This document shows positions 1-64,000 of a stretch of 64,000 nucleotides of DNA, piece by piece (the stretch's first letter is position 1; each line of letters opens with the position of its first letter). This DNA comes from Candidatus Omnitrophota bacterium (GTDB taxonomy: Bacteria > Omnitrophota > Omnitrophia > Omnitrophales > JACROU01). A program made the position numbers and the translations under genes. Below the pieces are notes generated by a model. It was not told the DNA's origin. It searched no databases and worked only from the letters and a program-made list of their open reading frames with translations. Location: the NCBI GenBank assembly GCA_029261035.1, contig JAJDCD010000023.1:491126-555125 (forward strand), in the 5' to 3' direction.

Positions 1-1
1 A

Positions 2-1000
2 AATGGGTTACCTCTGATGGGAACGGGTGACTGGAACGATGGTATGAATCGTGTGGGGTGTGAGGGTGAGGGGGAAAGTGTTTGGTTGGCTTGGTTTCTA
101 CACATGACACTTTGGGAGTTTTCTCAGGTTGCAGAAACTCAAGGTGATTGCGCTCGTGCAGAAAAATGGCGGCTTCATGTAGGGGAGCTTAAGACAGCGG
201 TTGAAAGAAATGGATGGGACGGAGAGTGGTATAAACGGGCTTATTTCGATGATGGCACCGAACTTGGAACGCATAAGAATAAAGAATGCCAAATTGATTC
301 CATTGCGCAAACATGGGGAGTTATTTCAGGGGCTGCTGATCCTGCTCGTGCGATGCGTGCAATGGATTCGCTTCATAAACATTTAATCAAACGCAATGAA
401 GGCATTATTCTTCTTTTGACACCTCCTTTTGATCAAATGGAACCCAGCCCAGGTTATATACGCTCTTATCTTCCAGGTGTTCGAGAAAATGGCGGGCAAT
501 ATTCCCATGCTGCGTCCTGGACTATCATCGCTTCTGCATGTCTTAGAGACGGGGATACTGCTGGAGAGCTTTTTTCTATTCTTAACCCTATCAATCATGG
601 GAGTTCGCGGACAGATATTAATCGTTATAAAATAGAGCCTTATGTAATGGCTGGTGATGTGTATTCAAATCCAACACATCTAGGTCGGGGTGGTTGGTCT
701 TGGTATACAGGTTCATCCGGTTGGATGTATCGGGCTGGAGTTGAATGGATTTTGGGATTTAGAATTAGAGAGGATAAGCTCTTTTTGGACCCATGCATCC
801 CATCCACTTGGCCAGAGTATGAGATTACGTATAAGTACCATACTGCGACTTACCTCATTACTGTAAAGAATCCAAATGCGGTTTGCTCTGGCATTCGCGA
901 AGCTTGGTTTGACGAAAAACTCATTCGTTGCGAAGAAGGGATTCCTCTTAGTGATGATGGATCAACGCATATCTTAAGTATCATTCTTGGAAAGAAATAG
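2..1000 (+). CDS. Cyclic beta-1,2-glucan synthase / GH94 glycoside phosphorylase, C-terminal part (5' truncated)
   Basis: C-terminal part of a GH94 catalytic domain. The frame is open from base 2, so the 5' end lies outside the window; the first ATG at 17 is internal, because the preceding codons read NGLPL, which is normal family sequence. The motif MGTGDWNDGMN carries the Asp that GH94 enzymes use as general acid. Further family motifs are GGQYSHAASW, EPYVMAGDVY and GRGGWSWYTGSSGWMYR (about residues 155-240), followed by the usual C-terminal beta domain. GH94 enzymes phosphorolyse beta-glucosides; in cyclic beta-1,2-glucan synthases (NdvB-like) this domain sets ring size. The glycosyltransferase part that would separate the two possibilities is not visible. 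A GH15 gene follows 190 bp downstream, which suggests a glucan-handling locus. Confidence 0.85.
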   Translation, partial: NGLPLMGTGDWNDGMNRVGCEGEGESVWLAWFLHMTLWEFSQVAETQGDCARAEKWRLHVGELKTAVERNGWDGEWYKRAYFDDGTELGTHKNKECQIDSIAQTWGVISGAADPARAMRAMDSLHKHLIKRNEGIILLLTPPFDQMEPSPGYIRSYLPGVRENGGQYSHAASWTIIASACLRDGDTAGELFSILNPINHGSSRTDINRYKIEPYVMAGDVYSNPTHLGRGGWSWYTGSSGWMYRAGVEWILGFRIREDKLFLDPCIPSTWPEYEITYKYHTATYLITVKNPNAVCSGIREAWFDEKLIRCEEGIPLSDDGSTHILSIILGKK

Positions 1001-1118
1001 TTCATCTATTTACGAAAGATCTTGTTTAATTAAGATTAAATTGTCAGCAATAAAATATGAGGTAGTATCGGCAGTGCCAGAGGTAGAAATGGCAGCCTGT
1101 GCTCCAAATATCAAAAAA

Positions 1119-1149
1119 GCCACAGACTTTTAGGTCGGTGGCTTTTTTT
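1119..1149 (+). terminator. Rho-independent terminator after GH94 gene
   Basis: The stem GCCACAGAC pairs with GTCGGTGGC (one A/G mismatch) around a loop of about 6 nt and is followed by a run of seven T. It lies 120 bp after the GH94 stop and 40 bp before the GH15 start, so the two genes are probably transcribed separately. Confidence 0.8.
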
Positions 1150-1190
1150 GTGATAGAATTTCTTACATAAAAATATTCGAGGATGCTTGC

Positions 1191-3011
1191 ATGGAAAATC
1201 TAGATTATGGTGTTATAGGAAATTGTAGAAGTGCTGCTCTTGTCAGTCGAGAAGGGTCTATTGATTGGTGTTGTTTGCCTAACTTTGATTCGAGTTCTGT
1301 TTTTGCTTTGCTTCTAGATAAGGAGAAGGGAGGAAACTATCAGATTACGGGTGTATCCACTCAGAGTATTCAGCAAAAATATCTTCGTAAAACCAATATT
1401 TTAAAAACTTCCTTTGAATGTGAAGATGGGAGTTTTGAAGTTCTTGATTTTATGCCTCGGTATATGGACTCTCAGGGCATTTATCATACACCCCCCGAAC
1501 TCATTCGAATTGTTCGTCCGACCAAAGGAACTCCAAAAATAAAAGTGATTTATAATCCAAAATTGGATTATGCGGAATTTCCTACCGAATCAGAAATTAT
1601 GGACTCTTATATTAAAAGCACGGCTCAAAGTAAAGAGCATGAGTCTTACGAGTCTATTTATCTTTATTCCAGCTTACCGTTGGAGGATGTTTTTCATGCG
1701 AAGGAAATCACTCTTGAGAAACCCGAGTATTTGTTGTTGAATTACAATCAAAAAATTGGCCCTATCCATATGGACAAAATAGAATTGGAATTTGAAAAAA
1801 CAAAAGTTTATTGGATGAACTGGAGTGCGAAGACCAATCAATTTAATAAATATCAAGATGAGATTGATCGAAGTGCTTTAGCTTTGAAGTTGCTAACGCA
1901 TCAAAAGACAGGCGCTATTTTAGCGGCGATCACTACAAGCCTTCCTGAAGAGATCGGTGAGGTTCGGAACTGGGATTATCGTTTTTGCTGGTTGAGAGAT
2001 GCGTCCATGACAATTGCTATTTTGCACAAACTGAAGCATTATCGAGTGGCTAGTAAATTTATTGATTTCGTTTTGGAAATACTTCCTTATAAAGATGACA
2101 ATGTTCAAATTATGTATGGCATTCATGGTGAGAAAGTTCTAGAAGAAAAAACATTGGATTGGTTGAAAGGTTATGAAAATTCGAGACCTGTTCGCGTAGG
2201 AAATGCTGCCTATTTTCAAAAACAAAATGATATTTATGGTGTTCTTATCGATATGATTTATCAACATCTTTTGTTCTCTCATAGCACGATGCATAATCGA
2301 GAAGGTGTTTGGACCGTTGTGAGAAGTCTCGTGAGACACGTTCTTGATAAATGGGGAAGAGCAGATAACAGTATCTGGGAATTTAGAACGGAGACAAAAC
2401 ATTTTACGTTCTCGAAAGTGCTTTGCTGGGTTGCGATAGATCGAGCTGCAAAAATAGCTCAACTGTTTGATATGCCAAAATACGCTTCAGAGTGGAAGAG
2501 TCTCAGTGAAGAAATTCGTAAAGATGTTATGGTTAAGGGATGGAATGAAAAGATGGGTATTTTTAGCCAGGCTTATGGGGAAGATAAGTTTGATGCGGCA
2601 AATCTATTGATGGAGCATTATGGATTTATCTCAGCAAGTGATCCTAAATATAGAAGCACTGTTTTAAAAACCTATGAGACTCTTTGCAAAGACGGGCTGA
2701 TGCTTCGTTATAATTCAAAAGATGATTTTGGCATGCCAAACTCTTCTTTTACGGTGTGTACTTTTTGGATGATTAAAAGTCTTCATCGAGTTGGAGAAAC
2801 CGAAAAAGCTCAAAAAATGTTTGATCAAGTGCTTAGTTATAGAAATCATGTTGGTTTAATGAGTGAAGATATAGAAATGAAAACAAAAAGATTATTAGGA
2901 AACTTTCCTCAAGGCTATAGCCATCTAGCTCTGATTGATACCGCGCTTACTTTAATGGGTATTGATACCAAAGATTTTGATCTTCCATTAGAATTAGAAA
3001 AAAACGACTAA
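1191..3011 (+). CDS. Glycoside hydrolase family 15 protein (glucoamylase/trehalase-like)
   Basis: 606-aa GH15 enzyme expected to release glucose from alpha-glucosides or to act on trehalose; the substrate cannot be told from sequence. The N-terminal domain begins with the family signature YGVIGNCRSAALVSREGSIDW. The (alpha/alpha)6 barrel has RNWDYRFCWLRDASMTI (about residues 262-278), the IWEFR motif with the likely general-acid Glu (about 400) and GLMSEDI (about 560) with the likely base. It ends with GNFPQGYSHLALI, typical of the family. There is no signal peptide, so the protein is probably cytoplasmic. The start ATG has a GAGG-type ribosome site 8 nt upstream. It follows the GH94 gene, which fits storage or osmoprotective glucan turnover (inference). 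Confidence 0.88.
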   Translation: MENLDYGVIGNCRSAALVSREGSIDWCCLPNFDSSSVFALLLDKEKGGNYQITGVSTQSIQQKYLRKTNILKTSFECEDGSFEVLDFMPRYMDSQGIYHTPPELIRIVRPTKGTPKIKVIYNPKLDYAEFPTESEIMDSYIKSTAQSKEHESYESIYLYSSLPLEDVFHAKEITLEKPEYLLLNYNQKIGPIHMDKIELEFEKTKVYWMNWSAKTNQFNKYQDEIDRSALALKLLTHQKTGAILAAITTSLPEEIGEVRNWDYRFCWLRDASMTIAILHKLKHYRVASKFIDFVLEILPYKDDNVQIMYGIHGEKVLEEKTLDWLKGYENSRPVRVGNAAYFQKQNDIYGVLIDMIYQHLLFSHSTMHNREGVWTVVRSLVRHVLDKWGRADNSIWEFRTETKHFTFSKVLCWVAIDRAAKIAQLFDMPKYASEWKSLSEEIRKDVMVKGWNEKMGIFSQAYGEDKFDAANLLMEHYGFISASDPKYRSTVLKTYETLCKDGLMLRYNSKDDFGMPNSSFTVCTFWMIKSLHRVGETEKAQKMFDQVLSYRNHVGLMSEDIEMKTKRLLGNFPQGYSHLALIDTALTLMGIDTKDFDLPLELEKND

Positions 3012-3136
3012 TCCAAAAGATAGCTAGGGGCATTACTGACAGGCGATTCCTTAAGCTTTCCTCTTTACTGCGATTATCTAAAAAACTTAAGAAAAGGAAT
3101 TGAACGCTTCTAATTACTGAAAGGCGTTTATTTATT

Positions 3137-5014
3137 ATGGCACTTATTAGTTTGCAAGAAATTTCACTTACATTTGTTGGGCATCCCATTTTTGATGAAC
3201 TCAGTTTGCAGTTGGAGGCAGGAGAGCGTGTCGCTTTATTGGGGCGTAATGGTGCTGGTAAGACTACTTTGATGAAAGTGATTGACGGACAGATTCCGGT
3301 TCATAAGGGGGAGGTAACCTATCAAAGAGGAATTACAGTGACGCATCTTCCTCAGGAAGTTCCTACAGGGTTGGTGGGTACCGTCTTTGATATTGTGCTT
3401 GAAGGGGTGGGTGAGCGCGTTAAACTTTTGAAAGACTATCATCATTTGAGTCACCGTCTTGAGACGGAGTATTCGGATCAATTAATGGGACAACTTGAGC
3501 GCTTACAGGCGGAGATGGATCACACCAACGGTTGGGAGACACACGCTCATGTTGAAGCTGTCATCCAAAGAGTGAACCTGGATCCAGAAGCCGAGTTTGA
3601 TAGTTTGTCGGGTGGACAGAAACGCCGAGCTCTATTTGCAAAGGCACTTGTTAAAAACCCAGATGTTTTGTTGCTGGATGAGCCTACGAATCATTTGGAT
3701 ATTGAATCGATCGAATGGCTTGAAGTTTTTTTGAAGGAATATAAGGGGGCACTTATTTTTGTAACGCATGACCGCATGTTTATGGAGCATTTGGCGACAC
3801 GAATTGTGGAATTGGAACGGGGGCGTATTTTTAGTTGGGCTTGTCGTTACTCTCTTTTTTTAGAGCGCAAGCAACATGCGTTAGATGCTGAGGCTGCCGA
3901 GCAAGCTCGCTTTGAAAAAAAATTGGCTCAGGAAGAGGTTTGGATTAGACAGGGGATTAAAGCTCGTCGTACACGTAACGAAGGTAGAGTTCGAGCTCTT
4001 GAAAAGTTACGGGAAAAGAAACGGGGACAGCGTAAGGCCGTTGGTATGGCAAAAATGGATTTTCGGGAATCTGATCGATCTGGGCAGTTAGTGACAAAAG
4101 TAGAAAATCTTTCTTTTGCTTATGGGGATCTTTGTTTGATTCGCGATTTTTCTACACAGATTATGCGGGGGGACAAGATCGGAGTGATTGGTGCGAATGG
4201 TTCTGGAAAGACTACCTTGCTGCAGCTGTTACTTGGAAAATTGGAGCCGCAAAATGGAAGCGTGAAACTGGGGACAAATCTTCAGATTGCATACTTTGAT
4301 CAAATGCGAGCGCAGTTGGATGAAAATAAAACCGTAGCGGAGAATATTGGATCGGGTGATAGCGTGACGATTAATGGAAAACCGCGAAATATCATGGGAT
4401 ATTTACAGGATTTTCTTTTTGCACCCGATCGGGCGAGAACTCGAGTTAAAGTTTTGTCGGGCGGAGAACGAAATCGGGTGTTACTTGCAAAGCTTTTTGC
4501 AAAACCGGCAAACTTGCTTGTGATGGATGAACCTACTAATGATCTTGATGTCGAAACTCTTGAGTTGTTGGAAGAGCTACTAGTTGACTACACTGGAACA
4601 CTTCTTTTAGTCAGTCATGACCGTGCTTTTTTAAATGATGTGGTTACTTCCACGATTGTGCTTGAAGGCGAGGGGGAAATCTGTGAGTATATCGGTGGGT
4701 ATGATGAGTGGATCAGTCAGCGTAAGGCAAGAGGAACAAGAAAAACAGTCGCAAAAGAAGAAACCCCCAAAGAGAAAATGGAAGCTAAATTATCTTTTCA
4801 AGAAAAGAAGGAGCTTAAGGCGTTACCGGCTCAAATTGAAAAGTTAGAAGTTGCGCGGGATAAAAATTATCAACAAATGGCTGACCCTTCCTTTTATCAG
4901 AAGCCACAAAAAGAAATAGAAGAAACTCAGGCCGAGTCGGAGCGGATCAAATTAGAAATAGAAAAAGCTTACCGGCGTTGGGAAGATTTAGAAAAGCAAG
5001 AAAAGTTAGATTAA
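3137..5014 (+). CDS. uup: ABC-F family ATPase, Uup-type
   Basis: 625-aa soluble protein with two ABC ATPase domains and no membrane segments. First domain: Walker A GRNGAGKTT (about residues 36-44), signature LSGGQKRR, Walker B LLLDEPTNHLDI. Second domain: GANGSGKTT (about 352), LSGGERNR, LLVMDEPTNDLDV. Between them is the charged ABC-F linker rich in Arg and Lys. The last 100 residues are Lys/Glu-rich coiled coil, as in the C-terminal domain of Uup, which separates it from EttA. ABC-F proteins act on ribosomes; Uup has also been linked to DNA branch metabolism and transposon excision. Length is normal. The next gene starts 14 bp after its stop, so the two are probably cotranscribed. Confidence 0.9.
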   Translation: MALISLQEISLTFVGHPIFDELSLQLEAGERVALLGRNGAGKTTLMKVIDGQIPVHKGEVTYQRGITVTHLPQEVPTGLVGTVFDIVLEGVGERVKLLKDYHHLSHRLETEYSDQLMGQLERLQAEMDHTNGWETHAHVEAVIQRVNLDPEAEFDSLSGGQKRRALFAKALVKNPDVLLLDEPTNHLDIESIEWLEVFLKEYKGALIFVTHDRMFMEHLATRIVELERGRIFSWACRYSLFLERKQHALDAEAAEQARFEKKLAQEEVWIRQGIKARRTRNEGRVRALEKLREKKRGQRKAVGMAKMDFRESDRSGQLVTKVENLSFAYGDLCLIRDFSTQIMRGDKIGVIGANGSGKTTLLQLLLGKLEPQNGSVKLGTNLQIAYFDQMRAQLDENKTVAENIGSGDSVTINGKPRNIMGYLQDFLFAPDRARTRVKVLSGGERNRVLLAKLFAKPANLLVMDEPTNDLDVETLELLEELLVDYTGTLLLVSHDRAFLNDVVTSTIVLEGEGEICEYIGGYDEWISQRKARGTRKTVAKEETPKEKMEAKLSFQEKKELKALPAQIEKLEVARDKNYQQMADPSFYQKPQKEIEETQAESERIKLEIEKAYRRWEDLEKQEKLD

Positions 5015-5028
5015 AAGAGGTTGATCGG

Positions 5029-5877
5029 ATGATTCAGTTAGGGAAGTATAATAAACTTAAGGTTGTGAAGTCTCTCGATTTTGGAGTCTACCTTGATGGT
5101 GATGAGGAGTTTGAGGAGATATTGCTTCCGAAGCGTTATGTGCCTAAAGGCCTTAGAGTGGGCCAAGATATAGAGGTTTTTGTTTATATGGATTCAGAAG
5201 ACCGTGTGATTGCGACAACCGAACAGCCCAAGGCGGTTGTGGGGGACTTTGCATTTCTAAAAGTTGTTTCTGTTAACGACTTCGGCGCTTTTTTGGACTG
5301 GGGTCTTCCGAAAGATTTGTTGATTCCGATCAGTGAACAAAATCGGAAGCTTAAGGTTGGAGATTCGTGTGTTGTGAAAGTGTTTCTGCATTTTGAAACA
5401 AATCGAATTGCTGCTTCGCAAAAATTGGATAAGTTTTTAAACAACTCACCTGAGGGTTATAGAGAAGGTGAAGAAGTTTCGCTTCTAATTCTTCATAAGA
5501 TGGAATTGGGGTATCCTGCTGTAATTAATGATACTCATTTGGGGTTAATTTTTGAGAATGACGTATTCGAACGTCTTTCTGAAGGGGATCGGAAAAAAGG
5601 TTTTATTAAAGAGGTCCGTGAAGATGGGAAAATTAATTTGGCATTAACGCGTCCTGGCTATGAGAAAGTGGATGGGATTTCTAAAGATATTTTGGATCAG
5701 CTTAAAGCTGAAGGTGGTTTTTTGGATCTTACAGATAAGACTTCTAGTGATGTTATTCATAGTCGTCTTAAAATGAGTAAGAAGACTTTTAAAAAAGCAA
5801 TTGGGACTTTGTATAAACAACGTCTCATTCTAATTGAGGAAAACGGTATCCGTTTAAATACAAATGACAAATCATAA
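5029..5877 (+). CDS. CvfB-like S1 RNA-binding protein
   Basis: 282-aa protein of the CvfB/YitL family: tandem S1-like OB folds followed by a winged-helix domain. The first S1 unit reads KLKVVKSLDFGVYLD, the second FLKVVSVNDFGAFLDWGLPKDLLIPISEQ, and a third begins near VSLLILHKMELGYPAVIND. The C-terminus (SSDVIHSRLKMSKKTFKKAIGTLYKQRLI) is the typical winged helix. The frame is open upstream to 4978 inside uup, but the ATG at 5029 is preferred: it has AGAGG 8 nt upstream and begins directly at the S1 fold. CvfB binds RNA and affects virulence-factor expression in Firmicutes; here an RNA or ribosome role fits the uup neighbour. Confidence 0.85.
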   Translation: MIQLGKYNKLKVVKSLDFGVYLDGDEEFEEILLPKRYVPKGLRVGQDIEVFVYMDSEDRVIATTEQPKAVVGDFAFLKVVSVNDFGAFLDWGLPKDLLIPISEQNRKLKVGDSCVVKVFLHFETNRIAASQKLDKFLNNSPEGYREGEEVSLLILHKMELGYPAVINDTHLGLIFENDVFERLSEGDRKKGFIKEVREDGKINLALTRPGYEKVDGISKDILDQLKAEGGFLDLTDKTSSDVIHSRLKMSKKTFKKAIGTLYKQRLILIEENGIRLNTNDKS

Positions 5878-6091
5878 TTCAAAGGACCCACTTCACGGCG
5901 TTACACTGGAAATGATACTAAATCGTTTAGTCGAGCATTACGGCTGGGAAAAGATGGCTCAAGAGATTGAAATTCGCTGTTTTTACTACGACCCTAGTAT
6001 CAAATCAAGCCTCGTGTTTCTTAGAAGAACCCAGTGGGCCCGAGACAAAGTTGAAGGGCTGTACTTGAAGATGTGCTCCGAAAAAGATTAA
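5864..6091 (+). CDS. VF530-family (DUF2132) small DNA-binding-like protein
   Basis: 75-aa protein of the VF530 family. The signature DPLHGVTLEMILNRLVEHYGW near the N-terminus and SSLVFLRRTQWARDKVEGLY in the second half match the whole length of the family. It is thought to bind DNA, but its role is not established. The start overlaps the end of the cvfB-like gene by 14 bp, suggesting translational coupling. Its TAA overlaps the stop of the convergent gene on the other strand: the two stops share the TTAA at 6088-6091, leaving no room for a separate terminator. Confidence 0.85.
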   Translation: MTNHNSKDPLHGVTLEMILNRLVEHYGWEKMAQEIEIRCFYYDPSIKSSLVFLRRTQWARDKVEGLYLKMCSEKD

Positions 6092-6792
6092 GTTGATGTG
6101 TTGCTTGTGGTAATCGTTCTGCTTCCATCTGGATTTGCTGTTACGGTAGTAGTAATTCCCCCGCTTGTGGAAGAAACGCTGTCAGGCTGATTGCCTGTCG
6201 TTTGCTGATTCGTTGTGTTTCCATCTTGATCCGTTGTGGTAACGATGTGGTCCCCAGGAAGAGGGGCTGGTGGTTGATTATCTTCTCCACCAGAATCTAT
6301 CCATTCATCAAAAGTTTGAATCTCTGGTTCTGAGACATCTGATTGTGAGGTTGTTGTTATCCCTGTATTAGGATCTGTGCTAGATGCGGATGCAACATCC
6401 AATTCCTCAGTAGAAACCTCATGAGTGTTTATTACATTTCCGTCTGCATCGGTTTGAGTAACAATATGATTCCCAGTAAGTTCTGGGTCGGAGGGTTCCT
6501 CTTCATCAGTGTCATCGGCATCGTCCCAATCCGAGTCTCCCCATTCCTCAAAAGTTTCCCAAACGGGGGGCTCTACTTCTGACTCTGAAGATGTGGTAAT
6601 GCCCGTTTCTGGATCATAGCTTTCGGCAAAAGGTCCCACTCGGTCGATATTCTCGAGCCCTCTTTCGACTATAACAGACGGATCCGTTTCGTTTCTAACT
6701 TCTTGGCTTGCTGTTGCTTGTCCGCTTACAACACAAAACAAAGCTGTTGCAGCAACAAAAAACACTAAATATGGACTTAATGCTACTTTCAT
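6088..6792 (-). CDS. Secreted acidic repeat protein (paralogue of the 36837-37409 gene)
   Basis: 234-aa protein of unknown function. It has a clear signal peptide (short positive start, hydrophobic stretch to about residue 25, then QATASQ). The mature part is acidic and low-complexity (runs of D, E, S, T). A unit resembling S-(Y/T)-D-P-(E/N)-T-G-I-T-T is present at about residues 58-70 and 140-152, and T-(D)-x-D-G-N units recur. The same start block (VI-ER-LENI) and the same DPxTG and DGxRTxT units occur in the secreted protein at 36837-37409, so the two are paralogues. Composition suggests an extracellular or outer-surface unstructured or calcium-binding protein; that is inference. The gene is convergent with VF530 and divergent from egtB. 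Confidence 0.75.
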   Translation of the reverse strand: MKVALSPYLVFFVAATALFCVVSGQATASQEVRNETDPSVIVERGLENIDRVGPFAESYDPETGITTSSESEVEPPVWETFEEWGDSDWDDADDTDEEEPSDPELTGNHIVTQTDADGNVINTHEVSTEELDVASASSTDPNTGITTTSQSDVSEPEIQTFDEWIDSGGEDNQPPAPLPGDHIVTTTDQDGNTTNQQTTGNQPDSVSSTSGGITTTVTANPDGSRTITTSNTST

Positions 6793-7033
6793 GGCTATTC
6801 TCCCTACAATCCAAGTATACTCTATAACTAGCTTGTTTTATCGTCCTTTTGTGTTTTTCAAGTTTAGGTTACAATAAAAGCCTCTGAAGAGGTTTGCTCA
6901 GAAGAGTTCGGTGGAGATTGAACAGCAATATGAAAGGTCAGGTTGGAACCCCAATAGTAAGAGTTGTTGTGCTTTAAGTTTATATTTTGGAAAAAGAAAT
7001 TGGTCAACTGCAAACGGAAGCGATGTTGAGTAG

Positions 7034-8266
7034 ATGGTAGAACCCTATTTAAAGATTCGTAATTTTACAGAAGAGCTTTGTCAGCCATTGGCAAAAGAAG
7101 ATTATGTCATTCAAACGATGGCGGATATGAGCCCTGCTAAATGGCATTTGGCGCACACAACCTGGTTTTTTGAAACTTTTTTGCTTAAAAAGTTTCAAAA
7201 AAACTATAAAGAGTTTCATCCCAAATTCCATTATCTTTTTAATTCCTATTATAACGGGCTAGGGGAGCAGCATCCTCGAACTAAACGAGGAGATCTATCG
7301 CGACCCACAGTGGGAGAGGTTTTTGAATATCGTAAATATGTTGATGTTGCAATGACAGAGCTTCTTAAAAAGACAGATGGGGATGATTCTAATTTTAGTT
7401 TTATTCTTGAATTAGGAATGAATCATGAACAACAGCATCAAGAGCTCATTTTAACAGACCTCAAACACCTCTTTTCGTGTAACCCTCTTTACCCTGTTTA
7501 TTCTAGCCAAAAAATATCAACGGTTCATGAGATTGCTAAGATGGATTTTGTATCTTTTGAACAGGGACTTTATCAAATAGGACATGAGGGAAAAGGGTTT
7601 GGTTATGATAATGAGTTTCCTTCGCATCAGAAATACATCAATGGATTCAAAATGGCTTCTCGACTTGTAACCAACGGAGAGTATCTTCAGTTTATAGAAG
7701 ATGGAGGGTACAGCAAGCATGAGTTATGGCTCTCAGATGGATGGAATGTATGTCAGAGAGAAAGATGGGAGGCTCCATTTTATTGGAATGAAAAAGATGG
7801 AGAGTGGCTAAACTTTACATTGAATGGAAATGTGAAAGTAGATCTTCATGCCCCTGTTTGCCATATTAGTTTTTATGAGGCAGATGCTTATGCTAGTTGG
7901 GCGGGTAAGCGACTGCCCACAGAAGAGGAATGGGAAGTTGCTGCTAGAAGCAAACCTATAAAAGGTAATTTTGTTGAGAATAAAATTTATGCCCCTATTC
8001 CAATAAACGGTCAAAAGGATGAAATCTCTCAGCTTTACGGAGATGTATGGGAATGGACGCAATCTCCTTATGTGGGTTATCCTGGTTATAAACCTTCAGA
8101 AGGATGCATTGGTGAATACAACGGAAAATTTATGAGTAATCAAATGGTTTTAAGAGGGGGATCTTGCGCAACTTCAAATTCGCATATCCGTTCTACTTAT
8201 CGAAATTTCTTTTACCCTAAACTAAGATGGCAGTTTTCAGGATTGCGGTTAGCGGAGGATTTATGA
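7034..8266 (+). CDS. egtB: Ergothioneine biosynthesis sulfoxide synthase EgtB
   Basis: 410-aa EgtB, the non-haem iron enzyme that forms the C-S bond between hercynine (trimethylhistidine) and a thiol donor. The N-terminal DinB-like domain has the metal ligands: a His in MSPAKWHLAHTTWFF (about residues 35-48) and the pair in MNHEQQHQEL (about 133-142). The linker NSYYNGLGEQHPR is typical. The C-terminal FGE-sulfatase domain runs from about residue 175, with WAGKRLPTEEEWEVAAR, GDVWEWTQSPY and LRGGSCATSNSHIRSTYRNF, ending GLRL. The stop TGA overlaps the egtD start (ATGA), so the two are translationally coupled. The thiol donor (gamma-glutamylcysteine or cysteine) cannot be assigned; egtA, egtC and egtE are not in the window. 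Confidence 0.92.
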   Translation: MVEPYLKIRNFTEELCQPLAKEDYVIQTMADMSPAKWHLAHTTWFFETFLLKKFQKNYKEFHPKFHYLFNSYYNGLGEQHPRTKRGDLSRPTVGEVFEYRKYVDVAMTELLKKTDGDDSNFSFILELGMNHEQQHQELILTDLKHLFSCNPLYPVYSSQKISTVHEIAKMDFVSFEQGLYQIGHEGKGFGYDNEFPSHQKYINGFKMASRLVTNGEYLQFIEDGGYSKHELWLSDGWNVCQRERWEAPFYWNEKDGEWLNFTLNGNVKVDLHAPVCHISFYEADAYASWAGKRLPTEEEWEVAARSKPIKGNFVENKIYAPIPINGQKDEISQLYGDVWEWTQSPYVGYPGYKPSEGCIGEYNGKFMSNQMVLRGGSCATSNSHIRSTYRNFFYPKLRWQFSGLRLAEDL

Positions 8267-9234
8267 GTGATGTTTTTAGACAAATAAAATTTAATGATTT
8301 TGCTCCTGAATCAGAAACATTTTTCCAAGATACTTTAAAAGGATTATCTCAAGAGCAAAAGACATTGCCTTGTAAATATTTTTATAATAAGACAGGTCTC
8401 AGCCTTTTTAATCAAATTTGTAAGACGGAAGAATACTATCCCACTCGTACGGAGCTTCATATTATGCAGTTTTACTCACAGGAAATTGCTGAAACATTAG
8501 GCTCAAAATGCTTATTGATTGAATATGGAGGAGGTAATGCCGAAAAGATAAAACTTCTTCTGAATCATTTAACGCAACCTGCTTGTTATGTCCCTTTAGA
8601 TATTTCTAAAGAGCATTTAAAACAAGAAGCTGAAGAATTGAACAGAGATTACCCTAGCTTGGAAGTTCTGCCTGTTTGTGCAGATTTTACTAAAGACTTT
8701 CAGATGCCTGATCCAAATAGTGAATTTAATCGCAGGGTTGTTTATTTTCCAGGGTCAACGATTGGTAACTTCAACAAGGAACAAGCGGTCGCTTTACTGA
8801 AGAACATGAAACGCTTTTTATCTCATTCGGACGGTTTATTGATAGGGGTTGATTTAAAGAAAGATAAAAGCATTTTAGATCGTGCGTATAATGATGCTGA
8901 GGGTTTTACGGAAGCATTTAATCTTAATTTGTTACAGCGTATAAATGATGAGTTGGGTGGAAATTTTCAAATAGATCAGTTTGAACACAGAGCTTTTTAT
9001 AATGAAAATCAAGATCGTGTAGAAATGCAATTAGTCAGTCGTTGTAAGCAAGCCGTAGATATTCAGGATCAGGTCTTTCATTTTGAAAAGGAAGAAGCTA
9101 TTCAGACGGAGTTTTCTCATAAATACAATGCAGAGGGGTTTGCCCAAATGGCCTCCTCGGCAAATTTTACCCTTCAAAAAAATTGGACAGATAAAAATAA
9201 ATTATTCAGTGTTTTTTATTTAACGTTAGACTAG
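8263..9234 (+). CDS. egtD: L-histidine N(alpha)-methyltransferase EgtD
   Basis: 323-aa SAM-dependent methyltransferase that trimethylates the histidine alpha-amino group to hercynine, the EgtB substrate. Family features: YFYNKTGLSLFNQICKTEEYYPTR near residue 40, the SAM loop LIEYGGGNAEKI (about 87-98), VYFPGSTIGNF (about 165) and the C-terminal FHFEKEEAIQTEFSHKY. The start at 8263 is chosen over the in-frame ATG at 8227 because it overlaps the egtB stop and has GGAGG 4 nt upstream, while 8227 lies inside conserved egtB sequence. With egtB it forms a two-gene ergothioneine core; redox protection is the known role. Confidence 0.92.
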   Translation: MSDVFRQIKFNDFAPESETFFQDTLKGLSQEQKTLPCKYFYNKTGLSLFNQICKTEEYYPTRTELHIMQFYSQEIAETLGSKCLLIEYGGGNAEKIKLLLNHLTQPACYVPLDISKEHLKQEAEELNRDYPSLEVLPVCADFTKDFQMPDPNSEFNRRVVYFPGSTIGNFNKEQAVALLKNMKRFLSHSDGLLIGVDLKKDKSILDRAYNDAEGFTEAFNLNLLQRINDELGGNFQIDQFEHRAFYNENQDRVEMQLVSRCKQAVDIQDQVFHFEKEEAIQTEFSHKYNAEGFAQMASSANFTLQKNWTDKNKLFSVFYLTLD

Positions 9235-9315
9235 TTCTATCTTTCTTTATCCCATTGATTGGGGAGCGTCCTTTGGGTTTTTGATATAACTTTTTAAATA
9301 TAAAGAGGTTCTTAT

Positions 9316-9627
9316 ATGAAGATTTGCCCCTATTGTGCAGAAGAAATTCAAGATGCAGCAATTAAGTGTAAACATTGCGGCGAATTTCTTGTCGAACAGA
9401 AGGCGGAGCCCTGGTATTTTAAGACGCATTATTTAATTTTGGGCTTTCTGTTTGTGGGCCCCTTTGCTTTACCCTTCCTTTGGCTTAACCCTAGATACTC
9501 TCGCATCAAGAAAGTCATTGTTACGTGTATTGTTCTTGCGCTAAGTTTTGTCTTGGGAAAAGCTGTTTATGGCGCTGCAATCGTGATTGTGGATTTCTAC
9601 AGATTATTTTTCTCTCAAGGTTATTAA
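9316..9627 (+). CDS. Small zinc-ribbon membrane protein
   Basis: 103-aa protein. The N-terminus holds a zinc ribbon, CPYC at residues 4-7 and CKHC at about 18-21. It is followed by two hydrophobic segments: about 35-55, then about 65-92 after the basic stretch RYSRIKK. This arrangement (zinc ribbon plus TM) is common in small bacterial membrane proteins whose function is unknown. The ribosome site is AAAGAGG just upstream. The next gene starts 7 bp after its stop, so the two probably share a transcript. Confidence 0.7.
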
Positions 9628-9634
9628 TGTCATT

Positions 9635-10354
9635 ATGAAGCAAAAAGAATTAACTTATGAAAATAAAACTTGTACGTATGACTTGCTTTACCAGAATCGC
9701 AAAACGCTCACTTTGACGGTTTATCCCGACAACAAAATCGTAGTAAAATCACCTCACTTTGTAAGTCAGAAATATATCGTTCAATTTTTGAAAATAAAAT
9801 GGCCTTGGATTACTAAAAAATTAAATTCTTTCAACGAAGCAAAGCGGGTAAGAAAAGAAAAACGCTTTGTTTCCGGAGAAACTTTTTTGTATCTAGGGCA
9901 GAGTTATGAGATTGCTATCAAGCAAGCCAAAGAAAATAAGGTAATTTTAGAAAGTGGAAAAATTTGGGCGTTTACTAAAAAAGATCCTGTGGATGAAAAG
10001 CATAATCGGCGCTTGATTAATGAATGGTATAAGGCTAAGGCTGAAGAGGTTTTGGGAGAACGGTTTGATATCTTATTCAAAGCGTTTGATTATAGTGAGA
10101 AACCTAAATTACGGATTCGTAGTATGAAGACGCTCTGGGGTAGTTGCTCAAAAAAAGGAAGTGTTACATTAAATTTAAAACTGATTCAGATGCCAGAGAG
10201 TTGCATTGATTATGTGATTATGCATGAGCTGTGTCATCTTAAAGAGCATAATCATAGCGCGAAGTATTACAAAGTTTTAACTGAAGTAATGCCAGATTGG
10301 AAAATTAGAAAAAAACATTTAATGGCTTTAGGCACGGATGTTATAAGGACTTAA
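9635..10354 (+). CDS. YgjP-like metallopeptidase-domain protein (DUF45, M48-like)
   Basis: 239-aa protein of the YgjP/DUF45 family. The zincin motif HELCH lies in YVIMHELCHLKEHNHSAKYY near residue 190, preceded by the family hallmark TLWGSCSKKGSVTLN. The N-terminal half is the usual beta-rich part (TLTVYPDNKIVVKSP) and a coiled region. The start ATG at 9635 is preferred over 9587, which would overlap the preceding gene. There is no signal peptide, so it is probably cytoplasmic. A protease fold is clear; the substrate is unknown. A terminator follows 16 bp after its stop. Confidence 0.85.
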   Translation: MKQKELTYENKTCTYDLLYQNRKTLTLTVYPDNKIVVKSPHFVSQKYIVQFLKIKWPWITKKLNSFNEAKRVRKEKRFVSGETFLYLGQSYEIAIKQAKENKVILESGKIWAFTKKDPVDEKHNRRLINEWYKAKAEEVLGERFDILFKAFDYSEKPKLRIRSMKTLWGSCSKKGSVTLNLKLIQMPESCIDYVIMHELCHLKEHNHSAKYYKVLTEVMPDWKIRKKHLMALGTDVIRT

Positions 10355-10370
10355 TCACAGACATTAAAAA

Positions 10371-10402
10371 AGCCGAACCACAGAAGTGCGATTCGGCTTT
10401 TT
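10371..10402 (+). terminator. Rho-independent terminator, GCCGAA type
   Basis: The stem AGCCGAA pairs with TTCGGCT and is followed by TTTTTG. It lies directly after the YgjP-like gene. The same GCCGAA/TTCGGC stem ends two other transcripts in the window (30650 and 32356). Confidence 0.8.
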
Positions 10403-10452
10403 GTTTTATTCTATTCAACTTAAAACTGATTCGGATGTCAGGAAAGTTTTTA

Positions 10453-10560
10453 TTACTTTCCTTTGCGCTTTTCTTGCTTAGCTTTGCGTTTTTCCATCAG
10501 AGAACGCTTTGGACTTTTTTTTGGCCCGCTTTTTTCTTTTCCTTTGTCTTGTTTTCCCAT
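10453..10560 (-). CDS. 35-aa very basic small protein
   Basis: Reverse-strand ORF of 35 codons starting MGKQDKGKEK and ending KRKGK, with about 16 Lys/Arg residues and no hydrophobic stretch. AAGGAG lies about 6 nt before its ATG, one of the best ribosome sites in the window, and the space between the YgjP terminator and the next gene is otherwise empty. The MGK(x)DKxK start loosely recalls the tiny ribosomal protein bTHX, but the rest does not match well, so I do not assign it. A nucleic-acid or ribosome association is likely from composition alone. Homologues with the same length would confirm it. Confidence 0.6.
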   Translation of the reverse strand: MGKQDKGKEKSGPKKSPKRSLMEKRKAKQEKRKGK

Positions 10561-10729
10561 GAGAACTCCTTATTCCTTTGTGTTAATAAATAATTGTAAG
10601 TGCTAAACGATTACACTATTATGAGGCTTTCTTAATAGAAAGTACAGTTTGTAGTTAATGGAAGGTTGCTAAAAGGGTGTCTTTAGCCCAATTTTAACAG
10701 ACCTCATTAGGTGGGACTTGAGAATAAGT

Positions 10730-11116
10730 ATGAAGCATGAAAATTATTTTAATTCTTTAAAGGAAGTAGCTCGAATTATTCTATCTTGTTTGTTTCTGTT
10801 GGCAGGGACGCTTCACTTTGTTTATCCCGATAATTTCCTTTCGATTATGCCTCCTTTACTGCCTGCACCCATAGTTTTTGTCTATCTTAGTGGTTTTTTT
10901 GAACTGTTAGGTGGGGCAGGGCTCCTTATTGTTCGGTTTCGAAAAATAGCGGCTTATGGCCTGATTGTCTTATTGATTGCTGTGTTGCCTGCAAATATAT
11001 ATATGGCGGTGGAGAACGTGCAAGTGGGTGGGATTCTGGGAAACCCTATAGTTCAGTGGCTTCGAATTCCCTTTCAAGCAGTTCTTATTGCTTGGGTTTA
11101 CGGAATCAAGGATTAA
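10730..11116 (+). CDS. DoxX-like membrane protein
   Basis: 128-aa protein with four predicted membrane helices. The DoxX signature is visible: RIILSCLFLLAGTLHFVYPDNF in helix 1 and LSGFFELLGGAGLL in helix 2, then YGLIVLLIAVLPANIYMA. A TTG start at 10718 would add four residues; the ATG at 10730 is used here, but the only purine-rich site (AGGTGGGA, 10709-10716) does not decide between them. Family members are found in respiratory or thiol-redox contexts, with no single reaction known. It is convergent with the next gene, with 25 bp between stops. Confidence 0.8.
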   Translation: MKHENYFNSLKEVARIILSCLFLLAGTLHFVYPDNFLSIMPPLLPAPIVFVYLSGFFELLGGAGLLIVRFRKIAAYGLIVLLIAVLPANIYMAVENVQVGGILGNPIVQWLRIPFQAVLIAWVYGIKD

Positions 11117-11141
11117 CAATCTTAGGGGTTTGATACAGGAG

Positions 11142-11813
11142 CTAAATTGCTATCCTAGCGCTATTGATAACCGTTTGAATATCCATTTCGTCTTGAGTTT
11201 TAAATGCGCCGTTGCGGTTCGCTATAACTGTTAAGTCAATCGTTCGGTCTGTCCGCCAAAAAGAATAGACATCGTATCGAGCCAAGTAAGTATACCCCTC
11301 TAAATAAATTTGTGTATCATAGGTGACATGTGCGCAGGGAGTTCCGTTAAGTTCTGTTTCTGTAACAGGCTTTATAATGTCTGTAGGGGTCATGTTTTGC
11401 ACAAATTGTATGTAACCTTGTAAATGCTCTATTGCGGATTGAGGAGGGCTCTTTATATTTGTGAGGGATCGTGTTGTGATTTGCGCGGCTGGAAGAGCAG
11501 GGCTTTTGACGCTCATTCGGATGAGGATAGCTTTCTCGCTTCCTTCTCGATCTAATTTCTGTATGTACTCCTTAGGAAGATCCAGAACCATACTGGCTAA
11601 CTCTTGAGCTGTTTCACGAGCCTGTTCAATGACTTCTCCTGAAATTGCATGTTTCCAGGTGTGGGGAATTTTAACAGATATTCCTAACTCCTCATTGGTA
11701 TAGGTGCTTGCCAGGTCTTCGGCGGTTAAATCGTTAGCTTCAACTCTGTTTGGCTGAATCATGAGGATGCTGAAAAGAAACCCAGTTAGAAAAACACTAC
11801 GAAGAAACATCAT
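11142..11813 (-). CDS. Secreted protein of unknown function (PsbP/DUF1795-like fold possible)
   Basis: 223-aa protein with a signal peptide (hydrophobic to about residue 20, then NRVEAND). After it comes YTNEELGISVKIPHTWKHA, the type of opening seen in PsbP-like and DUF1795-like alpha/beta domains that start with G-F-S-I-x-I-P-x-x-W. The remainder has a Thr/Pro-rich middle and a final beta-rich part (HVTYDTQIYLEGYTYLARYDVYSFW). No catalytic motif is seen. The resemblance is only in the opening motif, so the fold is a suggestion. AGGAG lies about 13 nt upstream of the ATG. Confidence 0.6.
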   Translation of the reverse strand: MMFLRSVFLTGFLFSILMIQPNRVEANDLTAEDLASTYTNEELGISVKIPHTWKHAISGEVIEQARETAQELASMVLDLPKEYIQKLDREGSEKAILIRMSVKSPALPAAQITTRSLTNIKSPPQSAIEHLQGYIQFVQNMTPTDIIKPVTETELNGTPCAHVTYDTQIYLEGYTYLARYDVYSFWRTDRTIDLTVIANRNGAFKTQDEMDIQTVINSARIAI

Positions 11814-11962
11814 ATCCCTATTCTCCTGAATGCAGAAAGTTAACGTGTTTACTACAAGTACATTGTATCATTTTTTTAGAAACAGGAGGAGTTAGTAACA
11901 TTGCCATGCTAAAATAGCTTTTTTATGGGTATCAAAGCTGAAGAGAGTGAACGGATTGGTTT

Positions 11963-13507
11963 ATGGAAAAAACATCAGAAGATAATTTTTTGGAGAAAGC
12001 TAAAGAGTGCGTTTCCTTTCTTAATTCCTTATTGGAGCATCCAGAGTTATTGGGGCATCTTAAGGAAGAAGAAAGAATCGAGTTGATGAAAGTAGCGGGA
12101 CGCATTTCTCGACCGAGTCGTGATGAGCTTCGTGAACAGACGCGTGCGGTTAAGAAAAGCCGTCGCCAAAAGCGTGTTAAGAATGAGCGGGAAGTGCGCG
12201 CCGCAACGGGTATTCGTAGTGCTCGTGAAGCAGCAGTTTTTGAAGCCCCAGCGCAATTATTGGGGGTGGATGCCAGTGCTTTGGTTAAGGACTTTGAGCT
12301 TGAGTCTCCACGCAATTGTTATGTCTGTCATGCAGAGTATACCAAGCTTCATTTTTTCTACGATTCGATGTGTCAAAAATGTGCAGAATTTAATTATAAG
12401 AAGCGTTTTCAAACAGCAGATTTGTCAGGACAGGTGGCTTTAATTACAGGGTCGCGTTTAAAAATAGGGTATCAGGCGACGTTGATGATGTTGCGAGCAG
12501 GTGCAACTGTGATTGCGACAACACGTTTTCCAATTGACTCTGCAATGCGGTATGCTCGTGAAAAAGACTTTGAACAGTGGAAAGACCGTCTTCATGTTTA
12601 TGGTCTTGATTTAAGACACACGCCAAGCGTCGAAATTTTTTGTCATTATATTCAAGGTCAGTATGATCGTTTGGATATTTTAATTAATAATGCAGCGCAA
12701 ACTGTGAGACGTCCTCCAGGGTTTTATACGCATTTAATACAGAATGAAAAATTAGCTATATCAGATCTTCCAAATGAGACTCAGAAACTACTCCATGATT
12801 ATGATGAATGTAAAAAGCAGCTTGTTTCTTATTCCTCAACAAACCTTCAAAAAGAAGAAGCCTTAACAGTAAACTGGATTGGAAAAGCTCCTGGGGTTGG
12901 GTTGCGTGCTTCAGCAGCTCTTTCTCAAATTCCTTATGCTTATGATCATTCTCTTAAAACAGAAGAAGTTTTTCCTGAAGGGCAGCTAGATGTTGATTTG
13001 CAACAAGTTGATTTGCGCAAAACAAACAGTTGGCGTTTGAGATTAGGAGAGATAGAAACTTCCGAAATGTTTGAACTTCAATTAGTAAATGCGATTGCTC
13101 CTTTTGTGTTATGTAATAAATTGGAACCCATGATGAGACGAGATTTCACTGCAAAAAAACATATGGTTAATGTGACGGCAATGGAAGGAAAGTTTCATCG
13201 ATTTAAAAAAGCAGACCGTCATCCTCATACGAATATGGCAAAGGCGGCATTGAATATGTTGACGCACACTTCCTCAGGTAGTTTGGTTAAAGAAGGTATT
13301 TATATGAATGCCGTGGATACGGGCTGGGTCACAGACGAAGATCCTGCTCATCTTTCTCAACACAAACAAAAGGTTCATGATTTTCAGCCGCCGCTGGATA
13401 TTGTGGATGGGGCAGCACGTGTGTGCGACCCCTTTTTTGATGGAATTAATACGGGTAAGCATTGGTGTGGAAAGTTCTTGAAAGATTATTTTCCTATTGA
13501 TTGGTAA
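11963..13507 (+). CDS. Atypical SDR oxidoreductase with N-terminal zinc-binding extension
   Basis: 514-aa protein. Residues 1-115 are helical and charged. Residues 119-140 carry two CxxC pairs (CYVC and CQKC), a likely zinc site. From about residue 150 a Rossmann short-chain dehydrogenase begins: [14 protein letters not shown] (cofactor loop), [24 protein letters not shown]. The usual catalytic Ser and Tyr are not in place: the segment is NVTAMEGKF, then [11 protein letters not shown], where Thr stands at the Tyr of YxxxK. An insertion of about 100 residues lies between NNAAQ and the catalytic region. The fold is certain; the reaction is unknown, and the changed residues may mean different chemistry. 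Confidence 0.8.
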
Positions 13508-13583
13508 GGTTAAGATTTTCCGAAAAAGAGAATCCCTAACACATTATAAATAAAAGGTTTAAGAAGTATTTAGGTTTAAGGGG

Positions 13584-13612
13584 TTGCTTTGTGGTGAAAT
13601 AAAGGGTAATGT
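13584..13612 (+). promoter_or_regulatory. Candidate sigma-70 promoter for desaturase gene
   Basis: TTGCTT (13584-13589), a 17-bp spacer and TAATGT (13607-13612). It would start a leader of about 80 nt that contains the hairpin at 13648. A second -10-like TATAGT lies at 13625. This is a pattern match only. Confidence 0.35.
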
Positions 13613-13647
13613 TAGACTGTTGTTATAGTATAGAAAACAGTACAGGC

Positions 13648-13688
13648 CGTAAGGGACATACTTTTCACCTTACGGTTTTTTGTTTTTA
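13648..13688 (+). terminator. Terminator-like hairpin immediately upstream of desaturase ribosome site
   Basis: Perfect 8-bp stem CCGTAAGG/CCTTACGG with a 13-nt loop, then TTTTTTGTTTTT. It ends only a few bases before the AAGAGGAAA ribosome site of the desaturase gene and lies 140 bp after the SDR stop. It may simply end the SDR transcript, or act as a leader attenuator. Confidence 0.7.
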
Positions 13689-13699
13689 AGAGGAAAATT

Positions 13700-14869
13700 A
13701 TGAAAAATGTTAAGTATACAAAAGATAAAATTGTTTGGGTCAACCTTATATTCTTTTCGTTGACGACCTTAGTTGCCGTAATTGGCGGCCCAATATATTT
13801 GTACCATTACGGGATTTCGTTGTCTGAGGTTCTTTTAACGTTAGCTTTTATGGCGTTAACGGGACTTGGGATTACAATGGGTTATCACCGTTTGTTTTCT
13901 CATATTACATATAAGACGAATATTTTTTGGCAATTTATAGCTTTGTTTTTTGGTGGAGCAGCATTTGAACAGTCCGCTCTTCGCTGGTCCAGTCAGCATC
14001 GGGACCATCATCTACACGTAGATACAGACAAAGACCCCTACAATGTTAAAGAAGGTTTCTGGCACGCTCATATGTTATGGATGATTTTTGATAGTCATGT
14101 TCCTAATTATGATAATGCAAAAGATTTACAAAAAAGCCCACTTATTGTTCATCAAGATAAGCATTATTTTGTTTGGGCTGCTGTGGCTGGCATTTTGCTT
14201 CCCCTTGCTCTAGGAGCATTAATGGGGCATTTATTGGGAGCCTTTATATTTAGTGTTTGTTTTAGAATATTTTTTGTGCATCAAGCTACTTTCTGTATCA
14301 ATTCTGTTTGTCATTGGTTTGGAAAGCCAACGTACGATATTTATGCTTCAGCAAAAGATCATTGGTTCGTTGCTTTGTTGAGTTATGGTGAAGGTTATCA
14401 TAATTTCCATCATCGTTTTCCAGCAGATTACCGTAACGGTATTCGTTGGTATCATTGGGACCCTAGCAAATGGTTTATTGCTTTGTTTAGTCGTTTGGGC
14501 TGGGCTTGGAATGTAAAAAAAGTTCCAGAATTTAGAATTTTAGAAGCAAGATTGGCTGCAGAGAAACAGAGGGTGAGTGATTGTTTAAAAGAACATGTAA
14601 GTAATCCTCGTGTAGACCAGGCTCTTCAAGCATTTCAGTTGCAGTATGAGAAACTTTTGCATAGTTTTACTGAATGGGAAAAAAGAGCAAAAGAATATCA
14701 GAAAGTACTTCAGACCGAATTTGCACATCACTCTGAAGGAGCTCAGAAAATAACGTTTGAGCAAGTACAGATAGCAAAAAAACGATTTGAAGAGTTACGA
14801 GAAAGCTGGAGAGAACTTCTTAGCATCAAACCGCTAGACCTTCCTAATCTACTTATCGCGCCTGTATAA
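13700..14869 (+). CDS. Delta-9-type acyl-CoA/acyl-lipid fatty acid desaturase with C-terminal coiled coil
   Basis: 389-aa membrane di-iron desaturase. The three His boxes are HRLFSH (about residues 67-72), HRDHH (about 104-108) and HNFHH (about 236-240). Four hydrophobic helices lie between them. This is the bacterial stearoyl-desaturase-like family, which makes monounsaturated acyl chains with O2. The last 100 residues are a charged coiled coil (from LEARLAAEKQRV onward) absent from the shorter paralogue at 21967, so this copy is an extended form. Ribosome site AAGAGGAAA. A terminator-like hairpin sits directly upstream. Confidence 0.92.
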   Translation: MKNVKYTKDKIVWVNLIFFSLTTLVAVIGGPIYLYHYGISLSEVLLTLAFMALTGLGITMGYHRLFSHITYKTNIFWQFIALFFGGAAFEQSALRWSSQHRDHHLHVDTDKDPYNVKEGFWHAHMLWMIFDSHVPNYDNAKDLQKSPLIVHQDKHYFVWAAVAGILLPLALGALMGHLLGAFIFSVCFRIFFVHQATFCINSVCHWFGKPTYDIYASAKDHWFVALLSYGEGYHNFHHRFPADYRNGIRWYHWDPSKWFIALFSRLGWAWNVKKVPEFRILEARLAAEKQRVSDCLKEHVSNPRVDQALQAFQLQYEKLLHSFTEWEKRAKEYQKVLQTEFAHHSEGAQKITFEQVQIAKKRFEELRESWRELLSIKPLDLPNLLIAPV

Positions 14870-14946
14870 GAAGGTTTTGCAAGTTTACTCTTTGCCGACC
14901 TATCGCAATTAAGATATTACAAAAATAAAAATAAGTGAGGATGAAA

Positions 14947-15285
14947 ATGAATAAACCGTTTAAAAAGAAAGACTCTACAGATAAAAAAAGAACCTTTTCA
15001 GCAGCTCCAAAAGGGGAACAAGACGTAAGTTATTTGATTAAGAAAGTGCAACAACAGCTGACTTTCTTAGAAAGAAAAATTGACACTTTAATTGAGCAAT
15101 CTTCAGGAAGGCCTTCTCGATCTTTTGATCGTTCTTCAAGTTTTGATAAGGGAAGACGCCCTAACAGAACTGGGGAAAGAAGCTTTTCGTCAGGCCGTTC
15201 TTTTAATAAAAAACCGGTTGATGGAAATCGAGCATATGCGCCAAGAAAAAAATCTTTTTCTCCACGTAAAAGAGATGATTCTTAA
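14947..15285 (+). CDS. Basic low-complexity protein with short coiled coil
   Basis: 112-aa protein. Residues 25-50 can form a coiled coil (YLIKKVQQQLTFLERKIDTLI). The remainder is rich in Arg, Ser, Phe and Lys (repeated R-S-F-D and R-S-F units), like RNA-binding tails. The overall plan recalls small Omnitrophota-type proteins in which a similar LE-KIDTL helix precedes a CxxC zinc ribbon; here no Cys is present. The ATG at 14947 is chosen because GTGAGG lies 6 nt upstream; GTG at 14935 would put the ribosome site inside the gene. Function unknown; nucleic-acid binding is an inference from composition. Confidence 0.65.
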   Translation: MNKPFKKKDSTDKKRTFSAAPKGEQDVSYLIKKVQQQLTFLERKIDTLIEQSSGRPSRSFDRSSSFDKGRRPNRTGERSFSSGRSFNKKPVDGNRAYAPRKKSFSPRKRDDS

Positions 15286-15334
15286 ATAATAATTACGATC
15301 TGCTCTTGATCTTTAAATTTATTTAGGTGAATGA

Positions 15335-15781
15335 ATGAATCCACACGAAACCTTTATGAATGCAGCTATTGATGAAGCGCGAAAAGGGCTAGCCGAAGGC
15401 GGTATCCCTATTGGTTCTGTATTGGTTAAGGGCGGCGAAATTATTGGGCGAGGACATAATCAACGAGTCCAAAAAAAGTCTATAGTACTTCACGCAGAAA
15501 TGGATTGCTTGGAAAATGCAGGCCGTCTTAAGGTAAATGATTACGAACAATGTGTGATTTATTCAACACTTTCTCCATGTGATATGTGCACAGGCACAAT
15601 CCTTCTTTATAAAATCCCAACAGTTGTGATTGGCGAAAATAAAACGTTCAAAGGCCCTGAAGAATACTCCCAAAATCGAGGGGTTCAGCTCATTAACCTT
15701 GAATCTGAAGAGTGCAAGCAGCTGATGCGTGAGTTTATCCAAGCGCATCCAGAGCTGTGGAACGAAGATATAGGTATTTAA
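15335..15781 (+). CDS. Cytosine deaminase, yeast FCY1-like (CDA fold)
   Basis: 148-aa zinc-dependent nucleoside/base deaminase. The metal and proton-shuttle motif HAE is in SIVLHAEMDCLENAGR (about residues 50-65) and the second motif is TLSPCDMCTG (about 85-94). It follows yeast cytosine deaminase along its whole length: EGGIPIG near the start, GRGHNQRVQK, LENAGRL, LSPCDMCTG, VVIGENKTFKG and the C-terminal EDIG. That ending and the CDMCTG form are diagnostic of FCY1 rather than TadA or CMP deaminase. The expected reaction is cytosine to uracil plus ammonia (pyrimidine salvage). Two ATGs are present (15331, 15335); only the second is in frame. Ribosome site AGGTGA. Confidence 0.82.
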   Translation: MNPHETFMNAAIDEARKGLAEGGIPIGSVLVKGGEIIGRGHNQRVQKKSIVLHAEMDCLENAGRLKVNDYEQCVIYSTLSPCDMCTGTILLYKIPTVVIGENKTFKGPEEYSQNRGVQLINLESEECKQLMREFIQAHPELWNEDIGI

Positions 15782-15822
15782 TCTTTAATAAAATAGAATT
15801 TGTTTAACATTACGAAGGAAAT

Positions 15823-17301
15823 TTGAAGAAACCAATGAGTGAACCTTGTCAGTTATCTGAAGAAGATTATAAAAAAGGGCTTCGTGCAGTTATTATGGAT
15901 GGTGTTATGTCCCATTTAATGACTGTACTCACGGGAGGCGTTTTTTTAGTGGGGATGGGGTTAAAGTTAGGAGCTTCTAACTTTCAGATTGGATTATTAG
16001 CCGCTGTTCCTGCCTTAACACAGTTGATTCAGTTGCCGGCTATTTACTTAGTAGAAAAAATTAGAAAGAGGCGATGGATTACTGTTACAGCAGCTTTGGT
16101 GAGTCGATTTGCATGGCTTTTTGTAGCGCTTATTCCTTTTCTCTTTTCTGCCTCTTTAGGTTTGGGACTTTTAATTGGGTGTTTGTTTTTTCATTTTATG
16201 GTTGGGGGAATCGCAAGCTGTTCTTGGCATTCTTGGATGAGGGATTTTGTTCCTGAACATCAAATGGGATCTTTTTTTTCAAACCGGTTACGAATAGCTA
16301 CGATGTTGGGAGTTGTCTTTAGTTTTTTAGCAGGATTTTTTATAGACTGGTGGAAAGTTAGATTTCCGGAATTTGAACTTTACGGTTATTCATTTCTTTT
16401 TGCTTTGGGTTTTGTTGTTGGTCTTTTAGGGGTTGTGTTTTTACGTAAAATTCCTGATGTTCCCATGGCTTTGGATAGGAGAAAATTTTTAGATGTTTTA
16501 TCTCGACCACTAAAAGATAAAAATTTTAGGAAATTACTTATCTTTTTGGGGTCGTGGAGTTTTGCTATAAATTTAGCAGCGCCTTTTTTTACTGTATATA
16601 TGCTCAAACGTATTGGTTTAGGAATGTCTATGGTTGTAGGGCTTAGTATCTTAAGCCAAATTTTCAATTTTTCATTTTTAACTTTGTGGGGGAAATGGAC
16701 GGACCATTACAGTAATAAATCTGTTCTCCAAGTGTCATGCCCCTTGTTTATGGTCTGTGTGCTGGCGTGGACTTTTACAACGATGCCGGAAGCGCATTTT
16801 TTAACTTTTCCGTTGATTGTTCTGATTCACGCGATTATGGGGATTGCTATGGCGGGCATTGCCATTGCAAGCGGTAATATAGGGCTAAAGCTTGCTCCTA
16901 AAGGACAGGCAACTGCGTATCTTGCAGCAGGGACATTAGTGAACTCTATTGCTGCAGGAATTGCTCCAATTTTAGGAGGAAGTTTTGCTGATTTTTTTGC
17001 AGTATGCAACTTGTCTTTAAATGTGAAGTGGAGTAGCCCTAACAAGGTTTTTATTTTTGATACAATTAATATCAATCATTGGGATTTCTTTTTTATTTTT
17101 TCTTTTGTTGTCGGATTGTATTCTTTACACAGGCTATCTCTGATCGATGAGCATGGTGAAGTGGGTGAAAAAGTAGTACTTAAAGAATTGGTAGAGAGCA
17201 TTAAAAGCCCTATTCGCAGCATGTCGTCCATAGCAGGTGTTTTCGAAGTGCTCTCATATCCATTCTCGTTTATCGTTAAACGAAACCCTCTAAAAAAATA
17301 G
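15823..17301 (+). CDS. Major facilitator superfamily transporter
   Basis: 492-aa membrane protein with 12 predicted helices. The first hydrophobic pair is followed by the basic loop KIRKRRW, the usual MFS loop after helix 2, and there is a long middle loop (about residues 215-240). The substrate is unknown. The C-terminal 60 residues after the last helix are cytoplasmic. A TTG at 15823 and an ATG at 15835 are both possible; the only ribosome site, GAAGGA at 15814-15819, is too near the first and too far from the second, so the start is uncertain by four residues. It follows the cytosine deaminase by 40 bp, so a base or nucleoside transporter is conceivable (inference). Confidence 0.8.
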   Translation: MKKPMSEPCQLSEEDYKKGLRAVIMDGVMSHLMTVLTGGVFLVGMGLKLGASNFQIGLLAAVPALTQLIQLPAIYLVEKIRKRRWITVTAALVSRFAWLFVALIPFLFSASLGLGLLIGCLFFHFMVGGIASCSWHSWMRDFVPEHQMGSFFSNRLRIATMLGVVFSFLAGFFIDWWKVRFPEFELYGYSFLFALGFVVGLLGVVFLRKIPDVPMALDRRKFLDVLSRPLKDKNFRKLLIFLGSWSFAINLAAPFFTVYMLKRIGLGMSMVVGLSILSQIFNFSFLTLWGKWTDHYSNKSVLQVSCPLFMVCVLAWTFTTMPEAHFLTFPLIVLIHAIMGIAMAGIAIASGNIGLKLAPKGQATAYLAAGTLVNSIAAGIAPILGGSFADFFAVCNLSLNVKWSSPNKVFIFDTININHWDFFFIFSFVVGLYSLHRLSLIDEHGEVGEKVVLKELVESIKSPIRSMSSIAGVFEVLSYPFSFIVKRNPLKK

Positions 17302-17496
17302 AAATTAACCCTCTCTTGTATATTTCAATTATTGAACTATTCTCAAAAAATTTTGAGCAGTGTGCGCTTTTACAAATTCAGTATGTCAATAATAGTTAAT
17401 TCCCCTGAGGAGGGAACTATTCCTCTAAAGGTATTGTCTAAGTATTTGAGGTGTAAATTGAGCTTATTTGACAATTTAAATCGGGGGGATGGTGTC

Positions 17497-18123
17497 ATGG
17501 GTTATTCGGAAAAAAGAATTTTAACGATTTTTATTTTTGGGCTTTCATTTTTAGTGCTTTCAGGACAAATCAGTCAAGCTCATGCGAGCTATGGGCATTA
17601 TAAGTCTTATCATAAAGACTACCGAAGTTATAATAAAAATCATTATAATCACACCTATTACGATTCTTACAGGCCTTATTACAGGAGAAACTCTAGTTTT
17701 GTTCGTGTCAATTTAGGGTTTGGGGATAGTTGTTATTACTCGCAAGGTAACTTTTATCGATATCGCAACGGTTCTTACCGTAATATCCATGCGCCTTACG
17801 GAGCGACTGTTCGAAGATTGCCTTTTGGGTATAAAAAAGTTTATATTCATGGGGAGCCTTATTATTCTTACAAAGAAACTTATTACACTAAACAGCCTGA
17901 AGGGTATACTGTTGTAGATATATCCAGAGAGGTTGAGAGAGCGGATAAAGATTATTTAGGAGCTCCTAGCGAAACGCATATTGTAAATGTACCTAATAAG
18001 AATGGAAGTTATACTCCGGTTAAGATCAAAAGATATGGAGATACTTATGTGGGGCCAAACGGAGAGTATTACAACGAAGCTCCCACGATTGACCAATTAA
18101 AACGTTTTTATTCTAAAAGTTAA
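17497..18123 (+). CDS. DUF6515-family secreted Tyr/His-rich protein
   Basis: 208-aa protein. The signal peptide covers roughly the first 28 residues and ends ISQAHAS. Next is a stretch rich in Tyr, His, Lys and Ser (YGHYKSYHKDYRSYNKN). From about residue 105 the DUF6515 pattern is clear: VRRLPFGYKKVYIHGEPYYSYKETYYTK and EGYTVVD. The frame is open back to 17332, but the ATG at 17497 begins the signal peptide and has a G-rich ribosome site (GGGGGGAUGG) upstream. The His/Tyr-rich part may bind metal. Only 11 bp separate it from the sigma factor gene, so it is the first gene of the envelope-stress operon. Function unknown. Confidence 0.75.
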   Translation: MGYSEKRILTIFIFGLSFLVLSGQISQAHASYGHYKSYHKDYRSYNKNHYNHTYYDSYRPYYRRNSSFVRVNLGFGDSCYYSQGNFYRYRNGSYRNIHAPYGATVRRLPFGYKKVYIHGEPYYSYKETYYTKQPEGYTVVDISREVERADKDYLGAPSETHIVNVPNKNGSYTPVKIKRYGDTYVGPNGEYYNEAPTIDQLKRFYSKS

Positions 18124-18134
18124 ATGTGAGTGTT

Positions 18135-18686
18135 ATGGAAGATATCAAAGAAACTACAGTTAGAGATGCTGCGAATGGAGATGAGCGAGCTTTCCAGGAA
18201 ATCTATCTCCATTTCTCAACATTTGTTTTTAGTATTTCAGTTAGAATGATGCGGAATCATACGGATGCGGAAGAAGTAACTCAGGAGGTGTTTGTTCAGG
18301 TCTATAAGAGTTTAAAAAAGTTTCGATTTCAATCCTCTTTAAAGACTTGGGTTTATCGTATTACTGTAAATACCGTTATTAATTACTGTAAAAAATACAA
18401 CAAGGAAAGAAGTCGAACAGAAGGTTATGACGAAACGATGAATGTACAGGGGGTTGCTCCAGAAATGGAACAGAAGTCTTATAAAGAAGAACAAGAATTT
18501 AAAGTTAAAAAAATTTTAGAGCTATTAAGTTCTGATCAACGAGCTATTGTGATTTTAAGAGAAATTGAAGGCATGGATTACAGAGAGATTGCAGAAACTC
18601 TTGATATTAACTTAAACACAGTAAGAAGCCGTTTGAAACGAGCGCGAGAAAAAATGATGCAGTATGTTAAGAAGGGGGTGATCTAG
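18135..18686 (+). CDS. ECF-type RNA polymerase sigma factor (RpoE-like)
   Basis: 183-aa ECF sigma factor. Region 2 is recognised by AFQEIYLHFSTFVFSISVRMM, NHTDAEEVTQEVF and SLKTWVYRITVNTVINYCKK; region 4 by LSSDQRAIVILREIEGMDYREIAETLDINLNTVRSRLKRAREKM, a typical helix-turn-helix. It directs transcription of a specific regulon once the anti-sigma releases it. The ATG at 18135 is preferred over GTG at 18126, since GTGAG just upstream can serve as ribosome site. Its stop codon is immediately followed by the ATG of the anti-sigma gene. Confidence 0.9.
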   Translation: MEDIKETTVRDAANGDERAFQEIYLHFSTFVFSISVRMMRNHTDAEEVTQEVFVQVYKSLKKFRFQSSLKTWVYRITVNTVINYCKKYNKERSRTEGYDETMNVQGVAPEMEQKSYKEEQEFKVKKILELLSSDQRAIVILREIEGMDYREIAETLDINLNTVRSRLKRAREKMMQYVKKGVI

Positions 18687-19163
18687 ATGAAATGTCGAAT
18701 AATGAAAGAAAAGATGATGATGGGTTATTTGGAGGATCGTGCTGAGAAAGAAAATTTTTTAGAAATAGAACATCATTTAAAGGAGTGTTCAGATTGTCGT
18801 ATATTTGAGGATGAACTGAATCGAAATACGGTAACTCCATTTGGTTCTCTAGATCCAATTCAGCCGCCTAAAGAGCTTTGGGGAAAGGTTCAGAGTGAAA
18901 TTAGAGAGTTAAACCAGAAGCGGAGCTTACCTCAAGAAGGTTTGATCGAAAGAATACGAACTAGTATATCGATTAGAAGACTTTCTTATGGTATTCCAGC
19001 GTTGGTAGCTGCTTTGCTTTTATTAACTGTTTTTCCAAGAACCCCTGTTAATGTCAATGTTCAAACAGAACAATACATTGCTGAGGCTTTAGGGGTAACG
19101 AATGGAACAGGGGATTTTGAGAGTCTCAATTTTGACACAGAAGTAGAATTCTTTTTTATGTAG
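18687..19163 (+). CDS. Zinc-finger anti-sigma factor
   Basis: 158-aa single-pass membrane protein. The N-terminal anti-sigma domain has the HxxxCxxC zinc motif HHLKECSDC (about residues 29-37) preceded by a conserved Cys in MKCRIM. A membrane helix lies at about 105-122 (YGIPALVAALLLLTVFP). The short periplasmic tail is acidic. It should bind the sigma factor encoded directly upstream at the inner membrane and release it on envelope signals. It starts at the base after the sigma stop, so the two are translationally coupled. Confidence 0.88.
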   Translation: MKCRIMKEKMMMGYLEDRAEKENFLEIEHHLKECSDCRIFEDELNRNTVTPFGSLDPIQPPKELWGKVQSEIRELNQKRSLPQEGLIERIRTSISIRRLSYGIPALVAALLLLTVFPRTPVNVNVQTEQYIAEALGVTNGTGDFESLNFDTEVEFFFM

Positions 19164-19210
19164 AGGAACTTTTTGCACTATTAGATTGTCTAATAGAATA
19201 GAGGGGGAAA

Positions 19211-19690
19211 ATGATGAGCAATAAACTTACAGCGATAGCGTTGGCATTTTTGTTGATACCTGTACTTGCCATCCTACCAAGCAGTGCTGCATTGGCATTC
19301 AGTGATGGAGGAGGGGCTTGTTATGGGGAGTTTGGAAAAGAGAAGAGGAAAATGGCGGATAAAATTATTAATGAGTTAGACCTGTCTAAAGAACAAATGG
19401 CAGCCATTGAAGAGCATAAGAAAATCCATCGAGCTAAAAAAGATGCTCTTTATAAAGAGTTACGAGAAAAGAAACAAGCGCTTCGAGAAGCGATGCATGC
19501 TGAAGAAATTGATCTCCAAAAAACAGATCAATTAATTGATGAGATTACTGCATTAAACAAAGAAAAGATGAAGAGCCGAGTTGCTTCGGTTTTGTCTCTT
19601 AAGAAGATTTTAACCCTCGGCCAACTGAAGGAGTTGCGAGAAAAGAAACAGGAAATGAAGAAGAAGTTTTTGAAAAATAATAATAAATAA
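19211..19690 (+). CDS. Spy/CpxP-like periplasmic protein 1
   Basis: 159-aa protein with signal peptide (to about residue 29, ending AALAF). The mature part is almost all charged helix: INELDLSKEQMAAIEE and KILTLGQLKELREK are LTxxQ-type motifs at either end, with KKDALYKELREKKQALREAM between. This is the Spy/CpxP/ZraP layout of ATP-independent periplasmic chaperones and metal or envelope-stress sensors. Sitting right behind an ECF sigma/anti-sigma pair, it is likely a target and feedback partner of that system, as CpxP and ZraP are for their regulators (inference). Ribosome site GAGGGG. Confidence 0.8.
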   Translation: MMSNKLTAIALAFLLIPVLAILPSSAALAFSDGGGACYGEFGKEKRKMADKIINELDLSKEQMAAIEEHKKIHRAKKDALYKELREKKQALREAMHAEEIDLQKTDQLIDEITALNKEKMKSRVASVLSLKKILTLGQLKELREKKQEMKKKFLKNNNK

Positions 19691-19703
19691 AAGGAGAATT
19701 AAA

Positions 19704-20213
19704 ATGAAAAGTAAAAAATTAAGCGCAGCATTTGTAATTGCAATTCTTACTATTTTTGCTACAGCATCTATAACCCCTCAGGCATTTGCCGATCAGGGAA
19801 AGAGCAAATGTAGCTTAAAGGCAGGGTGTAAGTACTCTTCGGATAAAGGTAGAGAGGGTAATTTAAGCTGTAAAGTCTTTAAGAAAGCGCATTTCTTAAA
19901 AGAGAATCAAGCAGAAATTGGATTAAGTGATGAGCAGGTGGATCAAATTATAGATATCAAATTTGCTTTGAAAAAAGATTTGGTTATGAAAAAAGCAGAA
20001 ATTGAAGTCGTTAAGCTAGATATCAAGCGCAGTGTTTATGAAAGAACAGTTGATGTTGAAGCAGTTAATGACTTGATTGATCAAAAGTATGCTATTAAGA
20101 GTGAGAAGTCTAAAGCTACCGTTCAAGCTTTGGCAGATATTAAAAACATTCTTACAGACGACCAATATGAAGCGATGAAGAGCATCTGGAAGAATAAGAA
20201 GTCTAAGAAATAG
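19704..20213 (+). CDS. Spy/CpxP-like periplasmic protein 2
   Basis: 169-aa protein with signal peptide (ending PQAFADQ). Mature region: a short Cys-containing segment (KCSLKAGCKYSS, then LSCK), then a helical hairpin with IGLSDEQVDQIIDIK and NILTDDQYEAM, the LTxxQ-like motifs. It resembles the preceding protein in plan but is diverged and has three extra Cys that could bind metal or form disulfides. Ribosome site AAAGGAG. It is the last gene of the five-gene operon and is followed by a strong terminator 29 bp downstream. Confidence 0.78.
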   Translation: MKSKKLSAAFVIAILTIFATASITPQAFADQGKSKCSLKAGCKYSSDKGREGNLSCKVFKKAHFLKENQAEIGLSDEQVDQIIDIKFALKKDLVMKKAEIEVVKLDIKRSVYERTVDVEAVNDLIDQKYAIKSEKSKATVQALADIKNILTDDQYEAMKSIWKNKKSKK

Positions 20214-20242
20214 TTTGTGGTAGAACAAGCTCTGTTTAAAAA

Positions 20243-20278
20243 GGCGTTACTGTTATAATACAGTAACGCCTTTTTTTT
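20243..20278 (+). terminator. Strong terminator with TATAAT loop
   Basis: Perfect 11-bp stem GGCGTTACTGT/ACAGTAACGCC followed by eight T. The loop and its flank read TGTTATAAT, an exact extended -10 sequence (TGnTATAAT). The nitroreductase gene starts 19 bp after the T-run. An almost identical hairpin occurs at 29625. Confidence 0.9.
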
Positions 20279-20296
20279 ATTTAGTTTGGAGGATGT

Positions 20297-20884
20297 ATGT
20301 CTAATATTAATGAAGTAAGAAAGCCAGAGCATCAGATCGACACTCTGTTTTATGAACGATGGTCTCCTAGAGCAATGACTGGAGAAGAGATTTCTAACGA
20401 AACTCTAAATCAGCTTTTCGAGGCAGCTCGATGGGCCCCTTCTTGTTTTAACGAGCAGCCTTGGAATTTTTTATATGCTAAGAAAGATTCTGAGGACTGG
20501 GGATTATTCTTAAAAATTCTTGTAGAGGTGAATCAGCTTTGGGCTAAAAATGCTTCTGTTTTGATAGCCTGTATTTCCAAAAAGACGTTTACTAGAAATG
20601 GCAAGCCGAATGGAACTCACAGCTTTGATGCGGGAGCTGCGTGGCAAAACTTAGCTTTGCAGGCGTATTCATTGGGATGGTCGGCTCATGGCATGGCAGG
20701 GGTGGATTACAAAAAAGGAAAGGTGGATTTAAAAATCCCGGAAGATTATCAATTGGAAATGATGATTGCTGTTGGTAAACAAGCAGAGGTTTCTATATTA
20801 CCTGAGGATTTTAAGAAAAAAGAATGGCCTCCAAGCGGAAGAAAATCAATTAATGACTTTGTTCAAAAGGGACAGTGGAAATAG
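20297..20884 (+). CDS. Nitroreductase family protein
   Basis: 195-aa FMN-dependent nitroreductase-fold protein. RWSPRAMTGEEIS near the N-terminus is the typical substrate/FMN loop, followed by LFEAARWAPSCFNEQPWNFLY (FMN site) and, in the second half, DAGAAWQNLALQAYSLGW and MMIAVGKQ. Such enzymes reduce nitro compounds, quinones or other electrophiles with NAD(P)H. Length is normal. The next gene begins one base after its stop, so they form an operon. The start has a GGAGG ribosome site. Confidence 0.88.
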   Translation: MSNINEVRKPEHQIDTLFYERWSPRAMTGEEISNETLNQLFEAARWAPSCFNEQPWNFLYAKKDSEDWGLFLKILVEVNQLWAKNASVLIACISKKTFTRNGKPNGTHSFDAGAAWQNLALQAYSLGWSAHGMAGVDYKKGKVDLKIPEDYQLEMMIAVGKQAEVSILPEDFKKKEWPPSGRKSINDFVQKGQWK

Positions 20885-20885
20885 A

Positions 20886-21758
20886 ATGGCCTCTATAAAC
20901 AAAAAAAGAAAAGAAAATATCGAAGGTAATTTCTTTGTGGATGAAACATGCATTAATTGCGACACTTGTCGTTGGGTTTCTCCGAAAGTCTTTAAAGAAG
21001 AGGGTGGGCAGTCTTCTGTTTATTTTCAGCCCCAAACGGATGAAGAAAAGATAAGTGCGCTTCAGGCTTTATTGGCTTGTCCCACTTCTTCGATAGGCAC
21101 AAAAGATAAATTGCCTGAAATGAAAGAGGCGCTTCACTCCTTTCCTCTTCTTGTAGAGGATAATGTTTTTCATTGTGGGTTTCATTCCGAACAGTCTTTT
21201 GGAGCGGCGAGTTATTTTATTCAAAGAGAAGAGGGGAATGTTCTTATTGATTCTCCTAAGTTTGTTAAACCTCTAGTAAAGCAATTGGAAAAGCTGGGAG
21301 GTATTCGGTATCTTTATTTGACTCATAAGGACGATGTGGCAGACCACCAACTGTTTCATGAGCACTTTGGATGCGAGCGGATTCTCCATAAGGACGATGT
21401 TGGACAAGATACGCGGATGATAGAGACTCAACTCGAGGGATTGGAACCGTATAAATTAAGTGAAGATATAATCATTATTCCTGTACCTGGCCATACGAAG
21501 GGCAGCAGCATTTTACTTTATAAAGATAAGTTTCTATTTACGGGAGACCATTTGGCGTATTCAGATAGCCGCCAGCAGCTAGTGGCTTTTAAAGGAGCTT
21601 GTTGGTACTCTTGGGCTGAACAAGAAAAGTCGATGGAAAATTTAGAAAACTATGCTTTCGAGTGGATTTTGCCTGGTCACGGAAGAAGATACCACGCAAA
21701 TAAAATCCAAATGAAGAAAGACCTACAACACTGTATCCAATGGATGAAAAACACCTAA
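20886..21758 (+). CDS. Ferredoxin-domain fused to MBL-fold hydrolase
   Basis: 290-aa fusion. Residues 15-75 are ferredoxin-like: CINCDTC, a third Cys in ACPTSSIG, and the WVSPKVF spacing seen in single-cluster ferredoxins. From about residue 85 a metallo-beta-lactamase domain follows: GAASYFIQREEGNVLIDSP, LTHKDDVADH at the usual HxHxDH position, VPGHTKGSS, FTGDHL and PGHGRRYH. The first metal motif reads HxxDDVADH, so one His ligand is missing or replaced. The start at 20886 is chosen because it follows the nitroreductase stop by one base; the longer frame lies inside that gene. Redox function with the nitroreductase is likely but unproven. Confidence 0.8.
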   Translation: MASINKKRKENIEGNFFVDETCINCDTCRWVSPKVFKEEGGQSSVYFQPQTDEEKISALQALLACPTSSIGTKDKLPEMKEALHSFPLLVEDNVFHCGFHSEQSFGAASYFIQREEGNVLIDSPKFVKPLVKQLEKLGGIRYLYLTHKDDVADHQLFHEHFGCERILHKDDVGQDTRMIETQLEGLEPYKLSEDIIIIPVPGHTKGSSILLYKDKFLFTGDHLAYSDSRQQLVAFKGACWYSWAEQEKSMENLENYAFEWILPGHGRRYHANKIQMKKDLQHCIQWMKNT

Positions 21759-21846
21759 AACAAGAGTTTTTTCTAAAACCTAGCCTATTCATCTAAATAA
21801 ATAGAATGTTATCTATAAATAAGGTTTTGTTATGGGATGTTTACCC

Positions 21847-21937
21847 TATAATGCATGGGTTACTATTCCGATTGATTTGATCTTATAAAAGAGCCAAGGG
21901 GGGGTAACAGCTTTTGTTGGACTTGGCGCTTTTAGGA
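21847..21937 (+). promoter_or_regulatory. Leader region of second desaturase gene
   Basis: A perfect TATAAT at 21847-21852 has no good -35 at normal distance. Downstream, GCCAAG (21893-21898) can pair with CTTGGC (21932-21937) around a G-rich loop, followed by GCTTTT. It could be a leader hairpin or a weak terminator before the gene at 21967. Confidence 0.35.
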
Positions 21938-21966
21938 AGTGTAACGTTATTTCTTGGAGAAAGAAC

Positions 21967-22821
21967 ATGCTTAAATATACACCCCCCAAACGTTGTACCC
22001 GATGGATGGCGACCATTTTCATGCCTCTTATTGCCCTTATTGGAATCATTGGGACGCCCTTTTATATTTATCACAATGGATTAGCCCTTTCTGAGCTTGC
22101 GCTCTTCTTATTCTATTTATTAGCAACTAGCCTTGCTATCACAGCAGGATATCATCGCTTCTTTTCTCATGCGACATTTAAAACAAATTCATTTGTTCGT
22201 TTCTTACTTTTATTCTTTGGGGCAGCTACTTTTCAGAAGTCAGCACTTCGTTGGGCTTCGCAGCATCGACAGCATCATCAGTTTACTGATACCGAGTTAG
22301 ATCCGCACAGTAGCGCAAGAGGGCTTTTTTATTGTCATGTGGGGTGGATTATGTTTTATAAACATGATGTTAATTTTGGTAATGTGAAAGATTTGTCTAG
22401 TAATAAGATGATTATGCATCAGCACGAAAATTATGATTTGTGGTCTATTACATCAGGGCTGATTCTTCCAATGGCGATAGGCTTTTTGATAGGGCATCCA
22501 TTAGGTGCTTTTATTATGTCTTTTTGTTTGAGAGTAACAATGATTTTGAATATGGCATTCTTTATTAATTCCAGTGCGCATATGATCGGCAAGAAAACAT
22601 TTGACCCAGATGCATCTGCTGGAGATAACTGGTTTTGGTCTCTGTTAACAAATGGAGAAGGCTATCATAATTACCATCATAAATTCCCAAACGACTATCG
22701 TAGCGGTCATCTCATACATCATTGGGATCCAAGCAAATGGTTTATTTTTCTTTTATCTAAAGTAGGTTTAGCTTGGGATTTAAAACGAACCTCTAATCCA
22801 ACGCCTGCAGTTCTCTCTTGA
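21967..22821 (+). CDS. Fatty acid desaturase (short paralogue)
   Basis: 284-aa membrane di-iron desaturase with His boxes HRFFSH (about residues 60-65), HRQHH (about 97-101) and HNYHH (about 234-238). It aligns along its whole length with the first desaturase (13700-14869) but lacks that protein's C-terminal coiled coil. Both keep DPSKWFI near the end of the catalytic part. Two diverged copies suggest different acyl positions or different growth conditions (inference). Ribosome site TTGGAGAAAG. A terminator follows directly. Confidence 0.92.
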   Translation: MLKYTPPKRCTRWMATIFMPLIALIGIIGTPFYIYHNGLALSELALFLFYLLATSLAITAGYHRFFSHATFKTNSFVRFLLLFFGAATFQKSALRWASQHRQHHQFTDTELDPHSSARGLFYCHVGWIMFYKHDVNFGNVKDLSSNKMIMHQHENYDLWSITSGLILPMAIGFLIGHPLGAFIMSFCLRVTMILNMAFFINSSAHMIGKKTFDPDASAGDNWFWSLLTNGEGYHNYHHKFPNDYRSGHLIHHWDPSKWFIFLLSKVGLAWDLKRTSNPTPAVLS

Positions 22822-22825
22822 AAGA

Positions 22826-22850
22826 AACAGTGACGCAAGTCACTGTTTTT
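22826..22850 (+). terminator. Rho-independent terminator after second desaturase
   Basis: The 9-bp stem AACAGTGAC/GTCACTGTT with loop GCAA, then TTTTT. It begins 5 bp after the desaturase stop. Confidence 0.85.
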
Positions 22851-22981
22851 AACCCTTTCTTCATATAATCTACGACATTGGAGTTTACTACAAAAATCTG
22901 TTTTAGATTTTAAGAGTAAATTCGCACATCACAGAAACTTTAAAAAGTTTATTTTCCAACAGAAAAAAAGGTGATTTATTT

Positions 22982-24796
22982 ATGAAGCATTCACACTCCT
23001 TTCACATTCCTGTTATGGGGACAGGTTTTACTATAGATACCCCTTTTAAAGTAGCTCGTTTTGGAATTTCTTCTGTTGTCTCTTTGGTAGATGATCGACT
23101 CATGGAAAAAGTGCGTAAGTACTATTGTGATGTTATTAAAGAAGATTTTGTTCCCGTTTTGGATCAAGAAGAAGATGCTAGAGCAAAAAGAATTACAGAA
23201 TATTTAAATATGTTGGACCGTGTTACTGATGCCCAGTTTGAAGTATTGAAAAATTCCCCCTTTGAAGAAGGTTCTGAAATTAACAAGTATTTTGATTTGT
23301 TGGATGAAGGCCATCCTTTGAAAAAAATGTATGTAGAAATGATTTCACTCAAAGAAGGGGAAGGTAAGAAAGTTTTACAAGAAGAACTCAGAGGCCAAAT
23401 GGTACGTGGGAGTATTGATGTTAATATTTTGACCAAACAACAACGAGAAATGTATAAGAATGGAGAAAAGCTTCCTCTGGAGAACTCGGATACATTTTCA
23501 GCATTGAGAGGTTTTGTTCATAGTAACTTGACGTCATCCATTATCTTTTCCGCGGGACTCAACCCCCATTTATACAGTTATGTTGAAAACTTTGATGAAT
23601 TTTACCCAGATGATAACGGAGAAGTGAGGAAGAAAATTATTTTAAAAGTAAGTGATTTGAGATCAGCTGTGATTCAAGGGAAGATTTTTGCAAAGAAAGG
23701 ATTGTGGCCTTCAGAGTTTCGAATTGAGTCGGGTTTAAATTGTGGCGGCCATGCTTTTCCGACACAGGGGCTTTTGTTGGGACCTATTTTAGAAGAGTTT
23801 AGAAAGCAGAAAGCTGAGATCAAAGAAAATCTGTGGGATTTATGTCAAAAGGGTCTGGAGAAGAGAAATAAGAATAGTTTTTCAAATTTTCCTGAATTAA
23901 GAATTACAGTACAGGGAGGGATTGGAGCGAGTGGAGAAGATGAATTTTTGAGAAAATATTATAAGTTAGATGGGACGGGTTGGGGCTCTCCTTTTCTTCT
24001 TGTTCCGGAAGCGACGAGTATCGATGAGGATACTTTGAAGAAGCTGGCAGAGGCTGATGATCAAGATATTCGTTTAACTCAAGCATCTCCTTTTGGAGTG
24101 CCCTACTATAGCCTCATGAATTCTAAAAGTAATGAAGTGCGATTAAAGAAAATTAAAGAAGGAAAGCCTGGAAGCCCTTGTATTACGAAAGCTTTAACTT
24201 TTAGCAAGGAATTTTCTAAAGAGCCGCTTTGTGTTTCTTCCTCTCAATATCAACAAAAGAAAATAGATCAATTAAAAACTCAGGATTTGAGCGAGGAAGA
24301 ATTTTCCAGGCAATATGAGCAGGTCGTTGAAAAAGAATGTATTTGTCATAATCTGGGAGGGAGTATTTTAGAAAAATTTCATTCTGAGGAGGTGCGGGAA
24401 CCTCGTCCTGCTGCAATATGTCCCGGGCCTAATCTTGCTTTCTTTTCTACGACATACTCCTTAAGGGAAATGGTGGATCATATTTACGGAAGGGTAAATT
24501 TGTTTCAGCTTAAAAAGCCAAGGCCTCATGTGTTTATTAACGAATTAAAACTATATGTTAATTATTTAAAAAACAGTCTTTCCAAGGCAGTACTTTCTCC
24601 AACGAAAAAAGAAAAAAGTTATTTTATTGAATTTAAACAGAACTTGTTGAACGGAATTGATTATTATCAAAAAATATCAAACCAATTTTTAAAAGAATCA
24701 AAAGAAGCAAAAGGGCATTTTTTGGAACAGTTAGCCAGCTTGAAAAAAGAAATTGTGAGCTTTGAAGCTTCTTATAAAGGGGCGTTTGAAAGTTGA
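22982..24796 (+). CDS. Conserved 604-aa protein, possible FMN-dependent TIM-barrel enzyme
   Basis: Function not established. The start HSFHIPVMGTGFTIDTP, with KVARFGISSVVSLVDD, looks like a family-wide conserved opening. In the middle, SGLNCGGHAFPTQ (about residue 250) and ITVQGGIGASGEDEFL (about 305) resemble the GGH and GGI motifs of nitronate monooxygenase/PfaD-type FMN barrels, followed by GTGWGSPFLLVPEATSID. The C-terminal third carries several Cys (SPCITK, EPLCVSS, CICHNLGG, AICPGPN), which could hold an Fe-S cluster or zinc. The barrel assignment is an inference from short motifs. It is followed within 8 bp by the acyltransferase gene, so a lipid-related role is possible. Confidence 0.55.
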   Translation: MKHSHSFHIPVMGTGFTIDTPFKVARFGISSVVSLVDDRLMEKVRKYYCDVIKEDFVPVLDQEEDARAKRITEYLNMLDRVTDAQFEVLKNSPFEEGSEINKYFDLLDEGHPLKKMYVEMISLKEGEGKKVLQEELRGQMVRGSIDVNILTKQQREMYKNGEKLPLENSDTFSALRGFVHSNLTSSIIFSAGLNPHLYSYVENFDEFYPDDNGEVRKKIILKVSDLRSAVIQGKIFAKKGLWPSEFRIESGLNCGGHAFPTQGLLLGPILEEFRKQKAEIKENLWDLCQKGLEKRNKNSFSNFPELRITVQGGIGASGEDEFLRKYYKLDGTGWGSPFLLVPEATSIDEDTLKKLAEADDQDIRLTQASPFGVPYYSLMNSKSNEVRLKKIKEGKPGSPCITKALTFSKEFSKEPLCVSSSQYQQKKIDQLKTQDLSEEEFSRQYEQVVEKECICHNLGGSILEKFHSEEVREPRPAAICPGPNLAFFSTTYSLREMVDHIYGRVNLFQLKKPRPHVFINELKLYVNYLKNSLSKAVLSPTKKEKSYFIEFKQNLLNGIDYYQKISNQFLKESKEAKGHFLEQLASLKKEIVSFEASYKGAFES

Positions 24797-24803
24797 GGAT
24801 GTT

Positions 24804-25567
24804 ATGAACAAAGTAGTGCTTTCTCTTGGCGTTTGGATCGGCGTAGGGGTTCTGACGTTTCTTTTGTGGGTTTTTTCATTGATCAGTGTTTTGATTTTTG
24901 GATTGTGGGACCGGGATGGTCGTATTACACATAATGTGGCTCGTGCGTGGTCGTGGGCTGTTGTGAAAATGAATCCGTTGTGGAATTTAAAAATTGAAGG
25001 TTTGGAACATTTAGACAAAAAGCATCATTATGTGTTTGTTTCTAATCATCAAAGTATGGCTGATATCGTTCTTCTGCCGCACCTTTCTGTTCCTTATAAG
25101 TGTTTTAGCAAGTCGAGTCTTTATAAAATTCCTTTTTTTGGTTGGAGTTTAAGTTTACATCGACATATTAAATTACTTAGAGGGTCCTTGCGCAGCATCG
25201 CTAAATCGATGCAAGAAGCTAAAAGTTGGATTAAGAAAAAATGTCGGTCGTATTTTTTGTGGAAGGAACAAGGAGTCGGACTGGAAGTTTGGGGGAATTT
25301 AAAGGAGGAGCATTTAAATTAGCGATTCAAACTAAAACTCCGATTATCCCTTTAGTTATGATTGGTACTCGAGATGCTATACCTCGAGGAAGTTGGTTGT
25401 TTCGAAAAAAAGTCAAAGGCAAACTGCTTGTTCTTCCTGCTATAGAGACGTCTTCCTATAGTTTGAAAGATTCAGAACTTGTGAAGCAACGCGTGTTTGA
25501 CTCAATTAACAAAGAGTTGAATGCTAGAAATATAGATTCAGACTCTGCTCAGGTTGTAGCTGCTTGA
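24804..25567 (+). pseudogene. plsC: 1-acyl-sn-glycerol-3-phosphate acyltransferase (PlsC), split by a -1 frameshift
   Basis: The N-terminal part (24804-25322 frame) has a membrane helix and the acyltransferase motif SNHQSMAD. The C-terminal part (25241-25567 frame) has VEGTRSRTG, the FPEGTRS-type motif III, then TPIIPLVMIG. Together they make one normal PlsC of about 250 residues that transfers an acyl chain to lysophosphatidate. The frames join by a -1 shift at the six-A run 25236-25241; a seventh A would restore the frame. The cause may be a sequencing or assembly indel, a true mutation or slippage. The ATG at 24804 has GAGGAT upstream and follows the 604-aa gene by 7 bp. Confidence 0.82.
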
Positions 25568-25650
25568 AACACAGAAGAATTAACAGGAATCCAATACTAA
25601 GGACTCTAGTTATTAAGCCCTTATAGTTTTTTATAAAAAGGAGTACTCAA

Positions 25651-26139
25651 ATGAAAAATCTTTCCAAGGAAAGCATTACAGCTTATTTTGAAACAGATCA
25701 TGATCGATTAGAAAACATATTTCAAAAATTTCAGCAAGACAAAAGAACAGATTTTGCAAAAGCTAAAGATTCTTTTAGAAAATTCAAGCAGGGGCTTCGT
25801 AGACATATTCAGTGGGAGGAGAAAATTCTTTTCCCTCTATTTGAATTAAAGACGGGAATGAGAGAACAAGGCCCAACGTCTGTAATGAAAATGGAACATC
25901 AGAAAATTGAGCAAGAGTTGGAAGCGGTTCATGGTAAAGTTCGTGTTGGGGATCCTGATTCTGATGAAGAAGAAAAACAACTTCTTCAGACTTTAGCTCA
26001 ACATAATGAGAAAGAGGAAAATGTTCTTTATCCCATGATTGATCGATTAGTAGATGATGAGGAGCGAAAGGATATTTTTCTTCAAATGGAAAAGGTTCCT
26101 GTCCACGATGGTAGTCCTTGTTGTTGCACTTCGGATTAA
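25651..26139 (+). CDS. Hemerythrin HHE-domain protein
   Basis: 162-aa four-helix protein with the hemerythrin-like pattern of His and Glu ligands: ETDHDRLE (about residue 17), LRRHIQWEEKILFP (about 50), MEHQKIEQEL (about 82) and LAQHNEKEENVLYP (about 116). It should bind a di-iron centre and may sense or store O2 or NO, or protect iron-sulfur proteins. The C-terminal tail SPCCCTSD adds three consecutive Cys, possibly for metal. It has its own ribosome site (AAAAGGAG). The downstream aquaporin is on the opposite strand, 44 bp away. Confidence 0.85.
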   Translation: MKNLSKESITAYFETDHDRLENIFQKFQQDKRTDFAKAKDSFRKFKQGLRRHIQWEEKILFPLFELKTGMREQGPTSVMKMEHQKIEQELEAVHGKVRVGDPDSDEEEKQLLQTLAQHNEKEENVLYPMIDRLVDDEERKDIFLQMEKVPVHDGSPCCCTSD

Positions 26140-26183
26140 CTTGGGATGTAAAATGAGCGACTGACAGCTTCGATTAAAAAATA

Positions 26184-26879
26184 TTAACAACATCCTTTAG
26201 CAGGTTTCTTTTCGGATTCTGGGCTGTCACAACGAATCCATTCGTACAACAAAGCAGCAATCACAGCACCTATGGCAGGGCCTGTAAAATAAATCCACAA
26301 ACTTTGAAACTCTCCTTGAAATAATGCGGGAGCTAACGATCTGGCAGGGTTCATAGAAGCGCCCGTTAACGGACCTCCAACAAAAGCGCATAAACAAACT
26401 GTTGCTCCGATTGCAATACCAGCCATGGTACCAACAGCCCGAGTGTCTGTAGCTACAGAAATAATTACAAACATCAGTGTAAACGTTAAAACAATTTCCC
26501 ACCCGAGAGCTTTAAATATAGATATTTGAGGAAGTGTCGCTCCAAAATTTTCAGGAATATCTGGAAGAAGAAGCGTTAAAAGAAATAGAGCGCTGATACC
26601 ACCTAAGAATTGAGCGAGCCAATAAACGGGAAGTTCTTTTTTCGGAAAGTGCCTTGCAACTGTAAAGGCGAGTGTTACAGCGGGATTGAAATGAGCTCCA
26701 GAGATGTGTCCTAAAGCATAAATCATAACCATGATAACGATGCCGAAAACAACTGGGACTAATTGCGATGAAAAATATTCGGGGAATGTGTTAGATATAA
26801 CAATGCTCCCGCACCCCATAAAAACAAGGCTGAAAACACCAACAAATTCCGCGACTGTTTTGTGTAGTAGGTTTTGCAT
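26184..26879 (-). CDS. Aquaporin / MIP-family channel
   Basis: 231-aa channel with six membrane helices and both NPA boxes: SGAHFNPAVT (about residues 60-69) and TGASMNPARS (about 175-184). It opens with AEFVGVFSLVFMGCGS as most MIP proteins do. The selectivity-filter Arg follows the second NPA. The tail ends AKGCC, a Cys pair at the very C-terminus that is unusual for AqpZ. It may conduct water, or metalloids such as arsenite in the AqpS group, or ammonia; sequence alone does not decide. AAGGA ribosome site. Confidence 0.9.
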   Translation of the reverse strand: MQNLLHKTVAEFVGVFSLVFMGCGSIVISNTFPEYFSSQLVPVVFGIVIMVMIYALGHISGAHFNPAVTLAFTVARHFPKKELPVYWLAQFLGGISALFLLTLLLPDIPENFGATLPQISIFKALGWEIVLTFTLMFVIISVATDTRAVGTMAGIAIGATVCLCAFVGGPLTGASMNPARSLAPALFQGEFQSLWIYFTGPAIGAVIAALLYEWIRCDSPESEKKPAKGCC

Positions 26880-27018
26880 AAATATCCTTCTTCTTATTAT
26901 TTTATTATGAAGCCATTTTCTTAGGGAGTCAAGAGAGCTTTTGTGATAGGAAGCAAAATAGTTTTGCTGAAAATGAGAACCGGTGTTGAATAAGGGAATA
27001 TGGTTTGGTGGTGTGGAA

Positions 27019-28071
27019 TTAAGGTTTTAGGTCTTCAGCAGCAACAACATCTTTTCCGGATTTGTATCTCAAGATGTTGAATTGAGAAAACTTTACAAGA
27101 AATTCTCTTAGGCGAACAATTTGCATGATGATCCAAACATCGTCAGCTTCACCAAAATGATCCGATGAAGATAGGATTGTATAGGCAGGCACATTAATGC
27201 CGGCTAATTGATTCATGTCTTGGCTTGGAATATCCACAATTCCATCGGAGGCTTTGGATTGTTGTTTTGTTGCGATAGCTGGATTACCTCCTCCAATAAC
27301 AGAAACATAAAAAACATCTTCAGGTAGAGGTTTTAACTCAAATTCATTTAGCCCAATAATCATGTCGGTTGTGTTTCCATTAAGATTAATATCCTTACTT
27401 TTGAATCGATCAGAAGTAGTTGCTTCATTTCCACCATTTAAATAAAGGCTGTTTGTTCTTAAGTCTCGAACAGCATCTCCCGTTCTATCTACTTCCCAAA
27501 ATAAGTTTTGAATGGATTCAGGCACTAGCTTCATTAAAGGACGGTCTAAATCAAAATCACTTCCTTGATGGGGTGTTCCGATAGATACATTAGCGGCAAC
27601 GTCATTCCTGTAATAGTCGGATTGAAGATATTCTCTAGCAGCTAACCCTCCCATGCTATGACCAAATAGTACGACTTTATCTTCTTCATTAAGTTGTTTG
27701 ATGTATTCAATGGCTTTGGCTAATTCTTTGCCTTGTTGTTGAATAGCTAGCTGGGTGTCGGAGAAGGTGATGGAATAAAAATGAGCTGGAATTAAAGTGT
27801 TTTTTAATGGAAGTTGGATTACGCCATTTTGGGTGGTTATTTTTAAATCTCCACCGTAATACCAACCATAATCCTTGAATAGGCTAAACATTTTACTCTC
27901 GCTCCAAAACTTACCTGTAAAGCCAAGGCCAGGTATAAATATCTGTGGTGATTCAGGGGTGTAAGCTTCTTGACCACTAAAGCTTAAAAGTAAACGTTTG
28001 TCTTGATGAGCAGCACAGCCCGTCACCAAAATAGTCGAAATAATAAGAAAGGTAAGCAAATAATGTCGCAT
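27019..28071 (-). CDS. Lipoprotein alpha/beta-hydrolase (lipase-like)
   Basis: 350-aa predicted outer-membrane lipoprotein. The signal peptide ends in the lipobox LVTG|C (Cys at about residue 19). The nucleophile elbow GHSMGG (about 133-138) follows DKVVLF, and the probable Asp/His partners are in SSSDHFGEADD near residue 300; SIGTPHQGSDFD after the elbow is typical of triacylglycerol lipases and PGAP1-like esterases. The start at 28071 is preferred over 28122: it opens the lipoprotein signal and has AAAGGAG upstream. It would act on ester substrates at the cell surface or in the periplasm. Confidence 0.8.
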   Translation of the reverse strand: MRHYLLTFLIISTILVTGCAAHQDKRLLLSFSGQEAYTPESPQIFIPGLGFTGKFWSESKMFSLFKDYGWYYGGDLKITTQNGVIQLPLKNTLIPAHFYSITFSDTQLAIQQQGKELAKAIEYIKQLNEEDKVVLFGHSMGGLAAREYLQSDYYRNDVAANVSIGTPHQGSDFDLDRPLMKLVPESIQNLFWEVDRTGDAVRDLRTNSLYLNGGNEATTSDRFKSKDINLNGNTTDMIIGLNEFELKPLPEDVFYVSVIGGGNPAIATKQQSKASDGIVDIPSQDMNQLAGINVPAYTILSSSDHFGEADDVWIIMQIVRLREFLVKFSQFNILRYKSGKDVVAAEDLKP

Positions 28072-28240
28072 TTTATATTCTCCTTTAAAAAACAGATCAT
28101 ATACAAAAATCAGGAAAAGCACAACAGTAAGCAGCTAATAGAGTTAGGCGTAATGACAAATCGGTAGCAGGAGACTAATTTAGTAGGTTATTAGGGGATA
28201 AAAGAGTACAATGCATCCTTACTTATTAAAGGAGTTAAAT

Positions 28241-29575
28241 ATGCAAACGTCTCAGACGAGCTTTTTTCATCTTGGTATTGCGCCAAAGATGATTAAGCTA
28301 TTAGATAAACTAAAATTTATTCATCCAACACCTATTCAGCACAAGGCAATTCCTGTAGCTATTGAAGGGAGCGATATTTTTGGTGTTGCTCAAACAGGAA
28401 CAGGAAAAACCCTTGCTTTTGGCATTCCGACAATACAAAGATTGGCCGCTATGGAACGAGGGCAAGCGCTAATTGTGTTGCCAACCAGAGAGCTTGCACA
28501 GCAAGTGGAAGACGCTCTAGCACCTCTTTTACGTGATTTTGGGTTAGGCAGCGTTGTTTTGATCGGTGGGATCCCCATGCATCGTCAGTTTAAGAAACTA
28601 TCCAGGAAACCTAGAGTCATTATTGCGACTCCAGGACGTTTAATTGATCTTATGCATCAAAAAAGAGTTCATTTAAATGATGTTGAAATTCTAGTTTTAG
28701 ATGAAGCGGATCGAATGTTTGATATGGGTTTTCAGCCTCAGATTGAAGAGATCTTGAAAAAAATGAAGAAGAAAAGACAAACTTTATTATTCTCTGCAAC
28801 CATGCCAGAAGACATTGTTAAGTTGGCAACAGAACATATGAAGTTGCCGATTCGCATTGAAATTGCTCCTCCCGGAACAGCGAGTGAACAAATTTCTCAA
28901 GAACTGTTTATTGTTAAAGAAGAAAAGAAAAAAACTTTGCTAAAAGCATTGCTCAAGGACTACAGAGGCCCTATTTTGGTTTTTGTCAGAATGAAGGTGG
29001 GTGCTCAAAGAGTAAAGAAGATGATTTCTGAAATGGGTTTTGATGTTGCTGAAATTCATTCGAATCGAAGTATGGGGCAAAGGAAGCAAGCCATCGAAGG
29101 GTTTAAAAAAGGTAAATTTCAAATCTTAGTCGCTACAGATATTGCGGCGAGAGGAATTGATGTCAGTAATATTGAACTGGTTGTTAATTTCGATTTGCCA
29201 GAAGATGTAGATAGTTATGTTCATCGAATTGGACGTACTGGAAGGGCTGGCGCGGAAGGGCATGCTATTTCTTTTGCAAAACCGAATCAGGGTTTCCTTG
29301 TTACTAAAATTGAAAAAATGATTCGTAAAATATTACCTATTAGCCAACACACCGATCTTTCGGAAGAAAAGTTTGATAGGAGTTCGGGTTCTAGCGGCTC
29401 TAATTATAGAGGGCGAGGAGGGCGAAAACCTTCTGGGAATAGAGGGCGGCCTTCTTCTAATAATAGAGGCAGAACGTCTGATAGCAGAGGTAAGAAAAAG
29501 ACTTATTCAAGTAAGCCTAAGAGTAAATTTTTTGATAAAAAAGTTAAGAAAAAATCAAAGAAAAAAGCGAACTAA
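28241..29575 (+). CDS. DEAD-box ATP-dependent RNA helicase, RhlE-like
   Basis: 444-aa RNA helicase. Domain 1: Q motif (HPTPIQHKAIP), motif I AQTGTGKT, PTRELAQQ, TPGR, motif II DEAD, motif III SAT. Domain 2: VFVRMK, ATDIAARGID and HRIGRTGR (motifs V and VI). The C-terminus after about residue 375 is Gly/Arg/Ser-rich (SSGSNYRGRGGRKPS) and ends with a Lys-rich tail, as in cold-shock RhlE-type helicases. The start at 28241 is preferred over 28211 because AAAGGAG lies 6 nt upstream. It remodels rRNA or mRNA; a cold-induction role is common but not shown here. Confidence 0.92.
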   Translation: MQTSQTSFFHLGIAPKMIKLLDKLKFIHPTPIQHKAIPVAIEGSDIFGVAQTGTGKTLAFGIPTIQRLAAMERGQALIVLPTRELAQQVEDALAPLLRDFGLGSVVLIGGIPMHRQFKKLSRKPRVIIATPGRLIDLMHQKRVHLNDVEILVLDEADRMFDMGFQPQIEEILKKMKKKRQTLLFSATMPEDIVKLATEHMKLPIRIEIAPPGTASEQISQELFIVKEEKKKTLLKALLKDYRGPILVFVRMKVGAQRVKKMISEMGFDVAEIHSNRSMGQRKQAIEGFKKGKFQILVATDIAARGIDVSNIELVVNFDLPEDVDSYVHRIGRTGRAGAEGHAISFAKPNQGFLVTKIEKMIRKILPISQHTDLSEEKFDRSSGSSGSNYRGRGGRKPSGNRGRPSSNNRGRTSDSRGKKKTYSSKPKSKFFDKKVKKKSKKKAN

Positions 29576-29624
29576 CGTAAAAGGTTGAAAATGGTTTGAT
29601 CGATTTATGATAGATCCTTTAGAG

Positions 29625-29656
29625 GCGTTGCTGTTATAATACAGCAGCGCTTTTTT
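29625..29656 (+). terminator. Terminator with TATAAT loop (second copy)
   Basis: The stem GCGTTGCTGT pairs with ACAGCAGCGC (one G-T pair) and is followed by six T. The loop gives TGTTATAAT exactly as at 20243-20278, and the stem differs by compensating changes. The carbonic anhydrase gene starts 38 bp downstream. Confidence 0.85.
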
Positions 29657-29693
29657 ATTATTTGTTTAGTTCGAACTGTTGTTAAGGAAAATT

Positions 29694-30242
29694 ATGCATA
29701 GACTTGTATTAATTAAAAAAAAAGATGACCTTCCTCAGGAATTTCAAGATACACCTATTCAAGATTTGCTGTTATACCACAATGTAAAAGTTCCCCATAA
29801 AAATTATGAGCAAGCGGATTTACTTATCGGTATGTGTATGGACAATCGAAAAACACTGAATATCCCTGAAAACTTTGCTTTTATTATTAGAGCGGGCGGA
29901 GCCAATTTGCGCTATAGTGAATTTAAAGTCTCTTATGCTATAGCTGTTGGTGGTGTGAAACACATAGCTCTTATGGGACATACTCAGTGTGGTATGGTGA
30001 ATCTAAATTCTAGAAAAGAGCAATTTGTTCAAGGTTTGTGTGATCATGCGGGTTGGGATGCTAAAGAAGCGGAAGAGCATTTTTTGAAATATTCATCTAA
30101 GTTTGAAATTGGCAATGAAATAGATTTTATCTTAAGTGAAACCGAGCGCCTTTCTGAAAAATACCCTAAAATTAAGATAGCTCCTCTGTTGTACAAGGTA
30201 GAAGACAACCTTATCTATTGGATTGATTCATCCTCCTCATAA
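29694..30242 (+). CDS. Beta-carbonic-anhydrase-family protein
   Basis: 182-aa protein. The zinc ligands are recognisable: CMDNR (about residues 47-51; CxDxR motif) and GHTQCGM (about 106-112; HxxC motif), with the hydrophobic FIIRAGGA between, as in beta-carbonic anhydrases. It is slightly shorter than typical enzymes, like the small clade with incomplete substitution of secondary residues, so reversible CO2 hydration is likely but not certain. The ATG at 29694 has AAGGA about 6 nt upstream; the TTG at 29679 lacks one. Confidence 0.8.
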   Translation: MHRLVLIKKKDDLPQEFQDTPIQDLLLYHNVKVPHKNYEQADLLIGMCMDNRKTLNIPENFAFIIRAGGANLRYSEFKVSYAIAVGGVKHIALMGHTQCGMVNLNSRKEQFVQGLCDHAGWDAKEAEEHFLKYSSKFEIGNEIDFILSETERLSEKYPKIKIAPLLYKVEDNLIYWIDSSSS

Positions 30243-30259
30243 GCTTTATCTGACATTTT

Positions 30260-30288
30260 TTGCACCTTCAGAATTCATAGGGTAGACT
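30260..30288 (+). promoter_or_regulatory. Candidate sigma-70 promoter of small secreted gene
   Basis: TTGCAC, a 17-bp spacer and TAGACT. It lies about 70 bp before the start of the gene at 30357 and just after the carbonic anhydrase gene. Pattern match only. Confidence 0.35.
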
Positions 30289-30356
30289 TAAATATAGATG
30301 TAAAAGACACTTAGAAACATCATTATTTAACCTAGTTCAACCCTTAGGAGGTTCTT

Positions 30357-30638
30357 ATGAGACACCTTAAGAGACTCGTTGTTGCATTGACTGTATTCGC
30401 AATCATGATTACAGGTCCTAATGCAATTAAATCCTCATATGCTATGTCACTTCATGATGCTGTGAGTATCATTCATAAATATGGAAACAAAGATATCAGT
30501 GTAGTTCGTAGAATCAGCCCACCATTGGCTTCTAAAGTCCAAGGAGGTTGGGATTCGATTTATCACTGGTGTGATGATAATGATACAAATCGTGTTGTAT
30601 GTATCAGTGTGGCTGTGACATTAGCGGCATCTGAATAA
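30357..30638 (+). CDS. Small secreted protein of unknown function
   Basis: 93-aa protein with a signal peptide (RHLKRLVVALTVFAIMITG, then SSYAMS, cleavage near residue 29). The mature part is about 64 residues with two Cys, one in HWCDD and one in VVCIS, that could form a disulfide. No known domain is recognised. The ribosome site is excellent (TTAGGAGG), and a strong terminator follows within 12 bp, so this is a single-gene transcript that may be highly expressed. Confidence 0.65.
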   Translation: MRHLKRLVVALTVFAIMITGPNAIKSSYAMSLHDAVSIIHKYGNKDISVVRRISPPLASKVQGGWDSIYHWCDDNDTNRVVCISVAVTLAASE

Positions 30639-30649
30639 TAAAGAATTTA

Positions 30650-30685
30650 GCCGAACCTATTTTTCCAGTAGGTTCGGCATTTCTT
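30650..30685 (+). terminator. Rho-independent terminator, GCCGAA type
   Basis: Perfect 10-bp stem GCCGAACCTA/TAGGTTCGGC followed by ATTTCTTT. It ends the 30357 transcript. Confidence 0.85.
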
Positions 30686-30768
30686 TACCCTTTTCTTAAG
30701 TAAATCCCTGAAATTGCCGATTAATTAAAGGTGTTTTTTCGCCATTTAATAATACAAAAGGGACTATT

Positions 30769-32325
30769 GTGACTCCAAGATATCTTATTTTTAGTTTAAT
30801 TCTCATTGTTGCTTTTACAGGATGCTCTTCTCTGAAGAAGAAGGAAAAACAATCTTCAGAAGCAGAGATTGTTATGGATGTATTGAAAGAGCAAAGTGAG
30901 GAGATAAAAAGGTCCTCGCCTAAAGTTTATTTGAAAGGTGTAGAGAATTTAGAAATTCGTTTTGATGAAAATAGTACAGACAATGTTCTCGACCTTACTT
31001 GCCAAGGAGCTTCGCTTTCTGCATTGATCCATCATTTGTTAAAAGAATCTGGAATGTCTTATTTCTTTAAAGATACGGGAATATATGGGACAGTTACAGC
31101 AAATTTCAAAAATAAATCTTTAATTGAAGCTGCTAATTTAATTTTAGGGCCTAGTGGTTTTTTTGCTAGTTTAGACAAAGACGTTTTGATTATAGAGAAG
31201 AAAGCTTCTCTGCCACCATCTCCTCAAGAAGGAAAGGCGACAGTAAAAAGTAAAAGCAAAGATAGTAGTGACGCTGATAGTGACTCGGATTCTGTGACAA
31301 CTTCCACAAAGAAATCTTTTTCTATTGAAGTTCCTTTAGACTATATCGATACAAAAACGGCTTTTAAAGTTTTGGATGGCTTGTATCCAAAAGATTTAGT
31401 TTCTGGAAATAGGTCGGTTAATTTTGGAGTTGCTCAAAGTAATAGCAGTGTTTTTCTTCAAGGTCCTGAGCAGTTAGTTCGTGAAGCAGCTACGAGTATA
31501 AAACAAGCAGATCAGCGCTTGCCGCATGTATTTATTGAAGCATTGGTCATAGAATATAATGTGGATGCAGCGTTGGAGTTTGGTATCGATATTACGAATG
31601 GTCAGGGTAATCGGTATTCTAATGTTCGAGCGGATATTGGTTCGCTTGCGGCAGATGCTTTTTCTTTTATGTATACCGCTGGAGCACAGGCAAGAAATGA
31701 TTTTACGACTCAATTTGTAGCGAGTATTGATTTGCTTCTTAAAAACGAATTAGCTCGTATTATTTCCCGACCTTATATTTCAACGCTCAGTGGGCAAGAA
31801 TCTAAGATTGATATTACTAATGATAGGTACATAGTTGTAGATACAGCTTCAGGTGGAGCTACAGTAACAACTCCTAAGGCAGTCTCTAGTGGAGTTATTT
31901 TTTCAGTAACTCCAACGGTATTAAATTCTGAACTCATTCAAATGAATATATCTGTTGAAGATTCTCAGTTTGTTGCAGCTGCTGGAAATATTGCGGTTGA
32001 GGTTGATAAAAATCAAGCGTCGAATATTATGCAGGTTCGAAATGGAGAACCCATTGTTATTGGAGGATTGTTGTCTAACAAGAAAACAGATGTTAAGAAT
32101 GGACTTCCGATTATAAAAGACATTCCTTTTATTGGAGATATTTTTGCAGAAACAAGACAAGAGATACAAAAAGTAGAAGTTTTGATCTATATCGTACCTT
32201 ATATTTGGGAACCTAGTCTTGTTAAACCTTTAAGAGCGGAAGATGTTTTGATGCCAGGTAAAGCAATCGAAGAACAAAACTTTTTAGAAAAAAGATTGGC
32301 AAAAACTAATTTGCGAACAGCATAA
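30769..32325 (+). CDS. Secretin-family protein (GspD/PilQ-like)
   Basis: 518-aa outer-membrane secretin. It begins with a lipoprotein signal (LIVAFTGC, Cys about residue 19). Residues about 60-145 form an N0/STN-like domain (VLDLTCQGASLSALIHHLLKESG). A Ser/Asp-rich linker (about 160-180) is followed by an N1/N3-like domain (FKVLDGLYP). The secretin core spans about 245-495: VFIEALVIEYN, ISRPYISTLSGQESKIDI, VIFSVTPTVL, VRNGEPIVIGGLLSNKK and IPFIGDIFAETRQE, ending VLIYIVPYI. The start is GTG with AAGGGA upstream. It would form a type II secretion or pilus pore; no other gene of such a machine is in the window. Confidence 0.85.
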   Translation: MTPRYLIFSLILIVAFTGCSSLKKKEKQSSEAEIVMDVLKEQSEEIKRSSPKVYLKGVENLEIRFDENSTDNVLDLTCQGASLSALIHHLLKESGMSYFFKDTGIYGTVTANFKNKSLIEAANLILGPSGFFASLDKDVLIIEKKASLPPSPQEGKATVKSKSKDSSDADSDSDSVTTSTKKSFSIEVPLDYIDTKTAFKVLDGLYPKDLVSGNRSVNFGVAQSNSSVFLQGPEQLVREAATSIKQADQRLPHVFIEALVIEYNVDAALEFGIDITNGQGNRYSNVRADIGSLAADAFSFMYTAGAQARNDFTTQFVASIDLLLKNELARIISRPYISTLSGQESKIDITNDRYIVVDTASGGATVTTPKAVSSGVIFSVTPTVLNSELIQMNISVEDSQFVAAAGNIAVEVDKNQASNIMQVRNGEPIVIGGLLSNKKTDVKNGLPIIKDIPFIGDIFAETRQEIQKVEVLIYIVPYIWEPSLVKPLRAEDVLMPGKAIEEQNFLEKRLAKTNLRTA

Positions 32326-32355
32326 ATTATTTGTCATTGAGAAGTTTTTAGGGAG

Positions 32356-32388
32356 GCCGAATCATATCGTGTGGTTCGGCTTTTTTTG
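32356..32388 (+). terminator. Rho-independent terminator, GCCGAA type
   Basis: GCCGAATCA pairs with TGGTTCGGC (one T-G pair) and is followed by seven T. It lies 30 bp after the secretin gene. Confidence 0.85.
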
Positions 32389-32420
32389 ATTTTAATAGCG
32401 TAGATTTGCCCGAGGTTTTT

Positions 32421-32612
32421 ATGTTAGAAAATGACATGGATTTTTTTTGTCCCTATTGTGATTCTCCTCAATCTATTCGTTTAGATGTGAGCGGAGGAAC
32501 TCGACAGTCTTTTGTTTCGGATTGTGAAGTTTGTTGTCAGCCTATTTTAATCCGTGCGGAATTTGATGCTGATTCTCTTGTTAACTTTTCTACTGAAAAG
32601 GAGAATGAGTAA
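32421..32612 (+). CDS. CPXCG-family cysteine-rich protein
   Basis: 63-aa protein of the CPXCG family: FFCPYCDSPQSI near the N-terminus and SDCEVCCQPI in the middle form a four-Cys zinc site. Length and spacing are normal for the family, whose function is unknown. The ATG at 32421 is chosen because CGAGG lies 5 nt upstream; the TTG at 32406 has no site. The next gene begins 3 bp after its stop, so the two are cotranscribed. Confidence 0.85.
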   Translation: MLENDMDFFCPYCDSPQSIRLDVSGGTRQSFVSDCEVCCQPILIRAEFDADSLVNFSTEKENE

Positions 32613-32615
32613 TTT

Positions 32616-33182
32616 ATGTTTGATCTGCTCTCCCTTAGTTCTTTGTTTGCTCATGCCAATTTAGAACCTCCCGAGGGGGCTTTGAGTGGATTTTTACATC
32701 CCTTTTTAGGATTTGATCATTTATTGGCTATGGTTACGGTAGGGTTGTTAAGTGCTGTGATGGGTGGTCGAGCTATTTGGTTGGTTCCGATTTCATTTGT
32801 TTATATGATGCTTTTTGGGGCTATGTTGGGGCTGGGAGCTGTGATGTTTCCTTTTGTGGAATACGGAATAGCCTGCTCTGTTTTGGTTCTAGGAGTTGCA
32901 TTGTATGTTATGAGAAAAGGGTCTTTAATTTGGACAATGCTTGTTGTTGGATTATTTGGATTGTTTCATGGACATGCTCATGGGTGGGAAATGCCTACGG
33001 CAGCTAAGCCTTATTATTATGTAATTGCCTTTCTAGCTTCAACCATTATGCTCCATTTATCCGGAGTTTTTATAGGAATATATGCAGTTAAAACAGAAAG
33101 TAGATTGAAGGGATTGAGGCTCAGCGGGCTTATTATCGCTTTGATAGGGATGGTGCTTATACTGAAAGTCGCTTTTTTATAG
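32616..33182 (+). CDS. HupE/UreJ-family membrane protein (probable nickel transporter)
   Basis: 188-aa membrane protein with six or so helices. GFLHPFLGFDHLLAMVTVGLLSA (about residues 22-45) is the HupE/UreJ hallmark with conserved His and Asp, and FHGHAHGWEMP (about 110-120) is the second His-rich motif. The family imports nickel or cobalt for hydrogenase or urease; neither enzyme is in the window. The N-terminal signal-like part of typical HupE is short here. It partners with the CPXCG gene only by position. Confidence 0.85.
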   Translation: MFDLLSLSSLFAHANLEPPEGALSGFLHPFLGFDHLLAMVTVGLLSAVMGGRAIWLVPISFVYMMLFGAMLGLGAVMFPFVEYGIACSVLVLGVALYVMRKGSLIWTMLVVGLFGLFHGHAHGWEMPTAAKPYYYVIAFLASTIMLHLSGVFIGIYAVKTESRLKGLRLSGLIIALIGMVLILKVAFL

Positions 33183-33264
33183 GGGTAGAAATTTATATAG
33201 GGACACATCTTCTTTTTTATTTTAGACTACTCTAAATGATTACTGAATAAACTATGGGGGATTT

Positions 33265-33516
33265 ATGGATATCGCAGGATTGCGCCATTTTTTTGGTTGG
33301 TGTGCCATTCTCAACATGGGATTGTTGATGTATTGGTTTGTGTTTGTTCGACTTGCAGGAGATTGGGTTTATAACGTTCATTCAAAATGGTTTGTTCCTA
33401 TTACGAGAGAGCAGTTTAATGGAATACATTATGCAGGAATCTCGTTTTTTAAAATAGCAATTTTTGTTTTTAATATTGTTCCTTATTTAGCTCTTTTGAT
33501 TATTCAAAACAAATAA
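33265..33516 (+). CDS. DUF6868-family small membrane protein
   Basis: 83-aa protein with two membrane helices (about residues 10-30 and 55-78). The sequence opens LRHFFGWCAILNMGLL and has WFVPITREQFNGIHYAGISFFKI, both typical of the DUF6868 family, whose role is unknown. It has a plausible ribosome site (GGGGGA). Length is normal for the family. Confidence 0.75.
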   Translation: MDIAGLRHFFGWCAILNMGLLMYWFVFVRLAGDWVYNVHSKWFVPITREQFNGIHYAGISFFKIAIFVFNIVPYLALLIIQNK

Positions 33517-33622
33517 ATGGACAGCCATGCACCATGCAAAGACAGGGGTCTGATGACCCATTGCGAGGTGCTTGGCTCGTCATAAACACACTTTATTCGA
33601 GTGTTTAAGCGAGGAGGAAAGC

Positions 33623-34168
33623 ATGAAAAGAGTAGGTCTTTTTTTAATTGTGTTTGGATTAGTTTTTTCTTTTAATTCTCAAGCAATGGCTAAATCTGCT
33701 GGAGAAATTGATGCTGGAGTTAGAGATACCCTTAAGTTGTTTAACGAGCAAGTGTATGATGGGAACGACTTGGTTAAGAAAGCAGCTGGAGCTCTTGTGT
33801 TTCCTTCAGTGATAAAAGCGGGGATTGGCATTGGGGGAGAGTATGGAGAAGGGGCTTTGTTAATTAAAGGAAAAACAGAGGATTATTATAGTACAGCTTC
33901 TGGGTCTGTCGGTTTTCAGTTAGGGGCGCAAAAGAAGCGTATTGTCATTTTATTTAATGATGAAAGTACCCTTAAGCATTTTCAAAAAACTAAGGGTTGG
34001 AAGGCTGGGGTAGATGCCTCAATTGCTTTGGTGACCGTTGGCGCTGGGGGTTTTATCGACACAGATAAACTAAATGAGCCTATTGTTGGTTTTGTGATTG
34101 GTCAAAAAGGGTTGATGTATAACCTTACTTTAGAAGGCTCTAAGTTTACTAAACTTAATCGATCTTAA
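33623..34168 (+). CDS. YSC84/SYLF-domain periplasmic protein
   Basis: 181-aa protein with signal peptide (KRVGLFLIVFGLVFSF, then SQAMA). The mature part matches the SYLF (lipid-binding) domain: LVKKAAGALVFPSVIKAGIGIGGEYGEGALL near residue 50 and GFQLGAQKKRIVILFND near 95. Bacterial members are secreted and thought to bind phospholipids; exact function is unknown. The ATG at 33623 is preferred over 33572 because GAGGAGG lies 5 nt upstream and the signal peptide starts there. Confidence 0.85.
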   Translation: MKRVGLFLIVFGLVFSFNSQAMAKSAGEIDAGVRDTLKLFNEQVYDGNDLVKKAAGALVFPSVIKAGIGIGGEYGEGALLIKGKTEDYYSTASGSVGFQLGAQKKRIVILFNDESTLKHFQKTKGWKAGVDASIALVTVGAGGFIDTDKLNEPIVGFVIGQKGLMYNLTLEGSKFTKLNRS

Positions 34169-34183
34169 CAGAAAGAAGCGTTA

Positions 34184-34510
34184 ATGGCTGTAGGAAGTGC
34201 ATGGACTTATCTCTTTGTGGCAGGTGTTTTGGAAATTATTTGGGCTGTTAGCTTAAACTCGACTCAAGGTTTCACGAAACTTTTACCATCCGTACTTGTC
34301 CTTGTTGTTATGGGCTTCAGTGTTTTCTGTCTTTCTCAGGCAGTTAAAGGCTTGCCGGTTGGCACAGCTTATGCGATATGGACAGGGATAGGAGCATCCG
34401 GCACAGTTATTTTTGGGATGCTTTTTTTTGGAGAAGCAGTTCAGTTTTTAAGAATATTTTGTATTTTTCTTATTATTGCAGGAACTGTAGGTCTTCGTTT
34501 TTTTAACTAA
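34184..34510 (+). CDS. SMR-family exporter, SugE/Gdx-like
   Basis: 108-aa small multidrug resistance protein with four membrane helices. GVLEIIWAVSLNSTQGF has the essential membrane Glu and the WAVSL form of the SugE/Gdx subgroup, and LPVGTAYAIWTGIGASGT is the matching helix 3. Gdx proteins export guanidinium and work as antiparallel dimers. It begins 15 bp after the SYLF gene, so no guanidine riboswitch fits between them. Confidence 0.85.
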   Translation: MAVGSAWTYLFVAGVLEIIWAVSLNSTQGFTKLLPSVLVLVVMGFSVFCLSQAVKGLPVGTAYAIWTGIGASGTVIFGMLFFGEAVQFLRIFCIFLIIAGTVGLRFFN

Positions 34511-34534
34511 ATTATTTATTTAAAGGAGAATAGA

Positions 34535-34963
34535 ATGGCAACGCAAGTAACCTCAGAACAAAAAGACATTACATTAGAGCAAGCAAGAGCGATCGTAACA
34601 GCAGCTGTAGAAAAATCAAAAGAGATTAATACCAAGATGGATATTGCTGTTGTGGATGCAGGGGCCAATTTAAAAGCTTTTGCTCGTATGGATGGCGCTT
34701 GGTTAGGTTCGATTGATATTTCAATTAAGAAAGCAAAGACAGCGCGTTTCTTTGATATGAACACAGGGTCTATTGGAGAGTTGTCTCAACCGGGTGGCCC
34801 ATTGTTTGGAATTGAACACTCTAATGAAGGCTTAATTTCTTTTCCAGGAGGGATTCCCATTAAGAATCAAGAAGGAGAAGTTGTTGGTGCTATTGGTGTT
34901 TCAGGAAGCTCTGTAGAAAATGACCATGCTGTTGCAGAAGCAGGTCTTACCGTATTAAGTTAA
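34535..34963 (+). CDS. GlcG/HbpS-like heme-binding family protein
   Basis: 142-aa protein of the GlcG/HbpS family. [20 protein letters not shown] near the start, [19 protein letters not shown] (about residue 38) and [20 protein letters not shown] (about 105) are the conserved blocks. Members bind haem or small metabolites; the in vivo role is often unknown. No signal peptide is present, so it is cytoplasmic. AAAGGAG ribosome site. Normal length. Confidence 0.85.
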
Positions 34964-34975
34964 GGAGAGTTGATA

Positions 34976-35260
34976 ATGAATTGTCTTAAAATGGTATTAT
35001 TTTATGGGTCGTTCGTCGTTTGCGTTTTATTTTCTGGACTAAGTTTTGCTTCAGAAGACTATTCAGATCAGTTAGCATATATTAATAGTGTGCGTAATTC
35101 AGATACTTCTCAAATGCAGATAGGTTCTGTGTTGCCAGATGTAGAAAACCCAGGTTTTGAAGCAGCAATTCAAGCAGAGGAAGCTCAAGTAGTTCAAGAA
35201 GCCGTTATTGAGCCTGTTCGTTATGTTGAAAGCTCTGATTCAGAGGATGGGTACTACTAG
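34976..35260 (+). CDS. Small secreted acidic protein
   Basis: 94-aa protein with a signal peptide (LKMVLFYGSFVVCVLFSGLSFA, cleavage near residue 25). The mature part is acidic and lacks a recognisable domain (QIGSVLPDVENPGFEAAIQAEEAQ). The ATG at 34976 has AGGAGAG 6 nt upstream; the TTG at 34970 is unlikely. It lies 12 bp after the GlcG gene and before a repeat, so it ends that transcript unit. Function unknown. Confidence 0.6.
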   Translation: MNCLKMVLFYGSFVVCVLFSGLSFASEDYSDQLAYINSVRNSDTSQMQIGSVLPDVENPGFEAAIQAEEAQVVQEAVIEPVRYVESSDSEDGYY

Positions 35261-35288
35261 AATATTTTTTGTGCGGTGTTTGATTTTT

Positions 35289-35356
35289 GTCATCCTGAAC
35301 TAAGTGAAGGATCTAGCGAGATTCTTCGTTTCATTTGTTTGTAGACTCAGAATGAC
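35289..35356. repeat. Dispersed palindromic repeat (TCATYCTGA family)
   Basis: GTCATCCTGAAC with AAGGATCT on the left and ATTCTTCG with CTCAGAATGAC on the right form an imperfect inverted repeat. Related copies are at 54270-54367 and 58570-58653. It separates the small secreted gene from the sigma operon. Confidence 0.7.
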
Positions 35357-35403
35357 AGCGTTTCTTGTATTCAAGAATTAGCAATTTGGTTCAAAGTATT
35401 TAA

Positions 35404-35988
35404 ATGAAAGCGCAAACCTTACCTATGGATCCAAACTCCCTTAAGGAATCAGTTGATCTTCTTCAAAAAATAGCCCAAGGGGATCAGAATGCTTTTTCCC
35501 AGTTTTATGATAAGCATTCCGCTCTTGCTTACCGTCTAGCGGTCTACACCATGAATTCCCATAACGAAGCCGAAGAAGTGGTTCAAGAAGTTTTTATGCA
35601 AGTTTGGCGTAAAGCTTCAGAATATTCCTCTAAGAAAGGGAATCCTGAGGCTTGGATTACGATGATGACGCGAAGTAGATCCATCGATAAGTTGAGGAGC
35701 TTACGTAGTACTAATAGGACCAAGGAAGAAGCTCTCTCTCAAGCAGAAGAAAAGCATAAGAGAGATGGGGGAAAAACAGATTCACCTCTTCCTAAAATTG
35801 TTTTGGATAGCGCGCTTTCTCAGTTAAGCGAGAAGCATCGAAAGGCACTAGAGTTATCTTATTTTATGGGGATGACACATGAAGAAATTGCTAAGGAGTT
35901 AGACTCTCCCTTAGGTACGGTAAAGGGTTGGTTAAGAGATGGATTGAGAGAATTGCAAAAAATAATGAAATCAAAGAGGTTGGATTGA
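35404..35988 (+). CDS. ECF-type RNA polymerase sigma factor (SigK/RskA-associated type)
   Basis: 194-aa sigma factor. Region 2: AFSQFYDKHSALAYRLAVYTM, NEAEEVVQEVFMQVWRKA and PEAWITMMTRSRSIDKLRS. Region 4: LSQLSEKHRKALELSYFMGMTHEEIAKEL, then GTVKGWLRDGLRELQ. The YFxGxTHEEIA and GTVK form is that of the ECF group that pairs with RskA-like anti-sigma factors, different from the RpoE-like one at 18135. The anti-sigma gene starts one base after its stop. Downstream come a secreted repeat protein and the giant surface protein, which are plausible targets (inference). Confidence 0.9.
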   Translation: MKAQTLPMDPNSLKESVDLLQKIAQGDQNAFSQFYDKHSALAYRLAVYTMNSHNEAEEVVQEVFMQVWRKASEYSSKKGNPEAWITMMTRSRSIDKLRSLRSTNRTKEEALSQAEEKHKRDGGKTDSPLPKIVLDSALSQLSEKHRKALELSYFMGMTHEEIAKELDSPLGTVKGWLRDGLRELQKIMKSKRLD

Positions 35989-35989
35989 T

Positions 35990-36679
35990 ATGAGTGACCA
36001 TCAAAATTGGATAGAATTAGCAGACCTCTATGCTTTAAAAAGCTTAAGAGGAGAAGAGCTAGATCGGTTTGAAACCCATCTGGATAAGGGGTGTTCTGCG
36101 TGTGAAGCTCATCTGTCTGAAGTTTATAACTCTCTTACATTAATGCCAGAATCGCTTTCGAGTGTTGTTCCTCCTCTAAGTTTAAAAACTCAAATTATGG
36201 AACAAGTTGCTTTAGAACCTAGATTAGAAGGGTCTTCTCCATCAGAAGCGGCGCCTTCATTTTCAATGACTCCCGTTTATTGGGCTGTAGGAGTTGCTGT
36301 AATAACAGCAGCCCTTGTTACTGCTGTTTATTTAGGGAATAAACCTAAAGAAGAAGTTCCAGTAAAAAAAGGTCAACTTGTCGAAAAGGCTATTGTTGTA
36401 AAAGAAGAGCCTCTTAATTTTCCAGACCAAACGATTGATGCTTTTAACCGAACTCCGTTAATTGATCCTCAAATGCCATTACAGCCTCAGATTAGAATAG
36501 AAGAGCCGCCGGTTGTTGTAAAAGATGAGGAAGAGGATATCTCTAATGCTTTTGAAGAGGAGGAAGAACTAGGTAAATTAACCTCGTTTTTTAATGAAAA
36601 AACCCCTGAGATCTCCTCAGAAGTAACGCATGTTACCCCTGTAAAATCAGACTATTCCGACCAAAAATTCGAAGAATAA
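35990..36679 (+). CDS. RskA-like anti-sigma factor
   Basis: 229-aa membrane anti-sigma factor. The N-terminus has the ELADLYALKSLRGEELDRFETHL block and a HxxxxCxxC-type zinc pattern (THLDKGCSACEAHL, about residues 29-42). A membrane helix lies at about 96-114 (VYWAVGVAVITAALVTAVYL). The C-terminal periplasmic part is long, Pro- and Glu-rich and probably unstructured; RskA proteins are degraded there by regulated proteolysis. It should hold the upstream sigma factor at the membrane. Confidence 0.85.
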   Translation: MSDHQNWIELADLYALKSLRGEELDRFETHLDKGCSACEAHLSEVYNSLTLMPESLSSVVPPLSLKTQIMEQVALEPRLEGSSPSEAAPSFSMTPVYWAVGVAVITAALVTAVYLGNKPKEEVPVKKGQLVEKAIVVKEEPLNFPDQTIDAFNRTPLIDPQMPLQPQIRIEEPPVVVKDEEEDISNAFEEEEELGKLTSFFNEKTPEISSEVTHVTPVKSDYSDQKFEE

Positions 36680-36714
36680 GGCGTTTGTCACTTGCTTACC
36701 CCCGTTATTTATGG

Positions 36715-36743
36715 CATAACTTATTAATATATAATAACTTATG
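36715..36743. promoter_or_regulatory. Palindrome with TATAAT upstream of secreted repeat gene
   Basis: CATAACTTATTA pairs with TAATAACTTATG around a short AT loop (one mismatch per arm). It contains TATAAT (36730-36735) about 100 bp before the gene at 36837. It could be an operator over a promoter. Confidence 0.4.
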
Positions 36744-36836
36744 AGTTATTACACTTTTTTCCATCTAAAAGCACCCTGGCTTCCGTAGTCTTTTCAGAAG
36801 TCAAATAGGACTGTTCTTTTTGAAAGGAGAACTCAA

Positions 36837-37409
36837 ATGAATAACCAAAATAAAAAAATAAATAAATTGTTTCTTGTTGTAGGAGTTGCTGTACTTTCAC
36901 TTTGTTTCCCCAATGCGGATGTTTTAGCGAATGAAGTAAAAGACATGGAGGTAAGTCCTCAAGTCATTATGGAACGTGCTTTAGAAAATATTCCAAATGA
37001 TGTGCCTCATGCTGGAAGTTATAATCCAGAAACAGATAGCTTTACAATTTCTCAAGGAAATAAAGATGGAAGTCGTACGGTAACTGAGTTGGATCGTAAT
37101 GGAAAAGAAGTGAAGAAGACTAAGGTTCCTAAAACGCAAAATGACTTTGCTGAAAGTTATGATCCTAAAACAGGTCGTCGTATTCGAGTCGAAGGTAATC
37201 CAGATGGAACACGAACCGTTACAGAAACAGATAAAGACGGTAAAAAAATTCGTGAAGAAAAAATTGATCCAAAAGACAATAGACCTTCTGCTTCCTCAAC
37301 CGATCCAAGTACTGGTATTACAACCAGTGTTCAAGGTAACGGAGACGGAACCCGAACGATCACACAAACTGATGCAAGCGGTAATGTTATCAGCTCTCAA
37401 ACTTTATAA
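36837..37409 (+). CDS. Secreted repeat protein (paralogue of the 6088-6792 gene)
   Basis: 190-aa protein with signal peptide (LFLVVGVAVLSLCF, cleavage near ADVLANE). The mature part opens with VIMERALENIPND, then carries at least three repeats of about 40 residues with the pattern S-Y/T-(N/D)-P-x-T, N-(P/K/G)-D-G-(S/T)-R-T-(V/I)-T and D-(R/K/A)-(N/D/S)-G-(K/N). The last unit ends DASGNVISSQTL. The start block and repeats match the secreted protein at 6088-6792, though this copy is richer in Lys and less acidic. The pattern recalls short beta-hairpin repeats of surface proteins. Ribosome site AAAGGAG. Function unknown. Confidence 0.75.
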   Translation: MNNQNKKINKLFLVVGVAVLSLCFPNADVLANEVKDMEVSPQVIMERALENIPNDVPHAGSYNPETDSFTISQGNKDGSRTVTELDRNGKEVKKTKVPKTQNDFAESYDPKTGRRIRVEGNPDGTRTVTETDKDGKKIREEKIDPKDNRPSASSTDPSTGITTSVQGNGDGTRTITQTDASGNVISSQTL

Positions 37410-37418
37410 TCAAACCCA

Positions 37419-37453
37419 AATGGTGACTGTCACTTCATGTGACTGTCACCATT
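37419..37453. repeat. Part-A palindromic element, minimal form
   Basis: AAATGGTGACTGTCAC, a 5-nt loop, then GTGACTGTCACCATTT: two copies of the 11-bp GTGACTGTCAC facing each other. It lacks the inner CTGCG/CGCAG stem of the copies at 50321, 54811 and 57477. It lies 10 bp after the secreted repeat gene and could also work as a terminator-like hairpin. Confidence 0.8.
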
Positions 37454-37640
37454 TACCTCACTTCCAACCTAAAACCTCAGCGCTTCTAACTAAAACAATC
37501 ATAAAATTCTAAAAAAAGTATCTAAGTTCTTATTTTAAAAAGACTTATGTTCTATATCCAAGCTTGAGTTACTCCCAATTACAAGGTAAGCTTATATTGT
37601 TTAGATATTTAACTATGTTCAGTGGATAGAGATAAGAATA

Positions 37641-40600
37641 ATGAGATTATTTTCTCGATTTAAAAAGGGACTCAGTACCGGTCTGTTATTTTTCTTTATA
37701 GCGAGCCAGGGTGTTTTTCTGCCAGATGGCTTTGCTCTTCCTATGCTGCTTCAGCCTATTCAGGTTTCTCGTGGAATCATAGAAACAAGACATGAGGGCT
37801 CTCAAGGAGAAGTTGTTATTCTTGAAGATGCTCATGGGTATATTGATGCGCAGCGATCCATACGATCTATTTTGGATCAATTAGAAAACAAATATCAATT
37901 TAAACACTTCCTCATTGAAGGCGCCACAGACCCTCTTGAGAGTCTACTCATCGAAAGCTATCCCGACAGCGAGAAAAAGAATCAGTATTTAACTTTTGAG
38001 CTTAACAGAGGGTCTCTTAACGGTGCTGAAGTAGCAGCGTTAAATAAACAACAAGGAACTATTTACTCAGGATTAGAGGATAAGCAATATTACGAGGATA
38101 ATTTAAAAGCTTATTTGGAGGTAAAGAAAAGTAAACTTGTACAAGCAGCAAAAGATCATTTAGAAACAGAGAAGCTTTTATTAAAAGAAGAAAAAAGGCA
38201 GGTTTATTCTCAGCAATTATTTGATTTAGAACAGAATGAATCTCTTTATCAAGATAGAAAAAATTTGTTTATTTGGCTTATGTATTTAAAGCAGTTTTCT
38301 GAGTTTGGAACTTATAAAGAGTTAAATGCCTTGAAGGTATGGTTTGAAAACCAAAAGAAAATTTCAAAAGATGCACAGTTTTTAATTATTGGATTGGAGA
38401 AACGACTGCAAGATATTGATTTGACCCATGCTGAGAAAATTCAGTGGGGAAGCCTAAAACAAGAATGGAGTAACGAACTTATTAATGAAAGACAGTATGT
38501 GCAAGGGATGAAAGAGATTTTAGGGTCCAATCGACTCACGGAAGAAGAAAAATCATTGATGACCCAACTTCCTCAACTTAACATTCAAATTTTAACGGAT
38601 TTAGAAACACTGGTATCCCGTATCAAAGCTAGATTGGCGAAATCTCCTGAAGAAAAAACATTACTGGAGAAGAGTCATAATTTAAAACTTAAGGAAGCAG
38701 CTCTTAATTTAAAGTTAACTCGTAATCAATGGCAAGAGCTTCAGCAGTTGGGGATAGATTTGCCCCAAGTAATTAATAATTATTATCTCCTCGCAATCCA
38801 AAGAGAAAAGAATTTCTTAAAAGAAATCACAGAACAATTAAAGCAAGGACAAAAGAAAGTAGTTGTTCATGTAGGAGGTTTTCACACCGAAGGACTAATC
38901 AATCCTTTATTGAAACAAAACCTCACACTCAGAGTTATTAAACCCAGGTTTGAACTTCAAGCTAAAAGCGAAGCCTACGACAAGAGAATAGATCAGGCAG
39001 CATTTTATTTTTCTACACTTAAAGAACCATCCAGATTAGGGACTCCTTTACTAAGAACACAAATCGAAGCAAGTTTTCTTGCTCGCATGTTAGAAAAGGT
39101 TCCGCCACAAGAATGGGGATTCTCTTTAATTCAAAGGTCTTCTCAAGGTGGGGTAGTTAACTCTTCAGAATTGTTAGCATTTGTAGCTGAGATTATTAAT
39201 TGGTCGAAAGTTGAAGAAATGCAAAGAGAACTTGGAGAGTTTCAGAAAGAAAATTTGAAAGAGGAAGGTCTGGTAGAAGCGAGGTCGCTAGGAGCAAATG
39301 AAGCTTATAGAAGTTCTAACTTGCCATGGAAGGAAAAAGAGTACGCGTTCTCTGGATTGCCTCAGAGCTTGGGGTTGAGTTGGGGTGATTTAGAAAACAG
39401 TTATCCAACGTTAGTTAAAATTTTAGTGAGAAAAAGAAATGCAATGGAAGCATTTATTTCTTATGCAGCAAATGTAAAAGGCCAGCGTAATTTAGGGAGA
39501 ATAGAAGATTTGTTTGAAGCTATAGCTCAGCTTAGAGATATTGAATATGTAGGAGTGACTTTTGAGGCACTTAAAGATTTAGCAGAGGTAGAGAGTTCAG
39601 GAGCCGGTTACAGTGATGTTGTCTTAGATGAAGAGTTATTGAAAAGAATTGTCGAAGTTAATGGAATGTATGCTTCGGAAGCTTTGGGTGCTCTCAGGGT
39701 AATGGGCGAATCGATTCAGGGTGGATGGGGGAGTGAAGCCGTTTTTGATAAGGAATTATGGTATAAAATTATCGAAGTTAACGAAGGGTATGTGGAGAAA
39801 GCTTCAGATTATGCTCAATCTTTAAAAAATAAAGTACAGGCTGGAAGCCTAAGTAAAACTAAATACAAAGAGCTTTTTTTAGAATTCCTCAATCATGGCA
39901 AAGAGAATATAGCGAGAACATTCAGGGTTCTTCCACTCCTAAGAGGAGCAGATTTTGATGTTGAATTTTTGAAAGAAATAGTAGCACACATGAAAGAAAA
40001 AACAGTGGATGTATTCGGGAAAATAATAGTTTTAGGGGAAGGAGTTCCAGAAGGAGAACTTAGAAAAGAAGAAATTCTAGAGATAGTTAGAAGAGCAGAG
40101 GACATAGGCGTAGATCAGGTTTTGTTGCAGCTAGATAAATTGAAGGAAGAATGGATAAGCGAGACATTAGATGATGCTCAACCTTTGGAAAGTTCTGAAG
40201 AGGAGGAAAAGTGGTTAGATCTCGTTAAAGTTGAAGCGCAATCGCTTGGAGCAGAGGAAGTGTATGAGGAATTCTTTTTGGAAGAAAAAGTGGGACTTAG
40301 TTGGGAGGAGTTAGAAAGTGATTATGAAGATTTGGTAGAAGTTTTAAATGAAGAAGAGATGGCTATGGAAGCCTTTGCTGCTTTTACTGAGAATATGGAG
40401 GATGAAAGGGAATTGGACAAAATAGAGTCTTTGTTTAGCAGTATTTTTCAAAAAAAAAGGGTTATTTCAAGGGCGGCTTTTTCTTCTTTAGAACAATTGT
40501 TTCTTGCAGTAGCGAATGATGAAATTAAGAAAGAGTTGATCGACTTAGAGTTTTTGGAAAGCATCAGTAGTGCGAGTGTTAAATATCCTTATTTAGTTTT

Positions 40601-43568
40601 TGATGGTCTATCACTTTTAGCTAAAAAAATAACCAGTGGTAAAGTGCCTGAAAAGTTATGGGATACAAATTTATTGTTTACAGCAACCATTTCAGGAGAA
40701 TCACAAGTGTCAACAATCATGAATTCCCTTTCTGAAATTGGTGAAGGAGTTATTTCGGGAACGATAGCAGAAGAAGTTCTTAGAGTAGAATTTTTAGTAA
40801 CTTTGATAGAAGCCTATAAGACTCATGCAGCCGTTCTATTGGGTGCTATTAGAAATTTGGGAATCTTGATTCAGAGAGATGCGATTGATAAAGAGATCTT
40901 TAGTGAGTATTTCTTTAGAAAGCTTTCTGGCTATATAGATGATATTTCTATTTCTGATTTTTCCGGCGCTATATATCGGATGATGTTAGAAGGGGGCGGT
41001 AAAGAGCTATTTAATTTAGAATTTTTATTAGAAATTATGGAAATAGCAAAAAAGTCGACAGTAAACATTTATAGAAAAATATGGAAAGTGCGCAACAACA
41101 TTCAGGTCGGAGAACTGAAAAAAAGCCAGATATTAGAAGTTGTAAGAAGGATTGATGATATTGGAGAAGAGAATGTTCTCAGCCAACTAAAAAAACTTAT
41201 TGCGGAGTGGAAAAGAGAGGCGGAAGAAGTCAGTCCTCCTTCAAAAAATACTGAAGAAGAGGAATGGTTAGATCGTGCTGAGGTTGAAGCAAAATCTCTT
41301 GGGGCTGAGAACTGGCATGATGTTTTATTAAATTTAAATATAAGTGAGAAAGAGTTTCGGGACCTATTCCCCGACTTGTTAGCCGTTGTTGCATCTCACC
41401 CCTATCTCTTAGATATTTTTTTAACAGAGATAAATCAATTTGACCCTCCTTATAAAAACTTTGTTATGAAGTTTTTTGATGGGATGCTAGGAACGATTAT
41501 TTATATTTCAAACTTTTTAGGAGTTTTGTTTGGTATAGAGCGTATGAAGAAAGAAAGTAAGTTTGTCGAAGTGTTTAAAAAGAACATGAACTTAAAGATT
41601 TTAAAAACTATTTCTCGAACAAGGAAAATCAATGAAAAAGATATTAGAGAAATAGAAATAATTTTTCAAATCATCGTTTCATTAGAAAAAGCTCTTAGAT
41701 TAGATCTAAGAGATCATGCCAGAAATACTTTTGATTCTATCAAGGAAATAAACATAGGTATAACGGAAGGAGTTATAAGTGAAGAAGTGCTGGATATAGA
41801 ATCCTTAAAGAGAATCGTTCTGACATCAGGAGATAAGAGTTTATTAACATTTGCCATGGGTGCTCTGAGAGCATTAGCAGCAGGAGTGAGGGCAGGGAAA
41901 ATAAGCGAAGAATTATTAAGAGTAGAATTTTTTGAAACCATCGCTAAGACAGCAGGTTCTGAAGATATGTGGAACGTTTTTCGCTCTCTTGTTTCGTTAG
42001 CAAGTGGAGTTACAGAAGGAAAGATAAATGAAGAGATGATGAATGTGGATTTATTAAAATTAATTTCGAAAGGCAGTCAGTCTCAGACATCATCCCTTTT
42101 TATCCTTCTCGGAGGATTGGGCTCACAAATCGAGTTCGATAAAAGAAGTAAAGAATTGTTGAATGTAGAGTTGCTAAAAGGAATTGCTAAAGTGAGTGGT
42201 TCAAATATAGTGCTTGCTTATAAAAGTCTTGAAAGTTTAGTAAGAGAATTTAGGGAAGGGTTGGTTGGTCCGGAAATGTTTAATATGGAATTATTTGAAA
42301 TTATCTCGAAGTCTAGTGGGATTTGGACAGAAAGTGCTTTTAATTCTTTTCATAATTTAGTGCTCAAGGGTACACGTTCTGGAGTTGTAAAATATGAAGT
42401 ATTAAAAATTCTTGCTGAGTCCAGCGGGAAAGAGATGTGGCAAGCCTTTGATGCTTTGGCAGAATTAGGAGCGGCAGTGACATCTGGACAAGTAAATGAA
42501 GAAGTTTTGGATGTTGAGTTGTTAAAAATAGTTGCTAAGAAATGGAGAGTTTATCGAGCTTTGAAAGGATTAGGCAAAGACGTTTTAGATATTGAAGTGT
42601 TGAAAAGAATTGCTGAGATAGATGGTGGAACTATCGTTGGTGACTCTGCAGCGTCAGGCTTTCATAAACTGAGAGATTTAATAGTATGGGAAAAAGAGGG
42701 TAGAGTGTCCAAAGAAGTTTTGGATGTCGAGTTACTAAAAAGAATTATCAAAGCAAGTGGCCCTTCGACATGGGATGCTCTTCCTGCATTAGGGTTCTTA
42801 GGAGCTGGAGTGAAGACAGGAAAGATTAAAAGAGAATTGTTAAGTGCAGAACTTTTTGAAGCCATGTCTAAGTCGAGTGGATCTGAAATGTGGGCTCCTC
42901 TGCGGACGCTCAAAGAATTAGCTGCAGGAGTAATTGCAGGCAATGTAGAGCAGGAAATTTTGGACGTGGAGTTCTTCGAAAGAATTTCTACATTAAGCGG
43001 TGAAGGGCTAACTCAAACATTTAAAGTGCTAAGTGAAATAGGGGCCGATGTAAGGCTTGGACAAGCGAATAGAGAATCCTTGAATGTGAAGTTCTTGATT
43101 ACAGTGGCTGAGCAAATGAAAGGAAAAACAGCAGAAGCATTTGCAGTAATAAAAGGCTTGGCAAAAACAACTCCAGATGGCCCCTTTAGAAAAAACGAGA
43201 TCTTAGATGTTGTAAAAAAAACGGATCAAATAGGGATAGATGAAGTGTTGAACCAGTTAGACCAATTGAAAGATGTTTGGGAGAGAAGCTCTGAAGAAGA
43301 AAGAGCTCCTCCTGAGAAAGAGCAAGAAGATGAGTGGTTAGATCGTGCTGAGGTTGAAGCAAAATCTCTTGGAGCTAAGGATTGGGGCAAAGTATGGGTG
43401 GAGTTAAATCTTGGGAAAAAAGAATTGCATAATTTATACCCGGAGTTATTTTTAACTTTAAATTCTAGGCCTTTTGCCATTAAAGTTTTTCTGGAAATGA
43501 TGAATCGAGATAGTGTTCAGACTAAAAATAAAATTTCAAAGATAGTTGGAAACTGGTTTGTAATATGA
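37641..43568 (+). CDS. Giant secreted alpha-repeat protein, part 1 (ends at in-frame TGA)
   Basis: 1975 codons. A signal peptide (about residues 11-33) is followed by a domain with EDAHGYIDAQRSIRSIL (about 58), LIEGA (about 92), SLNGAEVAAL, GLEDKQYYEDNLKAY (about 145) and VVVHVGGFHTEGL (about 410), a TraB/ChaN-like hydrolase plan I associate with Omnitrophota. The rest consists of helical repeats of about 38 residues (E-E-V-L-D-V-E-L-L-K-x-I-A plus A-x-x-x-L-x-x-L-G-x-G-V). They are grouped into supermodules that open with W-L-D-x-x-E-V-E-A-K-S-L-G-A (near nt 39275, 40231, 41281, 43351) and close with R-K-x-E-I-L-x-I-V-R-R. It ends inside a supermodule header at TGA 43566. The next CDS continues in the same frame. 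Likely surface or envelope function; mechanism unknown. Confidence 0.85.
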   Translation: MRLFSRFKKGLSTGLLFFFIASQGVFLPDGFALPMLLQPIQVSRGIIETRHEGSQGEVVILEDAHGYIDAQRSIRSILDQLENKYQFKHFLIEGATDPLESLLIESYPDSEKKNQYLTFELNRGSLNGAEVAALNKQQGTIYSGLEDKQYYEDNLKAYLEVKKSKLVQAAKDHLETEKLLLKEEKRQVYSQQLFDLEQNESLYQDRKNLFIWLMYLKQFSEFGTYKELNALKVWFENQKKISKDAQFLIIGLEKRLQDIDLTHAEKIQWGSLKQEWSNELINERQYVQGMKEILGSNRLTEEEKSLMTQLPQLNIQILTDLETLVSRIKARLAKSPEEKTLLEKSHNLKLKEAALNLKLTRNQWQELQQLGIDLPQVINNYYLLAIQREKNFLKEITEQLKQGQKKVVVHVGGFHTEGLINPLLKQNLTLRVIKPRFELQAKSEAYDKRIDQAAFYFSTLKEPSRLGTPLLRTQIEASFLARMLEKVPPQEWGFSLIQRSSQGGVVNSSELLAFVAEIINWSKVEEMQRELGEFQKENLKEEGLVEARSLGANEAYRSSNLPWKEKEYAFSGLPQSLGLSWGDLENSYPTLVKILVRKRNAMEAFISYAANVKGQRNLGRIEDLFEAIAQLRDIEYVGVTFEALKDLAEVESSGAGYSDVVLDEELLKRIVEVNGMYASEALGALRVMGESIQGGWGSEAVFDKELWYKIIEVNEGYVEKASDYAQSLKNKVQAGSLSKTKYKELFLEFLNHGKENIARTFRVLPLLRGADFDVEFLKEIVAHMKEKTVDVFGKIIVLGEGVPEGELRKEEILEIVRRAEDIGVDQVLLQLDKLKEEWISETLDDAQPLESSEEEEKWLDLVKVEAQSLGAEEVYEEFFLEEKVGLSWEELESDYEDLVEVLNEEEMAMEAFAAFTENMEDERELDKIESLFSSIFQKKRVISRAAFSSLEQLFLAVANDEIKKELIDLEFLESISSASVKYPYLVFDGLSLLAKKITSGKVPEKLWDTNLLFTATISGESQVSTIMNSLSEIGEGVISGTIAEEVLRVEFLVTLIEAYKTHAAVLLGAIRNLGILIQRDAIDKEIFSEYFFRKLSGYIDDISISDFSGAIYRMMLEGGGKELFNLEFLLEIMEIAKKSTVNIYRKIWKVRNNIQVGELKKSQILEVVRRIDDIGEENVLSQLKKLIAEWKREAEEVSPPSKNTEEEEWLDRAEVEAKSLGAENWHDVLLNLNISEKEFRDLFPDLLAVVASHPYLLDIFLTEINQFDPPYKNFVMKFFDGMLGTIIYISNFLGVLFGIERMKKESKFVEVFKKNMNLKILKTISRTRKINEKDIREIEIIFQIIVSLEKALRLDLRDHARNTFDSIKEINIGITEGVISEEVLDIESLKRIVLTSGDKSLLTFAMGALRALAAGVRAGKISEELLRVEFFETIAKTAGSEDMWNVFRSLVSLASGVTEGKINEEMMNVDLLKLISKGSQSQTSSLFILLGGLGSQIEFDKRSKELLNVELLKGIAKVSGSNIVLAYKSLESLVREFREGLVGPEMFNMELFEIISKSSGIWTESAFNSFHNLVLKGTRSGVVKYEVLKILAESSGKEMWQAFDALAELGAAVTSGQVNEEVLDVELLKIVAKKWRVYRALKGLGKDVLDIEVLKRIAEIDGGTIVGDSAASGFHKLRDLIVWEKEGRVSKEVLDVELLKRIIKASGPSTWDALPALGFLGAGVKTGKIKRELLSAELFEAMSKSSGSEMWAPLRTLKELAAGVIAGNVEQEILDVEFFERISTLSGEGLTQTFKVLSEIGADVRLGQANRESLNVKFLITVAEQMKGKTAEAFAVIKGLAKTTPDGPFRKNEILDVVKKTDQIGIDEVLNQLDQLKDVWERSSEEERAPPEKEQEDEWLDRAEVEAKSLGAKDWGKVWVELNLGKKELHNLYPELFLTLNSRPFAIKVFLEMMNRDSVQTKNKISKIVGNWFVI
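41265..41302 (+). repeat. 38-nt direct repeat copy 1 inside giant gene
   Basis: Identical over 38 nt to 43335-43372. It encodes the header motif from the Trp of WLDRAEVEAKSLG. Exact identity at nucleotide level between otherwise diverged modules suggests recent duplication or gene conversion. Confidence 0.85.
43335..43372 (+). repeat. 38-nt direct repeat copy 2 inside giant gene
   Basis: Second copy of the 38-nt identical segment. It lies about 190 bp before the in-frame TGA at 43566. Confidence 0.85.
43566..43568 (+). other. In-frame TGA between the two halves of the giant gene
   Basis: 37641 and 43626 are in the same reading frame, and only this one stop separates them. Read through, the frame continues NLNEEGEKRIREVESIF, which matches the header region of other supermodules (for example EKDIREIEIIF and DERELDKIESLF). 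Ordinary genes here (such as egtB) end in TGA, so TGA is a real stop in this genome. Confidence 0.9.
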
Positions 43569-43625
43569 AATTTAAATGAAGAAGGTGAAAAGAGAATTAG
43601 AGAGGTAGAATCTATATTTAAAAAC

Positions 43626-46600
43626 ATGATTCGTATAGTCTCTCCGCAGCAAAGGGAAGTTGATATAGAAAATTCATTTCGGATTTTATGGTTTTTAGCG
43701 AAGGGTGTAAGAGAAGGAAGCATTAGTAGGGAAGTGTTAGATGTAGAGGTGTTAAAAGGAATTGCAAAGTCAAATGGCGTCTGGATCGAGACATCCTTTG
43801 AGGCTCTAAGAAAGTTAGGAGGTGGAGTGAAGGAGGGAAGTGTAAGAGAGGAAGTGATGAATTTAGAGTTATTAAAGAAAGTAGTTCAATTAGGTGGAAG
43901 AGAGACATATGTTCATCTGTTTTCTCTCACAGATCTAGGGATTGGGGTACAGCGTGAATTAGTTTCAGAAGAAGTGTTGGATTTAGACCTATTAATTAAG
44001 ATTGTTGAGGCAAGTGGAGAGAAGACGGGAGAAGCCATTAATGCTCTCAGAATATTAGGAGAAGCGGTGAAAGTTGGAAAGGTGAGCGATTCTGTTTTGA
44101 GTGGGGAATACTTAAAAAAAATTGTTGATATAAGCGGAGGGGAGGTGAAAAGCATTTTTGATGTTCTTAGAAAATTAGGAGAAGCAGTGAACGCCGGTAA
44201 ATTAAAAGAAGAGGTATTAAAAATAGAACTTTTTGAAATGCTCGCTAAGCAGAGCGGGAGTCAATCAAAATATGCTTTTCGTAGGCTTAAAGAGTTGGTG
44301 GAGAGGCTGAGTGAGGAAGTGTTGGGCGAAGAAGTTTTGGATGTAGAGCTCCTTGAGATAATGGCGAAGTCAGGAGGGGAAGACTTAGGTGATGCATTCT
44401 GGCAACTGAGGCTCTTGGCGGAAGATAAGGGAATTTTTACAGAAAAAATATTAAATGTGGAGTTTTTAAAGCGCATTGCTGAGCCAAGTGGAGCAGATGT
44501 AGGAAAGGTTTTTGAGCTTTTAAGAAGATTAGGAGAGCAAGTGAGCTCTGGAAGTGTGCCAAAAGAACTATTAGATGTGGAATTCTTCACAGAAGTAGTT
44601 GAGCAAATGAATGAGAAAACATATGAAGTATTAAAAAAGATTCAAGGTCTTGGAGAGGCTTTGTCAGTAGGAGTATTCAGAAAAGAAGAAGTGTTAGAAA
44701 TAGTCAGAAGAACAGACCAAATAGGAATAGATCAAACTTTGAAGTTATTAGATCAACTTAAGGAATCATGGGCAAGAGATTTTGAAGTAGCAAAACAGCC
44801 GCTTGATGAAATAGAAGAAGATTGGTTGGATCGAACTGAGATGAATGCTCAATCTCTTGGGGTTAGAAAAATTTATGACAAATCTGACTTAGGAAAGCGT
44901 TTGACAATGTCATGGGAAGACTTTCAGCGGGAATATGCGGCCTTGATTTTAGCTCTTAAGGCTGAAGCTTTTCATCTGCGGAATCTTTTTTCTCTTTATG
45001 CAGCCCATGTCAATGATAGAGAATCACTGAAAAGTTTGGAGCGTATTGTAGAAAAGATTAAGGATAAGGATGAGTTTTTTCAAGGGCCAATCCATTTGTT
45101 TGTTTCTAAACTGGAAAAGGCGGTTAAGGATAAAAAGATAAATGGTTCATTTATACAACCTCCATTTCTTGAGAGAATTTTAAATGCTGTTACCGATGCT
45201 TCAAATATTGCATTTCAAGATTTAACGGGATTGGCTTCGGGAGTTAGTGATGGAAAAATGAATCCTGAAGTATTGGATGTTGACCTATTAATTAAAATTG
45301 CTGTATTGAATGGAGAAGAAGCGTTTGCCGCTTACAATGCACTGGGTGAAGTTGGAAAGGGAATCCAGTTGGGGAAAATTAAAGCCAGTATTTTAAAAAC
45401 AGATTTTTTTGAAAAGCTTTCAAAAATTAAATTACCTGGAGGAACATCTATTTATTTTACTCTTTCTAAAATAGCCAGAGGAATTTCAAAAGATAAATTC
45501 AGTAATGAGTTAATCAGTGTGGACTTATTTGAAGAAATCTTTAAGCTGACGGGCGATAAAAACCATGAGGCTTTTAATAATCTAGGGACTTATTTGGATA
45601 ATGTGATAGAGATCCCTCAAAGCTCTGTCACGCTTGAGCTATTGATGACTGTTGTTGAAGGGAGCGGTGAAGGAGTGACTAACGCTTTTAAGGATTTGGA
45701 AAAAATAAGTTTTTCTGTTAGACAAAATCAATTGCCTCTGGAAGTGATTTCCCCAGAATTTTTAATTGAGGTTTTCCAGCTATCTAAAGAAAGGTCAGGA
45801 GATATTTTTGATCAACTGCTCACTTTTTCTCAATATACACAGTTTTCATTCGATCCCGAAGAGTATTTGAGCGTTCTAAGAAAAGCAGAAGATTTGGGTA
45901 TGGATGCTGTATTGAAACAGTTGGATTATTTGATTCAAGAATGGATTGACCAAGAAGAAGAGGATGACGTACCTGAGGTTCCGGGAGAAGATGGGGAATG
46001 GCTAAGGGAAGAGGTGGATGCAAGGTCTTTGGGTGCAAAGTATCGTTATATTGCGGAAGGTCTGTCTGAAAAATTAAATTTGAGTTGGGAAGAGTTTGAG
46101 TCTTTGTATCCTCGGTGGACTGATCTTTTAAATGATAACACCTTTGCTTTTGATGCTTTTGGGAGTTATATGCATCTAAAAGAAATGGTGTACCCTTTAG
46201 GAGATGTTCAGGAAGTTTTTCTTAAAATTGAAGAGATGGCTTCCGAAGAATCTGAAGATGCATTTAGAGAATTAAGTAATTTGTTTAAAAGCAGAGGGAA
46301 TAGGAGTATCAATAAAAAGCTGCTGACGCCCGAGCTTTTAATGGAAATTACTGAAATAGCGGGTAAAGATGTTGTAGCTGCTTTCAAGGCAATGGAACAT
46401 ATACAGATGATTATTTGGTATGGACGAAAAATAAAAAGTGAGCATTTTCCTATGGAACTATTTAGAGCCGTTGGACAAAGTTCGGGTGTGAATAAAAGCA
46501 GAGATTTTGGTGTTTTAGGAAACATTGCAAGAAGTTATTTTTGGGATGAAATAGGAAAAGAGATTTTGGATGAAGACCTACTAACTCAATTAGCTGTAAT

Positions 46601-49600
46601 GAGCCGTGAAAATATATCCAATGCCTATGGAGTGCTTCTTGTTTTAGCTAGTCGAGTTAAAGTTGGTAAAATTAAAGAAGAGATTTTGGACCTCGAGTTT
46701 TTAGAACAAATAGCTTTTATGATGAAAAAAGATACATACCGAGCTTTGTTGAAACTAGAAAAATTAGGCGCGACTAATATAAAATCTGATTTCGATAAGG
46801 AAGCCATTTTAAATATTGTCCGAAAGGTCGAATACATTGGAGTAAATCCCGTTCTGAAACAATTGGACTATTTAATAGAAGTATGGGCATCAAATGAAGC
46901 GGAAGATAAATTTATTCCAAATGCTGATCAAGAGGAGTGGCTACGGGAAGAGGTGAGAGCGAAGTCTTTGGGGCTGCAAGAACAATACGAAAAGGCAGGA
47001 TTGCCAGAAAAGTTAGGGGTGAGTTGGAATGAGTTATGGAGGTATGGATATTTATTTAAAACATTGAATAGAACAGAAGAAGCTATGGATGCGTTTATTG
47101 CTTATGTAGAATTCATGGGAGATAAGATTCAATTAGATGAGGTTGAAAGTTTGTTTTCAACTATTAATATATTCGACCGTCGGTCTGGTAGAAATGGCTT
47201 TTTTGAGGCTTTGACAGAATTAATAGATGGTGTCAATCAAGGGGAAGTTAGCGAAGAAGTTGTGGATTTGAATATTTTTAAAAAGATTGTTGGCTTAAAT
47301 TCCGAGAATTCAAAAAATGCTATCGTGGCTCTTAGAGAGCTTGGTGAAGGCGTGAAAGCTGGAGAAATTGGGGTGGAAGCGTTGGATTTACAGCTTATAA
47401 GAAACATAATAGATTTAAGTGATGAGAATGCAGCGGTTGCATTCAAAGCACTTAAAGAACTAGGGGCTGGAGTAAATAATGGGACAATAAGGTCAGAAGT
47501 ATTGAATATAAGCTTTTTTGAAAGTATTTTTGAGTTAAAAGGAGAGTATTCGAAACCTATTTTATATGCTCTTACAGCGATTGCTGCTGCCGTCAGAAAT
47601 GAAAAAGCAAAAGAAGAATTATTAGAGTTAGTTTTTTTTGAAAAAATTAATGAATTGGCAGAATCTAATCATGCATCTGCTTTTCATGATCTTGGCAATT
47701 TGGTTTTTAAAGTTGTTGAAGAAGAAGCTGTGGATGGGATTTTGGATAAAGATTTACTGGTTTATATCGCTAAATTTAATAAGGAAGGAATGGGAGATGT
47801 TTTCGACGCTTTAGGGGAGTTAGCTGTTGGGGTAAAAGAGGAAAAGGTTCCGGCGAAGTTTTTGGATTTAGATTTTTTGAAAGAATTTATTTCTTCGAGT
47901 GCTTTTGGTTTAAATGGACCATTGCTTTCTCTTATTGATTTAGGTGAGCGGTTAAAGGAAGGGAAGGCTTCGGAAGAGTTTTTTAGTCTGGATTTTATAA
48001 ATCAAGTTGCTAAGGTGAGTGGTATTTATACGGGAGAGGCCATTGTTTTTCTTACTCTTTTGGAAGAAGCTGTTAAAGCTGGAAAGGCAAAAGAAGAAGT
48101 TTTAACATTAGATTTGATTGAAATGGTAATTATTTTTAACGAAAGAAAAGCCAATTTTGTTTTTTACGAACTTTGGGATTTAATTAAAGGTGTAATGGAG
48201 AAAGGTCTTTCTGTAAAACTTTTGGATTTAGAGTTTTTAAAGACAATACTAGAGTTTAGCAAAGGTTCTTCTGAGGGTAGTCTTAAGAGGCTTAAAGAAT
48301 TAGGGGGTGCTGTTAAAGAGGGTGAGGCGCCACAGGAAGTATTAGATTTAGAACTTTTAAAGACAATAGCAAAAAACAGTAAAACAGATACCCCTAGCGC
48401 ACTAATACAGTTAAGGAGTTTAGGGAAAGAGTTAAGAGAAGGTGTTGAGGTAGGCGTGTTAAGTGAAGAATTTTTAGAAGTAGGGTTTTTTAAAAAAGTT
48501 ACAAACATTGCAGAAAAAAATACAAGTAAAGCTTTCTATTTATTTAATAATTTTGGTGAAGCGATAAGATTGAGTGAAGCAAAAGCAGAGTTGTTGGATC
48601 TAGGATTGTTAGAAAAAATTTTAAAGATGAGTGGAGAAAATGCAGGTTCTGTGCTTTCAGCTTTAACAATATTGGTTTCAGGCGTTGCAAGTCGAAAAAT
48701 AAGACATGAGGTTTTGGATCTTAATTTATTGAAAGCTATAGCGAATAAAAGTGGTGTCGGAATGGAAAAAGCTATTAAAGAACTTGGAAAGTTAGGAAAA
48801 GGAATTATTTCAGGTGAGATAGTTCCAAAAGTATTAGATATGGACTTATTAATCCAGATTGTAAAATCAAGCGGTCAAGAGGCTGGGGATGTGTTTAATA
48901 TCCTCAGTGATATGGGCTCTACCCCCAAAAGGGGGGTGAAGCATATAGATGATTTGGATGTAGAGTTATTGAAAAAAATATCAAAGATAAGTGGGGCTAG
49001 AACAAAAGGAGTGTTTGAAGTTTTTAAGGAGTTGAGTTTGGGAGCCAATCTTAATAATGAAGCAAAAGAATTAATAAAAATAAGTTTTTTTGAATTTTTG
49101 GTGTCGCTTCCAGTAGAAAACCCATATCTTTTTATTCATTCCATAAAAACATTAATCAGCTCAGCGTTAAGAGAGAAATCAACAAGAAGGATTTTGGATG
49201 AAAGTTTTTTAATAGAAGTATCCGAGCAAATGAGTGAAAAACCAGCAGAATTCTTTCGTGTGTTAATCGAATTGGGAAAAGTGGCGCAAGAAGGAGGTTT
49301 TCGAAAAAATGAGATATTAGATATAGTAAGGAGAGTGGATGAAATAGGAATAGATAAAGTTTTGAGACAATTAGAACAGTTAGGGGATGTGTGGGAGAAT
49401 GAGATTGGAGGAGTTGTTTCGAATGATGATAGACCGGAAGATGAATGGTTAGATAGACGTGAGATAGATGCGAAGTCTTTGGGAGCTTTGCGACAGGTTC
49501 AGAGTAAAGCGCCAATTGAAACTTTATCTTTTGAATTATTGAAACAGAATTTCAATAATGAGTCAGATTTGAGAGCGTTTTTGGAAATGTATTTTAAGAC

Positions 49601-50321
49601 GCGTATGAGCGATGAGCAAAGTTTGGGTTTTTGGAAGTTGTATCAGTCTATAAAAAGTATTCCGGAAGGATTGCTTAGGGCGATAGAGCTTGTGGGGTTA
49701 GTATTGGAATCAGAAGGTTTGGGTGTGGAAGAAGTAGCTGTAGGTTTAGAAGATGTTTTGATTGCTGAGGAAAATGTGGATTATGTGATGGACTTAACAA
49801 GCTTTATGGAATTAAGAAGAAAGTTACCGGAATTTGTAGATGAGCTTAAAACTCGGGATCAGATTTGGGTTTTGTATGAAGGGGAAGAAAGAGAGGAACG
49901 AACGGAGGTTGCGAAGCTGCAAAGAAGACATTCTGATATTTCGGGTAATACTCAAATCCGGTTTATTCAAAGAGATAAACAACTGAAACATTTAAGGGGT
50001 AGGGGAAGTCGTATCAAGGTCGGTGTAATGCGGGACATCATTTGGAATTCTGTGAAAGAGATTTTGCCAGAGGATTATGTGACGGCCAGTTATTATGAAG
50101 AAGACGGAAAGTTAAAAGAGGGAATGGCTCCATTGGCATTGAAGCTAGTGATCGCTCGCGCGAAAGCGATGGAGGCAGGGTCGGTTGTAAGCCCAGAATG
50201 GATTGTGGAAAATTTAGGAGTGCAAGGAGTTCGATTTGACGGGATGCATATGGTGATTGATTTGGTGCAAGTGCTGCAGAAGTCGATTGATGCGCATCGT
50301 ATGATTGCTCAAGCTGCGTAG
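43626..50321 (+). CDS. Giant secreted alpha-repeat protein, part 2 (continues part 1 frame)
   Basis: 2231 codons from the first in-frame ATG, which has no ribosome site, no signal peptide and lies in the middle of a header domain; the frame is open back to 43569. Four further header motifs occur (near nt 44839, 46011, 46951 and 49461), each with LSWEEL-like text and followed by helical repeats of about 38 residues. The closing motif R-K-N-E-I-L-D-I-V-R-R appears before each header. After the last header, a different C-terminal domain of about 270 residues follows, with VDYVMDLTSFMELRRKLPEFVDEL, IWVLYEGEE and VRFDGMHMVIDLVQVLQ. The stop TAG overlaps the first base of a part-A repeat. Best read as the C-terminal half of one protein of about 4,225 aa. 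Confidence 0.8.
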   Translation: MIRIVSPQQREVDIENSFRILWFLAKGVREGSISREVLDVEVLKGIAKSNGVWIETSFEALRKLGGGVKEGSVREEVMNLELLKKVVQLGGRETYVHLFSLTDLGIGVQRELVSEEVLDLDLLIKIVEASGEKTGEAINALRILGEAVKVGKVSDSVLSGEYLKKIVDISGGEVKSIFDVLRKLGEAVNAGKLKEEVLKIELFEMLAKQSGSQSKYAFRRLKELVERLSEEVLGEEVLDVELLEIMAKSGGEDLGDAFWQLRLLAEDKGIFTEKILNVEFLKRIAEPSGADVGKVFELLRRLGEQVSSGSVPKELLDVEFFTEVVEQMNEKTYEVLKKIQGLGEALSVGVFRKEEVLEIVRRTDQIGIDQTLKLLDQLKESWARDFEVAKQPLDEIEEDWLDRTEMNAQSLGVRKIYDKSDLGKRLTMSWEDFQREYAALILALKAEAFHLRNLFSLYAAHVNDRESLKSLERIVEKIKDKDEFFQGPIHLFVSKLEKAVKDKKINGSFIQPPFLERILNAVTDASNIAFQDLTGLASGVSDGKMNPEVLDVDLLIKIAVLNGEEAFAAYNALGEVGKGIQLGKIKASILKTDFFEKLSKIKLPGGTSIYFTLSKIARGISKDKFSNELISVDLFEEIFKLTGDKNHEAFNNLGTYLDNVIEIPQSSVTLELLMTVVEGSGEGVTNAFKDLEKISFSVRQNQLPLEVISPEFLIEVFQLSKERSGDIFDQLLTFSQYTQFSFDPEEYLSVLRKAEDLGMDAVLKQLDYLIQEWIDQEEEDDVPEVPGEDGEWLREEVDARSLGAKYRYIAEGLSEKLNLSWEEFESLYPRWTDLLNDNTFAFDAFGSYMHLKEMVYPLGDVQEVFLKIEEMASEESEDAFRELSNLFKSRGNRSINKKLLTPELLMEITEIAGKDVVAAFKAMEHIQMIIWYGRKIKSEHFPMELFRAVGQSSGVNKSRDFGVLGNIARSYFWDEIGKEILDEDLLTQLAVMSRENISNAYGVLLVLASRVKVGKIKEEILDLEFLEQIAFMMKKDTYRALLKLEKLGATNIKSDFDKEAILNIVRKVEYIGVNPVLKQLDYLIEVWASNEAEDKFIPNADQEEWLREEVRAKSLGLQEQYEKAGLPEKLGVSWNELWRYGYLFKTLNRTEEAMDAFIAYVEFMGDKIQLDEVESLFSTINIFDRRSGRNGFFEALTELIDGVNQGEVSEEVVDLNIFKKIVGLNSENSKNAIVALRELGEGVKAGEIGVEALDLQLIRNIIDLSDENAAVAFKALKELGAGVNNGTIRSEVLNISFFESIFELKGEYSKPILYALTAIAAAVRNEKAKEELLELVFFEKINELAESNHASAFHDLGNLVFKVVEEEAVDGILDKDLLVYIAKFNKEGMGDVFDALGELAVGVKEEKVPAKFLDLDFLKEFISSSAFGLNGPLLSLIDLGERLKEGKASEEFFSLDFINQVAKVSGIYTGEAIVFLTLLEEAVKAGKAKEEVLTLDLIEMVIIFNERKANFVFYELWDLIKGVMEKGLSVKLLDLEFLKTILEFSKGSSEGSLKRLKELGGAVKEGEAPQEVLDLELLKTIAKNSKTDTPSALIQLRSLGKELREGVEVGVLSEEFLEVGFFKKVTNIAEKNTSKAFYLFNNFGEAIRLSEAKAELLDLGLLEKILKMSGENAGSVLSALTILVSGVASRKIRHEVLDLNLLKAIANKSGVGMEKAIKELGKLGKGIISGEIVPKVLDMDLLIQIVKSSGQEAGDVFNILSDMGSTPKRGVKHIDDLDVELLKKISKISGARTKGVFEVFKELSLGANLNNEAKELIKISFFEFLVSLPVENPYLFIHSIKTLISSALREKSTRRILDESFLIEVSEQMSEKPAEFFRVLIELGKVAQEGGFRKNEILDIVRRVDEIGIDKVLRQLEQLGDVWENEIGGVVSNDDRPEDEWLDRREIDAKSLGALRQVQSKAPIETLSFELLKQNFNNESDLRAFLEMYFKTRMSDEQSLGFWKLYQSIKSIPEGLLRAIELVGLVLESEGLGVEEVAVGLEDVLIAEENVDYVMDLTSFMELRRKLPEFVDELKTRDQIWVLYEGEEREERTEVAKLQRRHSDISGNTQIRFIQRDKQLKHLRGRGSRIKVGVMRDIIWNSVKEILPEDYVTASYYEEDGKLKEGMAPLALKLVIARAKAMEAGSVVSPEWIVENLGVQGVRFDGMHMVIDLVQVLQKSIDAHRMIAQAA

Positions 50322-50367
50322 TGACTGTCATCAGGCTGCGTTCTCGCAGACCATGGTGACTGTCACC
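50321..50367. repeat. Part-A palindromic element, full form (copy 1)
   Basis: GTGACTGTCA, then GGCTGCG, TTCT, CGCAGACC and TGGTGACTGTCACC: an outer inverted repeat of GTGACTGTCAC with an inner CTGCG/CGCAG stem. Its first G is the last base of the giant gene's TAG stop. It forms the left part of a composite with the part-B hairpin at 50460. Confidence 0.85.
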
Positions 50368-50459
50368 AAGCTTTTCGTATCAACTTTTAGCAATTGAGAT
50401 TTTTCAGGTATGTTAACTAAAGGGAGTTTCTGAGTGGGAGACAGCCTATCCTTTGTCTA

Positions 50460-50516
50460 GGGGACACGCATTTTTGACACAGTTGCTGCGCAACAGTACC
50501 AAAAATCCATGTCCCC
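50460..50516. repeat. Part-B hairpin repeat (copy 1)
   Basis: GGGGACACGCATTTTT on the left pairs imperfectly with AAAAATCCATGTCCCC on the right, with inner GTTGC/GCAAC stem. The flanking ACAGCC(T)ATCCTTTGTCTA is also shared with the other copies at 51285, 52051, 55286 and 57624. Together with 50321-50367 it makes a composite of about 200 bp. Confidence 0.88.
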
Positions 50517-50550
50517 GTCTTCGGCCTCGATTTCCTTTTAGTTTTTTGGC

Positions 50551-50567
50551 TTTGTGACCGTCACAAA
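50551..50567. repeat. 17-bp palindrome TTTGTGACCGTCACAAA
   Basis: Perfect palindrome around a single centre base, related to the GTGACTGTCAC core of part A (C instead of T). It may be a repeat remnant or a protein binding site before msrA. A TATAAT follows at 50591. Confidence 0.55.
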
Positions 50568-50616
50568 ATCCAGGGGGCTCTCCTATAGCGTATAATAGTT
50601 ATAGAAGGTATATGAT

Positions 50617-51231
50617 ATGAAGATGAAATCTTACTTATTTATTATGAGTTTTTGTTTGTGTATGTTGCTAGGGTCATTGATGTTGCATGCGCAGAAAGGG
50701 TCTGTTATGACGAAGAAAGCTTCTTTTGCTGCGGGATGTTTTTGGGGTGTGGAAAAAATTTTAATGAAAGTGCCTGGGGTGGTTTCTACTCAAGTTGGCT
50801 ATCAGGGTGGTCAAACAGAAAATCCCACTTATGAAGAGGTTTGTCGAGGTGTGACAGGACATGCTGAGGCTGTTGAGGTGACCTATGACCCTGAGAAAGT
50901 ATCTTATGAGAAATTGCTTCTTACTTTTTGGCAATACCATGATCCAACAACCAAAGATCAGCAAGGTCCTGATCGAGGGACTCAGTATCGGTCGGTTGTT
51001 TTTTATTATGATGACGCTCAAAGAGAAATAGCTGAAAAGTCGGTGCTTTTATTAGACGAATCTGGAATTTTAAAAAAACCAATTGTCACCGAAGTTATTC
51101 CTGCAGATATGTTTTGGGAAGCTGAGGGTTATCATCAAAAATATTTGGTTAAAAATCCTAATGGTTATTGTTCTCACCATTTTCAATCAGATAAAATTGC
51201 TGAAGTGCTGAGCCCGATGATGAGTGGATAA
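50617..51231 (+). CDS. msrA: Peptide methionine sulfoxide reductase MsrA (exported)
   Basis: 204-aa MsrA that reduces methionine S-sulfoxide in proteins. The active-site motif GCFWG lies at about residues 41-45, followed by VGYQGG, GHAEAVEVTYDP, QYHDPTTKDQQGPDRGTQYRS and the C-terminal GYCSHHF with a likely resolving Cys. The first 25 residues form a signal peptide (SYLFIMSFCLCMLLGSLMLHAQ), so this copy should work outside the cytoplasm, repairing envelope proteins. Ribosome site AGAAGG. There is no msrB next to it. Length is normal once the signal is removed. Confidence 0.92.
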   Translation: MKMKSYLFIMSFCLCMLLGSLMLHAQKGSVMTKKASFAAGCFWGVEKILMKVPGVVSTQVGYQGGQTENPTYEEVCRGVTGHAEAVEVTYDPEKVSYEKLLLTFWQYHDPTTKDQQGPDRGTQYRSVVFYYDDAQREIAEKSVLLLDESGILKKPIVTEVIPADMFWEAEGYHQKYLVKNPNGYCSHHFQSDKIAEVLSPMMSG

Positions 51232-51284
51232 AGTATGTTAATTTAAGAGGGGTGTTTTAAGGGGCGCAGCCTGCCCTTTGCATA

Positions 51285-51341
51285 GGGGACACGCATTTTT
51301 GACACAGTTGCTGTGCAACAGTATCAAAAATCCATGTCCCC
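51285..51341. repeat. Part-B hairpin repeat (copy 2)
   Basis: GGGGACACGCATTTTT and AAAAATCCATGTCCCC arms with the inner GTTGC/GCAAC stem (one base changed). Preceded by GCAGCCTGCCCTTTGCATA, the conserved left flank. It ends 31 bp before the DUF924 gene; the spurious longer ORF from 51313 starts inside it. Confidence 0.88.
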
Positions 51342-51372
51342 GTCTTCGTCTTCGAAGCGATGGAGTTTGTTT

Positions 51373-51975
51373 ATGACTGAAAAGTATGATCAGATATTGA
51401 CTTATTGGTTTGGGGAGTTGAAGACTTCGGAATCGTTTCCTATTGAGAACGCTTCTTTGTGGTTTGATGGAGGGGAAGAAGTTAATCAGTATATAACGGA
51501 TACGTTTAGTTCTGATTTGGAATTGGCGAAGAAGGGTCAGTGTGATTCGTGGACGCAAACTCCTAGAGGGCGACTTGCTTTGATTGTTTTGTTAGATCAA
51601 TTTTCGAGAAATATTTATAAGGGTTCTCCGAAGGCGTTTGAACAGGATTCAAAAGCATTACAGCTTGCTTTGCATGGTCTTCGAAAAGAAGATGACAAAA
51701 AACTTTTCCCAGTAGAACGAACTTTTTTTTACCTTCCTCTTGAGCATTCTGAGGCGTTACCTATTCAAGAGGAATGTGTTCGACTCTTTAAAGAGTTGGC
51801 AGATGAAGTGAGCCCTGCAATAGAGCTTCCTATGAGAAATGCTCTTGATTATGCAATTCGCCATTATGACATCATTAAGCGTTTTGATCGTTTTCCTCAT
51901 CGAAATGCTGTTTTGGGACGGAAATCCACCCAGGAAGAAGTGGAGTTTTTAAAAGGTCCGGATTCTTCTTTTTAA
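51373..51975 (+). CDS. DUF924-family protein
   Basis: 200-aa helical protein of the DUF924 family. LTYWFGEL near the start, SLWFDGGEEVNQYI, TPRGRLALIVLLDQFSRNIYKGSPKAF (about residues 60-85) and FFYLPLEHSE (about 115) are the family blocks. The fold is TPR-like and the function is unknown. The ATG at 51373 is used because GGAG lies 7 nt upstream; the frame before it runs through a part-B repeat and encodes a Ser-rich stretch with no family match. Confidence 0.88.
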   Translation: MTEKYDQILTYWFGELKTSESFPIENASLWFDGGEEVNQYITDTFSSDLELAKKGQCDSWTQTPRGRLALIVLLDQFSRNIYKGSPKAFEQDSKALQLALHGLRKEDDKKLFPVERTFFYLPLEHSEALPIQEECVRLFKELADEVSPAIELPMRNALDYAIRHYDIIKRFDRFPHRNAVLGRKSTQEEVEFLKGPDSSF

Positions 51976-52050
51976 TCTTTTGCTCTGGAGTTTTGTAAGT
52001 AGGTTACTTTAGATAGAGTGTCTTAATGGGTACAGCCTGTCCTCTGCATA

Positions 52051-52108
52051 GGGGACACGCATTTTTGGCACAATTGCTACCGCAATAGTTCCAAAAATCC
52101 ATGTCCCC
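52051..52108. repeat. Part-B hairpin repeat (copy 3)
   Basis: GGGGACACGCATTTTT and AAAAATCCATGTCCCC arms; the inner stem is diverged (ATTGC/GCAAT). The conserved left flank TACAGCCTGTCC is present. It ends 17 bp before the ATP-grasp gene. Confidence 0.85.
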
Positions 52109-52125
52109 GGCTTCCTCCTCCTCGA

Positions 52126-53523
52126 ATGACATTTTTAAGGTACTTCCTCCATATTGCCGATAAAATTTGTATGAGATCTATCCATCATATCTATAATTCA
52201 TTGGTTGAAAAGCATTCGGATAAGAGCGCGGAGCTTGTTCAATGGTTGGATGAAGAGCTTCTGAAGAATAAATGCTGTTTCGGAGACGAAGTGATTCCTT
52301 GCTTCTTGAAGCCCTACTTTCTTTCTGCCCACGATGAAGACAATCTTAAGAAAGTTACTCACAAAATAACTCAAACCTTAGAGAAGGTCGTTCAGGCTTA
52401 TTTTGAATATCCGGAATTGCAGAATATATTTAAGTTATCTAAAGAGGAAAAACCTTATATTGAAATGGATCCAGGCTACTCCAAAAGCATTGTGGTTTCT
52501 CGGCCAGATGGTTTTATGGTGAACGGGGTAGTGCGTTTTATTGAATTTAATTGTGATAGTCCTGCGGGAGCTGGATATAGTGATGTTGAAGAAGGTATTT
52601 TAATGAACTCATTTTTAATTAAAGAGATGAAAGGTAAATATCAATTTACCCGAACTCATCGATTGGATGGTTTGCTGAAGGCTTTGCTTTCTTGTTGGAA
52701 AGAGTTTAGTTCTAAGAAGACTCCGAATATAGCTATTGTCGATTGGAAACATTTAAGGACCTACAATGAATTTGTTATTATAAAAGAATATTTTGAGTCC
52801 AAAGGTTATCCAACCGTGATTGTAGATCCTCGAGAGTTAAAGTTTAAAGATGGGAAGCTCTATCACGAGGATTTTCGAGTAGACCTTATATATAGACGTG
52901 TCATTTTTAAAGAGCTTTGGGCTCACCGAAAAGAGGCGGGGGATTTACTAAAGGCGTATATGAAGGGAAAGGTATGTGTGGTTAACCCCTTTCGTTCAAA
53001 ATTAGCAGCGAACAAAGCTGTTCTGTCTATTTTGTCGAATCCTGCTTATGATTTCTTGTTTACTCCGGAAGAAATTGCAATTCGGGAAAAGCATATTCCT
53101 TGGACGAGACGAGTGGTTGACGCTAAGAAATTTTATGGAGGAAAGAAGGATTTTCTAAAAGAGCTTATTTTGGAACATCAAGAAAGTTTGGTTTTGAAGC
53201 CTGCTGAAGGTTATGGGGGAAAGGATGTTCAGATTGGAAATGAAACATCCAAAGCAGATTGGGAGAAAACGCTTTTAAGAGCCATGAGAGCAGATGAGAA
53301 TTGGGTGGTTCAAGAATTCGTTCCGATTCCAACGATGAGTGTCCCTGTCTTGAAAAAGACAGGTGTTAAAATTGTAGAGAAGAAAGTGAATTTAAACCCC
53401 TTTGTTTTTGGGGGACGTTATGCTGGGTCGATGGCGCGACTCTCAGACGAATCTGTGATTAATGTTTCTGCAGGTGGCGGGTTAATCCCAGCGATTAAAT
53501 ACTCTGTAAAGGAGTCGTCATGA
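52126..53523 (+). CDS. Circularly permuted ATP-grasp-type protein (glutathionylspermidine-synthase-like)
   Basis: 465-aa protein. IEFNCDSPAGAGYSD (about residue 145) and the later LVLKPAEGYGGKDVQIG (about 350) and WVVQEFVPIP (about 388) are the blocks of circularly permuted ATP-grasp enzymes, which join a carboxylate to an amine with ATP. The C-terminal FGGRYAGSMARLS and INVSAGGGLIPAI complete it. The substrate is unknown. The start is uncertain: ATG at 52126 and at 52171 both lack a clear ribosome site, and the first 15 residues are not family-like. Its stop overlaps the next start (ATGA), so it is coupled to an amidohydrolase. Confidence 0.8.
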   Translation: MTFLRYFLHIADKICMRSIHHIYNSLVEKHSDKSAELVQWLDEELLKNKCCFGDEVIPCFLKPYFLSAHDEDNLKKVTHKITQTLEKVVQAYFEYPELQNIFKLSKEEKPYIEMDPGYSKSIVVSRPDGFMVNGVVRFIEFNCDSPAGAGYSDVEEGILMNSFLIKEMKGKYQFTRTHRLDGLLKALLSCWKEFSSKKTPNIAIVDWKHLRTYNEFVIIKEYFESKGYPTVIVDPRELKFKDGKLYHEDFRVDLIYRRVIFKELWAHRKEAGDLLKAYMKGKVCVVNPFRSKLAANKAVLSILSNPAYDFLFTPEEIAIREKHIPWTRRVVDAKKFYGGKKDFLKELILEHQESLVLKPAEGYGGKDVQIGNETSKADWEKTLLRAMRADENWVVQEFVPIPTMSVPVLKKTGVKIVEKKVNLNPFVFGGRYAGSMARLSDESVINVSAGGGLIPAIKYSVKESS

Positions 53524-54242
53524 TCATTGATGTACATAATCATGTGGGAACGGATGTGATGGGAACGAAAGGATGTCCTGAGGACCTTCTTTCTATCATG
53601 CAAATTTCTCATATTGATAAGTCGGTTATTTTTGCTCTGGATGAAGTAGATAGAGGGGAAACATATGAGGTTCCCAATAAAAAAATCATTCAGTTATGCA
53701 GAAAATATCCAGAAAAGTTTATTGGGGTTTGTCGTGTTCAACCAAAAGCTGGAGATAATGCTCTTAAAGAAATGGAACGGTGTCAGAAGGCAGGTTTATC
53801 TGCTTTGAAGTTGCATCCAAGAACAGAACAGTTTGGGCCGGATTCTACACGAGAGGTTCTTGATTTGGCACAGAATTTTAACTGGCCAATACTGTTGCAT
53901 ACAGACCATAATGTAGCTGCAACACCATCGGAGTGGAAGCCTATTTTTAAAAAATATCCAAAACTTTCTTTTGTGCTCCTTCATGGGGGAAAAGATCACT
54001 GGCCTGCGGCGGCTGAAGTAAGCAAAGCGTGTGATAATGTTTTTGTGGAAACGAGTACATTGTCATATAACCGAACTCGTATGTTGATTGAAAGGGCAGG
54101 GGCTGAAAAAATTATTTTTGGTTCCGATTATCCTTACTCGCATCCTTCGTTAGAAGTTCAAAAATTTGAATTAATCGTTAAAGATTACAAACAGTTAGAG
54201 CAAATATTTTTTAAAAATGCACAAGAGCTCTTTGGGTTGTGA
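53520..54242 (+). CDS. Amidohydrolase-family (Amidohydro_2) TIM-barrel protein
   Basis: 240-aa metal-dependent hydrolase. IIDVHNHVG (HxH metal motif) opens the protein, ALKLHPR, ILLHTDH, VLLHGGKDHW and IIFGSDYPYSHP are the later metal and catalytic blocks. Such enzymes hydrolyse amides, lactones or decarboxylate; the substrate is unknown. The gene overlaps the ATP-grasp gene by 4 bp, so the two proteins are made together and may act on the same compound. Length is at the short end of the family but all blocks are present. Confidence 0.85.
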   Translation: MIIDVHNHVGTDVMGTKGCPEDLLSIMQISHIDKSVIFALDEVDRGETYEVPNKKIIQLCRKYPEKFIGVCRVQPKAGDNALKEMERCQKAGLSALKLHPRTEQFGPDSTREVLDLAQNFNWPILLHTDHNVAATPSEWKPIFKKYPKLSFVLLHGGKDHWPAAAEVSKACDNVFVETSTLSYNRTRMLIERAGAEKIIFGSDYPYSHPSLEVQKFELIVKDYKQLEQIFFKNAQELFGL

Positions 54243-54269
54243 GTCGTGAATCGACTTCCTTTGTCGGGG

Positions 54270-54367
54270 AGATCCTTCTCCACCATAAAAAATGGCGGAT
54301 CAGGATGACAGAAAAAAAAGATTAAAAGTTTGTCATTCTGAGTTAAGGTCTAATGAGACGAAGAATC
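54270..54367. repeat. Dispersed palindromic repeat (TCATYCTGA family), two adjacent pieces
   Basis: GATCCTTCTC with CAGGATGACA (54270-54310) and TGTCATTCTGAG with GAAGAATCT (54331-54367). Same family as 35289 and 58570. It fills the space between the amidohydrolase and the glyoxalase gene. Confidence 0.7.
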
Positions 54368-54431
54368 TAAGGTAAAGGATACTCGCTTCATGCTTCACTA
54401 ATAACGCTTCACGAACAACAAAGGAAAAAAT

Positions 54432-54815
54432 ATGAGATTGTTGCATACGATGCTTCGAGTTGGAGACTTAGATCGATCGTTAGATTTTTATACAAATATA
54501 ATGGGCATGAAACTGTTACGGAAGAAAGATTACCCTGAAGGAAAGTTTACTCTGGCTTTTATTGGTTACGGAGATGAATCAGAACATACAGCGATTGAGC
54601 TAACGCATAATTGGGACACTAAAGAATATGATCTTGGTAAAGGTTTTGGACATATAGCAATAGAAGTTGAAGATGTGTACGCTGCGTGTGAAGAGATTAG
54701 AACCAAAGGAGGGGTTATCACAAGAGAGCCTGGTCCTATGAAACACAGTACGACGGTCCTTGCTTTTGTAAAAGACCCCGATGGTTATTCCATAGAGTTG
54801 CTTTGCCCTAGGTGA
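54432..54815 (+). CDS. gloA: Lactoylglutathione lyase (glyoxalase I)
   Basis: 127-aa VOC-fold enzyme that converts the methylglyoxal-glutathione hemithioacetal to S-lactoylglutathione. Metal ligands: His in [19 protein letters not shown] (residue 5), Glu in AIELTHNW (about 56), His in [13 protein letters not shown] (about 74) and Glu in GYSIELL (about 122). The match to GloA covers the whole length. The stop TGA lies inside a part-A repeat (GGTGAC), so the repeat supplies the stop codon. Ribosome site AAGGAA. Confidence 0.93.
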
Positions 54816-54858
54816 CTGTCACTTGCCTGCGCAAGCGCAGAGCAAAGTGACTGTCACC
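54811..54858. repeat. Part-A palindromic element, full form (copy 2)
   Basis: GGTGACTGTCAC, inner CTGCG/CGCAG stem with flanking TTGC/GCAA, then GTGACTGTCACC. It overlaps the end of gloA and ends 4 bp before the stop of the convergent arsC-like gene. It can form a strong hairpin readable from both strands. Confidence 0.85.
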
Positions 54859-54862
54859 CTCA

Positions 54863-55207
54863 CTAATCTAATATTCCCAATACATTTTCAATAGGGCGTC
54901 CAATAGCTGCTTTTCCGTTATAGCAAACGATAGGCCTTTCAATTAGCTTAGGGTTCTCTGCCAACACCTGAAACCAATCTTGATCTTCATCTAGAGATAG
55001 GCCTAATTCTTTAAATAAATCTTCTTTGGTTCGAATGATTTGTTTCGGATCTACGTTTAAAAGTGAACAGATTTCTTTAAGCTCATCCACTGAAGGAGGG
55101 GTTTTTAAATATTCAACCACTTCAACATCAACTCCTTTTGCTGTTAAGAGTTCTAATGCGCTCCGACTTTTACTGCATTTTGGATTGTGGAGAATGATAT
55201 TTTTCAT
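54863..55207 (-). CDS. ArsC-family arsenate reductase-like protein (glutaredoxin type)
   Basis: 114-aa thioredoxin-fold protein. The active Cys is in HNPKCSKSRSALELL (residue 11), with the later block ERPIVCYNGKAAIGRP (about residues 90-105), as in ArsC of plasmid R773 type and related YffB proteins. True ArsC and the uncharacterised relatives are hard to separate; the RPIV motif with its Arg favours ArsC. Strong ribosome site AAAGGAG. No other arsenic gene is adjacent, though an aquaporin is at 26184. Confidence 0.85.
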   Translation of the reverse strand: MKNIILHNPKCSKSRSALELLTAKGVDVEVVEYLKTPPSVDELKEICSLLNVDPKQIIRTKEDLFKELGLSLDEDQDWFQVLAENPKLIERPIVCYNGKAAIGRPIENVLGILD

Positions 55208-55285
55208 GATTGAGCTCCTTTGGTGTTGTTATAGATATCATAATACTTGGTGCGTTTTTAATGGGTGCAGCCTGCCCTTGGTCTA

Positions 55286-55342
55286 GGGGACACACACTTT
55301 TGCCACAATTTCTGCGTAATGGTTACAAAAGTCCATGTCCCC
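55286..55342. repeat. Part-B hairpin repeat (copy 4, diverged)
   Basis: GGGGACACACACTTTTG and CAAAAGTCCATGTCCCC arms with a decayed inner stem. The left flank TGCAGCCTGCCCTTGGTCTA is conserved. It ends 4 bp before the stop of the convergent glycosyltransferase gene. Confidence 0.85.
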
Positions 55343-55346
55343 AACT

Positions 55347-56042
55347 TCAACGTTCATATAATTTTCTTAAAGTTTCTGGATTTTCTTTTAAGATGTAATG
55401 CCCCCATAAAACTCGAGCGTTGATTCTTATTTGAGAAAGAATACCTCTAGACATATATTTTCTAGAAGAGACGGTGACATAGTTTTGGACTAAAGAAAGT
55501 TTTCCTTCTTTGCTGATGAGTCTTGAGAAAATTAAATCTTCTAAGATAGGAACTGATGGGAAACCGCCTAATTTTAAAAAAAGATCGCGTTTGGCAAAAA
55601 TTCCATTAGTTCCGACGATAAAACATTTACAGGGTAAAAATAAGTTATTGAGCAAAAACCCATAGGTTTTAAGAAGGATGTTGGTTGGGTTATATTTTTT
55701 CTTAAAACAGCCTGCATCGAAACCAGAGTTTATTTTGTTTTCTATGAGTTGAAGCGAGCTTTCGGGAAAGTGCATATCTGCGTGAACAAAAAGAAGAATG
55801 TCTCCTGTAGCATTCTGAGCCCCTTTATTGAATTGTTGTGCTCGACTACGTTCCTCAATGTGTTGGTATTTAATTGTTGGGAACTGTTGATTAATAATGG
55901 ACTCGGTGTTGTCTTGAGAACCTCCTTCGACAACAATAATCTCGTGTGCACCTAAAGACAGAAGGTGGTTGAGACAAGAGTCGATTAAAGTCTGTTCGCC
56001 AGAGACGGGGAGAATGATTGAGACTGTTTTTTTTTGATCCAT
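55347..56042 (-). CDS. Family 2 glycosyltransferase (TIGR04283-like)
   Basis: 231-aa GT-A glycosyltransferase. SIILPVSGEQTLIDSCLNHLL opens the fold, EIIVVEGGSQDNT holds the nucleotide-binding Asp, and FVHADMHFP is the DxD-like block (about residue 88). Later VGTNGIFAKRDLFLKLGGFP and ILEDLIFSRLI are acceptor and catalytic blocks. This matches the short TIGR04283 group, often found with pigment or polyprenol pathways. The start overlaps the end of the next upstream gene by 58 bp, so they are coupled. Confidence 0.88.
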   Translation of the reverse strand: MDQKKTVSIILPVSGEQTLIDSCLNHLLSLGAHEIIVVEGGSQDNTESIINQQFPTIKYQHIEERSRAQQFNKGAQNATGDILLFVHADMHFPESSLQLIENKINSGFDAGCFKKKYNPTNILLKTYGFLLNNLFLPCKCFIVGTNGIFAKRDLFLKLGGFPSVPILEDLIFSRLISKEGKLSLVQNYVTVSSRKYMSRGILSQIRINARVLWGHYILKENPETLRKLYER

Positions 56043-57406
56043 AGCTCTAATCCTAAAGCGCTAAAAAATAAAGCGTATTCGGAGATCCATATCCATAAAA
56101 AGAGATCGAATCTCGTTTGAAAAAAATAATAGAAACTTAAGTAATAAGCAAAAAGCAGCCCTGAAAAGAAAACAAGAGAACGAATAGGTAGAAAGATTAA
56201 AAAGGGAACTGCCCAACTAAAATACCAAGGATTGCCTGTGGGGGCTAGAAAAAAAAGACTACACAGAAAAATAAGGCAACTTTTCATCAGACTACTTGTG
56301 TTAGCGTTTTTGTTTAACTTTAATAGAAGGTATAAGCTGATCATTCCAAGAACACCGAGAGAGATGATTCGGGCGTATAGGTTAACCTGAGGATCATTCA
56401 TCGAGCTTACCGATTGGAGCAACACTTTAAATACAACAAAGAGACTTCCATTGACTTCCCAGCTTTGAGCAAATTTTGAGAGACCTTCAGAAAAAAGTAA
56501 ATTATTATTCATAAATGGAAGCCAGAGAAGAACAGTTGCTAAAGCGCAGCATCCTAATCCAATGAGAGTTTCCTTTTTGTTTTTTTGCCAAGCCCAAATC
56601 AAAGCGAAAGGAAATAACAATACGGGAATAATTTTGATTAAACTGCCTATACATAAACTTAAAAGGGCTCCAATAATATTTTCTTTCTGACAGTGATAAA
56701 TAAAGCTAACTAAACAAAGAATCATAAAGACATCCATATGAAGCCCATTTGAGAATTCTGTAAGGACAAGGGGGCACCAAGCGTAAAGCATAATCCATTC
56801 TTTGCGCATGTTTGCCGTATGGAGAATTAAGAGGAGGAGGAAGAGCGTAAGCATTTCTGAGAGAAAGATCATTGCTTTCCAGCCTGTAAGTTTCCAGGGT
56901 GATATTTTTTGGCTTACAGCAAATAGGTATTCAGCTACAGGAGGGTATAGAGTTTTTGTTTCAGAGTAATTTATTTTGGAGTAGAAGTCTTGTTCTTCAG
57001 CAGTAATTTTAAGGCCAGAGTTTTTCTTATTCTCAAAAGCATCTTTGGGTGAGAGGGAATAAGGGTTTTTTTTCTGAACCATCTGTTGTCCGTCCCAGAT
57101 ATAACGATAGGGATCTGTTTCTAGGATCATTTCTGATGGGAAGAGTACGAGCCTGGATAGGATTGCAACTCCTAAGATAAAAGCTAAATGGATTGAGTTT
57201 TGTGCGTTTGAGGGGAGTCGACGAATGAATTCTAAAGAGATGAAGTAAGCTGAGAATGCGATTAATGCGAGTGAGACGAAAAGAATAACAGGGGTGTTTG
57301 TGTAGCTGTTTTCTGCGGGAAATTGGGGGCTTATGTGGGAGATGGCTGCGATGCACAAAAGTAATATGAAGCCTGGGATGTACAGGAAAAATAGGGAGCG
57401 TTTCAT
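55985..57406 (-). CDS. Integral-membrane polyprenol-phosphate-dependent glycosyltransferase (GT87/DUF2029-like)
   Basis: 473-aa protein with about 11 membrane helices. The first periplasmic loop after helix 2-3 has ETDPYRYIWDGQQMVQKKNPYSLSP, typical of GT-C enzymes with an acidic residue that binds the lipid-linked sugar, and TLYPPVAEYLFA. It ends in a basic C-terminal tail. It should transfer a sugar from a polyprenol-phosphate carrier at the outer face of the inner membrane. It overlaps the GT2 gene by 58 bp, so the two probably work in one pathway, the GT2 enzyme perhaps loading the carrier (inference). Confidence 0.8.
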   Translation of the reverse strand: MKRSLFFLYIPGFILLLCIAAISHISPQFPAENSYTNTPVILFVSLALIAFSAYFISLEFIRRLPSNAQNSIHLAFILGVAILSRLVLFPSEMILETDPYRYIWDGQQMVQKKNPYSLSPKDAFENKKNSGLKITAEEQDFYSKINYSETKTLYPPVAEYLFAVSQKISPWKLTGWKAMIFLSEMLTLFLLLLILHTANMRKEWIMLYAWCPLVLTEFSNGLHMDVFMILCLVSFIYHCQKENIIGALLSLCIGSLIKIIPVLLFPFALIWAWQKNKKETLIGLGCCALATVLLWLPFMNNNLLFSEGLSKFAQSWEVNGSLFVVFKVLLQSVSSMNDPQVNLYARIISLGVLGMISLYLLLKLNKNANTSSLMKSCLIFLCSLFFLAPTGNPWYFSWAVPFLIFLPIRSLVFFSGLLFAYYLSFYYFFQTRFDLFLWIWISEYALFFSALGLELWIKKKQSQSFSPSLANRL

Positions 57407-57476
57407 GGAGAGTATTATATCGTTAAATAGGGTGAGGTGTTAGGAAAATGGAAAGGTCCCGGCGCTCAGACAGCAC

Positions 57477-57530
57477 AAAAGTGACTGTCACCAGGCTGCG
57501 TTTACGCAGACCATGGTGACTGTCACTTTT
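57477..57530. repeat. Part-A palindromic element, full form (copy 3)
   Basis: AAAAGTGACTGTCACC, inner GGCTGCG/CGCAGACC stem with loop TTTA, then GGTGACTGTCACTTTT. Nearly identical to the copy at 50321. Together with the hairpin at 57624 it makes the second complete composite. The interval 57407-57778, which has no gene, is largely filled by this composite. Confidence 0.88.
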
Positions 57531-57623
57531 CACACACTTCGTAATGGTGTTATGCAATTGAGTTTTTAGAGGTATGTTACTTAATACGGATCTTGTTAAT
57601 GGCTACAGCCCATCCTTGGTCTA

Positions 57624-57680
57624 GGGGACACGCACTTTAGACACAGTTGCTGCGCAACAGTATCAAAAGTCCATGTCCCC
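57624..57680. repeat. Part-B hairpin repeat (copy 5)
   Basis: GGGGACACGCACTTTAG and CAAAAGTCCATGTCCCC arms with the inner GTTGC/GCAAC stem. The left flank has CAATTGAG, AGGTATGTTAC and ACAGCCCATCCTTGGTCTA, all shared with the composite at 50321-50516. Confidence 0.88.
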
Positions 57681-57778
57681 GTCTTCTTCATCAATTTCAT
57701 CTGTTTGCGCTGGTAGTCAGAGATTCGCATCGGGCTTCGAGGTTAAAAAACTAAAAGCCAATAACCAAAAGCCGTTCT

Positions 57779-58417
57779 TCATAGGTATTTGGGTTTTTGG
57801 AGGAGGATGACGCCTTTGTCTTTGATGGTGAGTTTGGCGTTCCATTGTTTGGATAGCCATTCGAAAGTTTCTTTGGAATAGAAACAAACGTGGGTTGGGT
57901 CATTTTTGTAGTGCCATCCTGGGAAGGGTTTTTCTTCTGATGCGAGGAGGGTCATGATGCCTAGGATGCCTCCGGGTACAAGGCAGTTCCACATTAGCGA
58001 TAATTCTTTTAAAGGTTTGTGGAGATGTTCTAAGACTTCTGTGGCTGTAATAAAGTCGTATGTTTGTTTTAAAGTTTCGGGGTTATTAGCAAAAAAGGGG
58101 TCGTAAATTGTCATGGAATTTCCGGCTTCTTCGAACATGACAGAAAGGGTGGGGCCGGGGCCCGATCCGAAGTCTAGGCCTTTTGAATCTTGGGACAAGA
58201 TTTCTTTTAAGGGGATAAAGAGTCGATTTAGGAAATTTCGATAGTTTGGATCTTCGGGAGAATTATGGTGTAAACCGTAACGTTCCTTTTCTTCCTCTCG
58301 AGAGAGAAGTTGTTGTGGGTCGACAAAAATAAGGTCGCAGTTGTTGCATTTAAAGTAGCGTCTATCGTCTTCGTAGAAAAGAGGAGAGTTTTCGTTATTG
58401 CATAGAATACAGGGCAT
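57779..58417 (-). CDS. Class I SAM-dependent methyltransferase with N-terminal zinc site
   Basis: 212-aa protein. The N-terminus has two CxxC pairs (CILC and CNNC, residues 3-27), the small zinc ribbon common in sugar and hypothetical methyltransferases. The SAM loop GLDFGSGPGPTL lies at about residues 79-90, and ATEVLEHLHKP (about 125) is motif II-like. GWHYKNDPTHVCFYS is a conserved block of this group. Substrate unknown; the position near two glycosyltransferases makes a glycan or polyprenol product possible. Ribosome site AAAGGA. Confidence 0.85.
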   Translation of the reverse strand: MPCILCNNENSPLFYEDDRRYFKCNNCDLIFVDPQQLLSREEEKERYGLHHNSPEDPNYRNFLNRLFIPLKEILSQDSKGLDFGSGPGPTLSVMFEEAGNSMTIYDPFFANNPETLKQTYDFITATEVLEHLHKPLKELSLMWNCLVPGGILGIMTLLASEEKPFPGWHYKNDPTHVCFYSKETFEWLSKQWNAKLTIKDKGVILLQKPKYL

Positions 58418-58480
58418 TTTGTCCTTTGTTGTTTTTGCAGAAGTCTGAAATCAGAAGACAGAAACAATTTTATTTGTCTG

Positions 58481-58520
58481 AGATTGCCACGACTCCTTCG
58501 TTGTTTGTCTCGCAATGACA
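58481..58520. repeat. Half copy of the GTCATTGCGAG repeat family
   Basis: AGATTGCC on the left and CTCGCAATGACA on the right correspond to the right half of the complete element at 61721-61826. Confidence 0.6.
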
Positions 58521-58569
58521 TTTAATTAGGTTCGGCCCTGTTTTATCCATAGATACCATTGCGGTTGTT

Positions 58570-58653
58570 TGTCATTCTGAGCGTAGAGAAGAATCTAATT
58601 CAGTATTGTAATTTAACAGGATGCTTTAGATCCTTCACTGCGCTCAGGATGAC
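58570..58653. repeat. Dispersed palindromic repeat (TCATYCTGA family), complete
   Basis: TGTCATTCTGAGCG with GAAGAATCT, and TAGATCCTTC with CGCTCAGGATGACA in inverted orientation. The right arm is also the coding sequence for the C-terminal tail of the GIY-YIG gene on the other strand. Confidence 0.8.
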
Positions 58654-58894
58654 ATTTCTCCAAAAGAGCCAGTTTTTTGACTCGGGGCCAGCTTTTTATT
58701 TCTAGTTCTCTCTTGAGAGCAGAGCTTTTGGTTCTTTTTCTTTCGTGGTGAAGGAGCTCTACAGGAAGGCGGCAGCGTGTATATTTACTGGCTTTACCCG
58801 ACTGATGAGTGCTAATACGCTTATCTAAGTCGTTGGTAATCCCTGTATATAAAGACCCGTCTGAGCATTGGAGGATATAGGTGAACCATTTCAT
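58613..58894 (-). CDS. GIY-YIG nuclease-domain protein (UPF0213/YhbQ-like)
   Basis: 93-aa protein. The domain is recognisable by [26 protein letters not shown] (GIY-YIG replaced by TYI-YTG) and [19 protein letters not shown]; the catalytic Arg and Glu are in place. Such small proteins are thought to bind or cut DNA or RNA, but most are uncharacterised. The last 13 residues (CHPERSEGS...) are encoded by the arm of a palindromic repeat, so the original C-terminus has been replaced or extended. The ATG has TATAAT 10 nt upstream in place of a ribosome site, which suggests a leaderless transcript. Confidence 0.85.
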
Positions 58895-58965
58895 AAAATC
58901 TATTATACAGGTTCCTCTAACCTTTTTCTCCCTTATAACACATTTTCCTGCTACAATGCTCCGCT

Positions 58966-60795
58966 ATGCCAAACCAAAAACGTCGTAAAGACATTCGAAA
59001 TATAGCTATTGTAGCGCATGTAGACCATGGAAAAACCACCCTAATGGATGCTCTTTTATCCCAAAGTGGGGCTCATCAGTTTAAAGAGGGTGAGACGACT
59101 ATCATGGATTCTAATGACCTAGAGAAAGAAAGAGGGATTACCATTTTCTCTAAGAATGCGTCCTTAGTCTATAAGGATATCTGCTTTAATATTGTAGATA
59201 CTCCTGGCCATGCTGACTTTGGAAGTGAAGTTGAGCGTATTTTACGTATGGTCGACGGAGTTTTGCTGTTAGTAGATGCTTTTGATGGCCCTATGCCTCA
59301 AACCAAGTTTGTTCTGCGTAAATCTTTAGAATTGCATCTTAAACCCATTCTTGTTGTTAATAAAGTAGACCGTCCGAATGCTCGTCCTGATGAAGTAACC
59401 GATATGACTTTTGATCTTTTTTGTGAATTGAATGCAACGGATGAACAACTCGATTTTCCTATTGTTTATGCTTCGGGTAAAGATGGTTGGGCGACACTAG
59501 ACCTAGAAGAAAAAAGCGATAACTTAAAACCTTTGCTTGAGACGATTTCGCATCGTGTGTTACCTCCTGTGGCAGATGTGGATGCCCAGTTTCAAATGTT
59601 GGTGACGATGTTGGATTACGATTCTTACATGGGGCGTATCGCTACAGGCCGTATTTTTAGAGGAAAGATTAAAGTTGGAGATCCTTTTGTTGTGATTAAG
59701 AGAGACGGCTCTTTGGAGAAAGCTAAAGTGACTAAGATTTTAAAATTTGAGGGATTGAAAAAAGTAGAAATGACTGAAGCTTTGGCAGGGGACATTGTTT
59801 CTATTGCTGGAGCGGATAACGTGAAGGTGGGCGCTACATTGGCTAGTCCAGATAAGGCGGAGGCTCTTCCTTTTGTGAAGATTGATGAGCCAACGATTTC
59901 TATGTATTTCTCTCACAACACAAGCCCATTGGCAGGTAAGGACGGAGGACGTTTCTTAACCTCTAGACATATTCGAGAACGCTTGGAACATGAAGCTATG
60001 ATGAATGTAGGAATTAAGATGGAAGAAGTGGATGGTGGAGAGCGATTTAAAGTTTCGGGCCGAGGAGAACTGCATCTTTCTATCCTAATTGAAACAATGC
60101 GAAGAGAAGGTTATGAATTAGAAGTATCCCGACCTCAGGTGATTATTAAAGAAGTGGACGGGGATAAGCTAGAACCCGTAGAAGAGCTTACCGTCGAAGT
60201 GGATCCAGCTTATCAAGGGGCAGTGATTGAAGCCTTGGGTGTTCGAAAAGCTGAAATGAAACACATGGAAAACAGTTCTGTAGGGACGGTAAAATTAGAC
60301 TTTATTATTCCTTCTCGAGCGTTGATTGGTTTTCGTAACGAATTTTTAACGATGACTCGTGGAACAGGAATTATGTACCAAAACTTTTTTGAGTACCAAA
60401 AGTTTAAAGGAGAGTTACCGAAACGACAAACGGGCGTTTTGGTTTCTCAGACGAATGGACAAGCTGTTGCTTATGCTCTTTGGAACTTACAAGAGCGTGG
60501 AGAAATCTTTGCGCAGCCAGGTGACGATTTGTATGAAGGTATGATTGTTGGAAGTAACAGTAAAGGAAATGATTTGGTTGTAAATGCGGTTCGTGAGAAA
60601 AAACTGACCAACACACGGTCTTCCGGAGCGGATGATGCGATCCAACTAACCCCACCAAGAGAAATGAATCAAGAATTTGCTCTTGAATTTATTGCTGATG
60701 ATGAACTTGTAGAAATAACCCCCAAAAGTATTCGTCTTCGAAAAAGACACCTTACAGAAAATGAACGTAAACGATCTTCTCGAGGTCAAAACTAA
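58966..60795 (+). CDS. typA: Translational GTPase TypA/BipA
   Basis: 609-aa ribosome-binding GTPase. G domain: [15 protein letters not shown] (G1, about residues 16-30), the switch [13 protein letters not shown] (G3), [12 protein letters not shown] (G4). Then domain II ([11 protein letters not shown]), domain III and domain V ([26 protein letters not shown]), and the TypA-specific C-terminal part ([19 protein letters not shown] and [11 protein letters not shown]). It helps 50S assembly, mainly under cold or other stress. No Shine-Dalgarno is visible; TACAAT ends 8 nt before the ATG, so the message may be leaderless or nearly so. Full normal length. Confidence 0.95.
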
Positions 60796-60815
60796 TAGCT
60801 AGGGATTAGAGATAA

Positions 60816-61697
60816 ATGCTTTATTCTTTAGAGTTATTTATTATTCGATGTGTGGCTTGGTTCCTCAGTCTTTTTCCAATTAAAATAACTTCATCTTTTG
60901 CTTGTGGTGTGGCTAGCATTATTTTTCTTTTTATGCCAAAGCGCCGAAAAATTGCGCTGGATAATATAGAAAAAGCTTACGGCTCATCTTTAAACAAAAA
61001 ACAAAAAATAAAAATTGCGCGCGCTTCTTTTCAAAATATGGCCCTATCGGTTTTAGAACTTTTTATTACGGATCGAATGCTTAATGAGTTGGACCGCTTT
61101 GAGTTTGAGGGGCTTGAACATGCCGAAAAAGCTTTTGGGCAGGGGAAAGGAGCTATTCTCGTAATTTCTCATTTGGGCTCATGGGAGTATCTTTCCTTCC
61201 TGCCTTTTATTACGGGACAAAAATGGTCTGTGGTTGTTAAAAATGTGAGAAACCCCTATTTAGACCAATTGGTAAATGAGAAACGTCGAAAAATGGCTTT
61301 GAATCCCATTTCTAAGAAAAGTTCGATAAGAACAGTTTTAAAAGAATTGAAACAAAATCATGGAGTTGGTATTGTGATTGATCAATGGGCTGGTCCTGAA
61401 GGGTTGTGGACTCAATTTTTTGGGGAGGGGACTTCAACAACTTCAATTCCAAGTCGTTTAGCAAAACAAATGGGAAGTGTTATGATTCCTGCTTATTGTT
61501 TAAGAAAATCAGCAGGTTCTTATTTGATTCAACTCGAAGAAAGTTTAGAGTTGGACCCCAACCAAGAAGATTGGGAAAAGTCTGCGACGGATAAGTTGAA
61601 CAAACGTCTTGAAGCAAAGATTTTAGAATACCCAGAGCAATGGGCCTGGGTTCATCGGAGATGGAAACCTAAGCCGGACAATATTCGCAACCTTTGA
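60816..61697 (+). CDS. LpxL/HtrB-family lipid A acyltransferase-like protein
   Basis: 293-aa membrane-associated acyltransferase. It has an N-terminal membrane helix, the motif VISHLGSWEYL (H-x4-D/E; about residues 110-120), then VVVKNVRNPYLDQLVNEKRRKMALNPI, VGIVIDQWAG and FFGEGTSTTSIPSRLAKQMGS, as in lauroyl and myristoyl transferases acting on lipid A. The C-terminus WAWVHRRWKPKP is also typical. Its presence implies an outer membrane. It starts 20 bp after typA, so they may be cotranscribed. Confidence 0.88.
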   Translation: MLYSLELFIIRCVAWFLSLFPIKITSSFACGVASIIFLFMPKRRKIALDNIEKAYGSSLNKKQKIKIARASFQNMALSVLELFITDRMLNELDRFEFEGLEHAEKAFGQGKGAILVISHLGSWEYLSFLPFITGQKWSVVVKNVRNPYLDQLVNEKRRKMALNPISKKSSIRTVLKELKQNHGVGIVIDQWAGPEGLWTQFFGEGTSTTSIPSRLAKQMGSVMIPAYCLRKSAGSYLIQLEESLELDPNQEDWEKSATDKLNKRLEAKILEYPEQWAWVHRRWKPKPDNIRNL

Positions 61698-61720
61698 ATC
61701 ATTGAAAATTCAAAATAAAG

Positions 61721-61826
61721 GTCATTGCGAGGCGTAGACAAATAGAGTTGCGGCAATCTTAGAGGTCAATTTACGTGATAGATACCCGAGATTGCCGCAG
61801 CCCCTTTGTTGACACCTCGCAATGAC
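61721..61826. repeat. GTCATTGCGAG palindromic repeat, complete
   Basis: GTCATTGCGAGG...GCGGCAATCT on the left and AGATTGCCGC...CCTCGCAATGAC on the right form a 106-bp inverted repeat. The half copy at 58481 belongs to the same family. Confidence 0.85.
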
Positions 61827-61861
61827 TCATTTTAAACTTTTAATTTATATAAGGAGTCCGC

Positions 61862-62602
61862 ATGGAATTTTTATTAGATCCTCAAATTTGGATTGCTCTC
61901 ATCACATTAACCCTTTTAGAGATTGTTCTGGGGGTGGATAACATCATTTTTATTTCTATTCTTTCTCAGAAACTTCCTAAAAACGAACAGGGAAAAGCTA
62001 GGGTTGTTGGGTTGGGGCTTGCTATGTTTATGCGTGTAGCCCTCCTTTTTTCAATGAGCTGGGTGATGGGGCTGACACAGCCTTTATTGGAAGTTTTGAA
62101 CTACTCTATTTCAGGAAGGGATCTCATCCTATTTTTTGGAGGAATGTTTCTAATTGCAAAGAGTACGCATGAGATTCATGGAACTTTAGAAGGGGATGAA
62201 AAAGAAGGTAAGGATATAAAAGCTGTTTCCTTCCTGTCTGTTCTGGTTCAGATTCTTTTGCTGGATATTATTTTCTCTTTAGACTCTGTGATTACAGCTG
62301 TGGGGATGGTTGATCAGCTCTCTGTGATGGTTGTTGCTGTTGTGATTGCTGTTATTTTTATGATGTTTTTTTCTGGAACTGTGAGCCGCTTTATAGACAA
62401 ACATCCAACAATAAAAATGTTGGCATTAAGCTTTTTGATATTAGTGGGGTTTGCTCTTATGGCAGAGAGCTTTAATGTGCATGTGCCTAAGGGATATATT
62501 TATTTTGCGATGGCATTTTCCGTATTTGTGGAAGTGCTCAATCTCAAAATAAGGACGAAAGGGACTCCTGTTGCTTTGAGAAAAGTATACAAGAATAGTT
62601 AG
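61862..62602 (+). CDS. TerC-family integral membrane protein
   Basis: 246-aa membrane protein with seven helices. LTLLEIVLGVDNIIFISILSQKLP near the start carries the conserved Glu and Asp of the TerC family, and LLDIIFSLDSVITAVGM (about residue 130) is the second acidic pair. Members of this family have been linked to manganese or tellurite resistance and to metal loading of exported proteins. AAGGAG ribosome site. It has a repeat upstream and its own transcript is likely. Confidence 0.88.
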   Translation: MEFLLDPQIWIALITLTLLEIVLGVDNIIFISILSQKLPKNEQGKARVVGLGLAMFMRVALLFSMSWVMGLTQPLLEVLNYSISGRDLILFFGGMFLIAKSTHEIHGTLEGDEKEGKDIKAVSFLSVLVQILLLDIIFSLDSVITAVGMVDQLSVMVVAVVIAVIFMMFFSGTVSRFIDKHPTIKMLALSFLILVGFALMAESFNVHVPKGYIYFAMAFSVFVEVLNLKIRTKGTPVALRKVYKNS

Positions 62603-62717
62603 AACTAGGATACAATACTTTCAGTAGTGGGTTTAAATGGATTTAATTAATTATTAACTTTTTTCTTTTAATGCCGATAAATTATTAAATTGGTTTAAAT
62701 TTAAAAAAGGAGTAATC

Positions 62718-63464
62718 ATGAAAAAATTGATCATAGTGATGTTAGCTGTATTTATGATGACGTCAGTAGGTTATGCTGGAGATGGTCCAGTTGCTGTTTC
62801 TACGTCTTCTTCATCTTCAACTGCAACAGCTTCTGTTTCTTCATACAGTAGTGATGATGGGTCAGCTTCATCGATTTTGACAGGGATGGCACAAAAAGCA
62901 TTTCGAGGTATTGTTAACTTAACAACAGGTTTTGTCGAATTTCCAGCTCAGATCTATAAAGGATTTGAAGCAGGTTGTCCGAAGGCTGAGAATGAACTAT
63001 GCTCTAAAGGTGTAGGAACTGTTCTTGGTATCTTTCGTGGTGTAAGCCATTCTGTTGGAAGAACTGTTTGGGGTGCTGTTGATTTAGCTAGTTTCTGGGC
63101 AGCAAGTCCGGAAGAAAACCCAGGGCTTCCTTTAGACGCAGAATATGCTTGGGAAAGAGGAGAAAGACATAGCCTTTTCGACCCTAGCTTTACTGAAGGT
63201 GCTATAAACCCAGTTGGATCAAAGCTTATTCAAGGTTTAGCTAATGGAATTTTTGGTATTGCAGAACTTCCTGGCCAAACACTTCAAGGTATTGACAATG
63301 GCGACCCTATCATTGGTTTCGGTAAAGGGATTTGGCATTGGTTTAGCCGTGAAGCTTATGGTATTGCGGGTGTTTTATCTTGTATCGTACCAAACCCAAG
63401 TGATAATCCTGGAGCTTCTCTGGATGGAGAATATCCTTGGTCTACGTTAGAAGATCAGGTTTAA
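62718..63464 (+). CDS. TIGR04073-like exported protein with tandem domain duplication
   Basis: 248-aa protein with signal peptide (KLIIVMLAVFMMTSVGYAG) and a Ser/Thr-rich linker (about residues 30-55). The rest consists of two copies of one domain. The first has KAFRGIVNLTTGFVEFPAQI, GVGTVLGIFRGVSHSVGRTVWGAVDLASF and LPLDAEYAW. The second has KLIQGLANGIFGIAELPGQTL, GFGKGIWHWFSREAYGIAGVL and ASLDGEYPW. This is the plan of exosortase-associated TIGR04073 proteins, which normally have one copy. Amphipathic, glycine-rich helices suggest membrane association. Function unknown. Confidence 0.8.
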   Translation: MKKLIIVMLAVFMMTSVGYAGDGPVAVSTSSSSSTATASVSSYSSDDGSASSILTGMAQKAFRGIVNLTTGFVEFPAQIYKGFEAGCPKAENELCSKGVGTVLGIFRGVSHSVGRTVWGAVDLASFWAASPEENPGLPLDAEYAWERGERHSLFDPSFTEGAINPVGSKLIQGLANGIFGIAELPGQTLQGIDNGDPIIGFGKGIWHWFSREAYGIAGVLSCIVPNPSDNPGASLDGEYPWSTLEDQV

Positions 63465-63570
63465 TTTATCGTTTTTCTTTAACCTCAGCGTGCTGATTAC
63501 TTCAGCGCGTTGAGCGTTAAATCCTTTCTTTGTTAACTTTCCATATAAACAAAATGAGTCGCCAGAGAAA

Positions 63571-64000
63571 ATGGACACTGTCTCAAAAAACTCAATTCAG
63601 AAGTTAAGGAATATTCTTGGAAACTTTTGGGTTATAGTCTTCTTTGGAGTTCTTTATTTCACTTCTCAAATTACGATAGCAACTATTCTAAACCCTATTG
63701 GTCATCATGATTTTTTGGCATTGCAGTTTTCTTTTTCACAGGACCTTTATTTCCAATATTTTGTTCAATGGCAAAGTCTTGGGCTCATGCCTGCATATAA
63801 AGCGCACCTTTATTTTGATACGTTACATCCTATTTGGTACACCTTATTTTTATTGTCAGCTTTGTCTGGAGTTCTTAACTTAAATCAATGCTCTGAACGT
63901 TGGAATAGTTTGTTTGTTATTCCAGTGATAGCAGGCTTTTGTGATGTTTTTGAAAATTGTCTTCAAATGGCATTTCTTTCGGACCCTTCTATGAAATTAA
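63571..64000 (+). CDS. Membrane protein, 3' truncated by window edge
   Basis: Open frame of 143 codons from ATG 63571 to the end of the window. It begins MDTVSKNSIQKLRNILGN and has hydrophobic stretches at about residues 17-40, 85-105 and 115-130. YFDTLHPIWYTLFLLSAL and VIAGFCDVFENCLQMAFL resemble a family of small four-helix bacterial membrane proteins of unknown function with a D-x-x-x-P-x-x-Y motif. The ribosome site is weak (CAGAGA). Partial, so no further call. Confidence 0.6.
   Translation, partial: MDTVSKNSIQKLRNILGNFWVIVFFGVLYFTSQITIATILNPIGHHDFLALQFSFSQDLYFQYFVQWQSLGLMPAYKAHLYFDTLHPIWYTLFLLSALSGVLNLNQCSERWNSLFVIPVIAGFCDVFENCLQMAFLSDPSMKL

Follow-up and report, generated by a model that had tools for sequence, protein, structure and literature searches.

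The window analysed here is a stretch of 64,000 nucleotides in contig C16 of a Candidatus Omnitrophota assembly (2.70 Mb, 26 contigs, 94.8% complete). From 37641 to 50321 it holds two long ORFs that we argue are the halves of one giant gene. Immediately upstream, at 35404-37409, are a gene for an ECF-type sigma factor and, after it, two small genes; there is a secretin gene at 30769-32325. The features of the giant gene, with the basis for each call, are these.

37641..43565, + strand: first half of the giant gene (1975 aa), with signal peptide, N-terminal domain, modules 1-3 and the start of module 4 (ORF, module map)
37641..37740, + strand: hydrophobic, signal-peptide-like leader, LLFFFIASQGVFLPDGFAL (hydropathy peak at residue 15)
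37776..39020, + strand: N-terminal domain with DAHG, EGA and GGFHT motifs (predicted alpha/beta fold, long helical insert, weak EreC/HopBA1 fold match)
39270..40211, + strand: helical-repeat module 1 (SLG-linker module map)
40212..41264, + strand: helical-repeat module 2 (module map; predicted all-alpha repeat, pLDDT 78)
41265..43334, + strand: helical-repeat module 3, with a hydrophobic 19-residue header-loop insert, GMLGTIIYISNFLGVLFGI (module map, hydropathy)
43335..44822, + strand: helical-repeat module 4, interrupted by the TGA (module map, header profile)
43566..43568, + strand: the sole in-frame TGA (stop scan)
43569..50321, + strand: second half, 2250 sense codons after the TGA, first ATG at 43626, stop TAG (ORF)
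44823..45998, + strand: helical-repeat module 5 (module map)
45999..46937, + strand: helical-repeat module 6 (module map)
46938..49445, + strand: helical-repeat module 7, the longest array (module map)
49446..50318, + strand: linker and C-terminal domain (similarity to the ends of a 5950-aa ORF in genome G001 and a 6467-aa homologue)
50304..50318, + strand: C-terminal IAQAA, a small-residue ending common to other giants (comparison of termini)

Each module consists of a linker (WLDRAEVEAKSLGA-like), a header block, a helical-repeat array and a closing segment. The hydrophobic insert of module 3 is membrane-like and lies at 41481-41537; a similar insert is found in a module of a 5,097-aa homologue.

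The region 37641-43568 is an ORF of 1975 aa and 43626-50321 is an ORF of 2231 aa in the same frame. Together they lie in a frame of 4,226 codons that is closed only once, by the TGA at 43566-43568, and read through it the whole gene is 12.7 kb long. About 232 stops would be expected by chance in that many codons from the base composition of each codon position. The remaining two forward frames have 462 and 389 stops over the same span. No further stop occurs in the 6.7 kb downstream of the TGA. Codon-position GC is 0.48/0.31/0.30 before the TGA and 0.50/0.30/0.30 after it. One can imagine a frameshift in place of the stop, but the other two frames around 43500-43700 are packed with stops, so there is no frameshift at the TGA. 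The ORF and stop scan thus bears out the earlier note on this DNA, which gave the shared frame, the coordinates and the TGA as the sole stop, and the motifs it quoted (EKDIREIEIIF, DERELDKIESLF and EKRIREVESIF) are present. It also placed the stop inside a conserved block. This is right insofar as the TGA lies in the header block, but it falls between two conserved helices, in a loop whose length varies, off the conserved residues. In two other modules this loop is extended by long inserts that contain hydrophobic stretches. The interruption is real in the given sequence, yet ordinary in kind.

A header-block profile was built from 20 other modules, leaving module 4 out. Aligned across the masked stop it scores 65.3 bits, while the separate pieces score 35.0 and 33.1 bits. 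A piece beginning at ATG 43626 scores 22.8 bits. The 19 codons between the TGA and this ATG therefore add about 10 bits, and none of 200 shuffles reached the real score. This gain implies that the 19 codons encode part of the header.

The earlier note proposed a comparison with relatives, and the same genome provides one. Its contig C24 has an uninterrupted ORF of 6,467 aa that matches both ends of the interrupted gene. The N-terminal region is 41% identical over 584 aa, and the C-terminal region is 34% identical over 431 aa; the linker and C-terminal domain are about 38% identical to the end of this ORF. A homologue with both termini is therefore a single uninterrupted ORF. The same-family genome G001 (JACROU010000048.1) is Candidatus Omnitrophota and the N-terminal domain is present in 54 of the 58 relatives, which marks the present genome as an Omnitrophota genome as well. 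In G001 one contig ends within an ORF that has the N-terminal domain, and another contig begins within a 5,950-aa ORF that has the C-terminal domain. Neither piece has an internal stop. The end of the second is about 38% identical to the linker and C-terminal domain of the interrupted gene. Strict synteny was looked for with both the G001 and the C24 homologue and rejected; the neighbouring genes do not match, so these ORFs are relatives and not proven orthologues. The G001 pieces show the gene type rather than a strict orthologue. Much longer open frames with the same N-terminal domain exist, one of 16,199 aa in the present genome (G000:C26 near 66000) and one of 35,113 aa in another (G018:C37 near 184000).

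The ends of these proteins are another line of reasoning. We traced 40 giants with the same N-terminal domain to their ends; 3 of them run off contigs, which leaves 37 visible ends. A terminal alanine is found in 35 of the 37, with a double alanine in 25 and serine-alanine in most of the rest. The two exceptions are G014:C93 (EAKHR) and G001:C74 (AKIL). All 20 of the other giants sampled in the present genome are unbroken and alanine-ended. An AA or SA end is seen in no other gene of the window. The alanine ending is often missing from shorter ORFs that carry the N-terminal domain; of the 5 matched ones whose end is visible, 2 have it. The first half of our gene ends in GNWFVI and the second half ends in IAQAA, so between them the two halves have a single normal start and a single normal end. 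It must be noted that in the giants the alanine ending comes after a helix and that the ends are otherwise hard to align. A quick profile of the other giants' C-termini gave no significant hit to the second half, so the shared ending exceeds what that profile detects as homology. Our claim covers a common ending and not a single C-terminal domain family.

Four independent tests thus support the earlier view of one gene split by a single stop in a conserved block. These are the profile across the stop, the uninterrupted same-genome homologue with both termini, the termini of the giants, and the open frame with its even codon-position composition. There is one gene with one stop, under the standard code and with no further decay. 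We are confident that it is a gene for a giant, probably secreted repeat protein whose one in-frame TGA is either a recent nonsense change or a consensus error, and is not decoded as an amino acid.

Which of these two it is remains close to balanced. Of random single-base changes in the second half, some 4-6% would turn a codon into a stop. Three stops are thus expected there by about 0.8-1.2% neutral divergence, and none is observed. Since there is no further stop past the TGA, the interruption is very young, or the downstream part is still selected, or the stop is absent from the organism. If the interruption is real and neutral its age is under about 1% neutral divergence. A real and recent nonsense change, fixed or polymorphic, would make this a young pseudogene or a truncation allele, and we give this a little under an even chance. 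It fits the lack of a second lesion in 6.7 kb, and the 20 other giants sampled in this genome have no such interruption. The 601 bases around the stop have just short or 68-90% matches elsewhere in the genome, and repeat collapse was rejected at this point; no near-identical copy of the locus covers the TGA, so collapse of repeat copies is not indicated, which also favors a real change. Against it, the TGA is known from the assembly alone.

A consensus or assembly error at 43566-43568 is nearly as probable, and we give the two explanations nearly equal weight. The assembly consists of 26 contigs, and some of these break off within giant genes. A consensus error rate of 1e-4 would produce about 1 false stop over about 243 kb of giant genes, a round figure that takes some 27 giants at 3,000 codons each. 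The lack of any trace of decay past the stop also fits a false stop. However, error rates of 1e-5 or less would give just about 0.1 false stop across all the giants, and no other interruption was met in the giants sampled. As to the assembly in general, contig C3 of this genome also stops inside a giant gene, and one entire 8.3-kb contig (G000:C9:1-8337) is a single open frame of repeat modules. Giant genes break this assembly.

One can also imagine that the UGA is read through, by selenocysteine, a suppressor tRNA or leakiness, so that one gene would make both a short and a long protein. The frame is indeed open to a canonical C-terminus, and TGA is the natural stop of 0 of the 20 other giants sampled in this genome (13 use TAA and 7 use TAG) as against 9 among the 40 remaining genes of the window. 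The decoding machinery speaks otherwise. Known bacterial reassignments of UGA involve a UCA tRNA and the loss of RF2 (PMC8629427). Here RF2 is present (prfB match at 498 bits) and none of 40 tRNAs has a UCA anticodon, though the genome is 94.8% complete, so a UGA-reading tRNA could conceivably have been missed. We reject a UGA-reassigned code (tables 4 or 25) on these two observations and a suppressor tRNA on the second. The case for a selenoprotein is no better: a search of the genome found no match to SelA, no tRNA-Sec scored above the gathering cut-off, and the RNA after the TGA folds no better than shuffles (z-scores of -0.2 to 1.2), with no SECIS-like hairpin and no stable structure. No Rfam family was found in the stop region. 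Neither other modules nor relatives conserve the TGA site. Since RF2 is present, TGA ends other genes, and UCA tRNA, SelA, tRNA-Sec and RNA structure were not found, UGA reassignment is unsupported and we consider readthrough of any kind very improbable. The most specific version is a leaky UGA that yields a short and a long form, of which only the long one has the C-terminal domain with its alanine ending. The ending would then be an unrecognised sorting or anchoring signal, with termination deciding between release and retention, and this is more doubtful still. Of the three causes that the earlier note offered, readthrough has thus been made unlikely by the RF2, tRNA, SelA and RNA folding results, and recent mutation and base-call error both stand.

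It is also highly unlikely that these are two functional genes with the second half translated by itself. There is an ATG 19 codons past the stop, at 43626, and it is the first in-frame start. However, starting there would cut a conserved header helix, and the homologues are single ORFs. The second half lacks a hydrophobic leader, and nothing beyond a 3-nt Shine-Dalgarno match precedes the ATG. The earlier note had pointed to the lack of a leader and a ribosome site and to the 19 codons before an ATG, and these observations hold. The ribosome site is weak evidence, since the accepted start at 37641 also has just a 3-nt match. A separate promoter and start for the second half, which that note saw as telling against a single gene, were looked for; promoter-like sites are at chance level and there is no Shine-Dalgarno sequence.

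The single gene would encode a secreted giant that begins with a signal peptide and an N-terminal domain weakly like EreC, continues through seven helical-repeat modules and closes with an alanine-ended C-terminal domain; the in-frame TGA interrupts it once, in a loop of module 4. If the TGA is real, the product would be truncated to 1975 residues and would have the leader and N-terminal domain without the C-terminal domain. A Pfam search of the giant gene gave nothing significant, and the N-terminal domain has no PDB sequence match and no convincing Pfam match. Its structure model has a pLDDT of 85, and the top Foldseek hits are EreC, two Bacillus cereus relative entries and HopBA1, with E of 0.027 to 0.38 and low TM-scores. 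We take EreC, the Bacillus cereus relative and HopBA1 to be one superfamily (EreA/ChaN/TraB/TIKI-like). The predicted fold may belong with this superfamily, going by its top hits and the conserved His and Glu motifs; the His in DAHG, the Glu in EGA and the His in GGFHT are invariant or nearly so. It differs from EreC in that E is 0.027 or worse, there is no sequence match, and the giant's domain has a long helical insert. The fold matches are weak but coherent for a predicted structure. The repeat module is predicted to be an all-helix tandem repeat and in this is like designed and natural alpha-helical repeats (alpha-solenoids). Its fold search puts mostly designed helical repeat proteins on top, but none has E below 0.001, and Pfam recognises no repeat family.

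Giant ORFs in the Omnitrophota have been described as those longer than 20 kb in Seymour et al. 2023 (PMC10066038). Those giants are from the same phylum and are poorly annotated and secreted-looking with no Pfam domain, as is the interrupted gene. Our gene falls below the 20-kb line given there, at 12.7 kb even as one gene, and is also interrupted by a stop. The paper makes no mention of stop codons, nor, in the portion consulted, of this module type or of the alanine ending. We infer secretion and a role in adhesion or as a surface scaffold, and likewise the fate of the truncated product. The most likely role is that of a secreted, surface-located binding or scaffold protein, in line with the proposals for Omnitrophota giants in PMC10066038.

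The interruption is mainly an annotation matter, and the two ORFs are best annotated as a single interrupted gene. It also means that one of the genome's giant genes may be dead or miscalled. The alanine ending of the giants is a more interesting lead than the stop. A family of secreted Omnitrophota giants with a common N-terminal domain and, nearly always in those sampled, a terminal alanine offers a testable handle on export, processing or anchoring.
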